Assembly: GCA_014874185.1 (NCBI GenBank)
Contig: JACWAF010000022.1
Coordinates: 1 to 40,354, forward strand
DNA length: 40,354 nt
Source: Nitrospirota bacterium
Lineage (GTDB): Bacteria > Nitrospirota > Thermodesulfovibrionia > Thermodesulfovibrionales > JdFR-88
Direction: 5' to 3'
The position numbers were made by a program, and so were the translations under genes. Below are positions 1 to 40,354 of the stretch, piece by piece; the stretch's first letter is position 1, and the number at the start of each line of letters is the position of its first letter. The notes below the pieces were generated by a model that saw only the letters and a list, made by a program, of their open reading frames with translations, made no database searches and was not told the origin of the DNA.

Positions 1-281
1 AACCACAGCTGTCCAAGATAATCTGAAAAGGACCTTTCTGTTCCAAAGCGGATCGGGTCACCCGTGGGCGGGTGACTCCCACGAAAAGTTTGCAACCATT
101 GCTGTCCAAAAAAGCATTCGTGTTCGGTCATTCCCGCGAAAGCGGGAATCCAGGTCCAAAAATACCTTTAAAAAGCCAATAAACTGGATTCCCGCTTAAG
201 GCCTGCGGGAATGACGAACCATTTTCGCTTTTTCCTTAATTGAAATGCTGTCCAAAAAATTTATCTTGGACAGGTCTGGTT
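1..281. repeat. MITE-like nested inverted repeat
   Basis: Bases 2-21 and 261-280 form an imperfect terminal inverted repeat: 18 of 20 positions match, with the shared core CTGTCCAAGATAA at 9-21 and its complement at 261-273. Position 1 also pairs with 281, so the repeat may run past the left window edge. Inside lies a second inverted pair, 127-154 and 184-215, each arm itself a hairpin built on ATTCCCGC/GCGGGAAT. A direct repeat, GCTGTCCAAAAAA, occurs at 101-113 and 247-259. No ORF in it is convincing. It could be a non-autonomous mobile element or a composite of REP-type repeats. Confidence 0.6.
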
Positions 282-337
282 ACAAACCTGAACCAGCAAA
301 GGGTGTAAATGCCCCGCTTAAGTAGCGCAGAAAAATG

Positions 338-371
338 AACCCACCCCTGCACCCTCCAAGGAGGGGACTTG
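338..371. repeat. dispersed repeat copy (ACCCACCCCT...AGGAGGGGACTT)
   Basis: This stretch matches, with small differences, the two tandem-like copies near 32435 and 32527. The shared core is ACCCACCCCT, then CACCC(C)TC and CAAGGAGGGGACTT. The CCTCCaAGGAGG part can form a short hairpin. It lies about 100 bp downstream of the nadC stop on the minus strand. Bases 372-470 hold only an A+T dyad (about 413-435) and no gene. Confidence 0.55.
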
Positions 372-470
372 GCGCCCGTTTTTTTATGTAGGGGCGCCGC
401 TTGCTGCGCCCGTTCTTTGCTTTAAAAGTAAAGAATGATTCCGGACAAGCCGTAATGACAGAACACTAGA

Positions 471-1301
471 TTACTCTATCTTCATGCTTATATCGGCGGC
501 GGGGGCGGAATGGGTCAGCGCCCCGGCGGAGATGATGTCCACGCCGGTTGCGGCGATCTCCCTTACCCTCTCCATGGTGACATTTCCAGATGCTTCGATA
601 AGCGCCCTGCCACGGTTCAGACGGACGCACTCGCGCATCTCCCGGAGGCCCATGTTATCCAGCATGATGACATCCGCGCCCTCTTCCAGGGCCGCCTTGA
701 ACTCGCCTATGTCCTTCACCTCTATCTCAACTTTCATTAAATGCATCTGACCTTTGGCAAGCCGTATCGCCTTCTTCACCCCGCCCGCGGCCTTGATGTG
801 GTTGTCCTTTATCAGGATGGCATCGTACAGGGCGAAGCGGTGGTTGGCCCCGCCCCCTGCCCTCACGGCGTATTTTTCCATATAACGCAGATTGGGAAGG
901 GTTTTCCTGGTGTCCACGATTTTAGCCTTTGTGCCCTTGAGCTTTTGCGCGTACTGGCTGGTGAGGGTGGCAATGCCGGAGAGGTGCTGGAGGATATTCA
1001 GCGCAAGCCTCTCCCCCGCCAATAGCGAACGGGCCTTACCCCGCACATGAGCGATGACGTCGCCTTTTTTTGCCTTCTCGCCGTCCTCAACGAGCGGCTT
1101 GAACTCCACCTCCGGGTCTATCTGGGCGAAGGCCTCACGGGCAAACGGCAGGCCCGCAATGACACAGGCTTCTTTTGAGATCACGCGCGCCCTGGCTTTT
1201 TTGTCTTCCGGTATGGTCAGAACCGATGTGATGTCGCCCATGCCCAAGTCCTCTTCTATGGCGAGGGCGATTAATTTTTTTACACCTGCCGGGATATCCA
1301 T
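471..1301 (-). CDS. nadC: Nicotinate-nucleotide pyrophosphorylase (carboxylating)
   Basis: Quinolinate phosphoribosyltransferase: converts quinolinate and PRPP to nicotinate mononucleotide, CO2 and PPi in cytoplasmic de novo NAD synthesis. The 276-residue product has the usual family length. The N-terminal half carries EEDLGMGDIT (about 16-25) and ERLALNILQHLSGIAT (about 96-111). The barrel carries DTRKT, the KYAVRAGGGANHR block and LIKDNHI, which supply substrate-binding Arg, His and Lys residues, followed by VEIEV, IMLDNM, EASGN and the closing ISAGALTHS. It is the last gene of a minus-strand run (response regulator, valS, small membrane protein, nadC), starting 3 bp after its upstream neighbour. 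nadA and nadB are not in the window. The Shine-Dalgarno is weak (AGAAG), suggesting translational coupling. Identity is very secure. Confidence 0.97.
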   Translation of the reverse strand: MDIPAGVKKLIALAIEEDLGMGDITSVLTIPEDKKARARVISKEACVIAGLPFAREAFAQIDPEVEFKPLVEDGEKAKKGDVIAHVRGKARSLLAGERLALNILQHLSGIATLTSQYAQKLKGTKAKIVDTRKTLPNLRYMEKYAVRAGGGANHRFALYDAILIKDNHIKAAGGVKKAIRLAKGQMHLMKVEIEVKDIGEFKAALEEGADVIMLDNMGLREMRECVRLNRGRALIEASGNVTMERVREIAATGVDIISAGALTHSAPAADISMKIE

Positions 1302-1304
1302 CTT

Positions 1305-1784
1305 CTATTTACGGAGGAGTGAAACGAAGCCCAGGATGCCGCCCACCACGGCACCTATGCAGAGCGCGCTTTTCAAGTCCAGAAGCGTGGAGACATTTCC
1401 TTCCACGTTCTTTGCCACGAGAAGCAGCGAGGCGCTGTTTTCAACTTTGGCGTTCTTCGAGACCACAATGCATGCGGCCGTCCTCTGCATATGGGTGCTG
1501 TCTTTGGAGACAACCACCGGAGTGAAAGAGAGGTTCAGGTGGTTTGACCGCCCGGCCACGATGCCGGTTATGGACTGGTTCATGAACAGCTCCGAAGTGC
1601 CCCTCATAATGCCGCTTGCGCCCTGGGTGATGTCCACGTGCTCGCCGTCTATGCTCAGGGCGGCCACTTGCTGAAGCTTCACATGGGCGCCCTCCACCCC
1701 CCTGACTCTGGAGTTCTTTACATTGACGAATTCGCCTTCAACGAAACTGCATTCGCTTCCGTCCAAAAGGGTCTCTTCGGCCAT
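1305..1784 (-). CDS. Hypothetical beta-repeat protein with C-terminal membrane anchor
   Basis: I do not recognise this family. The product of about 159 residues has a run of short Val/Ile/Ser/Asn-rich, Gly-punctuated strands (roughly 15-130) that look like a beta-solenoid, then one hydrophobic helix near the C-terminus (ALCIGAVVGGILGFVSLL) ending in Arg-Lys. No signal peptide is visible, so a tail-anchored protein facing the cytoplasm is likely. I place the start at the ATG at 1784 because GGAGGTG lies five bases upstream, inside the last valS codons; a GTG at 1790 would overlap valS by four bases. It sits between valS and nadC in one operon. Polymer-forming proteins such as bactofilins are only a loose analogy. 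Confidence 0.75.
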   Translation of the reverse strand: MAEETLLDGSECSFVEGEFVNVKNSRVRGVEGAHVKLQQVAALSIDGEHVDITQGASGIMRGTSELFMNQSITGIVAGRSNHLNLSFTPVVVSKDSTHMQRTAACIVVSKNAKVENSASLLLVAKNVEGNVSTLLDLKSALCIGAVVGGILGFVSLLRK

Positions 1785-1786
1785 GC

Positions 1787-4432
1787 TCACACCTCCAGGG
1801 CTTTAAGACGGTTTATACTGTCCGAAATGTTCGCCGCCTTTGCGGCAAGCTCATCGCGTTTCGATTTCTCTTTCCTGACCACGTCCTCGGGGGCCCTCGC
1901 GAGGAAATCAGGGTTGTCCAGTTTCCTTGAGGCGGCATCAAGGTCCGCCGAGGCCTTCTTTAATTCCTTCCCCAGCCTTTGAAGCTCGGCCTTTATATCC
2001 ACAAGACCTTCCACCGGCACATAGGCCTCAAGCCTCGGCTTAACCGAGATGGCGGACTTCGCGGGCTTCTGCAACCCCGTTCCGGTATGGAGCGCCTCAA
2101 TCCCGGCAAAGCGTTTTATATAAGGCCCGAAACCCGATAGAGTGCCTTCGGTCTGTGAGGAGTCCGCGTTCAGCCAGGCGGTGATCTTTGCCGAGGGCTG
2201 GATATTCAATTCGCCCCTGATCGTCCTTATGGCGGTTATCGCGTCCATGAGAAGGTTTATCTTCTCCTCCGCATCCGCATCTTTGGGAAGCTCTTTGGGA
2301 TACGGAGATATCATTATGCTCTCCTTCCCTTTGAACTCTTCCGGCAGATAGCTCCTGAGTTCCTCCGTAAGAAAGGGCATAAACGGGTGCAATAATCTGA
2401 GCACGGAATCCAGCACATAAAGCAGAGTATAGCGGATTCCGGGCGCTTCCGCCTCATTTTTCAGGCCGATCTTTGTCATCTCCAGATACCAGTCGCAGAA
2501 CTCGTGCCAGGCGAACTGGTAAATCCCGCCCGCGGCATCATTGAACCGGTATTCAGATAACGCGGCATTCACCAAGTCGGCCGTATCCGCCAGACGGCTC
2601 AGTATCCACCTGCTTGGCAGGTCACTGGCCCTTGTCTCCCGGACGGGGTACTCTTCCGTGTTCATGAAGATATATTTCGAGGCGTTCCATAGCTTATTGA
2701 TAAAATTCTTATACCCTTTAACGCGCTCTTCGGAAAACCTTATGTCCCTGCCCTGGGCGGCGAAGGCGGCCAGGGTGAACCTGAATGCGTCCGCCCCGTA
2801 TTTGTCCACCATTATTAGCGGGTCTATCACGTTCCCCTTGGACTTGCTCATCTTCTGCCCCTCTTCATCCCGCACGAGGGCATGGATATAGACGTCCCTG
2901 AACGGCACGCCGTCCATGAACCTGGTCCCCATCATTATCATCCGGGCCACCCAGAAGAAGAGTATGTCGAAGGCGGTGACAAGGACGCTTGTGGGGTAGA
3001 ATGTCTTAAGCTCTTCCGTTTCCTCGGGCCAGCCCAATGTAGAGAACGGCCACAGGGCCGAGGAGAACCATGTGTCCAGCACGTCGGGGTCCTGCCGCAG
3101 GGTGGCCGTATGACAGCCGGGGCATTCGGTTGGCGCTTCGGTAGAGACCACAATCCCGCCGCAGGATTCGCAATACCAGACCGGTATCCTGTGCCCCCAC
3201 CATATCTGCCTGGATATGCACCAGTCTTTTATGTTCTCCATCCAGGCGAAATAGCTGTTTTCCCAGCTCTCGGGGACTATGCGGATGTCCTTGTCGCGGA
3301 CCACCTGCATCGCCTTTTCGGCAAGCGGGCCCACTTTCACGTACCACTGGGGGGTAAGGTTCGGCTCTATGACAGTTTTGCATCTATAGCAATGCCCCAC
3401 GGCATGTCTGTGGGACTCGCTTTTTTCTATAAGGTTCCGGGCATTCAGGTCTTCAAGGACAAGACTTCTTGCCGCATACCTGTCCAGCCCCTCGTATCTG
3501 GAGCCCGCCTCCTTTGTCATCCGGCCCTCGTCGGATATGACCTTTACGAATTCCAGGGGGGGTGCTTGTCTTCTGGCTATGGCCTCGTCATTGAAGTCAT
3601 GCGCGGGCGTCACCTTCACCGCGCCGGTGCCGAATTCCATGTCCACGGCGGTGTCGGCCACCACGGGGATGAGCCTTTCGGTTAAGGGCAGTTTAAGCAT
3701 CTTCCCGATGAACTTCTGATACCGCTCGTCTTCCGGGTTCACGGCAACGGCCGTGTCGCCAAGCATCGTCTCAGGTCTGGTGGTGGCAACCACTATGAAC
3801 CCGCCGCTATCGGCAAACGGGTAGCGGATATAAGTGAGCACTCCGTTCAAATCCTCGTGCTCCACTTCGATGTCCGAGAGCGCCGTATGGCAGCGCGGGC
3901 ACCAGTTTATAAGCCTTGTGGAGCGGTATATAAGCCCTTCTTCATAAAGCCGCACAAAAACGGTCTTCACCGCGTTAGAAAGCCCCTCGTCAAGCGTAAA
4001 GCGCTCCCTTGACCAGTCGCACGAGGCGCCAAGCTTTTTAAGCTGAAAAAGTATCCTCTCGCCATACCTGGCCTTCCACTGCCAGACGCGTTTTATGAAC
4101 TCCTCACGGCCAAGCTTGTGGCGGTCGGTCCCCTCGCGGGCAAGCTCGCGCTCCACAACGTTCTGCGTGGCAATGCCCGCATGGTCGGTGCCCGGAATCC
4201 ATAGCGCCCTGTATCCATGCATCCGTTTCCAGCGGATGAGGACGTCCTGGATGGTGGCGTTCAGGGCATGGCCCATGTGCAGCTGGCCGGTTACGTTCGG
4301 GGGAGGTATTACGATGGAGTAAGGTGGGCCGCCGGGGTTTGCCTCCGGCCTAAAATAACCCTTTTCAAGCCAGAAGTCATACCACTTTTGCTCGCTGTCT
4401 TTCGGTTCGAAACTCTTCGGGAAGCCGGGCAT
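1787..4432 (-). CDS. valS: Valyl-tRNA synthetase
   Basis: Class Ia aminoacyl-tRNA synthetase that charges tRNA-Val. The 881 residues match the bacterial family. The HIGH signature appears as HMGH at about 52-55 after PPPNVTGQL, the CP1 editing domain has the ATTRPET..GDTAVAV block, zinc-knuckle-like CxxC pairs surround residues 350-450, and KMSKSKGN is present. The C-terminal 70 residues form the charged coiled-coil tRNA-binding arm typical of ValRS (DIKAELQRLGKEL onward). It starts 10 bp after the upstream response-regulator gene with no good Shine-Dalgarno, so translation is probably coupled. Its last codons carry the ribosome-binding site of the next gene. Confidence 0.98.
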   Translation of the reverse strand: MPGFPKSFEPKDSEQKWYDFWLEKGYFRPEANPGGPPYSIVIPPPNVTGQLHMGHALNATIQDVLIRWKRMHGYRALWIPGTDHAGIATQNVVERELAREGTDRHKLGREEFIKRVWQWKARYGERILFQLKKLGASCDWSRERFTLDEGLSNAVKTVFVRLYEEGLIYRSTRLINWCPRCHTALSDIEVEHEDLNGVLTYIRYPFADSGGFIVVATTRPETMLGDTAVAVNPEDERYQKFIGKMLKLPLTERLIPVVADTAVDMEFGTGAVKVTPAHDFNDEAIARRQAPPLEFVKVISDEGRMTKEAGSRYEGLDRYAARSLVLEDLNARNLIEKSESHRHAVGHCYRCKTVIEPNLTPQWYVKVGPLAEKAMQVVRDKDIRIVPESWENSYFAWMENIKDWCISRQIWWGHRIPVWYCESCGGIVVSTEAPTECPGCHTATLRQDPDVLDTWFSSALWPFSTLGWPEETEELKTFYPTSVLVTAFDILFFWVARMIMMGTRFMDGVPFRDVYIHALVRDEEGQKMSKSKGNVIDPLIMVDKYGADAFRFTLAAFAAQGRDIRFSEERVKGYKNFINKLWNASKYIFMNTEEYPVRETRASDLPSRWILSRLADTADLVNAALSEYRFNDAAGGIYQFAWHEFCDWYLEMTKIGLKNEAEAPGIRYTLLYVLDSVLRLLHPFMPFLTEELRSYLPEEFKGKESIMISPYPKELPKDADAEEKINLLMDAITAIRTIRGELNIQPSAKITAWLNADSSQTEGTLSGFGPYIKRFAGIEALHTGTGLQKPAKSAISVKPRLEAYVPVEGLVDIKAELQRLGKELKKASADLDAASRKLDNPDFLARAPEDVVRKEKSKRDELAAKAANISDSINRLKALEV

Positions 4433-4442
4433 GAGGATGGGG

Positions 4443-5432
4443 CTACAACTCCGATTTGATGGCTTCTATTTCTTTTCTGACCGCGGTCTCGGCCAGATCG
4501 GGGACGGTCTCCCAGATGATTCGTTCTACGTCTTTCTTCAATCCGGCAGCTATCTCGCGCGCCACTTCCCTCACAACGGAGTCTATTATCTGAGGGGCGG
4601 AACGGTTGACGATGGCTTCAATGGAATTTTTAAGCTCCACTTTTATCCCGGGCAAAATAGCGTTGGTTATCATCTCGTTCACGTTTACGCCCCGGAAGGC
4701 GTCCGAAATGCCCTGGGAGATGGAGACCTGGATGGCCTTTTTTACCTCCGCCGATGTTACGGCGGGAAACCCGGTTTCCTGAGCAGATGCTGACGGCCCG
4801 GCTTGCGGAATATCATGGGCCGCTTCCGCCCCGGCCCCGGCAGGGAGACCCTTGCCGCTGAAAGGGTCCGCGGCAGTCTCTTCCTCTGCAATGGCGAAAA
4901 TTTCTTCGGGTTCCGCCTGGGCCGCCTCCGCTATTTCTTCAGCCTGGGCGGAAATCCCCTCAATGGACCAGAGGTCCGCCCCCGGTTCGGCCTGCGCAGA
5001 CGACTCTTCCTCCGCAAAGGCGATAACTTCCTCTTCGCCCTGGGCGGGGCCCGCGGTCGCGGCCTGAAGCACCGCGCTTATTTTCGTGATCAGGTCCTGG
5101 GACTCGAACGGCTTGATAATGTAATCCTCGGCCCCCACTTTTTGGGCAAGCTCCTCGTCAACGGGCTCGAACGCGCCGGCCAGAAGGAGCACGGGGATTG
5201 AAGAAGTCGCGGGATTGGATTTTATCTTCTCGCAGAGCTGATAGCCGTTCATCCTGGGCATCTCTATATCGGCAAGGACGATATCCGGCATGAACGAGTC
5301 CATGGCCCTGAGGGCCTCTTCCCCGTTCGCCGCCGCCTTGATCTCGAACCCCTCTTCGGCAAGCACCAGCTCCACAACCTTCTGTATGGTGATGCTGTCG
5401 TCTGCAAGAAGAAGTCTGGTCGCCATAGACAT
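4443..5432 (-). CDS. REC-domain response regulator with helical C-terminal domain
   Basis: Residues 1-125 form a receiver domain with the acidic pair D11/D12, phospho-acceptor D55 in VLADIEMPRMNG and K108 in YIIKPFE. The usual switch Thr/Ser before the third acidic turn is Ala (LLLAGAF), so signalling may be non-standard. Residues about 125-230 are an Ala/Glu-rich low-complexity linker. Residues about 235-329 are an amphipathic helical domain ending KKDVERIIWETVPDLAE, seen in gliding or polarity-type regulators of deltaproteobacteria and relatives (from memory). There is no DNA-binding or enzymatic output domain. It leads the operon with valS and nadC. Start ATG 5432 or 5426: neither has a Shine-Dalgarno, and a strong promoter lies so close that the mRNA may be leaderless. 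Confidence 0.9.
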   Translation of the reverse strand: MSMATRLLLADDSITIQKVVELVLAEEGFEIKAAANGEEALRAMDSFMPDIVLADIEMPRMNGYQLCEKIKSNPATSSIPVLLLAGAFEPVDEELAQKVGAEDYIIKPFESQDLITKISAVLQAATAGPAQGEEEVIAFAEEESSAQAEPGADLWSIEGISAQAEEIAEAAQAEPEEIFAIAEEETAADPFSGKGLPAGAGAEAAHDIPQAGPSASAQETGFPAVTSAEVKKAIQVSISQGISDAFRGVNVNEMITNAILPGIKVELKNSIEAIVNRSAPQIIDSVVREVAREIAAGLKKDVERIIWETVPDLAETAVRKEIEAIKSEL

Positions 5433-5434
5433 GA

Positions 5435-5463
5435 ATTGTACGGATAGCCCGCTAAAAAGTCAA
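5435..5463 (-). promoter_or_regulatory. Sigma-70 promoter of the response regulator-valS-nadC operon
   Basis: On the minus strand TTGACT (5458-5463) is followed after exactly 17 bp by TACAAT (5435-5440). The -10 box ends only two bases before ATG 5432 and eight before ATG 5426, so the expected start point lies at or inside the start codons. Confidence 0.6.
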
Positions 5464-6222
5464 ATCTTTTCCGGCCTGTTTTCCTGCCGAGGCACGCCTC
5501 AGCGGGAGGGCCCTCAACAGCTGCCGGAATGGCCTAAACCGCCTCCCGAACCACTGCCCCCGGAACAGGAAAAGGATGATATCTTCTTTTCCACTTTTTT
5601 CGATTCGCATTTGGGGCATGCGGGCTCGTCGGCGGCCTTCAGCTTGAGATAGGAGAAATCGCTGCCGCAGGCGGTGCATCTGTACTCGTAAACGGGCATA
5701 TTTTACACCTCCCGGAATAGTTTCGATTCTTATTAATTGTATATCACGGGGGTGAGGCAAGTCAAAAAGGGGGGAAGTGCCCGCGCGAGTCACAGTGGCT
5801 GAGCAGGAAATATCCGCTTTCCCTGTTATTGTTATAGGCAAAGAATAAGTGAGCGTAATTTGAATTATTTTCAACTCACCATTGAACTTCCACTCATAAA
5901 TGCGTTTTCCATCGATTATGGTCGCTTTCGTGTGGTGAGCTTTGTCTTTCTTTTTCGATTTATCCTTCTTGCCTGTAGTAAGATCATAGAAATCAGCATC
6001 TAATGTAGGATTGCCCTGATTATCTAGCTCTTCCCAATGAAGTCGAAGATGGATTTTATAGGGACCAAGCACAAAGGGTTCGAAAAAATGATTTTTTGTT
6101 ATTTCTCCTTTGCTATTTTTCTTTAATGTGAGTTCCTGCGTTTTCCCTGTTTTTAAATCAGCCTGTGCACGCACTCGCCCTGATTGTAAATCATCATGTG
6201 TTAGCGGCCTAATCGCAACCAT
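5452..6222 (-). CDS. Orphan ORF, doubtful 3' half overlapping fmdB
   Basis: The open frame covers 256 codons, but only the first 150 or so (down to about 5770) look like protein: a beta-rich, Lys-rich sequence with YKIHLRLHWEELDNQGN and a KKDKSKKKDK stretch. That part is clearly more AT-rich than its neighbours and I recognise no family. The remaining 100 codons run out of frame straight through fmdB and its promoter and become Arg-rich, as expected of a shadow frame. The native stop may have been lost by deletion. No Shine-Dalgarno precedes the ATG. It lies beside a repeat cluster, which fits a decayed foreign insertion. Confidence 0.35.
   Translation of the reverse strand: MVAIRPLTHDDLQSGRVRAQADLKTGKTQELTLKKNSKGEITKNHFFEPFVLGPYKIHLRLHWEELDNQGNPTLDADFYDLTTGKKDKSKKKDKAHHTKATIIDGKRIYEWKFNGELKIIQITLTYSLPITITGKADISCSATVTRAGTSPLFDLPHPRDIQLIRIETIPGGVKYARLRVQMHRLRQRFLLSQAEGRRRARMPQMRIEKSGKEDIILFLFRGQWFGRRFRPFRQLLRALPLRRASAGKQAGKDLTF
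5514..5699 (-). CDS. FmdB-family zinc-ribbon regulatory protein
   Basis: The 61-residue product begins MPVYEYRCTACG, the hallmark of the FmdB/CxxC_CXXC_SSSS family. It has two CxxC pairs (CTACG and CPKCES) that should bind one zinc, and ends in a Ser/Gly-rich tail (SCSGGSGSGGG) finishing in Cys. Family members are small nucleic-acid-associated or regulatory proteins of unclear function. GGGAGGTG lies just upstream of the ATG and a sigma-70 promoter (5736-5765) precedes it, so it is a separate unit from the overlapping ORF that reads through it in another frame. A GAGGC/GCCTC dyad lies just downstream but has no T-run. Confidence 0.9.
   Translation of the reverse strand: MPVYEYRCTACGSDFSYLKLKAADEPACPKCESKKVEKKISSFSCSGGSGSGGGLGHSGSC
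5736..5765 (-). promoter_or_regulatory. Sigma-70 promoter of fmdB
   Basis: TTGACT (5760-5765) and TACAAT (5736-5741) on the minus strand are separated by 18 bp, 36 bp before the fmdB start codon. Both boxes are identical to those of the response-regulator promoter at 5435-5463. Confidence 0.55.
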
Positions 6223-6264
6223 AATTTAGATTAACACGAAAAGCATGTGTAAGTATTCAATCGC

Positions 6265-6443
6265 AACCTGCACATTTTATAAACAGATGCCGAATCAAGA
6301 AAATGTAGGTTGGGTAGAGTGAAACGAAACCCAACAAATCCGAATTTTTTAAATATATCGAAATTTGGAAATGTTGGGTTTCGCGTTGCTCAACCACAAC
6401 CTACACATTTCTATAAAGACGGATGCCGAATCAAGTTCGGCAT
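6265..6443. repeat. Composite intergenic repeat (inverted repeat inside direct repeats)
   Basis: A direct repeat (AACCTRCACATTT..TATAAA ... GATGCCGAATCAAG) occurs at 6265-6299 and 6398-6435. Between the copies, 6304-6336 and 6372-6405 form a long imperfect inverted repeat built on TGTAGGTTGGG and CGAAACCCAACA. Just right of it ATGCCGAA/TTCGGCAT (6423-6430 and 6436-6443) makes a perfect 8-bp hairpin with a 5-nt loop. An open frame across it (6310-6507) is only the repeat. GTAGGTTGGG-type units are common intergenic repeats in many bacterial genomes. Confidence 0.65.
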
Positions 6444-6544
6444 GACGAACAAAAAAGAGAATCGCCTCTATAATTTTTTAATATTTTCACTTAAAAGGGA
6501 GCTTTAGTCTTTTGCAGTTGTATCTGTACTCTTTTTCCGGGGTC

Positions 6545-6563
6545 ATGGGGGCGGAGCCCCCAT
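6545..6563. repeat. GC-rich perfect hairpin ATGGGGGC/GCCCCCAT
   Basis: Two 8-bp arms with a GGA loop; an A-run (6565-6571) follows on the plus strand. With no T-run on the plus strand it is not a plus-strand terminator, and no minus-strand gene ends here. It is probably another dispersed repeat. The rest of 6444-6640 shows nothing codable. Confidence 0.45.
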
Positions 6564-6643
6564 ACAAAAAAGGGCGGCGGGCGGGTTTAGATAAAAATGC
6601 CTTTTCCTTCACCTTTAAAATCCTTTCCACTTTCAGTGCAAAA

Positions 6644-6672
6644 TTGACAAAAACCCCGGATATAAATTAAAT
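6644..6672 (+). promoter_or_regulatory. Sigma-70 promoter of glyQS
   Basis: A perfect TTGACA (6644-6649), a 17-bp spacer and TTAAAT (6667-6672, 4 of 6 matches). The predicted start point, near 6679, is only a few bases before the glyQ ATG at 6683, and no Shine-Dalgarno is visible. Confidence 0.5.
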
Positions 6673-6682
6673 TTTATCTTCC

Positions 6683-7555
6683 ATGTATTTTCAGGACGTG
6701 ATCTTAAAGCTTCACGAGTACTGGGGGAAAAAGGGCTGTGTCCTCCTCCAGCCTTACGATACCGAAGTGGGCGCGGGCACGTTCCATCCGGCAACCTTCT
6801 TTCGCGTCCTCGGCCCTGAGCCCTGGAAGGCCGCCTATGTAGAGCCATCCAGAAGGCCCACGGACGGCCGCTATGGCGAGAACCCCAACCGTCTCCAGCA
6901 CTATTACCAGTACCAGGTGATACAAAAACCCTCTCCCGTGAATTCGCAGGAGCTTTATCTGGAGAGCCTGGTTGCCCTCGGCATAGAGCCCCTGAGGCAC
7001 GATATACGTTTTGTGGAAGACGACTGGGAATCCCCCACCCTTGGGGCATGGGGGCTTGGCTGGGAGGTCTGGCTGGACGGGATGGAGATAACCCAGTTCA
7101 CCTATTTCCAGCAGGTGGGCGGCATAGACTTGAAACCCGTCTCGGTGGAGATAACCTACGGGCTTGAGCGCATAACCATGTACCTTCAGGAAGTGGAGAA
7201 TGTCTTCGACATAGAATGGACAAAGGGCATCAAGTATGGCGATATCCATCACATGTCCGAGGTGGAGGGCTCCAAATTCAACTTCGATTATGCAAACACA
7301 GATCTCCTGATGAAGGAATTCGAGGCGTATGAGGCGGAGTGCGTAAGGCTATCGAAGGAAGGTCTGATCCTGCCCGCCTACGAGTACTGCCTCAAGTGCT
7401 CCCATACGTTTAACCTCCTGGACGCGAGGGGGGTCTTTTCGGTCTCCGAGCGGACGGGCTATATAGCACGGGTAAGGAACCTTGCCAAGCTCTGCGCCCG
7501 AGGCTATCTCGCCCAGCGGGGGGAGATGGGCTTCCCGCTTTTGAGAGAGCCATGA
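6683..7555 (+). CDS. glyQ: Glycyl-tRNA synthetase alpha subunit
   Basis: Catalytic subunit of the bacterial alpha2beta2 class II glycyl-tRNA synthetase. The 290-residue protein carries the near-invariant blocks of the family: YFQDVIL at the start, [37 protein letters not shown] (class II motif 2 region), [36 protein letters not shown] and ITYGLERI (motif 3), then the C-terminal [17 protein letters not shown] block. Its stop overlaps the glyS start by four bases (ATGA), the standard coupled arrangement. The start is fixed by alignment to the family; no ribosome-binding site precedes it and the promoter lies very close. Confidence 0.98.
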
Positions 7556-9621
7556 GGGAGCTTCTTCTTGAGATAGGGGTTGAGGAAGTCCCCGCCCGGT
7601 TCCTGACCGCAACGGCCGCAAACCTGAAAAAGGCCGCCATGGAGCAGCTTGGCGCGTTTAATATAGGCTTTACCGAGGTGAAATCCTATGTAACCCCCCG
7701 CAGGCTTTCCGTGATAGCCGAAGGGCTTCCGGAGGTGCAGGCCGACGTGATAAAGGAAGTATTCGGCCCGCCGAAGAAAATAGCCTTCGACGCAAACGGC
7801 GCGCCCACGAAGGCCGCCATAGGTTTCGCCAAATCCGTGGGGATCAGCCCTGAAAAGCTCGTAATAAAGGAAAAAAACTCCGGACAGTACGTGGCCGCCA
7901 TTATCGAGGAGAAAGGCCGGCCGGTGCGGGAAGTGCTCCCGGAGGCGCTGAAGAAGATAGTCCTGTCCCTGGGCTTCCCCAAGTCGATGCGCTGGGGATA
8001 CGGCAGTTTCAGGTTTGTAAGGCCGGTAAGATGGATGCTCGCGTTATTTGATTTCGAGATCGTGAGCTTCGAGCTTGAAGACATCAGAAGTTCGAATGCC
8101 ACAAGAGGGCACAGGTTCCTGTCTCCCGGGACCTTCCAGGTGCGCGAGGCCCATGCGTATAAAAAGCTCCTTGAGACCAGCTTCGTCATAGTGGACCAGG
8201 ACAAGAGGCGCCGGATAATAGAGAGCGACCTCGAAAAGCTCTCCGCCTCGGTCGACGGCGTCTACCTTGGAGACGAAGACCTGTTGGAGACCGTAACGAA
8301 CCTGGTGGAATATCCCGTGGGCGTGCTCTGCGAGTTCTCGAAGGAATATCTTGAGCTGCCCGAAGAACTCCTGATAACCGTTATGAAAGACCACCAGAAG
8401 TATTTCGCCATAAAGGACAGCTCCGGCAGGCTCCTTAACCATTACGTGGTCATAGGCAACACGCTGAAAGAGAACTCGTTTGTGGTGCGGGCCGGGGCGG
8501 AAAGGGTGATAAGGGCGCGCTTCGAGGACGCCCGCTTCTATTATCGGGACGACATGAAACGCACCCTCGCCTCCAGGGTGGAGGACCTTAAAAAGGTCAC
8601 CTTCTTCGAAGGGCTGGGCACGCTTTATGACAAAAGCGCGAGGCTGAAAGAGCTTGCCTCCGGCATCGCAGGCTCGTTATTCCCCGAAAAAAAGGCCTTT
8701 GCCGAAAGGGCCGGGGTGCTTGCCAAGGCAGACCTCATCACGGGCGTGGTGAGGGAGTTCCCCGAGCTGCAGGGTGTGATGGCGAAGTACTATGCCGCGC
8801 ACGACGGCGAGCCTGAGGAGGTTTCGGAGGCCTTGCTGGAACAATATCTGCCAAGGCACATGGGCGATGTGCTGCCCGCAACCGACACGGGGGCCGCGCT
8901 GGCCCTGGCCGACAGGCTGGACAACATAGGCGCGTTCTTTTCTCTTGGGCTCACTCCCACTGGCTCCGAAGACCCGTATGCCCTGAGAAGACAGGCGATC
9001 GGCATCTACTCCATCCTGTTAAACGGCGGATACCCGGTGACCGTAAAGTATCTTCTCGAAAAGGCGCTGGAGGCTTTGGGGCATAAGGCCGATTTGAAAC
9101 TGGAGAGCGAGATACTTGCGTTTCTGGAATCAAGGCTTCCGCAGATATTCGAGGCAAGGGGGTTCGAGCCGGACGCGATAGAATCCGTCCTGCCCTACTC
9201 CGCCCATATTCCGATGAAGGGGCTTACTGAACGCCTTCAGGCACTTGCCAGGTTCAAGCGGAACGAGATGTTCGCGTCCTTTCTTGCCGCGATTAAAAGG
9301 ATAAGAAACATAGTCCCGCCGCGCGAACTGCCCGCCCCCCCCATTATTGACGAAATGCTTTTCAGGGAGGAAAAGGAAAAGGAACTCCATGGAAGTTTCA
9401 GGGCCGTGGAGGGCAAAGTCCGTTCGCTGCTTTCTGAAGAGCGCTTCGATGATGCGCTCTCCGCGCTGGCCGCGATTACGGCCCCGGTGAACGCCTTTTT
9501 TGACGCGGTCCTCGTGATGGACAAGGACGAAAGGGTCAGGGACAACCGGCTTGCCCTTCTGGCCTCCATATGGGCCCTCGCGCTTGGAATTGCCGATTTT
9601 TCAAAGCTTTCCGAGGCCTGA
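7552..9621 (+). CDS. glyS: Glycyl-tRNA synthetase beta subunit
   Basis: tRNA-recognising partner of GlyQ; 689 residues, the usual length. It opens with the family signature [15 protein letters not shown], has KSMRWG and [12 protein letters not shown] in the body domain, DHQKYFA in the middle, an HD-like region with [18 protein letters not shown] and [12 protein letters not shown], and a C-terminal helical DALR-type anticodon-binding domain. Translation is coupled to glyQ through an ATGA overlap. tRNA-Asn follows 65 bp downstream under its own promoter. Confidence 0.98.
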
Positions 9622-9647
9622 TTTCCGCTTAATTTCCGCCGGTTTGA

Positions 9648-9677
9648 TTGACAAAAAGTCTCCCCGTCTGTTATAAA
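9648..9677 (+). promoter_or_regulatory. Promoter of tRNA-Asn
   Basis: TTGACA (9648-9653), an 18-bp spacer, and TATAAA (9672-9677). Transcription would start about three bases before the mature tRNA 5' end, giving an almost leader-free precursor. Confidence 0.6.
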
Positions 9678-9686
9678 ATTATTTGT

Positions 9687-9759
9687 TCCTGGGTAGCTCA
9701 GCCGGCAGAGCGGGTGGCTGTTAACCACCATGTCGGGGGTTCGAATCCCTCCCCAGGAG
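9687..9759 (+). tRNA. tRNA-Asn (anticodon GTT)
   Basis: The cloverleaf folds by eye. Acceptor stem TCCTGGG (9687-9693) pairs with CCCAGGA (9752-9758), with discriminator G at 9759. The D arm is GCTC...GAGC. The anticodon stem GGTGG/CCACC encloses loop CTGTTAA, giving anticodon GTT. The T arm GGGGG-TTCGAAT-CCCTC has one G-T pair. CCA is not encoded. A T-run (9761-9766) follows and probably ends transcription. The tRNA borders an accessory region, and tRNA genes are common integration sites. Confidence 0.95.
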
Positions 9760-9925
9760 CTTTTTTATTTTCGATCCTTGCCCTTGCAACCCATTGAATT
9801 TAAAGAGATTATTGTGCATGTGGTTAACACAAAAAACCATGTGCCAGATTTAGAACCATGGGTACAGAGACCTGTCTCGAAGCAAGTGGTTAACAAAGAC
9901 ACAGCCCATCCATTGGCATTACATT

Positions 9926-9954
9926 TTCACAGGCATGCGGTGGAATGATATAAT
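9926..9954 (+). promoter_or_regulatory. Sigma-70 promoter of the ST7-like gene
   Basis: TTCACA (9926-9931, 5 of 6), a 17-bp spacer, and a perfect TATAAT (9949-9954), giving a leader of about 40 nt before ATG 10002. Bases 9770-9925 show no gene. Confidence 0.65.
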
Positions 9955-10001
9955 ACCCTCGTTTACCTGATGTGATTATCAAAATCCGTTAAGGGTAGGG
10001 T

Positions 10002-10874
10002 ATGCCTAAAAAGATAAAGAAGACAAAATCGATGTCGAAGAAAAAACAGGCCGCTACGGATGCTTCGAATCTGCTCCACTTTCCGCGCCGCGAGGCTATG
10101 GAAGGCATGATGTCCGGCATGTTCGGCGGCGGCAAGGCTCGCGCCGTTGACGAGGCACAGGATATCATGTACGATGCATGGGATGCCTCGACAAGCCAAC
10201 AGCGCATAGCCTTGGCCAGAAAAGCCCTTGAAATATCCCCTGACTGCGCGGACGCCTATGTGCTTCTTGCGCAGGAGACCGCCAAATCGCTTGACGAGGA
10301 AATAGACCTCTACAGGCAGGGGATGGAAGCGGGCGAAAGAGCCCTTGGTAAGAAAATGTTCAAGGAGGGCGTTGGACATTTCTGGGGAATACTTGAGACG
10401 CGGCCATATATGCGAGCCCGTGCTGGTCTATCGGAGTGCCTTTGGGATACAGATCGACATGAAGAGGCCATGGAGCACTACAAGGACATGCTGCGGCTCA
10501 ATCCCGGCGACAACCAGGGTATTCGTTACATCCTCATGCCTCGCCTGATAGAACTCGGACGTGACGAGGATGCAGAGAAACTTTTCGCTGAGTACAGAGA
10601 TGACGGCTCGGCCTTCTGGGCTTACTCGAGGGTGCTTCTGGATTTTCGCAAACAGGGTGATTCCCCGAAAGCGGGCAAGTCGCTTAAAGAGGCACTAAAG
10701 GGAAACAAGCATGCGCCAGTCTATCTCATAGGCCGCAGGAAAATGCCGCGCAGTCTTCCGGACCATTATGGTTTCGGTGACGAGAACGAGGCCATCGTTT
10801 ATGTCGACGAGAACATGGCGGCTTGGAAGGCTACGCCGAGGGCGCTGGAATGGTTAGCAGATAAAGCGAAATAG
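10002..10874 (+). CDS. TPR protein of the ST7-like family
   Basis: The 290-residue soluble protein begins with a very basic Lys-rich tail (MPKKIKKTKSMSKKK), then a Met/Gly-rich segment, then helical repeats: ALARKALEISPDCADAYVLLAQ (TPR 1), a GMEAGERALG helix pair, YMRARAGLSECLWDTDRHEEA (TPR) and MLRLNPGDNQGIRYILMPRLIELGRDEDA (TPR). This layout, including the FWGILETRPYMRAR and C-terminal TPRALEWL stretches, matches bacterial proteins annotated as ST7-like or TPR proteins, whose role is unknown. It is the first gene after tRNA-Asn and has its own promoter. It probably acts as a protein-binding scaffold; no enzymatic motif is seen. Confidence 0.85.
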   Translation: MPKKIKKTKSMSKKKQAATDASNLLHFPRREAMEGMMSGMFGGGKARAVDEAQDIMYDAWDASTSQQRIALARKALEISPDCADAYVLLAQETAKSLDEEIDLYRQGMEAGERALGKKMFKEGVGHFWGILETRPYMRARAGLSECLWDTDRHEEAMEHYKDMLRLNPGDNQGIRYILMPRLIELGRDEDAEKLFAEYRDDGSAFWAYSRVLLDFRKQGDSPKAGKSLKEALKGNKHAPVYLIGRRKMPRSLPDHYGFGDENEAIVYVDENMAAWKATPRALEWLADKAK

Positions 10875-10920
10875 GCGTGGCCTCATACCTTTCTCATCAC
10901 CTGTCTATGTTTCTTTCTTC

Positions 10921-10949
10921 TTGCAAATTTGCATTTGAAATGCAATAAT
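10921..10949 (+). promoter_or_regulatory. Promoter with overlapping perfect palindrome (putative operator)
   Basis: A possible -35 TTGCAA (10921-10926), a 17-bp spacer and AATAAT (10944-10949) lie just before ATG 10955. Overlapping them is TTGCATTT-G-AAATGCAA (10929-10945), a perfect 8-1-8 palindrome that looks like a repressor site. The start codon follows the -10 box by five bases and has no Shine-Dalgarno. Confidence 0.5.
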
Positions 10950-10954
10950 ACAAC

Positions 10955-12178
10955 ATGTCTGAGCGTTATATCGGACGAACCATAGAGCCTGTCATCCGGA
11001 AGGCTGCCAAGGAATTCCCCGCCGTGGTGCTTACGGGCCCTCGCCAGTCGGGGAAGACCACGCTTCTTAGGCATCTCTTTGGCAATAGATACCGGTATGT
11101 TTCTTTGGAGCCTCCGGATGTCAGAATGTCCGCGATTGAGGACCCGCGTGGTTTTATCGAAATGTATCCGCCGCCCGTAATTTTTGACGAGGTTCAGTAT
11201 GCCCCTGACCTTCTTCCATATATCAAAGAAAAGATAGATGCTAAAAGAGATAGGTACGGGCAGTACCTTATTACGGGCTCTCAGAATCTTCTCCTCATCG
11301 AGCACGTTACAGAGTCTCTCGCCGGGCGGGCGGCGATGCTCAAGCTTCTTCCACTCACACGACGCGAAGCCCAAGGGCATCCGCAGAGACGGCTTCCGTG
11401 GGAAGTTAAGCAATATGAGACCGAAATGAAAACGATTTCCCCGGAAGACCTTTGGAAAGAATTCCTGCGTGGTGGTTACCCCGAGCTTTCCGCACATCCG
11501 AAACGTGATGCCGCCCTCTGGCACTCTTCATATATACAGACGTATCTTGAACGCGATGTCCGCACTCTCCGTCAAGTGGGCGACCTTACCCAATTCCAGA
11601 ATTTCCTCAGGGCGTTGGCCGCACGGAGCGCCGGGCTTCTGCATCTTTCCGACCTCTCGCGGGATTTGGGCATTGCAGTCAATACGGCCAAGGCATGGCT
11701 TTCGATACTGGAGGCCACATACCAGATAATCGTACTTCGCCCGTATTTTGCCAATGTGGGCAAGCGGCTTGTGAAGACACCGAAGGTCTATTTCACAGAC
11801 GTCGGGACGCTCTGTTACCTTGCAGGGCTCAGAGACCCGGGGCATGCGGCTTCCGGGCCCATGGGAGGAGCAATATTTGAGACGGTGGTGATTATGGAGG
11901 TTTTCAAGACGCTCGTTGATCGCGGCATCGACCCACAGATATATTTCTGGAGGACTTCGACCGGCACTGAGGTGGATGCCGTTATTGAGGTTGCCCAAAG
12001 GCTGATTCCGATTGAGATTAAGCTTTCTTCCACGCCCCGACCAGCTATGGCCTCAGGCATCAAGACATTCAGGGAAGACTTTGGAGACAGGGCGGCACCC
12101 GGCTATGTGATACACACCGGAAGCATTCGCCTTCCGCTCGGCTCCGGCGTGACGGCACTGCCTTTTACGAAGTTGTAG
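10955..12178 (+). CDS. AAA ATPase, DUF4143 family, with nuclease-like C-terminus
   Basis: Member of the common 'ATP-binding protein / DUF4143' family. N-terminal ATPase: Walker A GPRQSGKTT (28-36), Walker B PVIFDEVQ (74-81), sensor YLITGSQN (104-111). The middle has LPLTRREA and the winged-helix-like region LRALAARSAGLLHLSDLSRDLGI...AWLSILEATYQI typical of DUF4143. The C-terminus has a PD-(D/E)xK-like arrangement (F-E ... GTEVDAVIE ... IPIEIKLSS). The 407 residues are full length. The cellular role of the family is not settled; members are frequent in accessory regions. It sits in the segment after tRNA-Asn, behind a palindromic promoter region. Confidence 0.92.
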   Translation: MSERYIGRTIEPVIRKAAKEFPAVVLTGPRQSGKTTLLRHLFGNRYRYVSLEPPDVRMSAIEDPRGFIEMYPPPVIFDEVQYAPDLLPYIKEKIDAKRDRYGQYLITGSQNLLLIEHVTESLAGRAAMLKLLPLTRREAQGHPQRRLPWEVKQYETEMKTISPEDLWKEFLRGGYPELSAHPKRDAALWHSSYIQTYLERDVRTLRQVGDLTQFQNFLRALAARSAGLLHLSDLSRDLGIAVNTAKAWLSILEATYQIIVLRPYFANVGKRLVKTPKVYFTDVGTLCYLAGLRDPGHAASGPMGGAIFETVVIMEVFKTLVDRGIDPQIYFWRTSTGTEVDAVIEVAQRLIPIEIKLSSTPRPAMASGIKTFREDFGDRAAPGYVIHTGSIRLPLGSGVTALPFTKL

Positions 12179-12212
12179 AAGGCGGCTCGATATATAAGGA
12201 GATTCAAGTAAA

Positions 12213-12602
12213 ATGCCTTTCAAGAAATACAATCGGGTCTCTCATCTAACATTTTGGATTGGAACCGTTGTGAAAATCGAGAGCGAGGAAATTATATCGG
12301 TTCACTTCGATCACGGCGGAATAAGGCGGTTGAATCTTAAATATGCCAAACTATCTCCTGTAGCCGTAGAAAAAGAGGCTCAACTTCTGGCGGAGAATGA
12401 GCGCGGCATTAAAGAGACGTTTGAATCGACGGATGCTCATGACTCACATGCCCACGGCTCTCATTGGGAGCCATTCTTCGAAAACACAAATGTATTGCTG
12501 GAAAGATTGCCTGAGGCCTTAAACCGGAGTGCAATTGTCCCTTGCTGGGCGGACAACTCTCGCTCCGACTACATTTCCTTTATAGGAATGTTTCTATCTT
12601 AA
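12213..12602 (+). CDS. Small protein with helicase-tail-like (DUF3553-type) SH3 barrel
   Basis: Residues about 9-50 (VSHLTFWIGTVVKIESEEIISVHFDHGGIRRLN in part) resemble the small beta-barrel found at the ends of UvrD-like helicases and in DUF3553 proteins: short strands around GTVV, a VxFDxGG turn and a final LxLKYAKLSPV. The remaining 80 residues are polar, His-rich in the middle (DAHDSHAHGSHWEP), and match nothing I know. AAGGAG lies about 10 bases before the ATG. The 3' end overlaps by 23 bases the convergent pseudogene ending at 12580, so the native C-terminus may have been altered by rearrangement. Confidence 0.6.
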   Translation: MPFKKYNRVSHLTFWIGTVVKIESEEIISVHFDHGGIRRLNLKYAKLSPVAVEKEAQLLAENERGIKETFESTDAHDSHAHGSHWEPFFENTNVLLERLPEALNRSAIVPCWADNSRSDYISFIGMFLS

Positions 12603-12957
12603 TCAGTTTGTTGAACTCTTCCGATTGTCGCATGAAGTCTTCAATCAAGACAATCGGCCTCAGGGAACGTTCTGAAACTTCTGGACGTCTGTCAGTCTCC
12701 GGTAATGAGAGGATATGCTTCTGAATCTTGGGGCTAATTTGAGGAGTGAGAGGATTTGTGTTACCCGAGCTCGGGTGAGGCCTTCCGTTCGAGCGATAAC
12801 GGCTTGAGAGGGAATCCGGCCGGATTCAAGGAGCCTTTGCGCGCCTTTGCCATTCGATGGCCTTGCATAGGAGTTCGACCACGCGAGGCGTCCTTGGCTC
12901 CCTCGGCGGCTTAGGCGAGCCTCTCGGTGGCGGGATGGCGCTGACTCCCTTCCTTCA
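12580..12957 (-). pseudogene. Frameshifted HTH gene of a recombinase-associated family
   Basis: Three minus-strand frames together rebuild one protein. 12957-12844 reads ...PPREPRTPRVVELLCKAIEWQ. 12842-12730 reads QRLLESGRIPSQAVIA then RTEGLTRARVTQILSLLKLAP, a clear helix-turn-helix. 12729-12580 reads KIQKHILSLPETDRRPEVSE... and stops with TAA. The order matches a family that I recall next to large serine recombinases (TPRVVELLRKAIEWQ ... ITRARVTQ ... LAPEIQ). The first break coincides with a 10-bp duplication (GCCTTTGC at 12833 and 12843); the second is a one-base loss near 12730. Another open minus-strand frame, 13146 to about 12914, may be the upstream part. No recombinase gene remains nearby. 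Confidence 0.75.
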
Positions 12958-13161
12958 GGCATCTGGCGGCTGATGGAGTCAAGATTGCTATTTTCAAAGA
13001 CCCTTTAGGACCAAGGGCAATTTCGAGATCCTGTTTTCGATAATCATTTTTGCCGTTATTCCGATTGGTTATGTGGATGATTCGGAAGAAGACTTCTGGT
13101 TCAGGCTCGCCCTTTAGGGTTCTAAACCTGCCACATGCGGTGAGCTTTTTTATTTCAATCC

Positions 13162-13647
13162 TTAATAACCCCGAAGAATTGATAAGGCCCCGCTTATGAG
13201 TAGCACAATTAAGCCAGCTGTAAAGTTCACCTTGACCAGATTGATGGATAATTTCTGCAGAGACCTCTTTTCAGTCTCGACTGTTGTTCTCATAATCCTT
13301 GGACCCAAGACCAGGCCCCTGTAGAAATGAATCGTAACCATGCCGAAAACCAGAATGGACTTCGTCATCAATGCCGAAGACCAGTTGTTTTCAAGGAAAG
13401 CGATTCCTGAACATTGTTTGTTCAGCCCCGCCAATACTGTCCCGGTTATAACCAGAACAATTATGCTCAAGTTTGCCGCCGGAGTGAACCTCTTTGAAAT
13501 CTCCCCCATGAGCTTGCCCGACCCTGCACCCAAGACTTGTCTGGACGACGGCATGGCAAAAAAAAGGGTGAAGATAATCCCCCCGATCCAGAGCGCTGCC
13601 GCAACACTATGTGCAAAGTAACAACTTATCAATATCAGCTCTTTCAT
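13162..13647 (-). CDS. Four-helix integral membrane protein (CopD/DUF4149-like)
   Basis: The 161-residue protein has four hydrophobic segments: about 5-30 with LISCYFAHSVAAALWIGGIIF, 50-70, 90-110 and 135-158. The first helix combines His with W-x-GG (H14, WIGG), and the third has MVTIHFYRG with another His, a pattern shared with CopD-like or DUF4149 membrane domains linked to copper or haem. The start is supported by GGGAGG seven bases upstream. It is the last of three minus-strand genes (arsR, Cys-rich mini-protein, this one) with gaps of 60-70 bp, so a metal- or redox-responsive membrane function is likely. Substrate and direction of transport cannot be read from the sequence. Confidence 0.75.
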   Translation of the reverse strand: MKELILISCYFAHSVAAALWIGGIIFTLFFAMPSSRQVLGAGSGKLMGEISKRFTPAANLSIIVLVITGTVLAGLNKQCSGIAFLENNWSSALMTKSILVFGMVTIHFYRGLVLGPRIMRTTVETEKRSLQKLSINLVKVNFTAGLIVLLISGALSILRGY

Positions 13648-13715
13648 CTCGTCCTCCCGTATTTCGAGATTCAGGCGGCGGACTGCTTTTATGCAATCCG
13701 CCGCCTTGATTTTAC

Positions 13716-13832
13716 CTATTTTGTCTTAATAGGCGGGATACAACCGCAACCACATGAACTCTTTGTCTCGCACGTGGCATCAGGCTTCTTTTCTTCGGGC
13801 TTTCCCTTTGGTTCCCTGGTGTCCTTTGCCAT
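13716..13832 (-). CDS. 38-residue Cys-rich mini-protein (CGCGC motif)
   Basis: This short gene has a near-perfect ribosome-binding site (AAAGGAGGTG at 13840-13849, seven bases before the ATG). It encodes a Lys/Glu-rich N-terminal half followed by TCETKSSCGCGCIPPIKTK: four Cys in 11 residues, three in a C-G-C-G-C row. No signal peptide or hydrophobic segment is present. The motif echoes the CTCGC at the C-terminus of the ArsR repressor encoded just upstream, suggesting both bind the same metal or metalloid. It lies midway between arsR and the membrane-protein gene in the same orientation. It resembles tiny metal-binding proteins or chaperones, but I know no named family. Confidence 0.75.
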   Translation of the reverse strand: MAKDTREPKGKPEEKKPDATCETKSSCGCGCIPPIKTK

Positions 13833-13895
13833 TCTTCATCACCTCCTTTCCGAATAAGATTATGCGTATTAACTAAAATACATATGAAAAAAATT

Positions 13896-14216
13896 TCAGC
13901 CTTTCTTTACTTTCAATGCTCCCTCCATGATTACTTGCTGTCCCAAGCACCCACACGTGCAGATGCGGTTAAGCCTCTGGCGGCATTTTTCAAGGGTGTC
14001 CCGGTTCAAGGAGTAATATATCCAATATCCCCGCCTTTCGTCTTTTACGAGGCCCGCACCCTTGAGCACCCGTAAATGCTGGGACACTGCGGACTGCGTT
14101 ATCCCCAGCGCCTTGGCCAGGACATTAACGCTCAGTGGCTCTTTTTTAAGCAGTTCGATAATCTCTATTCTTTTATCAACAGAGAATATTTTGAACAATT
14201 CCGCCGCGTCCTTCAT
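13896..14216 (-). CDS. ArsR-family winged-helix repressor
   Basis: A 106-residue ArsR/SmtB-type regulator: FKIFSVDKRIEIIELLKKEPLSVNVLA, recognition helix region ALGITQSAVSQHLRVLKGAGLV, then the wing DERRGYWIYYSLN. The classical ELCVC box of alpha-3 is absent. Instead a C-terminal cluster, ICTCGCLG, may be the sensing site. ATG 14216 is preferred over the GTG at 14228 because a GTGGGGA element then serves as ribosome-binding site. It heads a three-gene operon with the Cys-rich mini-protein and a CopD-like membrane protein and probably represses it. The inducer is unknown. Confidence 0.9.
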   Translation of the reverse strand: MKDAAELFKIFSVDKRIEIIELLKKEPLSVNVLAKALGITQSAVSQHLRVLKGAGLVKDERRGYWIYYSLNRDTLEKCRQRLNRICTCGCLGQQVIMEGALKVKKG

Positions 14217-14248
14217 GATAATCCCCACTATTTGTTTAAGTTACTGCT

Positions 14249-14277
14249 AATATACTTTATTGAGAGGCCGTTGTCAA
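14249..14277 (-). promoter_or_regulatory. Near-consensus sigma-70 promoter of the arsR operon
   Basis: On the minus strand a perfect TTGACA (14272-14277), exactly 17 bp, then TATATT (14249-14254). The leader to ATG 14216 would be about 25 nt. Such a strong promoter fits a repressed, inducible operon. I see no clear operator dyad. Confidence 0.75.
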
Positions 14278-14373
14278 TCGTTCTTTTCTCTGTAAGGCAT
14301 TCCGTCCATTCGAGGCCCTCCCTTGCGGGTTCAGGTTGTACCGAATCTGTCCAAAATAATTCATTTTTAAAAA

Positions 14374-14464
14374 GAGATTGCCACAACGGGGATTTTCAGC
14401 CCCAACAATAACTGCTCAACAACCCCTTTCGTATGTCATTGCGAGCGAAACGCGGCAATCTCGC
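14374..14464. repeat. REP/BIME-like element flanked by GAGATTGCC / GGCAATCTC
   Basis: GAGATTGCC (14374-14382) and GGCAATCTC (14454-14462) are inverted. Between them lie a GGGG..CCCC hairpin (about 14388-14403) and the GTCATTGCGAGCGAAACG sequence (from 14435), a common intergenic repeat type. A CTGTCCAAAATAAT unit at 14347-14360 resembles the terminus of the element at 1-281. No gene is seen in 14280-14489. Confidence 0.55.
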
Positions 14465-14489
14465 TTTTAATTCCCCTTATTAAGACACC

Positions 14490-15416
14490 TTATTCCTTAA
14501 ACAGCCAGGTGGAGAGATACCTCTCGCCCGTGTCCGGGAATATAACCACGACCAGTTTGCCAGCGTTATCTTCCCGCCCGGCCACCTGCAGAGCGGCCCA
14601 TAAGGCGGCCCCGCTTGAGATGCCGGCCAGTATGCCCTCTTCCCTCGCAAGCCTTCGGGCCATTATCCCCGCGTCATCATCCGCCACCCGGATTACCTCG
14701 TCAATAATTCCCCTGTCCAGCACATCAGGCACGAACCCCGCCCCGATGCCCTGGATCTTGTGCGGCCCGGGATTGCCGCCCGATAGAACGGGGGACGTGG
14801 CAGGCTCCACGGCCACGGCCTTGAACCCAGGCTTTTTTGCCTTCAATGCCTCGGCGACACCGGTGATTGTGCCGCCCGTGCCCACGCCAGCCACAAGGAT
14901 GTCCACCTGCCCGTCCGTGTCGCGCCAGATCTCCTCCGCGGTGGTTTTCTTGTGTATCTCAGGGTTCGCCGGGTTCTTGAACTGCTGGGGCATGAAAGAG
15001 CCGGGCATGGAGGCGGCAAGCTCTTCGGCTTTTTTTATCGCGCCCTTCATCCCCTCCTGGCCTGGGGTGAGGACCAGCTCCGCGCCGAATATCTTTAATA
15101 GCTGCCTGCGTTCCATGCTCATGGTCTCAGGCATGGTGAGTATCAGTTTATAGCCGCGGGAGGCCGCCACAAAGGCCAGCGCTATGCCGGTGTTGCCGCT
15201 GGTGGGCTCTATTATGGCCGAGCCTTCCTTGATGAGCCCTCTCTTTTCCGCGTCCTCTATCATCGCCACCCCGATGCGGTCTTTCACGCTGGAGAGGGGG
15301 TTGAAGGACTCCAGCTTCGCGGCCACCCCGGCCTTTGCCCCGGCCGTGATCCGTTGAAGCGCTACAAGGGGTGTGTTCCCGACGGTTTTTGTCAGGTCAT
15401 GGTATATCCGGGCCAT
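14490..15416 (-). CDS. cysK: Cysteine synthase (O-acetylserine sulfhydrylase)
   Basis: PLP enzyme making cysteine from O-acetylserine and sulfide in the cytoplasm. It has 308 residues, typical of CysK. The PLP lysine is K45 in SSVKDRIG, followed by the substrate loop PTSGNTG (71-77), the phosphate-binding GTGGTITG (178-185), and the late [10 protein letters not shown] and [10 protein letters not shown] blocks. I start at ATG 15416, behind AGGAGG; the open frame continues 50 codons upstream, but that stretch is not protein-like. A TATAAT lies at 15448-15453 (minus) without a clear -35 box. It is a single gene, divergent from the histidine kinase. A CysM-type or cystathionine-beta-synthase-type enzyme is less likely. 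Confidence 0.95.
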
Positions 15417-15578
15417 TTTTAACGCCTCCTGTTCTTTTTTGAAATCGATTATAACCTTTATGGACGGCATCAATCCTGAAGTTTGAATTTTTGAATTTCG
15501 GTGAGTTATTCTAAAGAAGAGAAATAGGGTTTTATATAGCGGGAAAGCACCTTCTGAATGGGTCATTTTTTAAAGCGA

Positions 15579-15606
15579 TTGGTTTTGATCTTGAAAACGT
15601 TATTAT
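15579..15606 (+). promoter_or_regulatory. Possible promoter of the histidine kinase gene
   Basis: TTGGTT (15579-15584), a 16-bp spacer and TATTAT (15601-15606) lie 31 bp before ATG 15637. The -35 match is weak. Confidence 0.3.
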
Positions 15607-15636
15607 CTTTTTTTAATACGGAATGCCGGGAAGACA

Positions 15637-18600
15637 ATGAGTAAATCAAAGAGGACAGGCCGGGACCTCTTCCCGGATGCGGAGAGCCTGAATTACAGCA
15701 TCAGGAAATCCCGCGATGCCCTGCGGTCCGGCGGTCCGGACTCCAGGTTTTTCTACCTCCTGGACGAGTTGCCCGCCCTTGTCTATCTGCAGGGGCCGGA
15801 CCATTCGATAAAATATGCCAACCGCCGCTTCCGGGAGCAGATGGGGGACTTCGAAGGGAAGAAATGCTACGATTTCTTCTCGGACGGCAAAGCCACCTGT
15901 GAACCCTGCCACGCAAAAGAGGTCTTTGAAAGCGGAAGTCCCTCGAAAAGGGAGTGGGTGTCCGAGAGCGGCAAATGCTACGAAATCTACGCTTGTTCCT
16001 TCAGGGATGCGGACGGCTGTCCTCTCCTTCTCAAGCTGGCCATAGACGTAACCGGACACAAAGAGATGGAAACGCTGACCAACCTGTTCATGAGCTCCGC
16101 GCCGGTCGGCCTGACCATACTGGACGAGGATTGCCGTTACCTGAAGATAAACGATTATCTGGCTTTCATGCACGGCAAAGCTCCCGCCGAGCATATAGGC
16201 AAATCGATATTCGAGATAATCCCCGCCCTTGCGCCCTCGATAAAGAAGGCCGTGGACAAGGTCATCCAGACCGGCGAAGCCGTCCTGCATGGAGAGTTCA
16301 CCGGGCAGAGCGGCGGGTTAAAAAGAGACGTCCTCGTCTCCTATTTCCCCCTGTTCATGGGGAAGGCCGCCAGGGCCGTGGGCGTATTCGTGCTGGACAT
16401 AACCGAGCGCAAAAGGGTCGAGCAGGCCCTTATGGAAAGCGAAGAGAAATACCGCCGGATCGTCGATACCGCGCAGGAGGGCATCTGGGGGTTCGACCGG
16501 GAGATGAAGACGAATTTCATCAATCATGCGATGGCCTCCATGCTGGGCCGCGAAGTGGATGAGGTGCTTGGCCGCCCCTATTCCGATTTCACGGCTGAAG
16601 ACCGGGCGGCCCCTATGACCGGGATGGAACGGCATAAAAAGGGAACCAGGGAGACCTTCGATGCCAGGCTGATAAAAAAAGACGGCTCGGAGATTTGGCT
16701 CCGGGGCTCGGCCTCCCCCTTCTTCAGTGAAAGCGGCGAGCATGAAGGCAGACTGTGCATGTTCTTCGACATCACGGACAGGAAACTGGCCGAAAGCGCC
16801 CTGAGGGAATCCAACGAACTGTTCGAGAAAATCTTCTCCGGGATACACCTGCATATTGCCTGCCTGGACAGGGACTTCAATTTCATACGGGTGAACGAGG
16901 CCTATGCAAGGGCGGACGGAAGACCCGTTGATTTCTTCCCCGGGAAAAACCACTTCGACCTCTACCCCAGTGATGAGAACAGGGCTGTTTTTGTAAATAC
17001 GGTTGAAACGGGCCAGCCCTTTACAACCTTCGAGAAGGCCTTCGAGTCTCCCGGCCATCCCGAGCGGGGGATAACCTACTGTGACTGGAGCCTTATGCCG
17101 GTAAAAGGCCCGGACGGGGTTGTGAACGGCCTCATACTGAGCGTTCTGGACGTGACCGACCGGAAGCGGGCGGAAGAGCTGCGCGTCCACAGGGACAACC
17201 TCGAAGGGCTGGTGGAAGAGAGGACGGCCGAACTGAAGATGTCGAACGAGCAGCTTTCCTCGGAAATAGCCCTCCGGATAAAGACCGAACAGACCTTGCA
17301 GGAGAGGATAAAGGAGATAAACTGCCTCTATTCGGCAAGCAATGTGCTGGGGAGGCAGGACCTTTCCATCGATGAAATGCTCCAGCAGCTTGTTGAGATA
17401 GTGCCATTTTCGTTCAGGTTCCCGGAGCACGCCTGCGCGCGCATATTCTTTGCCGGGGCCGAGTTCAAGTCCCCCTGCTACGCCGAGAGCCCTGTGAACT
17501 GCGAAGCCCCCATAACCGTCCTTGGCAGGGAAATAGGCTCGGTGCGGATATATTACAGGGAAGAGGTGAAAGGGCTGTTCCCGGACCCCTTCGTCAGGGA
17601 GGAAAGGGAGCTTCTGAAGGCCGTTTCACTCCGCATCTCGGAGATGGTGGAGAGAAAGCAGGCCGAAGAGGAAAGGGCCAGGCTGGTGACCGCGATAGAG
17701 TCCAGTGCAGATGCCACTTTCATAACCGACCCTGACGGGATGGTCCAGTACGTAAACCCGGCTTTCGAGAAGATTACGGGTTTTGACCGCAAGGAAGTCA
17801 TCGGCGGACCGCTGGACATCCTTTCCGGCGGGCAGCAGGGGCCGGCCGGGATGTGGGACACCCTGAAGGCCGGGAAGACATGGTCGGGCAATCTCGAAAA
17901 CAGAAAAAGGGACGGCACCGTCTACAATGAGGAGGTAACGGTCAGCCCCGTCAGGGCAAGGACGGGCGACCTGATGAACCTTATCGTGATAAAACGGGAC
18001 GTGACCGAAAAGATGAGGCTGGAATCGATCGCCGAGGCCGTGAACTCCATGAATAACGTGGGGTATATATTCTCCGGCATACGGCACGAGATAGGCAACC
18101 CGGTGAACTCCATGAAGACCACCCTGAGCGTCCTCAGAAACAAGCTGGGCGAATGTTCAAGGGAGACCGTCAGCACCTACATAGAACGGATGCTGGCGGA
18201 AATAACCAGGCTCGAATACCTGTTAAAGGCCCTGAAGAGCTTTAACATGTACGAGACGCCGGAGATCAAGCTCCTGCAGGTGAACAACTTCATCAAGATA
18301 TTCGTCTCGCTGATAAGCGGCGACATAGAAAAGAAAGGGATCAGGCTGGAGACCAGCCTTGAGAAGGACCTCGAATACATATATGCCGACCCGAGGGCGC
18401 TCCAGCAGGTCCTTCTGAACGTGCTTACAAATGCGTTCGATTCGCTGGAAGGCGTCCATGAGCCAAGGATACAGATAAAGGTCATGCGGATCTCCCCTCT
18501 GGCAATAATCAGGATCAGCGATAACGGCTGCGGGATGAATGAAAAGGAGACGAGCGAGCTTTTCAGGCCCTTTTACACAACAAAGGCGCACGGCACGGGG

Positions 18601-18726
18601 CTGGGGCTTATGATAACAAAGAAGATGCTGGCCAAGATGAACGGGCATATCGAGATCAGCAGCCGCAAGGGCGAAGGCACGGCCGTGGATATTTTCATAC
18701 CGGAGGGATCGGTTGACGGGGATTAA
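15637..18726 (+). CDS. Cytoplasmic multi-PAS sensor histidine kinase
   Basis: The 1029-residue kinase has no membrane segment or signal peptide. Domains in order: PAS (about 43-140), PAS (150-256), PAS (272-380), PAS (395-507), each ending in the D-[IV]-T-x-[RH]-K hinge; a coiled coil (510-560); a GAF-like domain (about 561-668); a fifth PAS (681-790); a dimerisation helix with phospho-acceptor H817 in IRHEIGNPVNS; and a HATPase domain with N-box NVLTNAFDS (about 927), DNGCGM (962) and GTGLGL (987). The first PAS has a Cys cluster (C..., CEPCH) that could sense redox or metal. Its 3' end overlaps the NtrC-type regulator gene by 14 bases, so the two are certainly a cognate pair. The signal is unknown. 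Confidence 0.95.
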   Translation: MSKSKRTGRDLFPDAESLNYSIRKSRDALRSGGPDSRFFYLLDELPALVYLQGPDHSIKYANRRFREQMGDFEGKKCYDFFSDGKATCEPCHAKEVFESGSPSKREWVSESGKCYEIYACSFRDADGCPLLLKLAIDVTGHKEMETLTNLFMSSAPVGLTILDEDCRYLKINDYLAFMHGKAPAEHIGKSIFEIIPALAPSIKKAVDKVIQTGEAVLHGEFTGQSGGLKRDVLVSYFPLFMGKAARAVGVFVLDITERKRVEQALMESEEKYRRIVDTAQEGIWGFDREMKTNFINHAMASMLGREVDEVLGRPYSDFTAEDRAAPMTGMERHKKGTRETFDARLIKKDGSEIWLRGSASPFFSESGEHEGRLCMFFDITDRKLAESALRESNELFEKIFSGIHLHIACLDRDFNFIRVNEAYARADGRPVDFFPGKNHFDLYPSDENRAVFVNTVETGQPFTTFEKAFESPGHPERGITYCDWSLMPVKGPDGVVNGLILSVLDVTDRKRAEELRVHRDNLEGLVEERTAELKMSNEQLSSEIALRIKTEQTLQERIKEINCLYSASNVLGRQDLSIDEMLQQLVEIVPFSFRFPEHACARIFFAGAEFKSPCYAESPVNCEAPITVLGREIGSVRIYYREEVKGLFPDPFVREERELLKAVSLRISEMVERKQAEEERARLVTAIESSADATFITDPDGMVQYVNPAFEKITGFDRKEVIGGPLDILSGGQQGPAGMWDTLKAGKTWSGNLENRKRDGTVYNEEVTVSPVRARTGDLMNLIVIKRDVTEKMRLESIAEAVNSMNNVGYIFSGIRHEIGNPVNSMKTTLSVLRNKLGECSRETVSTYIERMLAEITRLEYLLKALKSFNMYETPEIKLLQVNNFIKIFVSLISGDIEKKGIRLETSLEKDLEYIYADPRALQQVLLNVLTNAFDSLEGVHEPRIQIKVMRISPLAIIRISDNGCGMNEKETSELFRPFYTTKAHGTGLGLMITKKMLAKMNGHIEISSRKGEGTAVDIFIPEGSVDGD

Positions 18727-20068
18727 AGGAAGAAAAAGGATACTGATAATAGACGACGACAGGATATTCTCGGATACCCTGCGGGAATATCTTATGCGGG
18801 ACGGCATCGAAGTGCTCTCCGCCTATACGGGCGCCGAGGGCCTGAAGACCAGTTCCGAGGGCAACCTGGATGTGATCCTGCTTGATCAGAAGCTGCCGGA
18901 TGCCGAAGGCCATACCCTCTGCCCCTCCGTGCTGAAGAACAATGAGAACGCGAAGATAATATTCATTACCGCCCACGCCAGCTTCGAGGGCGCGGTGCAG
19001 GCGATAAAGGCCGGCGCCTTCAACTATATTTCCAAGCCCTTCGAGCTGGAGGAGATGGAGCTGGCCATAGAGCAGGCCCTGAGGACCTCCGAACTGGAAA
19101 GGGTCGAGCAGCTGAGGAGATACGAGCTGGACAGGGAAAGCGAAGAGGCAACCCTGATCGGCGAAGACGGCGGGCTTTCGGGGATTCTGGCGATAGTCAA
19201 CTCGGCGGCCAAATCCGATGCCCCCGCCCTTATAACCGGCGAGACCGGAACGGGCAAGAACGTTGTGGCAAAGGCCATACATTTCAGGAGCGCCCTGGCC
19301 CGGAGCCCCTTTATCAGCATCAACTGCGCCGCCCTGCCCGAAAACCTGATTGAGGCCGAGCTGTTCGGCTACGAAAAAGGGGCCTTTACCGGGGCGGTAT
19401 CCTCCAAACGGAGCATCTTCGAGATGGCCGAGGGGGGGACGCTCTTCCTGGACGAAATAGGGGAGATGCCCATGCACCTCCAGTCGAAGCTCCTTGGCGT
19501 GCTGGAGGACAAAAAGATAAGGAGGCTGGGGGGCGAGTCTTTCAAGTCCGTCAACGTGCGCATAATTGCCGCCACCGGGGTGAACCTCGAGGGCGTGCTG
19601 GACAGTAAATTCCGCAAGGACCTCTATTTCCGCATCAGCGTAATACGCATCCATATACCCCCGCTGAGGGAGCGCACCGAGGACATACCGGAGCTTTGCT
19701 CCTATCTCCTGAAGAAGATAGGGGCCAGGGACCTCGTCCTGCCCGAACCGGAGATTGAAAAATTGAAGAGTTATAAATGGCCCGGCAACGTAAGGGAGCT
19801 GAGGAACGTGCTGGAAAGGGCGCTTATCCTCCAGAAAGGCTCGATCCGGCCATCGGAGCTCCTCTGCCCGCCCTCTGTTCAGCAACCCCAGTCAAAGCTC
19901 TTCGGCACGGGCGGGGCCCCGGAGATAGAACCCCTCATCGAAGTGGAAAAAAATTATATCAGGCAGGCGCTTGCGCGTCTTTCGGGCAATTACACAAAGA
20001 CGGCCAGGGCCCTCGGCGTGTCCCTCTCCACCCTGAAAAGGAAGATCAAGGAATACGGCCTAAAATGA
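18713..20068 (+). CDS. NtrC-type sigma-54-dependent response regulator
   Basis: The 451 residues show the full three-domain plan. REC: D14-D16 acidic cluster, phospho-acceptor D58 in ILLDQKLPD, T86, K108. AAA+: Walker A GETGTGK (176-182), the sigma-54-contacting GAFTGA loop (223-228), Walker B GGTLFLDEIGE (241-251), and RRLGGE and FRKDLYFRI with the arginine-finger region. C-terminal Fis-type helix-turn-helix: NYTKTARALGVSLSTLKRKIKEYGL. It activates sigma-54 RNA polymerase after phosphorylation by the kinase just upstream. The start is a TTG inside the kinase gene, five bases after GGAGGG. A canonical -24/-12 promoter lies 109 bp downstream, so the neighbouring operon is the obvious target. 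Confidence 0.97.
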   Translation: MTGIKGRKRILIIDDDRIFSDTLREYLMRDGIEVLSAYTGAEGLKTSSEGNLDVILLDQKLPDAEGHTLCPSVLKNNENAKIIFITAHASFEGAVQAIKAGAFNYISKPFELEEMELAIEQALRTSELERVEQLRRYELDRESEEATLIGEDGGLSGILAIVNSAAKSDAPALITGETGTGKNVVAKAIHFRSALARSPFISINCAALPENLIEAELFGYEKGAFTGAVSSKRSIFEMAEGGTLFLDEIGEMPMHLQSKLLGVLEDKKIRRLGGESFKSVNVRIIAATGVNLEGVLDSKFRKDLYFRISVIRIHIPPLRERTEDIPELCSYLLKKIGARDLVLPEPEIEKLKSYKWPGNVRELRNVLERALILQKGSIRPSELLCPPSVQQPQSKLFGTGGAPEIEPLIEVEKNYIRQALARLSGNYTKTARALGVSLSTLKRKIKEYGLK

Positions 20069-20070
20069 GC

Positions 20071-20093
20071 GGGTGGTTCAAAATGAACCGCCC
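20071..20093 (+). promoter_or_regulatory. Dyad GGGTGGTTCA-AAA-TGAACCGCCC, putative activator site
   Basis: Ten-base arms with one mismatch surround AAA; the core GGTTCA/TGAACC is perfect. It lies two bases after the regulator's stop codon and is centred about 120 bp upstream of the predicted sigma-54 start point, the usual place for an NtrC-type upstream activating site. As RNA it could also fold into a stem, but no T-run follows, so a terminator is less likely. Confidence 0.5.
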
Positions 20094-20176
20094 ATAATAG
20101 TTTCATACCTGCCCGCAAAAAAGGTTTGCAGCCGTAACCCTTTATTTTTTCAGACTTTTCCCCAATAGGTCATTTC

Positions 20177-20192
20177 TGGCATGTCCTTTGCA
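20177..20192 (+). promoter_or_regulatory. Sigma-54 (-24/-12) promoter
   Basis: TGGCATG-TCCT-TTGCA matches the sigma-54 consensus TGGCACG-N4-TTGCA with one change. The invariant GG and GC are separated by exactly 10 bases. The GC at 20190-20191 puts the start point at about 20203, next to the ATG at 20204. Confidence 0.85.
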
Positions 20193-20203
20193 TATAAAGA
20201 GGC

Positions 20204-20686
20204 ATGCAAAACGGAAAAAAGAGCATACTCCTTGTAGACGACGAGATGCCGTTTCTGCTCTCGCTCTCCGAGGGCCTGCAATTCTCCGAGGAGGACATCT
20301 CAGTCCACATCGCCGCAAACGGAAAGAAGGCGGTCGAGGTCTTGTGCTCGGAACATCTGGACCTGGTAATAACGGACCTGAAGATGCCGGAGATGGACGG
20401 GTTTGAGCTTATGGACTACATGCGTGAGCATTTCCCCCTGATACCGGTAATCGTCATGACGGCATACGACGTGCCAGGCCTGCAGGGCAAGCTGGCCCAG
20501 GACCAGGTGCACTCGTTTATCGAAAAGCCGCTGGACCTTGATGGACTGACGGGCAGGATAAGGGACGCCCTGGGCAGAAGCGGCGGAGGCGGCTATCCGG
20601 TCTTCGAGATGGAGAACCTCTTCGGCGACAACGTCTTCCCGCCGGCCAAGTGGTTCGCGCTCAAAAAACACGTGAGATTTTTTTAA
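20204..20686 (+). CDS. Single-domain response regulator (CheY-like)
   Basis: The 160-residue receiver protein has acidic pair D12/D13, phospho-acceptor D58 in LVITDLKMPEMDG, T86 and K108 in FIEKPL, all canonical. A short Gly-rich hinge is followed by a 30-residue tail (about 131-160: FEMENLFGDNVFPPAKWFALKK in part) with no recognisable output domain. It is the first gene behind the sigma-54 promoter, and no upstream in-frame start is possible because of a TAA at 20195. It could relay or buffer phosphate from the adjacent kinase. No Shine-Dalgarno stands at a normal distance. Confidence 0.9.
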   Translation: MQNGKKSILLVDDEMPFLLSLSEGLQFSEEDISVHIAANGKKAVEVLCSEHLDLVITDLKMPEMDGFELMDYMREHFPLIPVIVMTAYDVPGLQGKLAQDQVHSFIEKPLDLDGLTGRIRDALGRSGGGGYPVFEMENLFGDNVFPPAKWFALKKHVRFF

Positions 20687-20702
20687 AAGAGGAGGACAAA
20701 AG

Positions 20703-20993
20703 ATGAAGAACCTGCTGGAAAGACCGCTCGAAAGCCAAAAAAAGACAACCGGTTACGGGAGATCGCTTCCCCCGGTGCGGAAGGAATCCATGAAGGCGCT
20801 GGCCGAGGCGATGATCCTTCAGTCCATGGAAGACTTCTGGAGCAGCGCCTACAAGAACGAGAGCATGGAGTTCTTCAAGGGAGAGGGCTTCCATATCTGC
20901 GCGGAAATGGCCGGCATGGGCAGGGAAGACCAGATGAAGGTGCTCCAGATGCTTGCCGATCCCATGCAGAATGATATTGAAGAAGGGAGGTAG
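20703..20993 (+). CDS. Hypothetical helical protein in the sigma-54 operon
   Basis: A 96-residue protein preceded by a strong GAGGAGG ribosome-binding site. The first 25 residues are basic and polar; the rest is Met/Glu-rich and helical (MKALAEAMILQSMEDFWSS, then GEGFHICAEMAGMGREDQMK). No membrane segment, signal peptide or catalytic motif is seen and I recognise no family. It lies 16 bp after the CheY-like gene and is probably cotranscribed, so it may be an effector or partner of that regulator. Confidence 0.75.
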   Translation: MKNLLERPLESQKKTTGYGRSLPPVRKESMKALAEAMILQSMEDFWSSAYKNESMEFFKGEGFHICAEMAGMGREDQMKVLQMLADPMQNDIEEGR

Positions 20994-21002
20994 ACGCTAG
21001 GC

Positions 21003-21218
21003 ATGCCCGCGACACTCAAGGTCAACTGCTGGGATTACAACAATTGCGAAAAAGCGCTGAGGAGAGACTGCCCGGCCTATCCAAACGCCGGAAGGGTCTG
21101 TTTCGTTGTGGAAGGGACCAGATGCAAAGGGATAATGCAGGGTCCTTATTCTGAAAAGATCAACGATTGCCGCGAATGTGAATTCTATAAAGGGATGATA
21201 TTAAAGAAATGCATTTAG
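21003..21218 (+). CDS. Small Cys-rich protein (CW-C-CPAYP type)
   Basis: The 71-residue protein has eight Cys in a spaced pattern: NCWDYNNCEK, DCPAYP, RVCFVVEGTRCKG, DCRECEFYKG and KKCI. This CWxxxxC ... CPAYPxxGRxCWxVxGTxC ... CxxCEFYK signature recurs, from memory, as a stand-alone protein or as a tail of signalling and chemotaxis proteins in deltaproteobacteria and relatives, where it probably binds an iron-sulfur cluster or zinc. It is third in the sigma-54 operon. No export signal is visible, so it is cytoplasmic. Confidence 0.8.
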   Translation: MPATLKVNCWDYNNCEKALRRDCPAYPNAGRVCFVVEGTRCKGIMQGPYSEKINDCRECEFYKGMILKKCI

Positions 21219-21229
21219 GGAGGCGCTTC

Positions 21230-21448
21230 TTGTCTTCACTCAGAAAAGGGCTTGTCCTGGTAAACAACAAACTGAGCAAAAAAGGCGTCGTAATAGATTG
21301 GGGCCGGATGGGCGGAATCAAACACCGCCCTTACATGCTGGACAGCAAAGAGGCCGCCGACGCCGTAAGGGTCTGGACCGGGAACAGGATAGAGGTCTGG
21401 CCCCTTGCCGAGGTCGCCGAAGACGCCCGCCTTTCAACCGCTAACTGA
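21230..21448 (+). CDS. Small protein of unknown function, end of sigma-54 operon
   Basis: No family is recognised. The product is basic at the start (SSLRKGLVLVNNKLSKKG) and acidic at the end, with GGIKHRPYMLDSKEAADAVRVWTG in the middle; it could fold as a small alpha/beta domain. An ATG at 21209 would overlap the preceding gene by 10 bases, but GGGAGG at 21218-21223 fits the TTG at 21230 better, giving about 72 residues. Last gene before a 97-bp gap. Confidence 0.65.
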   Translation: MSSLRKGLVLVNNKLSKKGVVIDWGRMGGIKHRPYMLDSKEAADAVRVWTGNRIEVWPLAEVAEDARLSTAN

Positions 21449-21480
21449 AGTTTTTCCAAAAAGGTTTCAAAAAGTTTCCA

Positions 21481-21509
21481 TTGACCCATCCCCCCTTTTT
21501 TGATAGGGT
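21481..21509 (+). promoter_or_regulatory. Possible promoter of the PA2779-like trio
   Basis: TTGACC (21481-21486), a 17-bp spacer ending in an extended -10 TGA, and TAGGGT (21504-21509). The -10 match is poor but TGn is present. CAGGAGGG follows just before ATG 21546. Confidence 0.35.
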
Positions 21510-21545
21510 TTTCGCGGGGAACTTTCTTTCATCAGGAGGGTATGA

Positions 21546-21938
21546 ATGAACAGGCTTCCTTACCCCAAATACGTAATCTGGTATATGGTTTTTGTAATAT
21601 TAATGATTGGGATCGCACCCCGGGCGGAAGCCGGACTGGCCCCCTCGGCCACTTTGACCCTGCCTAAGGCGGACAGGGCCCAGGACATGCAAAAAGTTCA
21701 GCAGATACTGGAAAAGAAGATGATAAGGGAGAGGCTGGCACAGTTGGGGTTCAGGCAGGGGGAGATCAAATCAAGGCTGGACCAGATGAGCGACCAGCAA
21801 TTGCACCAGTTCGCCCAGAGGCTGGACCAGATCAAGGTGGGCGGAGACGGGGTTGGCATCGTAATAGCCGTCCTCGTGATAATTGTCCTTGTCGTGCTTC
21901 TGCTGCAACTGACGGGCCACAGGGTGCGGATCACCTAA
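21546..21938 (+). CDS. PA2779-family small membrane protein
   Basis: The 130-residue protein has an N-terminal hydrophobic signal or anchor segment (about 8-28, ending RAEAG, a possible signal peptidase site), an amphipathic Gln/Lys-rich stretch with RERLAQLGFRQGEIKSRLDQMS (about 60-81), and a second strongly hydrophobic segment (VGIVIAVLVIIVLVVLLLQL) near the C-terminus. This layout matches proteins annotated PA2779 family or DUF6627, usually encoded next to a PA2778-type C39 peptidase as here. The role is unknown; location is the cell envelope. Confidence 0.85.
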   Translation: MNRLPYPKYVIWYMVFVILMIGIAPRAEAGLAPSATLTLPKADRAQDMQKVQQILEKKMIRERLAQLGFRQGEIKSRLDQMSDQQLHQFAQRLDQIKVGGDGVGIVIAVLVIIVLVVLLLQLTGHRVRIT

Positions 21939-21941
21939 AAA

Positions 21942-22502
21942 TTGATTAAAAGGATTCTTTCAGGCCGCAGGGGCGCACGAGTGCGCCCCTGCTTTTTGCT
22001 TCTTGCCCTTTTAATAACCGGCGCCTGCGCCGGCGGGGCGGGCGTAAAGGACACGGACAGCGTCCACATGGTCAGAAGCGTCCCTTTCTTTCCGCAGGAA
22101 GCGTACCAGTGCGGTCCGGCATCGCTGGCTGGCGCGCTTGGTTTTTTGGGTCTGAAAGCGACTCCGTCCAAAATAGCCAAAGACATATACAGCAGCGGCG
22201 CTCGCGGGGTGCTCAATATAGACCTAGTCCTCTACGCGCAGAGGAAGGGGCTCCAGTCCAGGCAATACAGGGGCGGACTGGAAGACCTGAAGAGAAAAAT
22301 AGATTCCGGCACTCCCGTCATAGTTATGACGCGCGTGTGGCCCGCCTTCCTGGGGAAGGGCCATTTCATGCTGGTCAAGGGCTATTCCGCGCGGTACATA
22401 ATCGCCAACTCCGGCAGGACCGAGTCCCTTGAGATACCCGTTGACAAGTTCATGAAAGCCTGGCGGGACGAGGACTACTGGACCCTTCTCATAACAAAAT
22501 GA
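21942..22502 (+). CDS. PA2778-like C39-family cysteine peptidase, lipoprotein-like
   Basis: The 186-residue protein has a basic start, a hydrophobic core (LLLALLITGAC) and a Cys that could be lipidated, although T-G-A-C is not an ideal lipobox. The mature part is a papain-like C39 domain: catalytic C57 in YQCGPASLAGAL, H141 in GKGHFMLV and N156 in IIANSG, with the oxyanion Gln likely Q52 or Q56. C39 domains cut leader peptides or Gly-Gly sites, but stand-alone envelope members have unknown substrates. The start is a TTG four bases after the preceding stop. It overlaps the TPR lipoprotein gene by four bases. Confidence 0.85.
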   Translation: MIKRILSGRRGARVRPCFLLLALLITGACAGGAGVKDTDSVHMVRSVPFFPQEAYQCGPASLAGALGFLGLKATPSKIAKDIYSSGARGVLNIDLVLYAQRKGLQSRQYRGGLEDLKRKIDSGTPVIVMTRVWPAFLGKGHFMLVKGYSARYIIANSGRTESLEIPVDKFMKAWRDEDYWTLLITK

Positions 22503-22960
22503 AAAAGACCATACACCTTCTTTCAGTCCTGCTTTTTGTACTTCTGGCGGCCTGCTCGATGATGCCGAAGATACATATCCTCTCAGACCCCCTCACTCCG
22601 CAGGAGCACCTCAATCTGGGGGTGGCCTACGAGGAAAAAGGCGAGCTGGACAACGCGATAAGGGAATATAATCTCGCCGCAAAAAAACTGAAAGCGCCCG
22701 CATACTTCAATCTTGGCAACGCCTATTTCAAGAAAGGCGAGTACGGGAAGGCGGAGGACTACTATAAAAAGGCCATAAAGAAAGACCCCCGCATGGCCGG
22801 CGCCTGCAACAATCTGGCCTGGCTTTACTACACAAGAAAAATAAAACTGGACCAGGCCGAGGAGCTTGCGAGAAAGGCCATCCGCCTCAGCCCGGAAAAG
22901 TCCTCAATCTATGAAGATACGCTGAAAAAGATACAGGAGCTTAAAAATAAAACTATCTAG
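22499..22960 (+). CDS. TPR-repeat lipoprotein
   Basis: The 153-residue precursor has a Lys-rich start and a clear lipobox (LLAAC, Cys19), so it is probably a lipoprotein. Three TPR units follow: HLNLGVAYEEKGELDNAIREYNLA (about 37-60), YFNLGNAYFKKGEYGKAEDYYKKA and ACNNLAWLYYTRKIKLDQAEELARKA. It overlaps the C39-peptidase gene (ATGA), forming with it and the PA2779-like gene a conserved-looking trio. The TPRs probably dock the peptidase or its substrate. Confidence 0.88.
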   Translation: MKKTIHLLSVLLFVLLAACSMMPKIHILSDPLTPQEHLNLGVAYEEKGELDNAIREYNLAAKKLKAPAYFNLGNAYFKKGEYGKAEDYYKKAIKKDPRMAGACNNLAWLYYTRKIKLDQAEELARKAIRLSPEKSSIYEDTLKKIQELKNKTI

Positions 22961-22961
22961 C

Positions 22962-23000
22962 TAAAAAAATCCGGGTTGAGCCCTGGTTATTCTTTTTTCT
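22962..23000. terminator. Possible bidirectional terminator between convergent genes
   Basis: An A-run (22963-22969), a CCGGG-ttga-GCCCTGG hairpin with one bulge, and a T-rich run (about 22988-23000) lie between the TPR lipoprotein gene and the convergent pseudokinase gene, whose 3' end overlaps the T-run. The stem is short. Confidence 0.35.
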
Positions 23001-24291
23001 TCGAGGCCGTCTTCAGGGCGGAAAAAATCTCGTCTATGGAGGCGAACCTTTCAGGCCGCGGCATCAGGCATTTCTGTACCAATGCGTCCATGATGGCCGG
23101 GACTTCCGGGTTCCTCTGCGATGGTTTCACAGAAGGGATTCCCTCAACCGTACCGGCAAGCATCTCGTAGAGGACCACGCCCATGGCATAAATGTCCGAA
23201 GCCATGCCCCCGCCGTCTTCAAAATAGGGCGTTTTCCCCGAATCCCCCTTTTCAAGCTCCAGATGCCCGCCTGTGTCGATAAAACATTCCGACGAAAGCT
23301 TTTCATGCGGCCCACTCCTCGCGTGAAAGTCCTTGAGCGCCCTCAAGGCAGACACCCACAGCTTTAAGGCCTCTTTCGGCTCCAGACGGCCCTCTCCGGC
23401 CAGTACCTCGCGCAGGGTTCTTTTGCCTTCGGGCAGGACAGGAGCTTTTTCCACCTGAGCGGGCGCCTCAGCCGGTTTGCCTTTGCTCTTAAGAAAAGAT
23501 AATCTTTGTGATACATCCTTGAACGAGGAATCCGCGGCGCTTATCTTTCTTAAAATATCCGAAGCCTTCTCCGCGTCCCCGGCCTTCTCCAGCATGAGAC
23601 TGAATGTGTAAAAATCCTCCAGGTTCGAGGCAAGCTCTTTCTGTTTGAGGCATATCTCGAACATCTCCGCAGCCTCCCTGTACATCTGAATCCCGTAAAG
23701 GAGTTCGGCGGACCGCCTGTAATTTCCGCCCTCCCTGCAGGAACGCGCGGCGGGCAGCGCCCTCCCGGCCTTCTCCAGGCAGTTAGCCGCATCCAGGTGG
23801 CGGCCGCATTTCCCGTAGAGGGCCGCGGCCTCTTCATTCCGGCCAAGGCTTTCGCTTATTTCCGCCGCGGCGCCGTAATTGCCGCCCCACTCGTAAAGCT
23901 CACAGGCCCTCTCCCGCTCACCAACAGACTCGAAGAGGGAAGCCGCCTGGAGGTAATCGCCGCCCTGCTCATAAAGGGGGGCCGCCCTGGCGTAATCATT
24001 GAATTTCTGGTCGTATATGAGAGCGGCGGAGACGTACTCTCCCTTCCTGATATACTCCTCGGCTTCCGCCCTCAAGTCCTGCGTAATGCTGCGGGTGCGT
24101 TTTTCGACTATGGTCTTTATGTAAAGCCTTCTTATGGCGAGAATGATTATGACCGCTACCGGAATGGCAAAAAATATATACAGGACCGGGGTGAACCTGG
24201 CCATGCGCCGGTCAAAATCAAAAGGGATGGCGCTCTCGAGCGCGGGTTTTGCGAACGGACTTCCGAGCAGTCTGAATATAAAACGGTCCAA
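22987..24291 (-). CDS. Membrane-anchored TPR protein with C-terminal half-pseudokinase
   Basis: 434 residues. One membrane helix (about 33-53, PVLYIFFAIPVAVIIILAI) is followed by a basic stretch, then alpha-helical TPR-like repeats (about 72-265) with units such as YEQGGDYLQAASLFESVGE. After a Pro/Ala linker, residues about 290-430 match only the C-lobe of a Ser/Thr kinase: helix E (EALKLWVSALRALKDFHA), a catalytic-loop position reading HEKLSSEC instead of HRDLKPxN, a DFG position reading EKGDSG, then a well-kept ASDIYAMGVVLYEMLAG and a final helix with CLMPRPERFASIDE. The N-lobe is missing, so it cannot be a normal kinase. The TTG start lacks a Shine-Dalgarno; ATG 24204 is an alternative. 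Last gene of the long minus-strand run. Confidence 0.85.
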   Translation of the reverse strand: MDRFIFRLLGSPFAKPALESAIPFDFDRRMARFTPVLYIFFAIPVAVIIILAIRRLYIKTIVEKRTRSITQDLRAEAEEYIRKGEYVSAALIYDQKFNDYARAAPLYEQGGDYLQAASLFESVGERERACELYEWGGNYGAAAEISESLGRNEEAAALYGKCGRHLDAANCLEKAGRALPAARSCREGGNYRRSAELLYGIQMYREAAEMFEICLKQKELASNLEDFYTFSLMLEKAGDAEKASDILRKISAADSSFKDVSQRLSFLKSKGKPAEAPAQVEKAPVLPEGKRTLREVLAGEGRLEPKEALKLWVSALRALKDFHARSGPHEKLSSECFIDTGGHLELEKGDSGKTPYFEDGGGMASDIYAMGVVLYEMLAGTVEGIPSVKPSQRNPEVPAIMDALVQKCLMPRPERFASIDEIFSALKTASKKKE

Positions 24292-24296
24292 AAGTT

Positions 24297-25898
24297 CTAG
24301 AATAGAGAGACCTCCAGCCCCTTGTCCATGCTGTATACCGGGTAAATAGTATAGTTTTTCACATAGGGCTGGCGCAACATTATGTCCTTTCTATGCCAGA
24401 AAGGCACCCACGGGGCGTCATCCACTATGATCTGCTCGGCCCTCTGGTAATAGCGGTCCCTCTCAGCAGTGTCCCTTGCCGACTGCCCCTGGGCTATAAG
24501 CCTGTCCACCCGCGGGTTTTCATAAAAAGTCCTGTTGCCGGCGGGGCCCTTGTTGGCGGAATCAAACAGCGGGTAAAGGAAGTTCTCCGGGTCAGGGTAA
24601 TCGGCCCACCAGCTTATCCAGAAGATGTCGCTTTCGCCATTATTGAGGGCCTCCCGGTAGGCGTTCCATTCCAGTTGTTTTATCCGCGCGTGTATCCCCA
24701 CCTGGCTGAGGTATGATTGTATAATCTCCGCCATGTCCGCGACCTCTTCCTGCGCGGTTATGTAAAAGCTGACGGTCAAACCGTTTTTATAGCCCGCCTC
24801 TTTGAGAAGCTGTCTGGCCTTTTCGGGGTTGTATGGGTAGCCTTTGGGCCTTGGCCAGTCCCTGAGCGCGGGCGGCACGGGGCCGGATGCCAATGTGCCC
24901 CTGCCCTCCATGAAGGTCCGAAGGATCTTTTTGCGGTCTATGGCGCAGCTTACGGCCTCCCTCAATTTTTTATTATTAAATGGCGGGCGCGAGCAATTAA
25001 GCCCCAGATAATAGGTATTTATGCCGTCTATGGAAGCGGTATTGCCCTTCCATTTGGGGTCCGCACGGAACTGGCTGTACATGGATGCCGGAACGCTTAT
25101 CACGTCAAGGTTCCCAAGCTCGAATTCCACCACGGCCGTGAGGTCTTCGGGGATTATCCTGTAAACAATCCCCTTCACCTTCGGATGCCCGTCGAAATAA
25201 TCATCTCTGGCCAGGAGGACCACCTCCTGGCCAGAGGCCCATTTTTGCAGTACATAAGGCCCCGTGCCTACGGGGTGCGCACCGAAGGCGAACCTGTCCC
25301 CGGCAAGCTCTTTGGGGACGACATAGGCCGCAGTCATGGCAAGCAGGTCCAGAAACGGCGAGAACGGTTTTGAGAGGGTCAGCCTGAGCGTATAGGGATT
25401 TACCACTTCAATCCCTTCAATCCCTGCGGCCCTGCCTTCCGAGAACTCCTTCGCGCCCTTTAGCCTCTCCAGAACCCATGTATTGGGGGAAGCGGTCTCT
25501 TTATTTAAAAGCCGCTCGAAGGAGTACCTGAAGTCATCAGCCGTGACCTCGCGGCCATTGGAGAATTTGACCCCCTTTTTAAGCCTGAACGTATACGAAA
25601 GGCCGTCCTTCGAGACATCCCAGCTTTGGGCCATATCGGGGATTATTTTGAGGCCCGGCCCTATCCGGACAAGCCCGTTAAAGAGCTTGGCCGCTATCGA
25701 GCCGCCCGTCACGTCGGTTATCATGGCGGGGTCAAGGTTGGAGGGGTCTGCGGCAATCCTGAAATAGATATAGCCCGGCATCCTGTTTTGAGACGTGCAT
25801 GCAGAGAGGCCCAAAAACAAAAAGGCCATGGCAAGGGCCATGGCCTTCAGAATATGTCTCTTTTCAATACCTGAGAAAGGCCCCGATGCCGCCGGCAT
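24297..25898 (-). CDS. Oligopeptide/dipeptide ABC-transporter substrate-binding lipoprotein
   Basis: A family-5 solute-binding protein of 533 codons. The signal ends in a lipobox, FLGLSAC. The mature part shows the classic blocks: DPSNLDPAMITD, LFNGLVRI, SWDVSKDGLSYTFRLKKGVKFSNG, VTADDFRYSFERLL, PVGTGPY, LREAVSCAIDRKKI and NPEKARQLLKEAGY, ending with WHRKDI and the final MDKGLEVSLF. No permease or ATPase gene is adjacent, so it must share a transporter encoded elsewhere or act alone. The 5' end overlaps the eRF1-like gene by about 35 bases. The true start could be downstream of ATG 25898, but basic residues before the hydrophobic core argue against using Met20. Confidence 0.93.
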   Translation of the reverse strand: MPAASGPFSGIEKRHILKAMALAMAFLFLGLSACTSQNRMPGYIYFRIAADPSNLDPAMITDVTGGSIAAKLFNGLVRIGPGLKIIPDMAQSWDVSKDGLSYTFRLKKGVKFSNGREVTADDFRYSFERLLNKETASPNTWVLERLKGAKEFSEGRAAGIEGIEVVNPYTLRLTLSKPFSPFLDLLAMTAAYVVPKELAGDRFAFGAHPVGTGPYVLQKWASGQEVVLLARDDYFDGHPKVKGIVYRIIPEDLTAVVEFELGNLDVISVPASMYSQFRADPKWKGNTASIDGINTYYLGLNCSRPPFNNKKLREAVSCAIDRKKILRTFMEGRGTLASGPVPPALRDWPRPKGYPYNPEKARQLLKEAGYKNGLTVSFYITAQEEVADMAEIIQSYLSQVGIHARIKQLEWNAYREALNNGESDIFWISWWADYPDPENFLYPLFDSANKGPAGNRTFYENPRVDRLIAQGQSARDTAERDRYYQRAEQIIVDDAPWVPFWHRKDIMLRQPYVKNYTIYPVYSMDKGLEVSLF

Positions 25899-27033
25899 TC
25901 CTGAGTTTTTCGTTACCGTAGACTATGCTCACCCTGCCGCCCAGTTCAACTGTTTTCTGCATTACGAGGCTGGCCATATAGTTTACCTTTTCGAATGGGC
26001 CTTTGCAATAAGGGCATGTCCCCGCACCGGCCGAAAGCGCCCTGCAATTGCGGCAGAAATAGCCCGGCTGGCTGAAATCGGAGTCAACGAGGAGTTCCAT
26101 TATCCTCTGCTCCTCCAGCATGAAGAGCACGTCCTCCATCCCGAGCACGGCCTGCTGGTCCTTAAGCGTGCGCTCCATCAGCTCGTCAACCTTTTCGGCG
26201 TCTCTTTTATGCTTGTGCCCCTCCGTAACGGACATGGCCTTTTTCAGGACATCCATGCCCGTCTCGTACATCCCGGCCGCGAAGGTGCCGATAATCAATT
26301 CCCTGAACCTCTCCGGAAGCCTGTCAATGGCCATGTACAGGACTTCCTCCGGCCCGCCCGTTACAATTCCCTCAACGGCCTGCCCTTCCATAATCCGCTC
26401 CATATGCCCTACCACATCGTTTACATGGATGCCCACGTGCACGGCAACGTGCCTTTCCTGGCTTTTGTCGCCAAGTATCGCGGTGGCAAGGATGGTCTCG
26501 CCTTTCGTGCTCCTGACGCTCTCGCCCCTCCGGGAATCGCCTTCCTTGTGCCTTCCGGGGATGTCGGGTGCGTGCATCTCGGTATATTCCACCAGTTCGC
26601 CCATCCCGGTAACGAAGATACGCGCGTTCTCCTTGTCCAGAAGGAGGACGATATAGCGCCTGTATGCGTCCATTATCTCTATAAGGGGTTTCAGGTAAGG
26701 TACCTTGTCCACTATCAGCCGGCTCTTCACCGGGACCGGCAGGTGAAACTCCTTCCAGTACCCGCCGCCCCTGGAGCTGATGAGGCAGAGCCCTTTCCTG
26801 AACTCCCGCTTGCTGCCGATGAAGTAGTCCTCTATGGCTTCCAGGTCTTTCTTTATTTTCTTGTATGCCGGTTTTTCGGTCTTTTCCGCCGCGTCTTTCA
26901 CCATGTTCTTGAATTCCACCAGGTATTCGCCGCGCGGGTTGGCAAGGGGGTCCACATTAAGATAGAGGCTTACGTAATAATCCGCGTCGGAGTCGATCGA
27001 AGCCATCTCCCTCAGTTCCTCAAGCGTCAGCAT
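25864..27033 (-). CDS. eRF1-like (bacterial archaeo-eukaryotic release factor type) Zn-ribbon protein
   Basis: The 389-residue protein resembles bacterial eRF1-like (baeRF/VLRF1) proteins. The N-terminal domain has YYVSLYLNVDP and a basic helical region; the central domain includes VPVPVKSRLIVDKVPYLKPL and YIVLLLDKENARIFV; the C-terminal region has GGPEEV (about 226-231), then a zinc ribbon FCRNC...TCPYCKG (C327, C330, C340, C343). Known family inferences link these proteins to ribosome rescue; a peptidyl-tRNA hydrolysing GGQ loop is not seen. GAAGGAGG before ATG 27033 fixes the start; the frame is open further upstream. It overlaps the AI-2E-type permease gene by 14 bases. Confidence 0.8.
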   Translation of the reverse strand: MLTLEELREMASIDSDADYYVSLYLNVDPLANPRGEYLVEFKNMVKDAAEKTEKPAYKKIKKDLEAIEDYFIGSKREFRKGLCLISSRGGGYWKEFHLPVPVKSRLIVDKVPYLKPLIEIMDAYRRYIVLLLDKENARIFVTGMGELVEYTEMHAPDIPGRHKEGDSRRGESVRSTKGETILATAILGDKSQERHVAVHVGIHVNDVVGHMERIMEGQAVEGIVTGGPEEVLYMAIDRLPERFRELIIGTFAAGMYETGMDVLKKAMSVTEGHKHKRDAEKVDELMERTLKDQQAVLGMEDVLFMLEEQRIMELLVDSDFSQPGYFCRNCRALSAGAGTCPYCKGPFEKVNYMASLVMQKTVELGGRVSIVYGNEKLRNAGGIGAFLRY

Positions 27034-28096
27034 CGGTTCCTCCTTCGATCTCGCCAAAAATCTGCATAATGGAGATGAACAGTGCAAGGGTAAGGGGGCC
27101 CAGAACCAGGCCGATAAGCCCGAAAACGTTTATGCCCCCGAGGACGCTGAAAAAAATCAACAAGGTGTGCATCTTGGTCCTACCACTAATTATAACGGGT
27201 TTAAGGAGGTTATCAACCGTGCTTATGACGAATACCCCTACGGCGAACATGGCAATGCCTTTCCAGAGATGCCCAAGGAGCATGAAGACGATTGTGGCGG
27301 GCCCCCATACGACCATTGTCCCCACGGCCGGGACAAACGAGGCAAAAAAGGTTGCGGCGCCCAGGAGCACGGGCGCTTCCGCCCCGAGTATCCAGAAGGT
27401 AAGCCCGGCTATGGCCCCCTGCATTGCCGCGATTATGATGCCGCCATAGATAGTGGAGATCACCATGTCCACTACCTGCTTTTTAAGCCGTTCCTTGTGT
27501 TTGCCCGCAAACGGCAGGTAATTGTTTATCCTGGTGGTGAATTCCTTCCCGTCCCTGAGGAGAAAAAAGCTGGTGAAAAGGAGCAGAAAGATGTCGAAGA
27601 AAAACTGGAGCAGGTTTTTTGCGCCCACGGTTATCTGCAGCAGGAGAAAAGAACGAAGACTCTGCAGGTTCTGAAAGATTATCTGCTCCAGGTTTATGCC
27701 CTTAACCGGCAAAACCGACTGCAGCCTGCTTATGAACTGAAGGACTTTGGGGTGCTCAATAAGTGATTTCAGCTCTATATTCCCGCCGCCTGCCGCAAAC
27801 TTGTCCACCAGGGCCTTCACCTCGTAGACAAACAGATAACCCATGTAGGAGAACGGCCCGAAAATGATTATCACGATAAGGATTACGGTTATCAGAGAGG
27901 CCAGCGCCTTGAACCTGAGCTTCACCACCAAAAGCGCGTAGACAGGATAGAGGAGTATGGAAAACACTATCGCCCACCCTATGGGGGTGAAAAAGGGCTT
28001 GATGATCCTGTAAGTAAAATAACCGAAGAACAGGACCAGGCCTATTAGTATGAAACGGAAAAACCTGTCCCCGGAGTTCTGGCTATAATTTTTCAC
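27020..28096 (-). CDS. AI-2E family transporter (PerM/YdiK-type permease)
   Basis: The 358-residue inner-membrane protein has about eight hydrophobic segments in the family pattern: two N-terminal helices (15-60), one at 65-95, a soluble central part (100-150), then helices from 160 onward with FTSFFLLRDG, VISTIYGGIIIAAMQGAIAGLTFWILG, PAVGTMVVWGPA, NLLKPVIISGRTKMHTLLIFFSVLGGINVFGLIGLVLGP in pieces. Family members export autoinducer-2 or ions; the substrate cannot be deduced. The start is GTG 28096, overlapping the preceding gene by 14 bases, so it is translated within the long operon. Confidence 0.93.
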   Translation of the reverse strand: MKNYSQNSGDRFFRFILIGLVLFFGYFTYRIIKPFFTPIGWAIVFSILLYPVYALLVVKLRFKALASLITVILIVIIIFGPFSYMGYLFVYEVKALVDKFAAGGGNIELKSLIEHPKVLQFISRLQSVLPVKGINLEQIIFQNLQSLRSFLLLQITVGAKNLLQFFFDIFLLLFTSFFLLRDGKEFTTRINNYLPFAGKHKERLKKQVVDMVISTIYGGIIIAAMQGAIAGLTFWILGAEAPVLLGAATFFASFVPAVGTMVVWGPATIVFMLLGHLWKGIAMFAVGVFVISTVDNLLKPVIISGRTKMHTLLIFFSVLGGINVFGLIGLVLGPLTLALFISIMQIFGEIEGGTDADA

Positions 28097-28754
28097 GCGC
28101 GCTGGCCTCTATGAAAGCGGCGAAGATATTGCACGCGAGGCCCTCACCCGGCATTCTCTCCGGGTGCCACTGTACTCCCGTGAAAAAAGGATGCCCCTCA
28201 AGGCGGAAGGCCTCGACGATGCCGTCAGGGGCGCGCGCGATGACCTTCAGCGGCGTGGCAACCGTTCTGCATGCCTGATGATGATGGCTGTTCACTTCAA
28301 ACTCGCCCCGGCCCAGGAATTCGTCATCCAGGGCTATTTGATGCGTGCCCTCTCTGTGCCGAAGCGCGCCCTGACGCTCGCTTATGTCCTGGTACAGGCT
28401 GCCCCCAAGCGCCACGTTTGCAAGCTGCATCCCGTAGCAGATGGAAAGGAGGGGCTTCCCCGTGCGGACGGATTCATTTACAAGCCCTATCTCGAAAGCG
28501 GTGCGCTCCACGGGGACGATCTTTTCCGCAAGCCTTATGCCCTCGCCGTAACAGGACGGGTGGATGTCCGCGCCTCCCGGGATGAGAATGCCCTGAAACC
28601 TCCGGAAATATTCTTTTGGGTCCCCATGGGGGGGAATGCAAACCGGCAGACCGCCAGCCCCGCAAACGGCCTCTATGCAGCTTTTCTTTACCGTGAAGGC
28701 GCCCTCTTCGGGGTTCAGGATGATGCCTATAAACGGCCTGGCCATCAAAGACAT
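28083..28754 (-). CDS. Gamma-glutamyl-gamma-aminobutyrate hydrolase-like (peptidase C26)
   Basis: Class-I glutamine-amidotransferase-fold hydrolase of about 223 residues. Visible motifs: FIGIILNPE at the start, GILIPGGADIHPSCYG, nucleophile Cys in LSICYGMQLANVALGG, NSHHHQA, and the His-Glu pair in GVQWHPER. These match the PuuD/C26 family that cleaves gamma-glutamyl amide bonds. ATG 28754 (or 28745) is the likely start; the frame is open to 28799. Next to an N-acyl-D-amino-acid deacylase and a peptide-binding lipoprotein, a role in degrading unusual peptides or peptidoglycan fragments is plausible but inferred. Confidence 0.92.
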   Translation of the reverse strand: MSLMARPFIGIILNPEEGAFTVKKSCIEAVCGAGGLPVCIPPHGDPKEYFRRFQGILIPGGADIHPSCYGEGIRLAEKIVPVERTAFEIGLVNESVRTGKPLLSICYGMQLANVALGGSLYQDISERQGALRHREGTHQIALDDEFLGRGEFEVNSHHHQACRTVATPLKVIARAPDGIVEAFRLEGHPFFTGVQWHPERMPGEGLACNIFAAFIEASAREKL

Positions 28755-28767
28755 GGTTTCTTGAATT

Positions 28768-30471
28768 TCAGAGGCCGTGCCTGAGGACCTTGCCGGCACC
28801 GTTGCCGGTTAATTCTCCGTATTTTATGGCAGCGGCCCCGTTCACGAACAGATGGACTACCCCTTCCGCCTTTCTGAAAGGCTCATCGAATGTGGCGGTA
28901 TCGCACAGTTTTTCCGGATCGAATACAACCATATCGGCGTAAAAACCTTCATGGATGAGCCCCCTCGCCTTCAGGCCGAAGGTCGCCGCGGGAAGGGAGG
29001 TCAGCCTCCTTATGGCCTCGGCAAGTCCCATCAGCCCTTCTTCCATTGTATATCTTTTAATGAAGCGCGGGAAGCTGCCAAAACCGCGCGGGTGCGGCTT
29101 TCCAATGGCGGTAATCCCGCTGAAGTCCCGCGCCGAACTGTCAGACCCCACCATCACCCAGGGCAGCCGGTAGAAACGCTTAAGGTTGTCCTCCGTCATG
29201 CCGTGGAATATCGCCCCGGCCCTAGCCGAAGACCTGATAATTATGTGAATAGCCGCATCGGCGGGGGACATGTTAATCGCGGCCGCTATATCGGAGATGT
29301 TCCTGCCTTCCATCCACCGGTCTTCCTCAACCGGGGTGTTTGAAAGATAAACGCCCCGCCAGTAATCCGGGGCGGTTTTCATCTGCCCCTTTATCCTTGC
29401 AAGCGCATCGGGGCCCTTAAGCCTCTTCAATTCCTCGTCGATTCCGCCATCGTATGCCCAGGCGGGCAGCACCGTATCAAGGTCGGTGGAGGACGCCGTA
29501 TACGGGTATCTGTCGGCGGTCGCCCTCAGGCCCCCGGCCCTCGACTCTTCCAGGAGGTTTATCGCGGCATCTATTTTGCCCCAGTTCTCCTTGCCCGCCG
29601 TCTTTATATGAGATACGTGCAGGGCCCCCGCTTTTTTGCCGATCGCGATGGCCTCTTCTATCGCCTCAAGGAGTTTCGCCCCCTCGCTCCTCATATGGGT
29701 GGCGTATATGAAAGGCTGAGAGGCGTTTTTCCCGGTCTCCGCAAGCGCTTCCAGTTCTCCGGTCTTCGAGTACGCGCCGGGGGGATAGATGAGCCCGGAG
29801 GAGAGCCCGATTGCCCCGGCCTGCAGCGACTCAACAAGCAGCCTCTTCATTTCAGCCATGCCTGGTGCGGACGGGTCCTTGTCCTTGTAGCCCACCACCG
29901 ACCCCCTTATATTCCCGTGCCCGGCCAGGGTGGCGAAATTCATCCAGGGCCGTCTTTTTTCCAGAATGCGAAGGTATTCGGAAAGCGAGTTCCATCGCTC
30001 TTTGATGGCGAGTTCTTTCAAATCTTCTTCCCTGCGCTCCGCGGCCTCGCCAAGGAGGGGGCCGCCTGAAAGCCCGCAGTTTCCGTTTATCTCGGTCGTG
30101 ACGCCCTGGAAGAGTTTTCCCTGAGCGGCGTGAGGGTCGGCCAGGAGCGTGAAATCGGAATGGCTGTGCGTGTCTATGAAACCCGGCGCCACCGAAAGCC
30201 CGCTGGCGTCGATGGTCTCTCCAGCGCGGGGCTCTTTATCTCCTGTACAGGAGATAACAGAATTCCCAACCGCAATATTCAGCCTCTTGGGCGGGCCGCC
30301 CGACCCGTCGTAGACAAGGCCGTTTTTTATGAGAAGCTGGTAGTCCGTAGGGCCGTTACCTTTGCGCGATGTCCTGCGGGGGTATTTCGTTGAGGAAGCT
30401 CCCGATCCCGCGCGCAAGTCCCCTGGAGACGTCATCAAGGTATTCATCCTTTTCAAGGAGGGATTCGTCAT
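28768..30471 (-). CDS. N-acyl-D-amino-acid deacylase (D-aminoacylase)
   Basis: Zinc amidohydrolase that removes acyl groups from D-amino acids. The conserved part starts at LLIKNGLVYDGSG (about residue 46), then carries the metal-binding APGFIDTHSHSDF, the NGNCG cysteine, AGHGNIRGSVVG, IYATHMRSEG, LHVSHIKTAG, DRYPYTASSTDL, MVGSDSSA and the closing GFYADMVVFDPE. The first 40 or so residues are basic, not conserved, and overlap the upstream amidase gene by 116 bases; no ATG, GTG or TTG lies nearer the conserved start, so the real start is uncertain (Met9, Met13 or a rare codon). It is full length otherwise and embedded in the long minus-strand operon. Confidence 0.94.
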   Translation of the reverse strand: MTNPSLKRMNTLMTSPGDLRAGSGASSTKYPRRTSRKGNGPTDYQLLIKNGLVYDGSGGPPKRLNIAVGNSVISCTGDKEPRAGETIDASGLSVAPGFIDTHSHSDFTLLADPHAAQGKLFQGVTTEINGNCGLSGGPLLGEAAERREEDLKELAIKERWNSLSEYLRILEKRRPWMNFATLAGHGNIRGSVVGYKDKDPSAPGMAEMKRLLVESLQAGAIGLSSGLIYPPGAYSKTGELEALAETGKNASQPFIYATHMRSEGAKLLEAIEEAIAIGKKAGALHVSHIKTAGKENWGKIDAAINLLEESRAGGLRATADRYPYTASSTDLDTVLPAWAYDGGIDEELKRLKGPDALARIKGQMKTAPDYWRGVYLSNTPVEEDRWMEGRNISDIAAAINMSPADAAIHIIIRSSARAGAIFHGMTEDNLKRFYRLPWVMVGSDSSARDFSGITAIGKPHPRGFGSFPRFIKRYTMEEGLMGLAEAIRRLTSLPAATFGLKARGLIHEGFYADMVVFDPEKLCDTATFDEPFRKAEGVVHLFVNGAAAIKYGELTGNGAGKVLRHGL

Positions 30472-31534
30472 GCCTGTTGCTTATGAAGGATATCTCCGTG
30501 AGCACGGAAGGCATCTTCGCCCCTACCAGGACGTAAAAGAGCGCCTGCCTTACGCCCAGGTTGGGCTCGCCCGAAAAAGGCGAGGAGTCCAGCGATTTCG
30601 AGATGGAGTCATCTATATAGTGGGCCAGCTTCAGGGATTCATCGCGTTTTCCCTGAAGTTCCAGAGAGGCGAGGATAGTCCCAAGCTCGGTGCGGGCCCG
30701 CTTCATCCTGCGGAGCGAAATCTGGTTCTCCCTGGCGGCCACCCGGTTGGCCTCCTCGTCATCCGTGAAATTCAGGAAATAGGTCTCTATGCCCCGTGTA
30801 TTCGGGCGGGGGCTGGAGTTTATGTGAATGGAGACAAAAAGGTCCGCATTGAAACGGTTTGCTATCTGGGTGCGCTCCTCGAGGGTGAGGTAAACGTCCT
30901 TGTCCCGCGTGAGTTTCACGTCATAGTGCGGGTCTTTTTCCAGGAGCGCGGCAAGCCTTTTCGCTATACGGAGAGTTATGTCTTTTTCTTCGAGCCCGTC
31001 CTTGCTCATGGCGCCGGGGTCATGCCCGCCGTGGCCCGCGTCTATGACAATACGCCATTTATGGTGCAGCCCGGAGGATGAGAAACGGGCGGGATTTATC
31101 GCGGGCCTTGTTTGCGCGGCCTTGCCGGGGCCCGAGCCGTTTGAGAATTCGATTGAAATCTCATCCGGGCCGGCCCGTTTTATTATTTTTGCATTCACGT
31201 TTTTCCCAAGCTCAAAGACCAGCCTTACCGTCCGGCTGTCAAAGCGCCCGATCCTGACTTTCCTTACAAGCCCGCCTTCTTTTGCAAGCTCATCGGCATC
31301 TGCTCCGGTCCCCAGCCGCCATGACGCGATGCCCCTGAAGTCCATATACAGCCTTTCGGGGTCCTGGAGCCTGCCATAAGAGAACTGCACCGGGGCCGAT
31401 GTCCGGACAACCACTGCCGTAACTCCGGGCCCGGACTTGAAGTCTATATTTCTGATCTCCGCTGCCCTGGCATTTGCGAAAAATGCTGAAAGGAAAATTA
31501 TAATAAGGACGGCCTTTTGAGGAAGGCCCCTCAT
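30356..31534 (-). CDS. N-acetylmuramoyl-L-alanine amidase (AMIN + Amidase_3)
   Basis: Periplasmic cell-wall hydrolase cutting the MurNAc-L-Ala bond. About 392 residues from ATG 31534, which overlaps the NifU-like gene stop (ATGA); the open frame continues upstream but is not needed. A signal peptide (KAVLIIIFLSAFFANARA) is followed by an AMIN domain (about 25-125, beta-rich, TAVVVRTSAPVQFSYGRL) for septal or envelope targeting, and a catalytic Amidase_3 domain with zinc ligands in VIDAGHGGHDPGA, E in LEEKDITL and H in LFVSIHINSS, and the catalytic Glu in VLTEISFISN. It resembles AmiC. The neighbouring D-aminoacylase and C26 hydrolase could act on products of wall turnover. Confidence 0.95.
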   Translation of the reverse strand: MRGLPQKAVLIIIFLSAFFANARAAEIRNIDFKSGPGVTAVVVRTSAPVQFSYGRLQDPERLYMDFRGIASWRLGTGADADELAKEGGLVRKVRIGRFDSRTVRLVFELGKNVNAKIIKRAGPDEISIEFSNGSGPGKAAQTRPAINPARFSSSGLHHKWRIVIDAGHGGHDPGAMSKDGLEEKDITLRIAKRLAALLEKDPHYDVKLTRDKDVYLTLEERTQIANRFNADLFVSIHINSSPRPNTRGIETYFLNFTDDEEANRVAARENQISLRRMKRARTELGTILASLELQGKRDESLKLAHYIDDSISKSLDSSPFSGEPNLGVRQALFYVLVGAKMPSVLTEISFISNRHDESLLEKDEYLDDVSRGLARGIGSFLNEIPPQDIAQR

Positions 31535-31761
31535 ACGGCCTTCACCCCGGTTATCTCCGGCACCTCGTTTCTGAGCGTGCTTTCCACCCAGTTCTTCATC
31601 GTAAGGGCGGACATCCCGCAGGTGGCGCACGCGCCTGTCAGCCGGACATAAACGACATTGTCTTTTATGTCAATAAGTTCGATGTCCCCGCCCTCCCGCT
31701 TCAGGCCGCCCCTGATTTTTTCAAGGACTCCTTCAACTTTATTTCTTAACACATTGTCCAT
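31531..31761 (-). CDS. NifU-like C-terminal domain protein (Fe-S scaffold)
   Basis: The 76-residue stand-alone NifU C-terminal domain has the family fold pattern: VLEKIRGGLKREGGDIELIDI, then VYVRLTGACATCGMSALTM with the cluster-binding CxxC, and the helix VESTLRNEVPEI. Such Nfu-type proteins carry or deliver [4Fe-4S] clusters to target proteins. No isc or suf genes are near. Its stop overlaps the amidase start by four bases. Confidence 0.93.
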   Translation of the reverse strand: MDNVLRNKVEGVLEKIRGGLKREGGDIELIDIKDNVVYVRLTGACATCGMSALTMKNWVESTLRNEVPEITGVKAV

Positions 31762-31811
31762 AATAATTTTCCATTAAATAATAAGAATTTGCCAGGAAGA
31801 TTTCAAGAGGA

Positions 31812-32360
31812 TTATTCAGTTTTTAAGTTTTTTAATTCTTTCAAGAAGAGCGCCGCCGTATCCCCGTCAAAGAGGCAGAACTCTATCAGGCCGAGGCTGG
31901 TCCGGGGATTCCTGCTTATGAACTCGTGCGCAGCGCTGACCAGTATGTTTGCGCACCTGTGTTTTGGAAACCCGTAAATGCCCGCGCTTACGGCGGGGAT
32001 GGAGACGGACTTTAACCCCTTTTCCGCTGCAAGCTGAAGCGTGCTCTCTATCGCGCTTTTAAGCTTGCTGTCCTCGTCCCCCTCACCCATCCGCGGCCCC
32101 ACGGTATGGATGACGAAGCGGGCTTTCAGTTTTCCCGCGCCGGTAATCGCCGCCCCGCCGGTAGGCACGAACCCGATCCTGTCGCTTTCTTCCTGTATAA
32201 CCTTGCCGCCTTTTCTCACTATGGCCCCCGCCACACCGCCCCCGTGCTGAAGGCGGGTGTTCGCGGCGTTCGCTATCGCGTCCACGTCCCTCTCAGTCAA
32301 GTCCCCCTGGACCACCCTTATCCTCTTGCCCCCGAAGTCCGCCTCGCCAATTACTTTCAT
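31812..32360 (-). CDS. Macro-domain protein (ADP-ribose / O-acetyl-ADP-ribose binding)
   Basis: A single macro domain of 182 residues. The signature blocks are RVVQGDLTERDVDAIANAAN (start of fold, the N of AAN contacting the distal ribose), LQHGGGVAGAIVRKGG (phosphate loop), PTGGAAITGAG, RFVIHTVGPR and SIPAVSAGIYGFPK. Family members bind or hydrolyse ADP-ribose or deacetylate O-acetyl-ADP-ribose; the intact asparagine and glycine loops suggest activity. GGGAG lies about seven bases before the ATG. First gene of the long minus-strand run, with a repeat-filled region upstream. Confidence 0.95.
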   Translation of the reverse strand: MKVIGEADFGGKRIRVVQGDLTERDVDAIANAANTRLQHGGGVAGAIVRKGGKVIQEESDRIGFVPTGGAAITGAGKLKARFVIHTVGPRMGEGDEDSKLKSAIESTLQLAAEKGLKSVSIPAVSAGIYGFPKHRCANILVSAAHEFISRNPRTSLGLIEFCLFDGDTAALFLKELKNLKTE

Positions 32361-32434
32361 ATAATCTCCCGGTCAATTAAAAAGGATTATATTTAATCTG
32401 TAATCTCCCCTCGCCCCTCTTAAAAAAAGGGGGG

Positions 32435-32493
32435 AACTTTAACCCACCCCTACACCCCTCCAAGGAGGGGACTTAAATACACCCCTCCAAGGA
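32435..32493. repeat. Dispersed repeat, copy A
   Basis: AACTTTAACCCACCCCTACA, then CCCCTCCAAGGAGGGGACTTAAATACACCCCTCCAAGGAG (written in two parts). Copy B follows 33 bp later, and a third, shorter copy is at 338-371. The CCCCTCCaAGGAGGGG part is a palindrome. The 316-bp gap 32361-32676 holds these repeats and a terminator but no gene. Confidence 0.7.
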
Positions 32494-32526
32494 GATAAGC
32501 CTGTTCTCCAGAAGGGAAAATGAAGA

Positions 32527-32582
32527 AACTTTAACCCACCCCTACACCCCTCAAGGAGGGGACTTAAATACACCCCTCCAAG
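32527..32582. repeat. Dispersed repeat, copy B
   Basis: Nearly identical to copy A over its whole length, with one C missing (CCCCTCAAGG instead of CCCCTCCAAGG) and a changed end. Confidence 0.7.
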
Positions 32583-32593
32583 AATGGGATTTT

Positions 32594-32619
32594 AAAAAAT
32601 CCCCCTTTCTTAAAGGGGG
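32594..32619 (-). terminator. Intrinsic terminator of the rtcB operon
   Basis: Read on the minus strand: CCCCCTTT-AAG-AAAGGGGG, a perfect 8-bp stem (32601-32619), followed by a T-run (32594-32599). It lies about 58 bp after the rtcB stop. The same sequence type also occurs as an intergenic repeat in many genomes, so it may be a repeat doing terminator duty. Confidence 0.7.
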
Positions 32620-32676
32620 ACAGAGGGGGATTACCGGTTTGTTTATTTAAATCCCTTCAACATTTTCATTGAATTA

Positions 32677-34128
32677 TCAGCCTTTCACAACTCCCATCGG
32701 CCTTAATCTTACAACTTTTCTGGATATCCCGGCATTGTGCACCACATCCACCACATTGGAGATGTCCTTATATGCCTCGGACATCTCCTCGGCAAGGGTC
32801 TCGCGCCCCGCGCTCATGACCAGGATGCCCCTTTCCTCCAGTTCCCTTCTTATAAACCTGCCCCTGGCCTGTCTTATCGCCTGATGGCGGGAGAGCACCC
32901 TGCCAGCGCCGTGGCAGGTGGAGCCGAATGTCTGGCGCATGGCACTCTGGCTCCCCAGCAGGACGAATGAGGCCCTGCCCATGTCTCCGGGGATGAGCAC
33001 CGGCTGGCCGGTCTTCCTGTAAGCCTGCGGGAGTTCCGGATGACCCGGTGGAAACGCCCGCGTCGCGCCCTTCCTGTGCACGACCAGTTCCTCTTTTTTA
33101 CCGTCGATCTCGTGCTCTTCCACTTTGGCTACATTGTGGGCCACATCGTAGATAAGAGACATGCCAAGCCGGTTGGGGGCAAGCCCCAATACGCCTATGA
33201 AAGACTCGCGCGTCCAGTGCATTATCGCCTGCCTGTTGGCCCATGCGTAATTGGCGGCCGCGCGCATGGCGGCAAGGTAATCTCTTGCCTCCGGGCTTTG
33301 AAACGGCGCGCAGGCAAGCTCGCGGTCGGGCAGCGAAATGCCGTATTTCCTTACCGCCTTTTCCATCACCTCAAGGTAGTCCGTGCAGACCTGGTGTCCG
33401 AACCCCCTGGAGCCCGTGTGTATCATAACGGTCACCTGGTTCCTGAATAGCCCCAGGGCGCGTGCGGCGTCTTCGTCGTAAATTTCGTCTATATACTGGA
33501 TCTCCAGAAAGTGGTTGCCCGAGCCGAGGCTGCCAAGCTGGCTCTTTCCCCGCTCGTATGCCTTCTCGCTCACCAGAGAAGGGTCCGCGCCATCGATCAC
33601 CCCTCCGGACTCTATCCGCTCGAGGTCTGCGGCCTCGCCCATTCCGGCCTCCACGGCCCATCCGGCCCCCCTGCGGCATACGCGTTCCATCTCCTGCCTG
33701 GTGAGCCGCAGTTTTCCTTTCGAGCCCACGCCGGACGGGATTTCACGGTAGAGGACCTGCACCAGGTCCCTAAGCCTGGGGACAACCTCTTCGCGCGTGA
33801 GGCTGCTCCGCAGGAGCCGCACGCCGCAGTTTATGTCGTAGCCCACACCTCCCGGCGATATTATCCCGCTATCGGTCCTGAAGGCGGCCACGCCGCCGAT
33901 TGCGAACCCGTAGCCCATGTGGATGTCCGGCATGGCAAGCGATGCGCCCACTATGCCTGGGAGCATCGCCACGTTTGCCACCTGGTCTATGGATTTCTGT
34001 TCAAGGTCTTTTTCCAGGACCTCGTCTACAAAGATTATCCCCGGCACGCTCATGCCGGATTTATAGTCTTTGGGCACCTCCACCCGGTTCGCGTCCAGCC
34101 GCCTGAGCCTTAATGCCTCTACTGCCAT
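32677..34128 (-). CDS. rtcB: RNA-splicing ligase RtcB
   Basis: GTP- and Mn-dependent ligase joining RNA 2',3'-cyclic phosphate or 3'-phosphate ends to 5'-OH ends. The 483 residues match the archaeal-type, archease-dependent class. Motifs: PDIHMGYGFAIGGVAAF (67-83), GGVGYDINCGVRL with metal ligands D98 and C101, GSLGSGNHFLEI, HTGSRGFGHQ, DVAHNVAKVEEH, and the guanylylated His in STCHGAGRVLSR. GGAGGG lies six bases before the ATG. Archease is encoded 16 bp upstream in the same direction, which is functionally meaningful. It could repair RNA cut by ribotoxins or stress, although the substrate in this organism is unknown. Confidence 0.98.
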   Translation of the reverse strand: MAVEALRLRRLDANRVEVPKDYKSGMSVPGIIFVDEVLEKDLEQKSIDQVANVAMLPGIVGASLAMPDIHMGYGFAIGGVAAFRTDSGIISPGGVGYDINCGVRLLRSSLTREEVVPRLRDLVQVLYREIPSGVGSKGKLRLTRQEMERVCRRGAGWAVEAGMGEAADLERIESGGVIDGADPSLVSEKAYERGKSQLGSLGSGNHFLEIQYIDEIYDEDAARALGLFRNQVTVMIHTGSRGFGHQVCTDYLEVMEKAVRKYGISLPDRELACAPFQSPEARDYLAAMRAAANYAWANRQAIMHWTRESFIGVLGLAPNRLGMSLIYDVAHNVAKVEEHEIDGKKEELVVHRKGATRAFPPGHPELPQAYRKTGQPVLIPGDMGRASFVLLGSQSAMRQTFGSTCHGAGRVLSRHQAIRQARGRFIRRELEERGILVMSAGRETLAEEMSEAYKDISNVVDVVHNAGISRKVVRLRPMGVVKG

Positions 34129-34144
34129 CTCTTGCCCTCCAAAT

Positions 34145-34558
34145 TCATATATCGAAAATTATTTCCATCTGCCATCTGGAACCCATCTTCTCCACCTTGA
34201 GCCCGTGGTAAGTCGCGGCCTTGAGAAGAAGCCCCGAAGGATGCCTTTCGCGCTCGAACTCCTCTCCGAATATCCTCACTTTTATCCTGCCTTCGCCGAA
34301 CTCCTCTATTTCCGGGCGCTTGCCAACAAAATCTTCCGTTTCGAAGATGTATATAAGCTCGTTCAAAAGGCCGACAAGAAGGCCTTCCGGCGAATCGCCC
34401 TGATGGGAAACTTCAATGCTTTTCTTCTCTTCGATGGAATCCAGGTCGGTTATCAGGCCGTACATGCCGGCAATAGCGCTTCGGAAGGCCTCCTGAAGCG
34501 TCTCGCCCCAGGCCCTGAGGCCCACGTCCCCCATCACGTCAACGGTTTCATATCCCAT
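34145..34558 (-). CDS. Archease (RtcB activator)
   Basis: A 137-residue protein that promotes RtcB guanylylation and turnover. It shows the family order: an N-terminal strand with GDVGLRAWGETLQEAF, a GMYGLITDLDSIE helix-loop, LLVGLLNELIYIFETEDF (the conserved LL.WLNELIY-like block), and a C-terminal basic strand with KAATYHGLKVEK. The usual HTAD near the start reads VMGD, keeping only the Asp that helps bind metal. It overlaps the upstream GNAT gene by 11 bases and precedes rtcB by 16 bp, so archease and RtcB are made together. Confidence 0.93.
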   Translation of the reverse strand: MGYETVDVMGDVGLRAWGETLQEAFRSAIAGMYGLITDLDSIEEKKSIEVSHQGDSPEGLLVGLLNELIYIFETEDFVGKRPEIEEFGEGRIKVRIFGEEFERERHPSGLLLKAATYHGLKVEKMGSRWQMEIIFDI

Positions 34559-35579
34559 GATGAAAGTATACTCTCTTCATCCTCACCATGTAGTTCATCC
34601 GGTCCCTGGCGCCCCAGAGGTATTTGTATCCCTCGCCGCCCCGCAGGAAGTCGAACTGGCAGAGGCCATCCCTGATGGACTCCTTTATCGCGTGCCATAT
34701 CAAAACCGCGCCGGGGCTGTGCTTTTCAAGCGCCGGGTCATAGCCGCCCAGATAGGAATAAAACCTGCCGCGCGATGCGAACCCATAGACAACGGAGCGC
34801 AATTCGCCGTTCAGCCTCATGCCGTAAAGCCGCAATATTCCCCGCGCGCAAAACCCTTCGGCCACCCTCCTGTGGAATTCCTTTATCTCCCCGCACCGCA
34901 ATCCGCCGTCCTCCCCCTTCATGTCCCACCAGAGGTCGTGAAACCTGAAGAAGGCATCCATGAACTCGCGCGCGTTCTCTTTTCCGGCCGTTTCAAATTC
35001 CATTCGCCCCAGTTTCTCAAGTCCTTTTTTTGCGCGTTTCAGGCGGGTGAGATATGCCTTTGAAAGTGTTGAGTCGAAATCGTCCGTACTGGCGGGGAGT
35101 TTCAGCACAGGGCAGGGCACTTCGGGCCGGGATGAGACAGTAATCCCGTCAAAATCTTTTAATTCCAAAACCGGGGAGGTCTCTCTGATATTCCGCAGTT
35201 CGCACTCGTCCCAGCCGCTGGCATCCCTGAATAGCGCCTTGAATATAAGGCCGGCCCCGGCCCCGATCAACTCCTGCGCGAGGAGCAGGTCCAGGTAATC
35301 GGTTATCCCCGTGCCGATGAAATTTATTTCCCCGCCCTCGTTATTCAGATAAAAAGGGGCAAGCCCGGCAAGCCGCCCATCCGCTCTCAAGGCAATCACA
35401 CGCAGGCCGCCCTTGCCAAAGAGTATCCACCAGTTATAAAGCCAGTCAGGCAATTGGAACGGGGTGGCGTCCGGACACCTAAGCCATAAGCTCTCCCATT
35501 CGGGGATGAGGCGCTCCAGTTCAGCCCCGTTCGTTATCTCTTTAACGGTTATCTTTTCAGCAAGCTGGCTCGGGGGCAT
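34548..35579 (-). CDS. GNAT acetyltransferase, BioF2-like / CelD family
   Basis: A double-GNAT-fold protein of 343 residues from ATG 35579 (AAAGGA seven bases upstream). Typical features: PEWESLWLRCPDATPFQLPDWL near the start (in pieces), GLAPFYL, INFIGTGITDYLDLL, then YLTRLKRAKKGLEKLG in the hinge and the second GNAT part LRLYGMRLNGELRSVVYGF, FYSYLGGYDPALEKHSPG and FDFLRGGEGYKYLWGA. The family is often found in polysaccharide and exopolysaccharide loci, possibly transferring acyl or aminoacyl groups. It overlaps the GT4 gene by 23 bases and archease by 11, linking the glycan genes to the RNA-repair pair. Confidence 0.92.
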   Translation of the reverse strand: MPPSQLAEKITVKEITNGAELERLIPEWESLWLRCPDATPFQLPDWLYNWWILFGKGGLRVIALRADGRLAGLAPFYLNNEGGEINFIGTGITDYLDLLLAQELIGAGAGLIFKALFRDASGWDECELRNIRETSPVLELKDFDGITVSSRPEVPCPVLKLPASTDDFDSTLSKAYLTRLKRAKKGLEKLGRMEFETAGKENAREFMDAFFRFHDLWWDMKGEDGGLRCGEIKEFHRRVAEGFCARGILRLYGMRLNGELRSVVYGFASRGRFYSYLGGYDPALEKHSPGAVLIWHAIKESIRDGLCQFDFLRGGEGYKYLWGARDRMNYMVRMKRVYFHHGI

Positions 35580-36606
35580 GCAGTATCCTTTCGTAAAGCT
35601 CAAAATATTGGCGCAGCATCTTTTCCTCGCGGAACCTGAGGGCGGCCTCTTTGCGGCACATATCTGGATCTATGGCGCCGGAGCGCCGGATGGCAGAGGC
35701 CATATCCGCCTCGTCCCGCACCAGAAAACCGGTCTTCCCGTCTTCCACAATCTCCGGCAGCGCCCCGTTCGCAAATGCTATCACCGGGGTGCCGCAGGCA
35801 AGCGCCTCCATTGCAACAAGCGAACTGGTCTCCGGCACCAGGCTTGGCACAAGTACGGCGCGGGCCGCCGACAGGAGCCGTCTTTTGCGCTCGAACCCCA
35901 CCCTGCCCAGGAAAATTCCCCATTCTCCCAGACGGGGGATTATCTCCTCCTCGAAATACCTGATATGCTCCCCGTACGGAAAGACCTCTCCCGCAAGCAG
36001 CAGCAGCACTTTGGCACGCCTGGCCGCGTCCAGCGCGATGTGAAAACCCTTTTCAGGACAGATCCTCCCCATTGAAAGGACGAAATCCCGCTTTCTGATA
36101 TCCATCCTGAAGCTCTCCACCTGGATGCCGTTCTGTATGACGGGAGGCCTCATTTGGGGCGGGCATCCGGCCTGCTGGCTGTATGAGACGCAATTGAAAT
36201 GGATATCCGGGTTGGCCGGCTGAAGCGCCCACGCCGGATAGAAGCTGATTGGCAGGTGCAGGGTTACAAGCACGGGCAGGCCTTCTGGCGGGAGGTATTC
36301 GTAAAAATCAACGCCGTGCATATGGACGATGTCGATATCAAAGTCCCTCAGGGCCTCTCTCGTGGTCCGCCGCACGGCCTCGTGCGCCTCCCGGCGCCTG
36401 GCTTCATCGATCAGTCCTTTCATCTTCGGGACGGGCATCAGTAAACCGCTGGTCTGCGAGTTCTCACGCGCGATGATTATCGACCGATGCCCGTTCCTCA
36501 CAAGGGCGTTATCAATCCTTAACAGGATCTGCTCCGCGCCGCCCGCCGTGTCCGGGGCAACGGGGGCAAACGGATAGGCGATGGCGAGTACGCGCAGTTT
36601 CTTCAT
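35557..36606 (-). CDS. Glycosyltransferase family 4 (GT-B fold)
   Basis: A 349-residue GT4-type enzyme. N-terminal Rossmann: RVLAIAYPFAPVAPDTAGGAEQ with the GGAE loop, IDIVHMHG. C-terminal nucleotide-sugar domain: FVLSMGRICPEKGFHIALDAA, PSLVPETSSLVAMEALACGTPVIAF (the E-x7-E donor-binding motif) and GALPEIVEDGKTGFLV. I start at ATG 36606 because upstream codons are not protein-like, though the frame is open to 36921. Cytoplasmic or membrane-associated retaining transferase; donor and acceptor unknown. Part of a compact glycan locus. Confidence 0.95.
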   Translation of the reverse strand: MKKLRVLAIAYPFAPVAPDTAGGAEQILLRIDNALVRNGHRSIIIARENSQTSGLLMPVPKMKGLIDEARRREAHEAVRRTTREALRDFDIDIVHMHGVDFYEYLPPEGLPVLVTLHLPISFYPAWALQPANPDIHFNCVSYSQQAGCPPQMRPPVIQNGIQVESFRMDIRKRDFVLSMGRICPEKGFHIALDAARRAKVLLLLAGEVFPYGEHIRYFEEEIIPRLGEWGIFLGRVGFERKRRLLSAARAVLVPSLVPETSSLVAMEALACGTPVIAFANGALPEIVEDGKTGFLVRDEADMASAIRRSGAIDPDMCRKEAALRFREEKMLRQYFELYERILHAPEPAC

Positions 36607-36635
36607 ATCCGCCCGGAGAGGCCTATGGCATCTCT

Positions 36636-37523
36636 TTATAAAGCATACCGCCTCACCATCCGGGCGCAGAAATCGGCGAACTCCTCCATGTCCCGGGGAG
36701 GGCTGGTATGGTGCGGGCTTATCCCTTTCCCCTCCGGAGTAAAACAGAAGGTAATCGTGATATCGAATTCGTCCAGCAGGTTCATCTGCCTGTCGAACCA
36801 GTCCTCCGCGCCGGGACGGGTGCTGTCCGCCCAGCTGAGCCCCGTGCGAAGATATTTCACTCCCAGCTCCCGCATGTGGCGCACTGCGGCTTCCAGCCTG
36901 TGGTCTCCGTAATGGAACCACTGGCAGATGCCAAGCGAGGGCGCATATTGCGGAAAATATTTATAAGCCGGTTTCGGGGTGCCATCCTCCCTCAGAAGCC
37001 CCATGTAGAAGTGCCTGTAATAGGAAGAGCCCTCGGCCTCCTTGTGGCGGGTGGTGGCGGGCCAGGCCTTTGGGAGGTCGTAAAGGCTGTACCAATGGAT
37101 GCGCTCGGTCCTTCCAATCAGAAGCTCCGCCGTCTTCCTAAGGCCGAACTCCTGCACCTCTTCCGCGCCGAATGTGGAGACGCCCACCTCCGAAACCCAG
37201 ATGGGCAGTTCGGTCACGGCCCTTATCTCTTCCAGCTTCTCAGGCCATTCGTGTATAGTCCAATGGTTCCAGTCCAGCGGGAAACCGTGCACGGCCACAA
37301 CGTCCATGTACTCCAGCACGCACTGGTTCTGCATATTTTCAATAAAGCCCGGGTCGATGGGCGAGATGCCGCCCAGCACTTTTAAAAGCCTGGGGTTTTC
37401 TGCCTGGACGGCCTCCGAGGCAAGTTTCACCATGGCCGCATACAGCGACCAGTCAGGGTCCAGATGGAAATCCCAGTGCGAGAGATTATTGGGCTCGTTC
37501 CAGAACATGACGGCCTCAATCAT
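36636..37523 (-). CDS. Clan-A glycosidase-like protein, apparently circularly permuted
   Basis: A 295-residue TIM-barrel-like glycosidase resembling beta-xylosidase annotations. The acid/base motif WNEPN with E10 lies only ten residues from the N-terminus, and the nucleophile motif IWVSEVGVSTFG has E112. Then come WYSLYDLP, YMGLLREDG and a C-terminal segment with LGVKYLRTGLSW, ITITFCFTPEG and ADFCARMVRRYA, which look like the first barrel strands. The last residues would lead naturally into the first, so the barrel seems permuted. Start ATG 37523 has GGAGGC upstream and overlaps the methyltransferase gene by eight bases. No signal peptide, so it probably acts in the cytoplasm on a precursor of the locus product. 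Confidence 0.85.
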   Translation of the reverse strand: MIEAVMFWNEPNNLSHWDFHLDPDWSLYAAMVKLASEAVQAENPRLLKVLGGISPIDPGFIENMQNQCVLEYMDVVAVHGFPLDWNHWTIHEWPEKLEEIRAVTELPIWVSEVGVSTFGAEEVQEFGLRKTAELLIGRTERIHWYSLYDLPKAWPATTRHKEAEGSSYYRHFYMGLLREDGTPKPAYKYFPQYAPSLGICQWFHYGDHRLEAAVRHMRELGVKYLRTGLSWADSTRPGAEDWFDRQMNLLDEFDITITFCFTPEGKGISPHHTSPPRDMEEFADFCARMVRRYAL

Positions 37524-38313
37524 CCCTGCCTCCGGTGAGCCAGGACGGGATGCACCCGTGTGCTGAAGAGTCCGGCTCCGCGCGCCCGCATACGTAAACC
37601 TCTTTTTCAGGGTGCTCCAATATCCTGAACCCCGCGCTCCGCAGCATCGCCTCCGCGCAGGCCCGGTTGGGTATCCACCAGTTTGTGGGATCGCCGGAAT
37701 ATTTCTTTTCGATAAAGTGCATCCGGGGAAAAGCCCGGCCTTCGAAAACATCGGCCTCCGAGAAAGAATAATCCTCCTCCAAATCTTCGATTTCGCCGCT
37801 CCCCCGGAGCATAGACTGGAAGACGAATATGTCCTTCACGGCGAACTGCCTCAGGAGGTCAAGGGCAAGGAGAGGATGCCTCAAGTGATAAAGCACCCCC
37901 ATGAACAGCACTATATCGAACTTCTCCCGCAGTTCGGCCACCCTGTACACGGAGAGGTTACGGAATTCTATATCCAGGCCTTTCACGGCCGCGGCGAACC
38001 TGGCCTGCTCCAGGTATAGATCGTCATAGTCTATCCCCAGCACGCGCCCCGCGCCCCGGAGTTTCATCTGGATGGAATAGAACCCCGCGTTGCAGCCCGC
38101 GTCCAGGACCGACATGCCCTCCAAATCACGCGGGATCACGTGCTCGAACCGCTGCCATTTAACATTGGGGTAGTCGCCCAGGAAGTGGTCGGGCGCGGTC
38201 TGGACGCCTTTGAGGTTTATGTTATGGAACCACTGCCCCATCTCCCCTACCTTCTTCCTTATCTCTGCCGGAGACAGGAGGCGCGCCCTATCAATAGAGG
38301 CGGCGTTCGTCAT
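37516..38313 (-). CDS. SAM-dependent methyltransferase (TIGR04290-type)
   Basis: A 265-residue class-I methyltransferase. Motif I is SVLDAGCNAGFYSI, followed by VLGIDYDDLYLEQA (acidic D that binds the SAM ribose), FDIVLFMGVLYHLRHPLLAL (motif IV region), and WIPNRACAEAMLRSAGF near the end, shared with CmoB-like methyltransferases. I recall a small family (TIGR04290) of this type encoded beside the permuted glycosidase. It overlaps the nucleotidyltransferase gene by four bases and the glycosidase gene by eight. Substrate is unknown, probably a sugar or sugar-linked intermediate. Confidence 0.88.
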   Translation of the reverse strand: MTNAASIDRARLLSPAEIRKKVGEMGQWFHNINLKGVQTAPDHFLGDYPNVKWQRFEHVIPRDLEGMSVLDAGCNAGFYSIQMKLRGAGRVLGIDYDDLYLEQARFAAAVKGLDIEFRNLSVYRVAELREKFDIVLFMGVLYHLRHPLLALDLLRQFAVKDIFVFQSMLRGSGEIEDLEEDYSFSEADVFEGRAFPRMHFIEKKYSGDPTNWWIPNRACAEAMLRSAGFRILEHPEKEVYVCGRAEPDSSAHGCIPSWLTGGRDD

Positions 38314-39068
38314 CCCGTCTTTCCGGCTGCAGGCGTGGCAAGCTCCGGTTTTGCGCTCAAGAGCTTAATCGCCTCCCGGTAGCCGTGCACCGTCCCCACG
38401 TCCACGTAGGATTGCCCCGCACGCACACCCAGGGCCGCCCCGCCCTGATCCAGATAAGCATTGACAAGGGTGCCGAAATATTCGTCCGCCTTCCCCCTTG
38501 AGACCCAGAGGGAATGGAGTTCGCCGAATATGGCCCCGGGCATCTTGAATGCCCCCCATATCCAGTTCGTCCCGGCATCCCGGCGTTTAACCCTTATCTC
38601 CATTACCCGTCCAACCTCATCCATCAGCACGGCGTCGAAAAACTGGGGGGTTTCGACGGGGAAGAGCAGAAATGATAGCGTGTCGTCCGGCAGATGGCGG
38701 AGCGCGTCATCCGGGAACCAGATGGTATCAGGAAGCCCGATCACGACCGGTTCCGCTGGGCTTATCACGGGAAGCGCCCTGAAGACAGCGTCGCAGAGCC
38801 CGGCCGGGCGCGGCTGGACGGTATAGCAGATGTCCGCCGAGTAAACGCTGCCGCCGTAGTATTCCAGTATGTCCGACTTCCCGGGGGAGATGACAAAACA
38901 TATTCTCGTCGCCCCGCCCAGTATCATCCTTTCAACCAGGTATTCGCTCACAGCCCTGGGCCTTTCCATCTCGCCGTCTATCCTGCTGCCCACTGGAAGC
39001 AGCTCCTTCGAGAAGGCCAGGGGCTGTATCCTGCTGCCCGCCCCGGCGGCCGGAACTATCCCCCACAT
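38310..39068 (-). CDS. NDP-sugar nucleotidyltransferase
   Basis: A 252-residue RmlA-type sugar-1-phosphate nucleotidyltransferase: VPAAGAGSRIQPLAFSKELLPV (nucleotide loop G-x-G-S-R and the catalytic Lys), RICFVISPGKSDILEYYG, a QPRPAGLCDAV block (usual Q-x-x-P-x-G-x-x-x-A), and VIGLPDTIWFPDD where the usual D-N/D metal ligand appears. The C-terminal part includes a YVDVGTVHGYREA end, a very common finish for this family. It makes an activated sugar for the adjacent glycosyltransferases. AAGGAG lies inside the end of the upstream gene, five bases before the ATG. Which sugar or nucleotide cannot be told. Confidence 0.93.
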   Translation of the reverse strand: MWGIVPAAGAGSRIQPLAFSKELLPVGSRIDGEMERPRAVSEYLVERMILGGATRICFVISPGKSDILEYYGGSVYSADICYTVQPRPAGLCDAVFRALPVISPAEPVVIGLPDTIWFPDDALRHLPDDTLSFLLFPVETPQFFDAVLMDEVGRVMEIRVKRRDAGTNWIWGAFKMPGAIFGELHSLWVSRGKADEYFGTLVNAYLDQGGAALGVRAGQSYVDVGTVHGYREAIKLLSAKPELATPAAGKTG

Positions 39069-40156
39069 ATAAGCTCCTTGTTCTTTTCACCCGGCCTGTT
39101 TGACCATAGGAGGCGCTCCAGCTCTTCGGCCCGGTGCCTGGCGGTATGCTCCGAGAGCGCCCGTTCCCTGGCCCTCCGCCCGATCCTGGCAAGCTCCTCC
39201 CGCGATCTCAAAAGTGCATTTACCGAATCCCCCGTATCTTCGGCCAGCAGTATCTCAGTTCCCGGTTCGAAAAATTTATCCAGCCCCTCCCAGTTATCGC
39301 TCAGAACAGGCACGCCGCATGCCGCGGCCTCGAAGAGCCTTCCCGACGGGCAATAGCCCATGCCGGCCATAGGCCCGCGTGTGATGTTCAGCGTAATGAG
39401 GGAGGATGAATAGAACTGCGGGTGCCTGGGCGGAGGGACGTGCCTTATATAGTAGATATTTTCCGTCCAGGGGAAATCCGGCGGGTACAGCGAGCCGCCG
39501 ATGAGGAACCGCCTGTCCGGCAGACGACGCGAGGTTTCGATGAACAACGAGTTCAGTTTTCCCTGCCTGTCTTCCGAATATGTGCCCAGATATGACATAT
39601 CGGCGCGGTAAAAGGAAGAGACGCTTACTGGTTTATGGGTCTCCGGGTCTACGCTGCCGTAAAGCGGAAAGGCGTTCTTCGCGCCAAGTCCTGCCGTCAG
39701 CCCCTTCAACGATTCTCCGCCCGTGTAACTAAGGACAAGGTCAAAGTCCCCAAGCCCGTATTCAGGGATATAGGACACATCTTCACCCCTTGAAAGCCTG
39801 TCCAGTGTAACGGGGGTGTCCAGGTCGTGGAAGACCTTAAGCTTCGCCCGGGAGGCAAGGACCATCTCGCAGGCGGCCCGCCCGTCCGGGCAGTAAGAGG
39901 TGATCATCGCCACGTCGGCATCGGAGAGATGTTCTCTTGCGAAAGGGAGCACCGACTGCCAATCGGGATAGAGGCACAGTCTGAGCCCGTTCATCCCGGC
40001 ATAGTCTCTGTGCTCCGCATAGTAATAAACGTCCCGTTCGAAGAAGACTATCCCGTGTCCGCGCGCGGCGAGCGCCCTGCAAAGGCCGCGCCATATCGTG
40101 GCATGACCGTTTCCCCATGAAGAGCTTATTGTGAGGCCGAATATGACGAATTTCAT
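39056..40156 (-). CDS. CgeB-like glycosyltransferase
   Basis: A 366-residue GT-B protein of the CgeB / glycosyl-transferase-1-like family: start KFVIFGLTISSSWGNGHATIWRG (in part), DYAGMNGLRLCLYPDW, AKLKVFHDLDTPVTL, the YIPEYGLGDFDLVLSYTGG block, YLGTYSEDRQ, and the C-terminal FEAAACGVPVLSDNWEGLD... (donor site) and ELARIGRRARERAL ending the domain. CgeB was first named from Bacillus spore-coat maturation, but members are widespread in glycan loci. First gene of the cluster; no strong ribosome-binding site (AGCGG). Overlaps the next gene by 13 bases. Confidence 0.9.
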   Translation of the reverse strand: MKFVIFGLTISSSWGNGHATIWRGLCRALAARGHGIVFFERDVYYYAEHRDYAGMNGLRLCLYPDWQSVLPFAREHLSDADVAMITSYCPDGRAACEMVLASRAKLKVFHDLDTPVTLDRLSRGEDVSYIPEYGLGDFDLVLSYTGGESLKGLTAGLGAKNAFPLYGSVDPETHKPVSVSSFYRADMSYLGTYSEDRQGKLNSLFIETSRRLPDRRFLIGGSLYPPDFPWTENIYYIRHVPPPRHPQFYSSSLITLNITRGPMAGMGYCPSGRLFEAAACGVPVLSDNWEGLDKFFEPGTEILLAEDTGDSVNALLRSREELARIGRRARERALSEHTARHRAEELERLLWSNRPGEKNKELICGG

Positions 40157-40354
40157 CCGCTTTTGCCCCAGGCGATTGGATTCAGACCCGCATTGGACAG
40201 GAGATTATTTGGACCGGACCCTTCAGGGTACATACCTTTTTTCTTTTTACATCTTATCTCATTTTGGGGCGGACGTGAAGTGGGCCGGAAAGAACTAGAG
40301 AAGAGATTCAAAGCTTTTTCCTAAATGGATTTCTTTTTCGAGGGGGGGTTGTGG
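40157..40354. other. Upstream region of the glycan operon
   Basis: No gene is seen. It holds an ACCCT-TC-AGGGT dyad (40218-40229), a copy of the GTCCAAATAATCT unit (minus strand, about 40202-40214) that recalls the repeat ends at 9-21, and a weak possible minus-strand promoter (TTCACG, 17 bp, TAAGAT) about 100 bp before ATG 40156. The promoter call is tentative. Confidence 0.3.

Follow-up and report, generated by a model that had tools for sequence, protein, structure and literature searches.

The arsR–mini locus

Here, we describe a small cysteine-rich gene and its putative repressor in a window of 40,354 nucleotides, i.e., the whole stretch of DNA that was analysed (Nitrospirota bacterium, contig JACWAF010000022.1). 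The genes, promoter, operators and hairpin of the locus lie on the minus strand. The arsR gene (13896..14216) encodes a winged-helix protein of 106 amino acids from the likely ATG, which ends in RICTCGC and carries C78 together with C86, C88 and C90. It is followed by a mini-protein gene, here called mini (13716..13832), whose 38-amino acid product, MAKDTREPKGKPEEKKPDATCETKSSCGCGCIPPIKTK, is rich in lysine and glutamate in its N-terminal part and has CGCGCIPPIKTK at the C terminus, and by an optional third gene (13162..13647) for an all-helical, CopD/DUF4149-like membrane protein of 161 amino acids. A cysteine-synthase-like gene (14490-15420, minus strand) lies directly upstream of the cassette, an adjacency that is not conserved elsewhere. 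The stretch at 14411-14470 (the ATTGCGAGCGAAACGCGGCAATCTC region) recurs at 80–86% identity on two further contigs of this genome and looks like a dispersed palindromic repeat.

An earlier note on this DNA had pointed out an overlooked 38-residue ORF with a Cys cluster behind a near-perfect ribosome-binding site. Both observations hold. The Shine-Dalgarno sequence AAAGGAGGTG (13849-13840) is followed by the ATG 7 nt further on and is near-identical in almost all relatives, and the gene is conserved in frame in dozens of genera. The spacing of the first two cysteines, given there as C-x6-C, is actually C-x5-C. C21, the first of them, varies among relatives, and the cysteines that are kept are those of CxCxC only; what persists across the family is this motif, the K/E-rich tail and the Shine-Dalgarno sequence. 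CxCxC is exactly CGCGC in 49 of the 73 intact minis, whose chains usually have three to four cysteines. Codon differences at positions 1, 2 and 3 number 90, 78 and 195, i.e., there is a third-position excess. A chance ORF was ruled out on these grounds (same slot, in frame, dozens of genera, third-position excess), and by its sequence record mini is a real, conserved gene. The earlier note had named missing or broken homologues as the result that would speak against the gene; most copies proved intact and few broken. Zero Pfam or NCBIfam models match mini, those of the described metallothionein families included, and we found no earlier description of the ArsR-mini pair in the literature, mainly freely accessible papers. 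Membership of a known family was thus ruled out.

Repressor, operators and RNA hairpin

ArsR scores 56.8 bits against PF01022 (cut-off 22) and 89.9 bits against NF033788 (cut-off 55), and its predicted model matches the structures of SmtB, CzrA and As(III)-responsive ArsR repressors as well as SqrR and BigR; the winged-helix domain of ArsR/SmtB metalloregulators is thus found by Pfam, NCBIfam and fold match, and the palindromic operator at the own promoter that is typical of the family is also present. As had been claimed, the protein has no classical ELCVC box (there is no cysteine in that region) and ends in ICTCGC; in the predicted model CTCGC sits just after helix 5. CxCxC is present in 83 of 83 ArsR proteins, this being the condition of their collection, and an additional Cys stands eight residues ahead of it in 74 of the 83. 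Among the structural matches of the model is PDB entry 6j05, which we take to be AfArsR. In AfArsR, three closely spaced Cys of one chain detect As(III)/Sb(III), and HgS3 formation has been reported for CxCxC peptides (PMC11212059). The ArsR described here likewise has three Cys in one short stretch; unlike in AfArsR, they follow a CxCxC pattern supplemented by C78, and the cassette is without arsenic genes.

A 22-bp palindrome, TAAGTAtATanGcATAaACTTA, covers the arsR promoter in 77 of 83 loci, and in 81 of 83 a second copy stands immediately ahead of the mini ribosome-binding site; a site was called when its score exceeded the 99th percentile of dinucleotide shuffles. Because these sites had also served to train the operator matrix, their scores are flattered, but the gap is wide (median 22–23 versus about -10 bits). 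In the window, predicted operator 1, AAGTATATTAGCAGTAACTTA (14237..14257), overlaps the -10 element of the arsR promoter, TTGACA-17-TATATT (14249..14277), and predicted operator 2, TAGTTAATACGCATAATCTTA (13855..13875), lies between arsR and mini; the typical spacing in relatives, seen in 44 loci, is that operator 2 ends 8 nt before GGAGG. The only exact matches to the palindrome in the own genome are the two cassette sites, indicating that the regulon is local; a search for a wider regulon there gave one site with two mismatches, the same as the reversed-pattern control, and across 14 relatives the palindrome and its control gave about equally many matches outside the cassette. A wider ArsR regulon was rejected, there being no extra exact operator in the own genome, and ArsR seems, from the distribution of these sites, to serve only its own cassette.

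A T7 run (13887..13893) stands just after the arsR stop and before operator 2, and at least six T occur at this position in 71 of 83 loci, compared with 6/73 and 1/83 in control stretches. A terminator at this place was rejected, since no hairpin precedes the run (median z 0). Our guess is that pausing at this run assists ArsR as a roadblock at operator 2.

Downstream of the mini stop lies a 13-bp RNA hairpin (GGCGGCGGATTGC/GCAGTCCGCCGCC; 13674..13705) with compensatory changes. In 73 of 73 loci, with or without the CopD-like gene, a hairpin with 8 or more pairs (median 14) begins about 8 nt past the mini stop, and the fold z is below -2 in 62 of these loci. In a covariation analysis of 21 sequences, 94.5% of the cells pair and changes on both sides occur at 9 of 14 pairs, whereas slid controls score far lower; hand-cut hairpins were the input of the alignment, which favours structure. 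Rfam gave a single chance-level match and no known RNA family. An intrinsic terminator after mini was rejected, as a T-rich tail follows in only 7 of 73 loci. We infer that the hairpin protects the 3' end of the mRNA.

Distribution, neighbours and change of regulator

A protein search recovered mini among 100 relatives with E values down to 2e-11, and most of these relatives have the gene order ArsR-mini-CopD-like, so that the triple whose search the earlier note had proposed is found widely. In a sample of 396 genomes of the phylum, the ArsR profile scores 132–205 bits in 37 genomes, with the next scores at 77 bits and below, and a CxCxC mini lies just downstream of the CTCGC ArsR in 37 of these 37 (36 found by profile and one, G121, by inspection). 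A scan across 84,980 species gave 80 named loci with ArsR identities of 65–88%, in MAGs labelled Nitrospirota, Deltaproteobacteria, Nitrospinota, Omnitrophota, Spirochaetes and others. This spread over phyla suggests horizontal transfer, with misbinned MAGs as the alternative; the genomes surveyed are mostly MAGs, and counts over related genomes are not independent, so that Fisher values, which came from an approximate table, were set aside. PLSDB holds no plasmid-borne copies. The cassette is widespread in mostly uncultured groundwater and sediment lineages.

Mini is intact in about 76 of the 83 distinct ArsR loci, i.e., 73 by strict scan and three with mini beyond an intervening small ORF. 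One copy (L123) is frameshifted inside a long A-run at about 5360-5490, either by assembly error or by real slippage. Two Omnitrophica loci (L169, L171) have an unrelated 55-residue Cys-rich ORF in the slot of mini just after arsR; its operator is the same and its ribosome-binding site similar. Mini is absent or truncated, with no replacement, in four of the 83 loci, where ArsR, and often the CopD-like gene too, is kept. In a separate subclade (L046, L047, L045, L178-L182, and L172, L176), ArsR is extended at its C terminus by a coiled coil, and a further small Cys protein is encoded between arsR and mini or in place of mini; this protein starts with MC, usually MCQ, and in L172 it has weak similarity to DUF5320 (19.3 bits, under the cut-off). 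In G121 (L219) the modules of mini (about 1241-1384, plus strand) are reversed, CGCGC being N-terminal and the charged tail C-terminal, indicating that the thiol motif is probably the conserved function.

The CopD-like membrane protein noted earlier beside ArsR and mini is above the cut-offs of both the CopD and the DUF4149 Pfam models, and the PF05425 domain is present; unlike CopD itself, it is far under the cut-off of the NCBIfam CopD equivalog NF033808 (44.5 versus 195) and is almost confined to the cassette, the class being found in 24 of 396 genomes and next to mini in 23 of these. Its fold has no significant PDB match. H13 and H107 are invariant within its helices and are compatible with haem or metal ligation. 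The gene accompanies the cassette in 22 of the 37 pair-bearing genomes; it is entirely missing from 13, and two more have only weak matches elsewhere. Its absence from 13 pair-bearing genomes leaves mini as the constant effector. The cassette proposed in the earlier note is supported, with a change: judged by gene content, its core is the arsR and mini pair, and the CopD-like gene is an optional third member. The gene after mini is convergent in several loci (L112, L119, L131, L137, L141, L143, L168), indicating that mini would be the last gene of its transcript there.

These arrangements bear on whether mini could be a metal-sensing leader of the CutF/CruR type, whose Cys motif and C-terminal prolines would stall the ribosome, whereupon the stem-loop would open and the CopD-like gene be translated. 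cutF has a Cys motif, a C-terminal PP with lysines and a stem-loop ahead of the next gene (PMC9973294), and mini shares these three elements in what is likewise a three-gene operon. However, mini and its hairpin are kept without the CopD-like gene and with a convergent next gene, and in many loci a convergent or unrelated gene follows where a leader has an obligatory downstream gene. The stem-loop does not shield a Shine-Dalgarno sequence either, as about 16 nt separate the conserved hairpin from that of copD (predicted unpaired probability intermediate, median 0.41); moreover, PP is not universal, CGCGC can be N-terminal and the mini sequence shows no apparent signal peptide. We regard a leader function as unlikely.

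Apart from ArsR, mini and the CopD-like gene, no neighbour is conserved, and no metal-resistance or sulfur gene is consistent. The charged, leader-like N-terminal part and the short Cys core of mini might recall a RiPP precursor with CGCGC as its core, but no modifying enzyme or exporter is conserved near mini across loci and the motif is N-terminal in G121, so that we give this reading hardly any credence.

In two genomes of different genera (G372 and G444; L218/L244, L221/L243), mini stands downstream of a MerR-type sensor, not ArsR. The sensor has Cys at the three ligand positions (C80, C115, C124), and mini is preceded by TTGACT-20-TATACT, a promoter whose 20-bp spacer and central dyad are typical of MerR targets; at these loci the three ligand Cys and the promoter spacer (19-20 bp) are thus those of MerR-type +2 sensors. 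In the MerR family, Cys rather than Ser at the first ligand position marks +2 metal sensors (PMC9909328). The operator/promoter occurs once in each genome, and a convergent gene follows mini in one of them, indicating that mini is the only likely target there. The three ligand Cys are shared with MerR, CadR and ZntR; unlike for these regulators, the best NCBIfam scores of the two proteins (TIGR02051, MerR, mercury; 135 and 143 bits) stay below the cut-off of 150.85, and no mer, cad or znt genes follow the sensor and mini at the two loci.

Two further readings are affected by this change of regulator. Mini could serve as a metallochaperone or a co-regulator, handing the ion to ArsR or the CopD-like protein or taking it away from them, with no bulk sequestering; the Cys clusters of ArsR and mini are alike, their pairing is near-perfect and the mini tail is charged and probably disordered. 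Yet ArsR is dispensable, as mini also pairs with the MerR-type sensor and is a solitary gene with a consensus promoter in G064, and we consider such a role rather improbable. The other reading places the cassette in reactive sulfur or redox stress, with ArsR sensing persulfide or disulfide and mini carrying sulfane sulfur. SqrR and BigR are among the structural matches of ArsR, and TauE-type or CysK-like genes lie near some loci, but sulfur genes are inconsistent as neighbours and ArsR is replaced by MerR-type metal sensors; we find this reading very unlikely.

A proposed metal-handling role

We propose that the pair is probably a self-contained metal-stress cassette in which a metal-induced thiolate peptide either sequesters a soft metal ion, probably a divalent one, or ferries it. 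ArsR, with C78 and CTCGC at the end of helix 5, would occupy both near-identical operators, at its own promoter and directly ahead of the mini ribosome-binding site. A soft metal ion bound by the ArsR thiols would release it from the DNA, and the 38-residue peptide would then be made in large amounts with the help of the near-perfect Shine-Dalgarno sequence and the protective 3' hairpin. The C-terminal CxCxC would offer three thiolates to the same ion, which it may sequester or pass on. Where present, the CopD-like protein may act downstream in transport or redox, which is the least certain step.

The metal or metalloid handling suggested in the earlier note thus gains indirect support from the three-thiol sensor site and the exchange for a MerR-type regulator. 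Two unrelated soft-metal sensor families each control mini, and a metal-binding effector is the simplest reading of this; the different small Cys-rich ORF that fills the mini slot in the two Omnitrophica loci also speaks for a metal effector. The MerR evidence would be consistent with Hg, Cd, Pb and perhaps Zn as soft divalent ions, and the ArsR thiol site with As(III)/Sb(III); copper is not favoured as the metal of the cassette.

SmtB-SmtA, BxmR-BmtA and AzuR-NmtA are ArsR/SmtB repressors with a palindromic operator near the promoter and metallothionein targets (PMC8790569). The cassette resembles them in its ArsR/SmtB-type repressor, palindromic operator and small Cys-rich protein; it differs in that the pair is co-directional, with two operators and with sensor thiols in CTCGC after helix 5. 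Unlike SmtA and BmtA, mini has a single CxCxC in 38 amino acids in place of a many-Cys multi-metal cluster, and no Pfam metallothionein match. With three thiols per chain, far below classical metallothioneins, its capacity would be about one ion per molecule. This low thiol number, the lack of a consistent metal-resistance neighbour and the four of 83 ArsR loci that have neither an intact mini nor a replacement argue against sequestration. By analogy, sequestration as in smtB-smtA nevertheless appears most likely and chaperoning comes second, and the best reading is that the cassette may work like smtB-smtA yet lie outside the known metallothionein families.

We also entertain, more tentatively and at somewhat less than even chances, a broader view in which mini represents a family of one-site thiolate proteins that serve as plug-in metal buffers for at least two unrelated sensor families, and in which ArsR blocks twice. 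The result would be a two-stage switch, i.e., a block at the promoter and a roadblock between arsR and mini, the latter aided by the conserved T-tract.

The finding adds a widespread small-protein family, overlooked by curated databases, in mostly uncultured groundwater and sediment lineages. The cassette is compact and carries its own sensor, promoter and operators; if it works as proposed, it would offer a ready-made metal biosensor and binding tag. The arsR-mini pair looks like one of the smallest metallothionein-like systems yet seen, and it suggests that a charged tail with one CxCxC tip may be enough for a metallothionein-like role.
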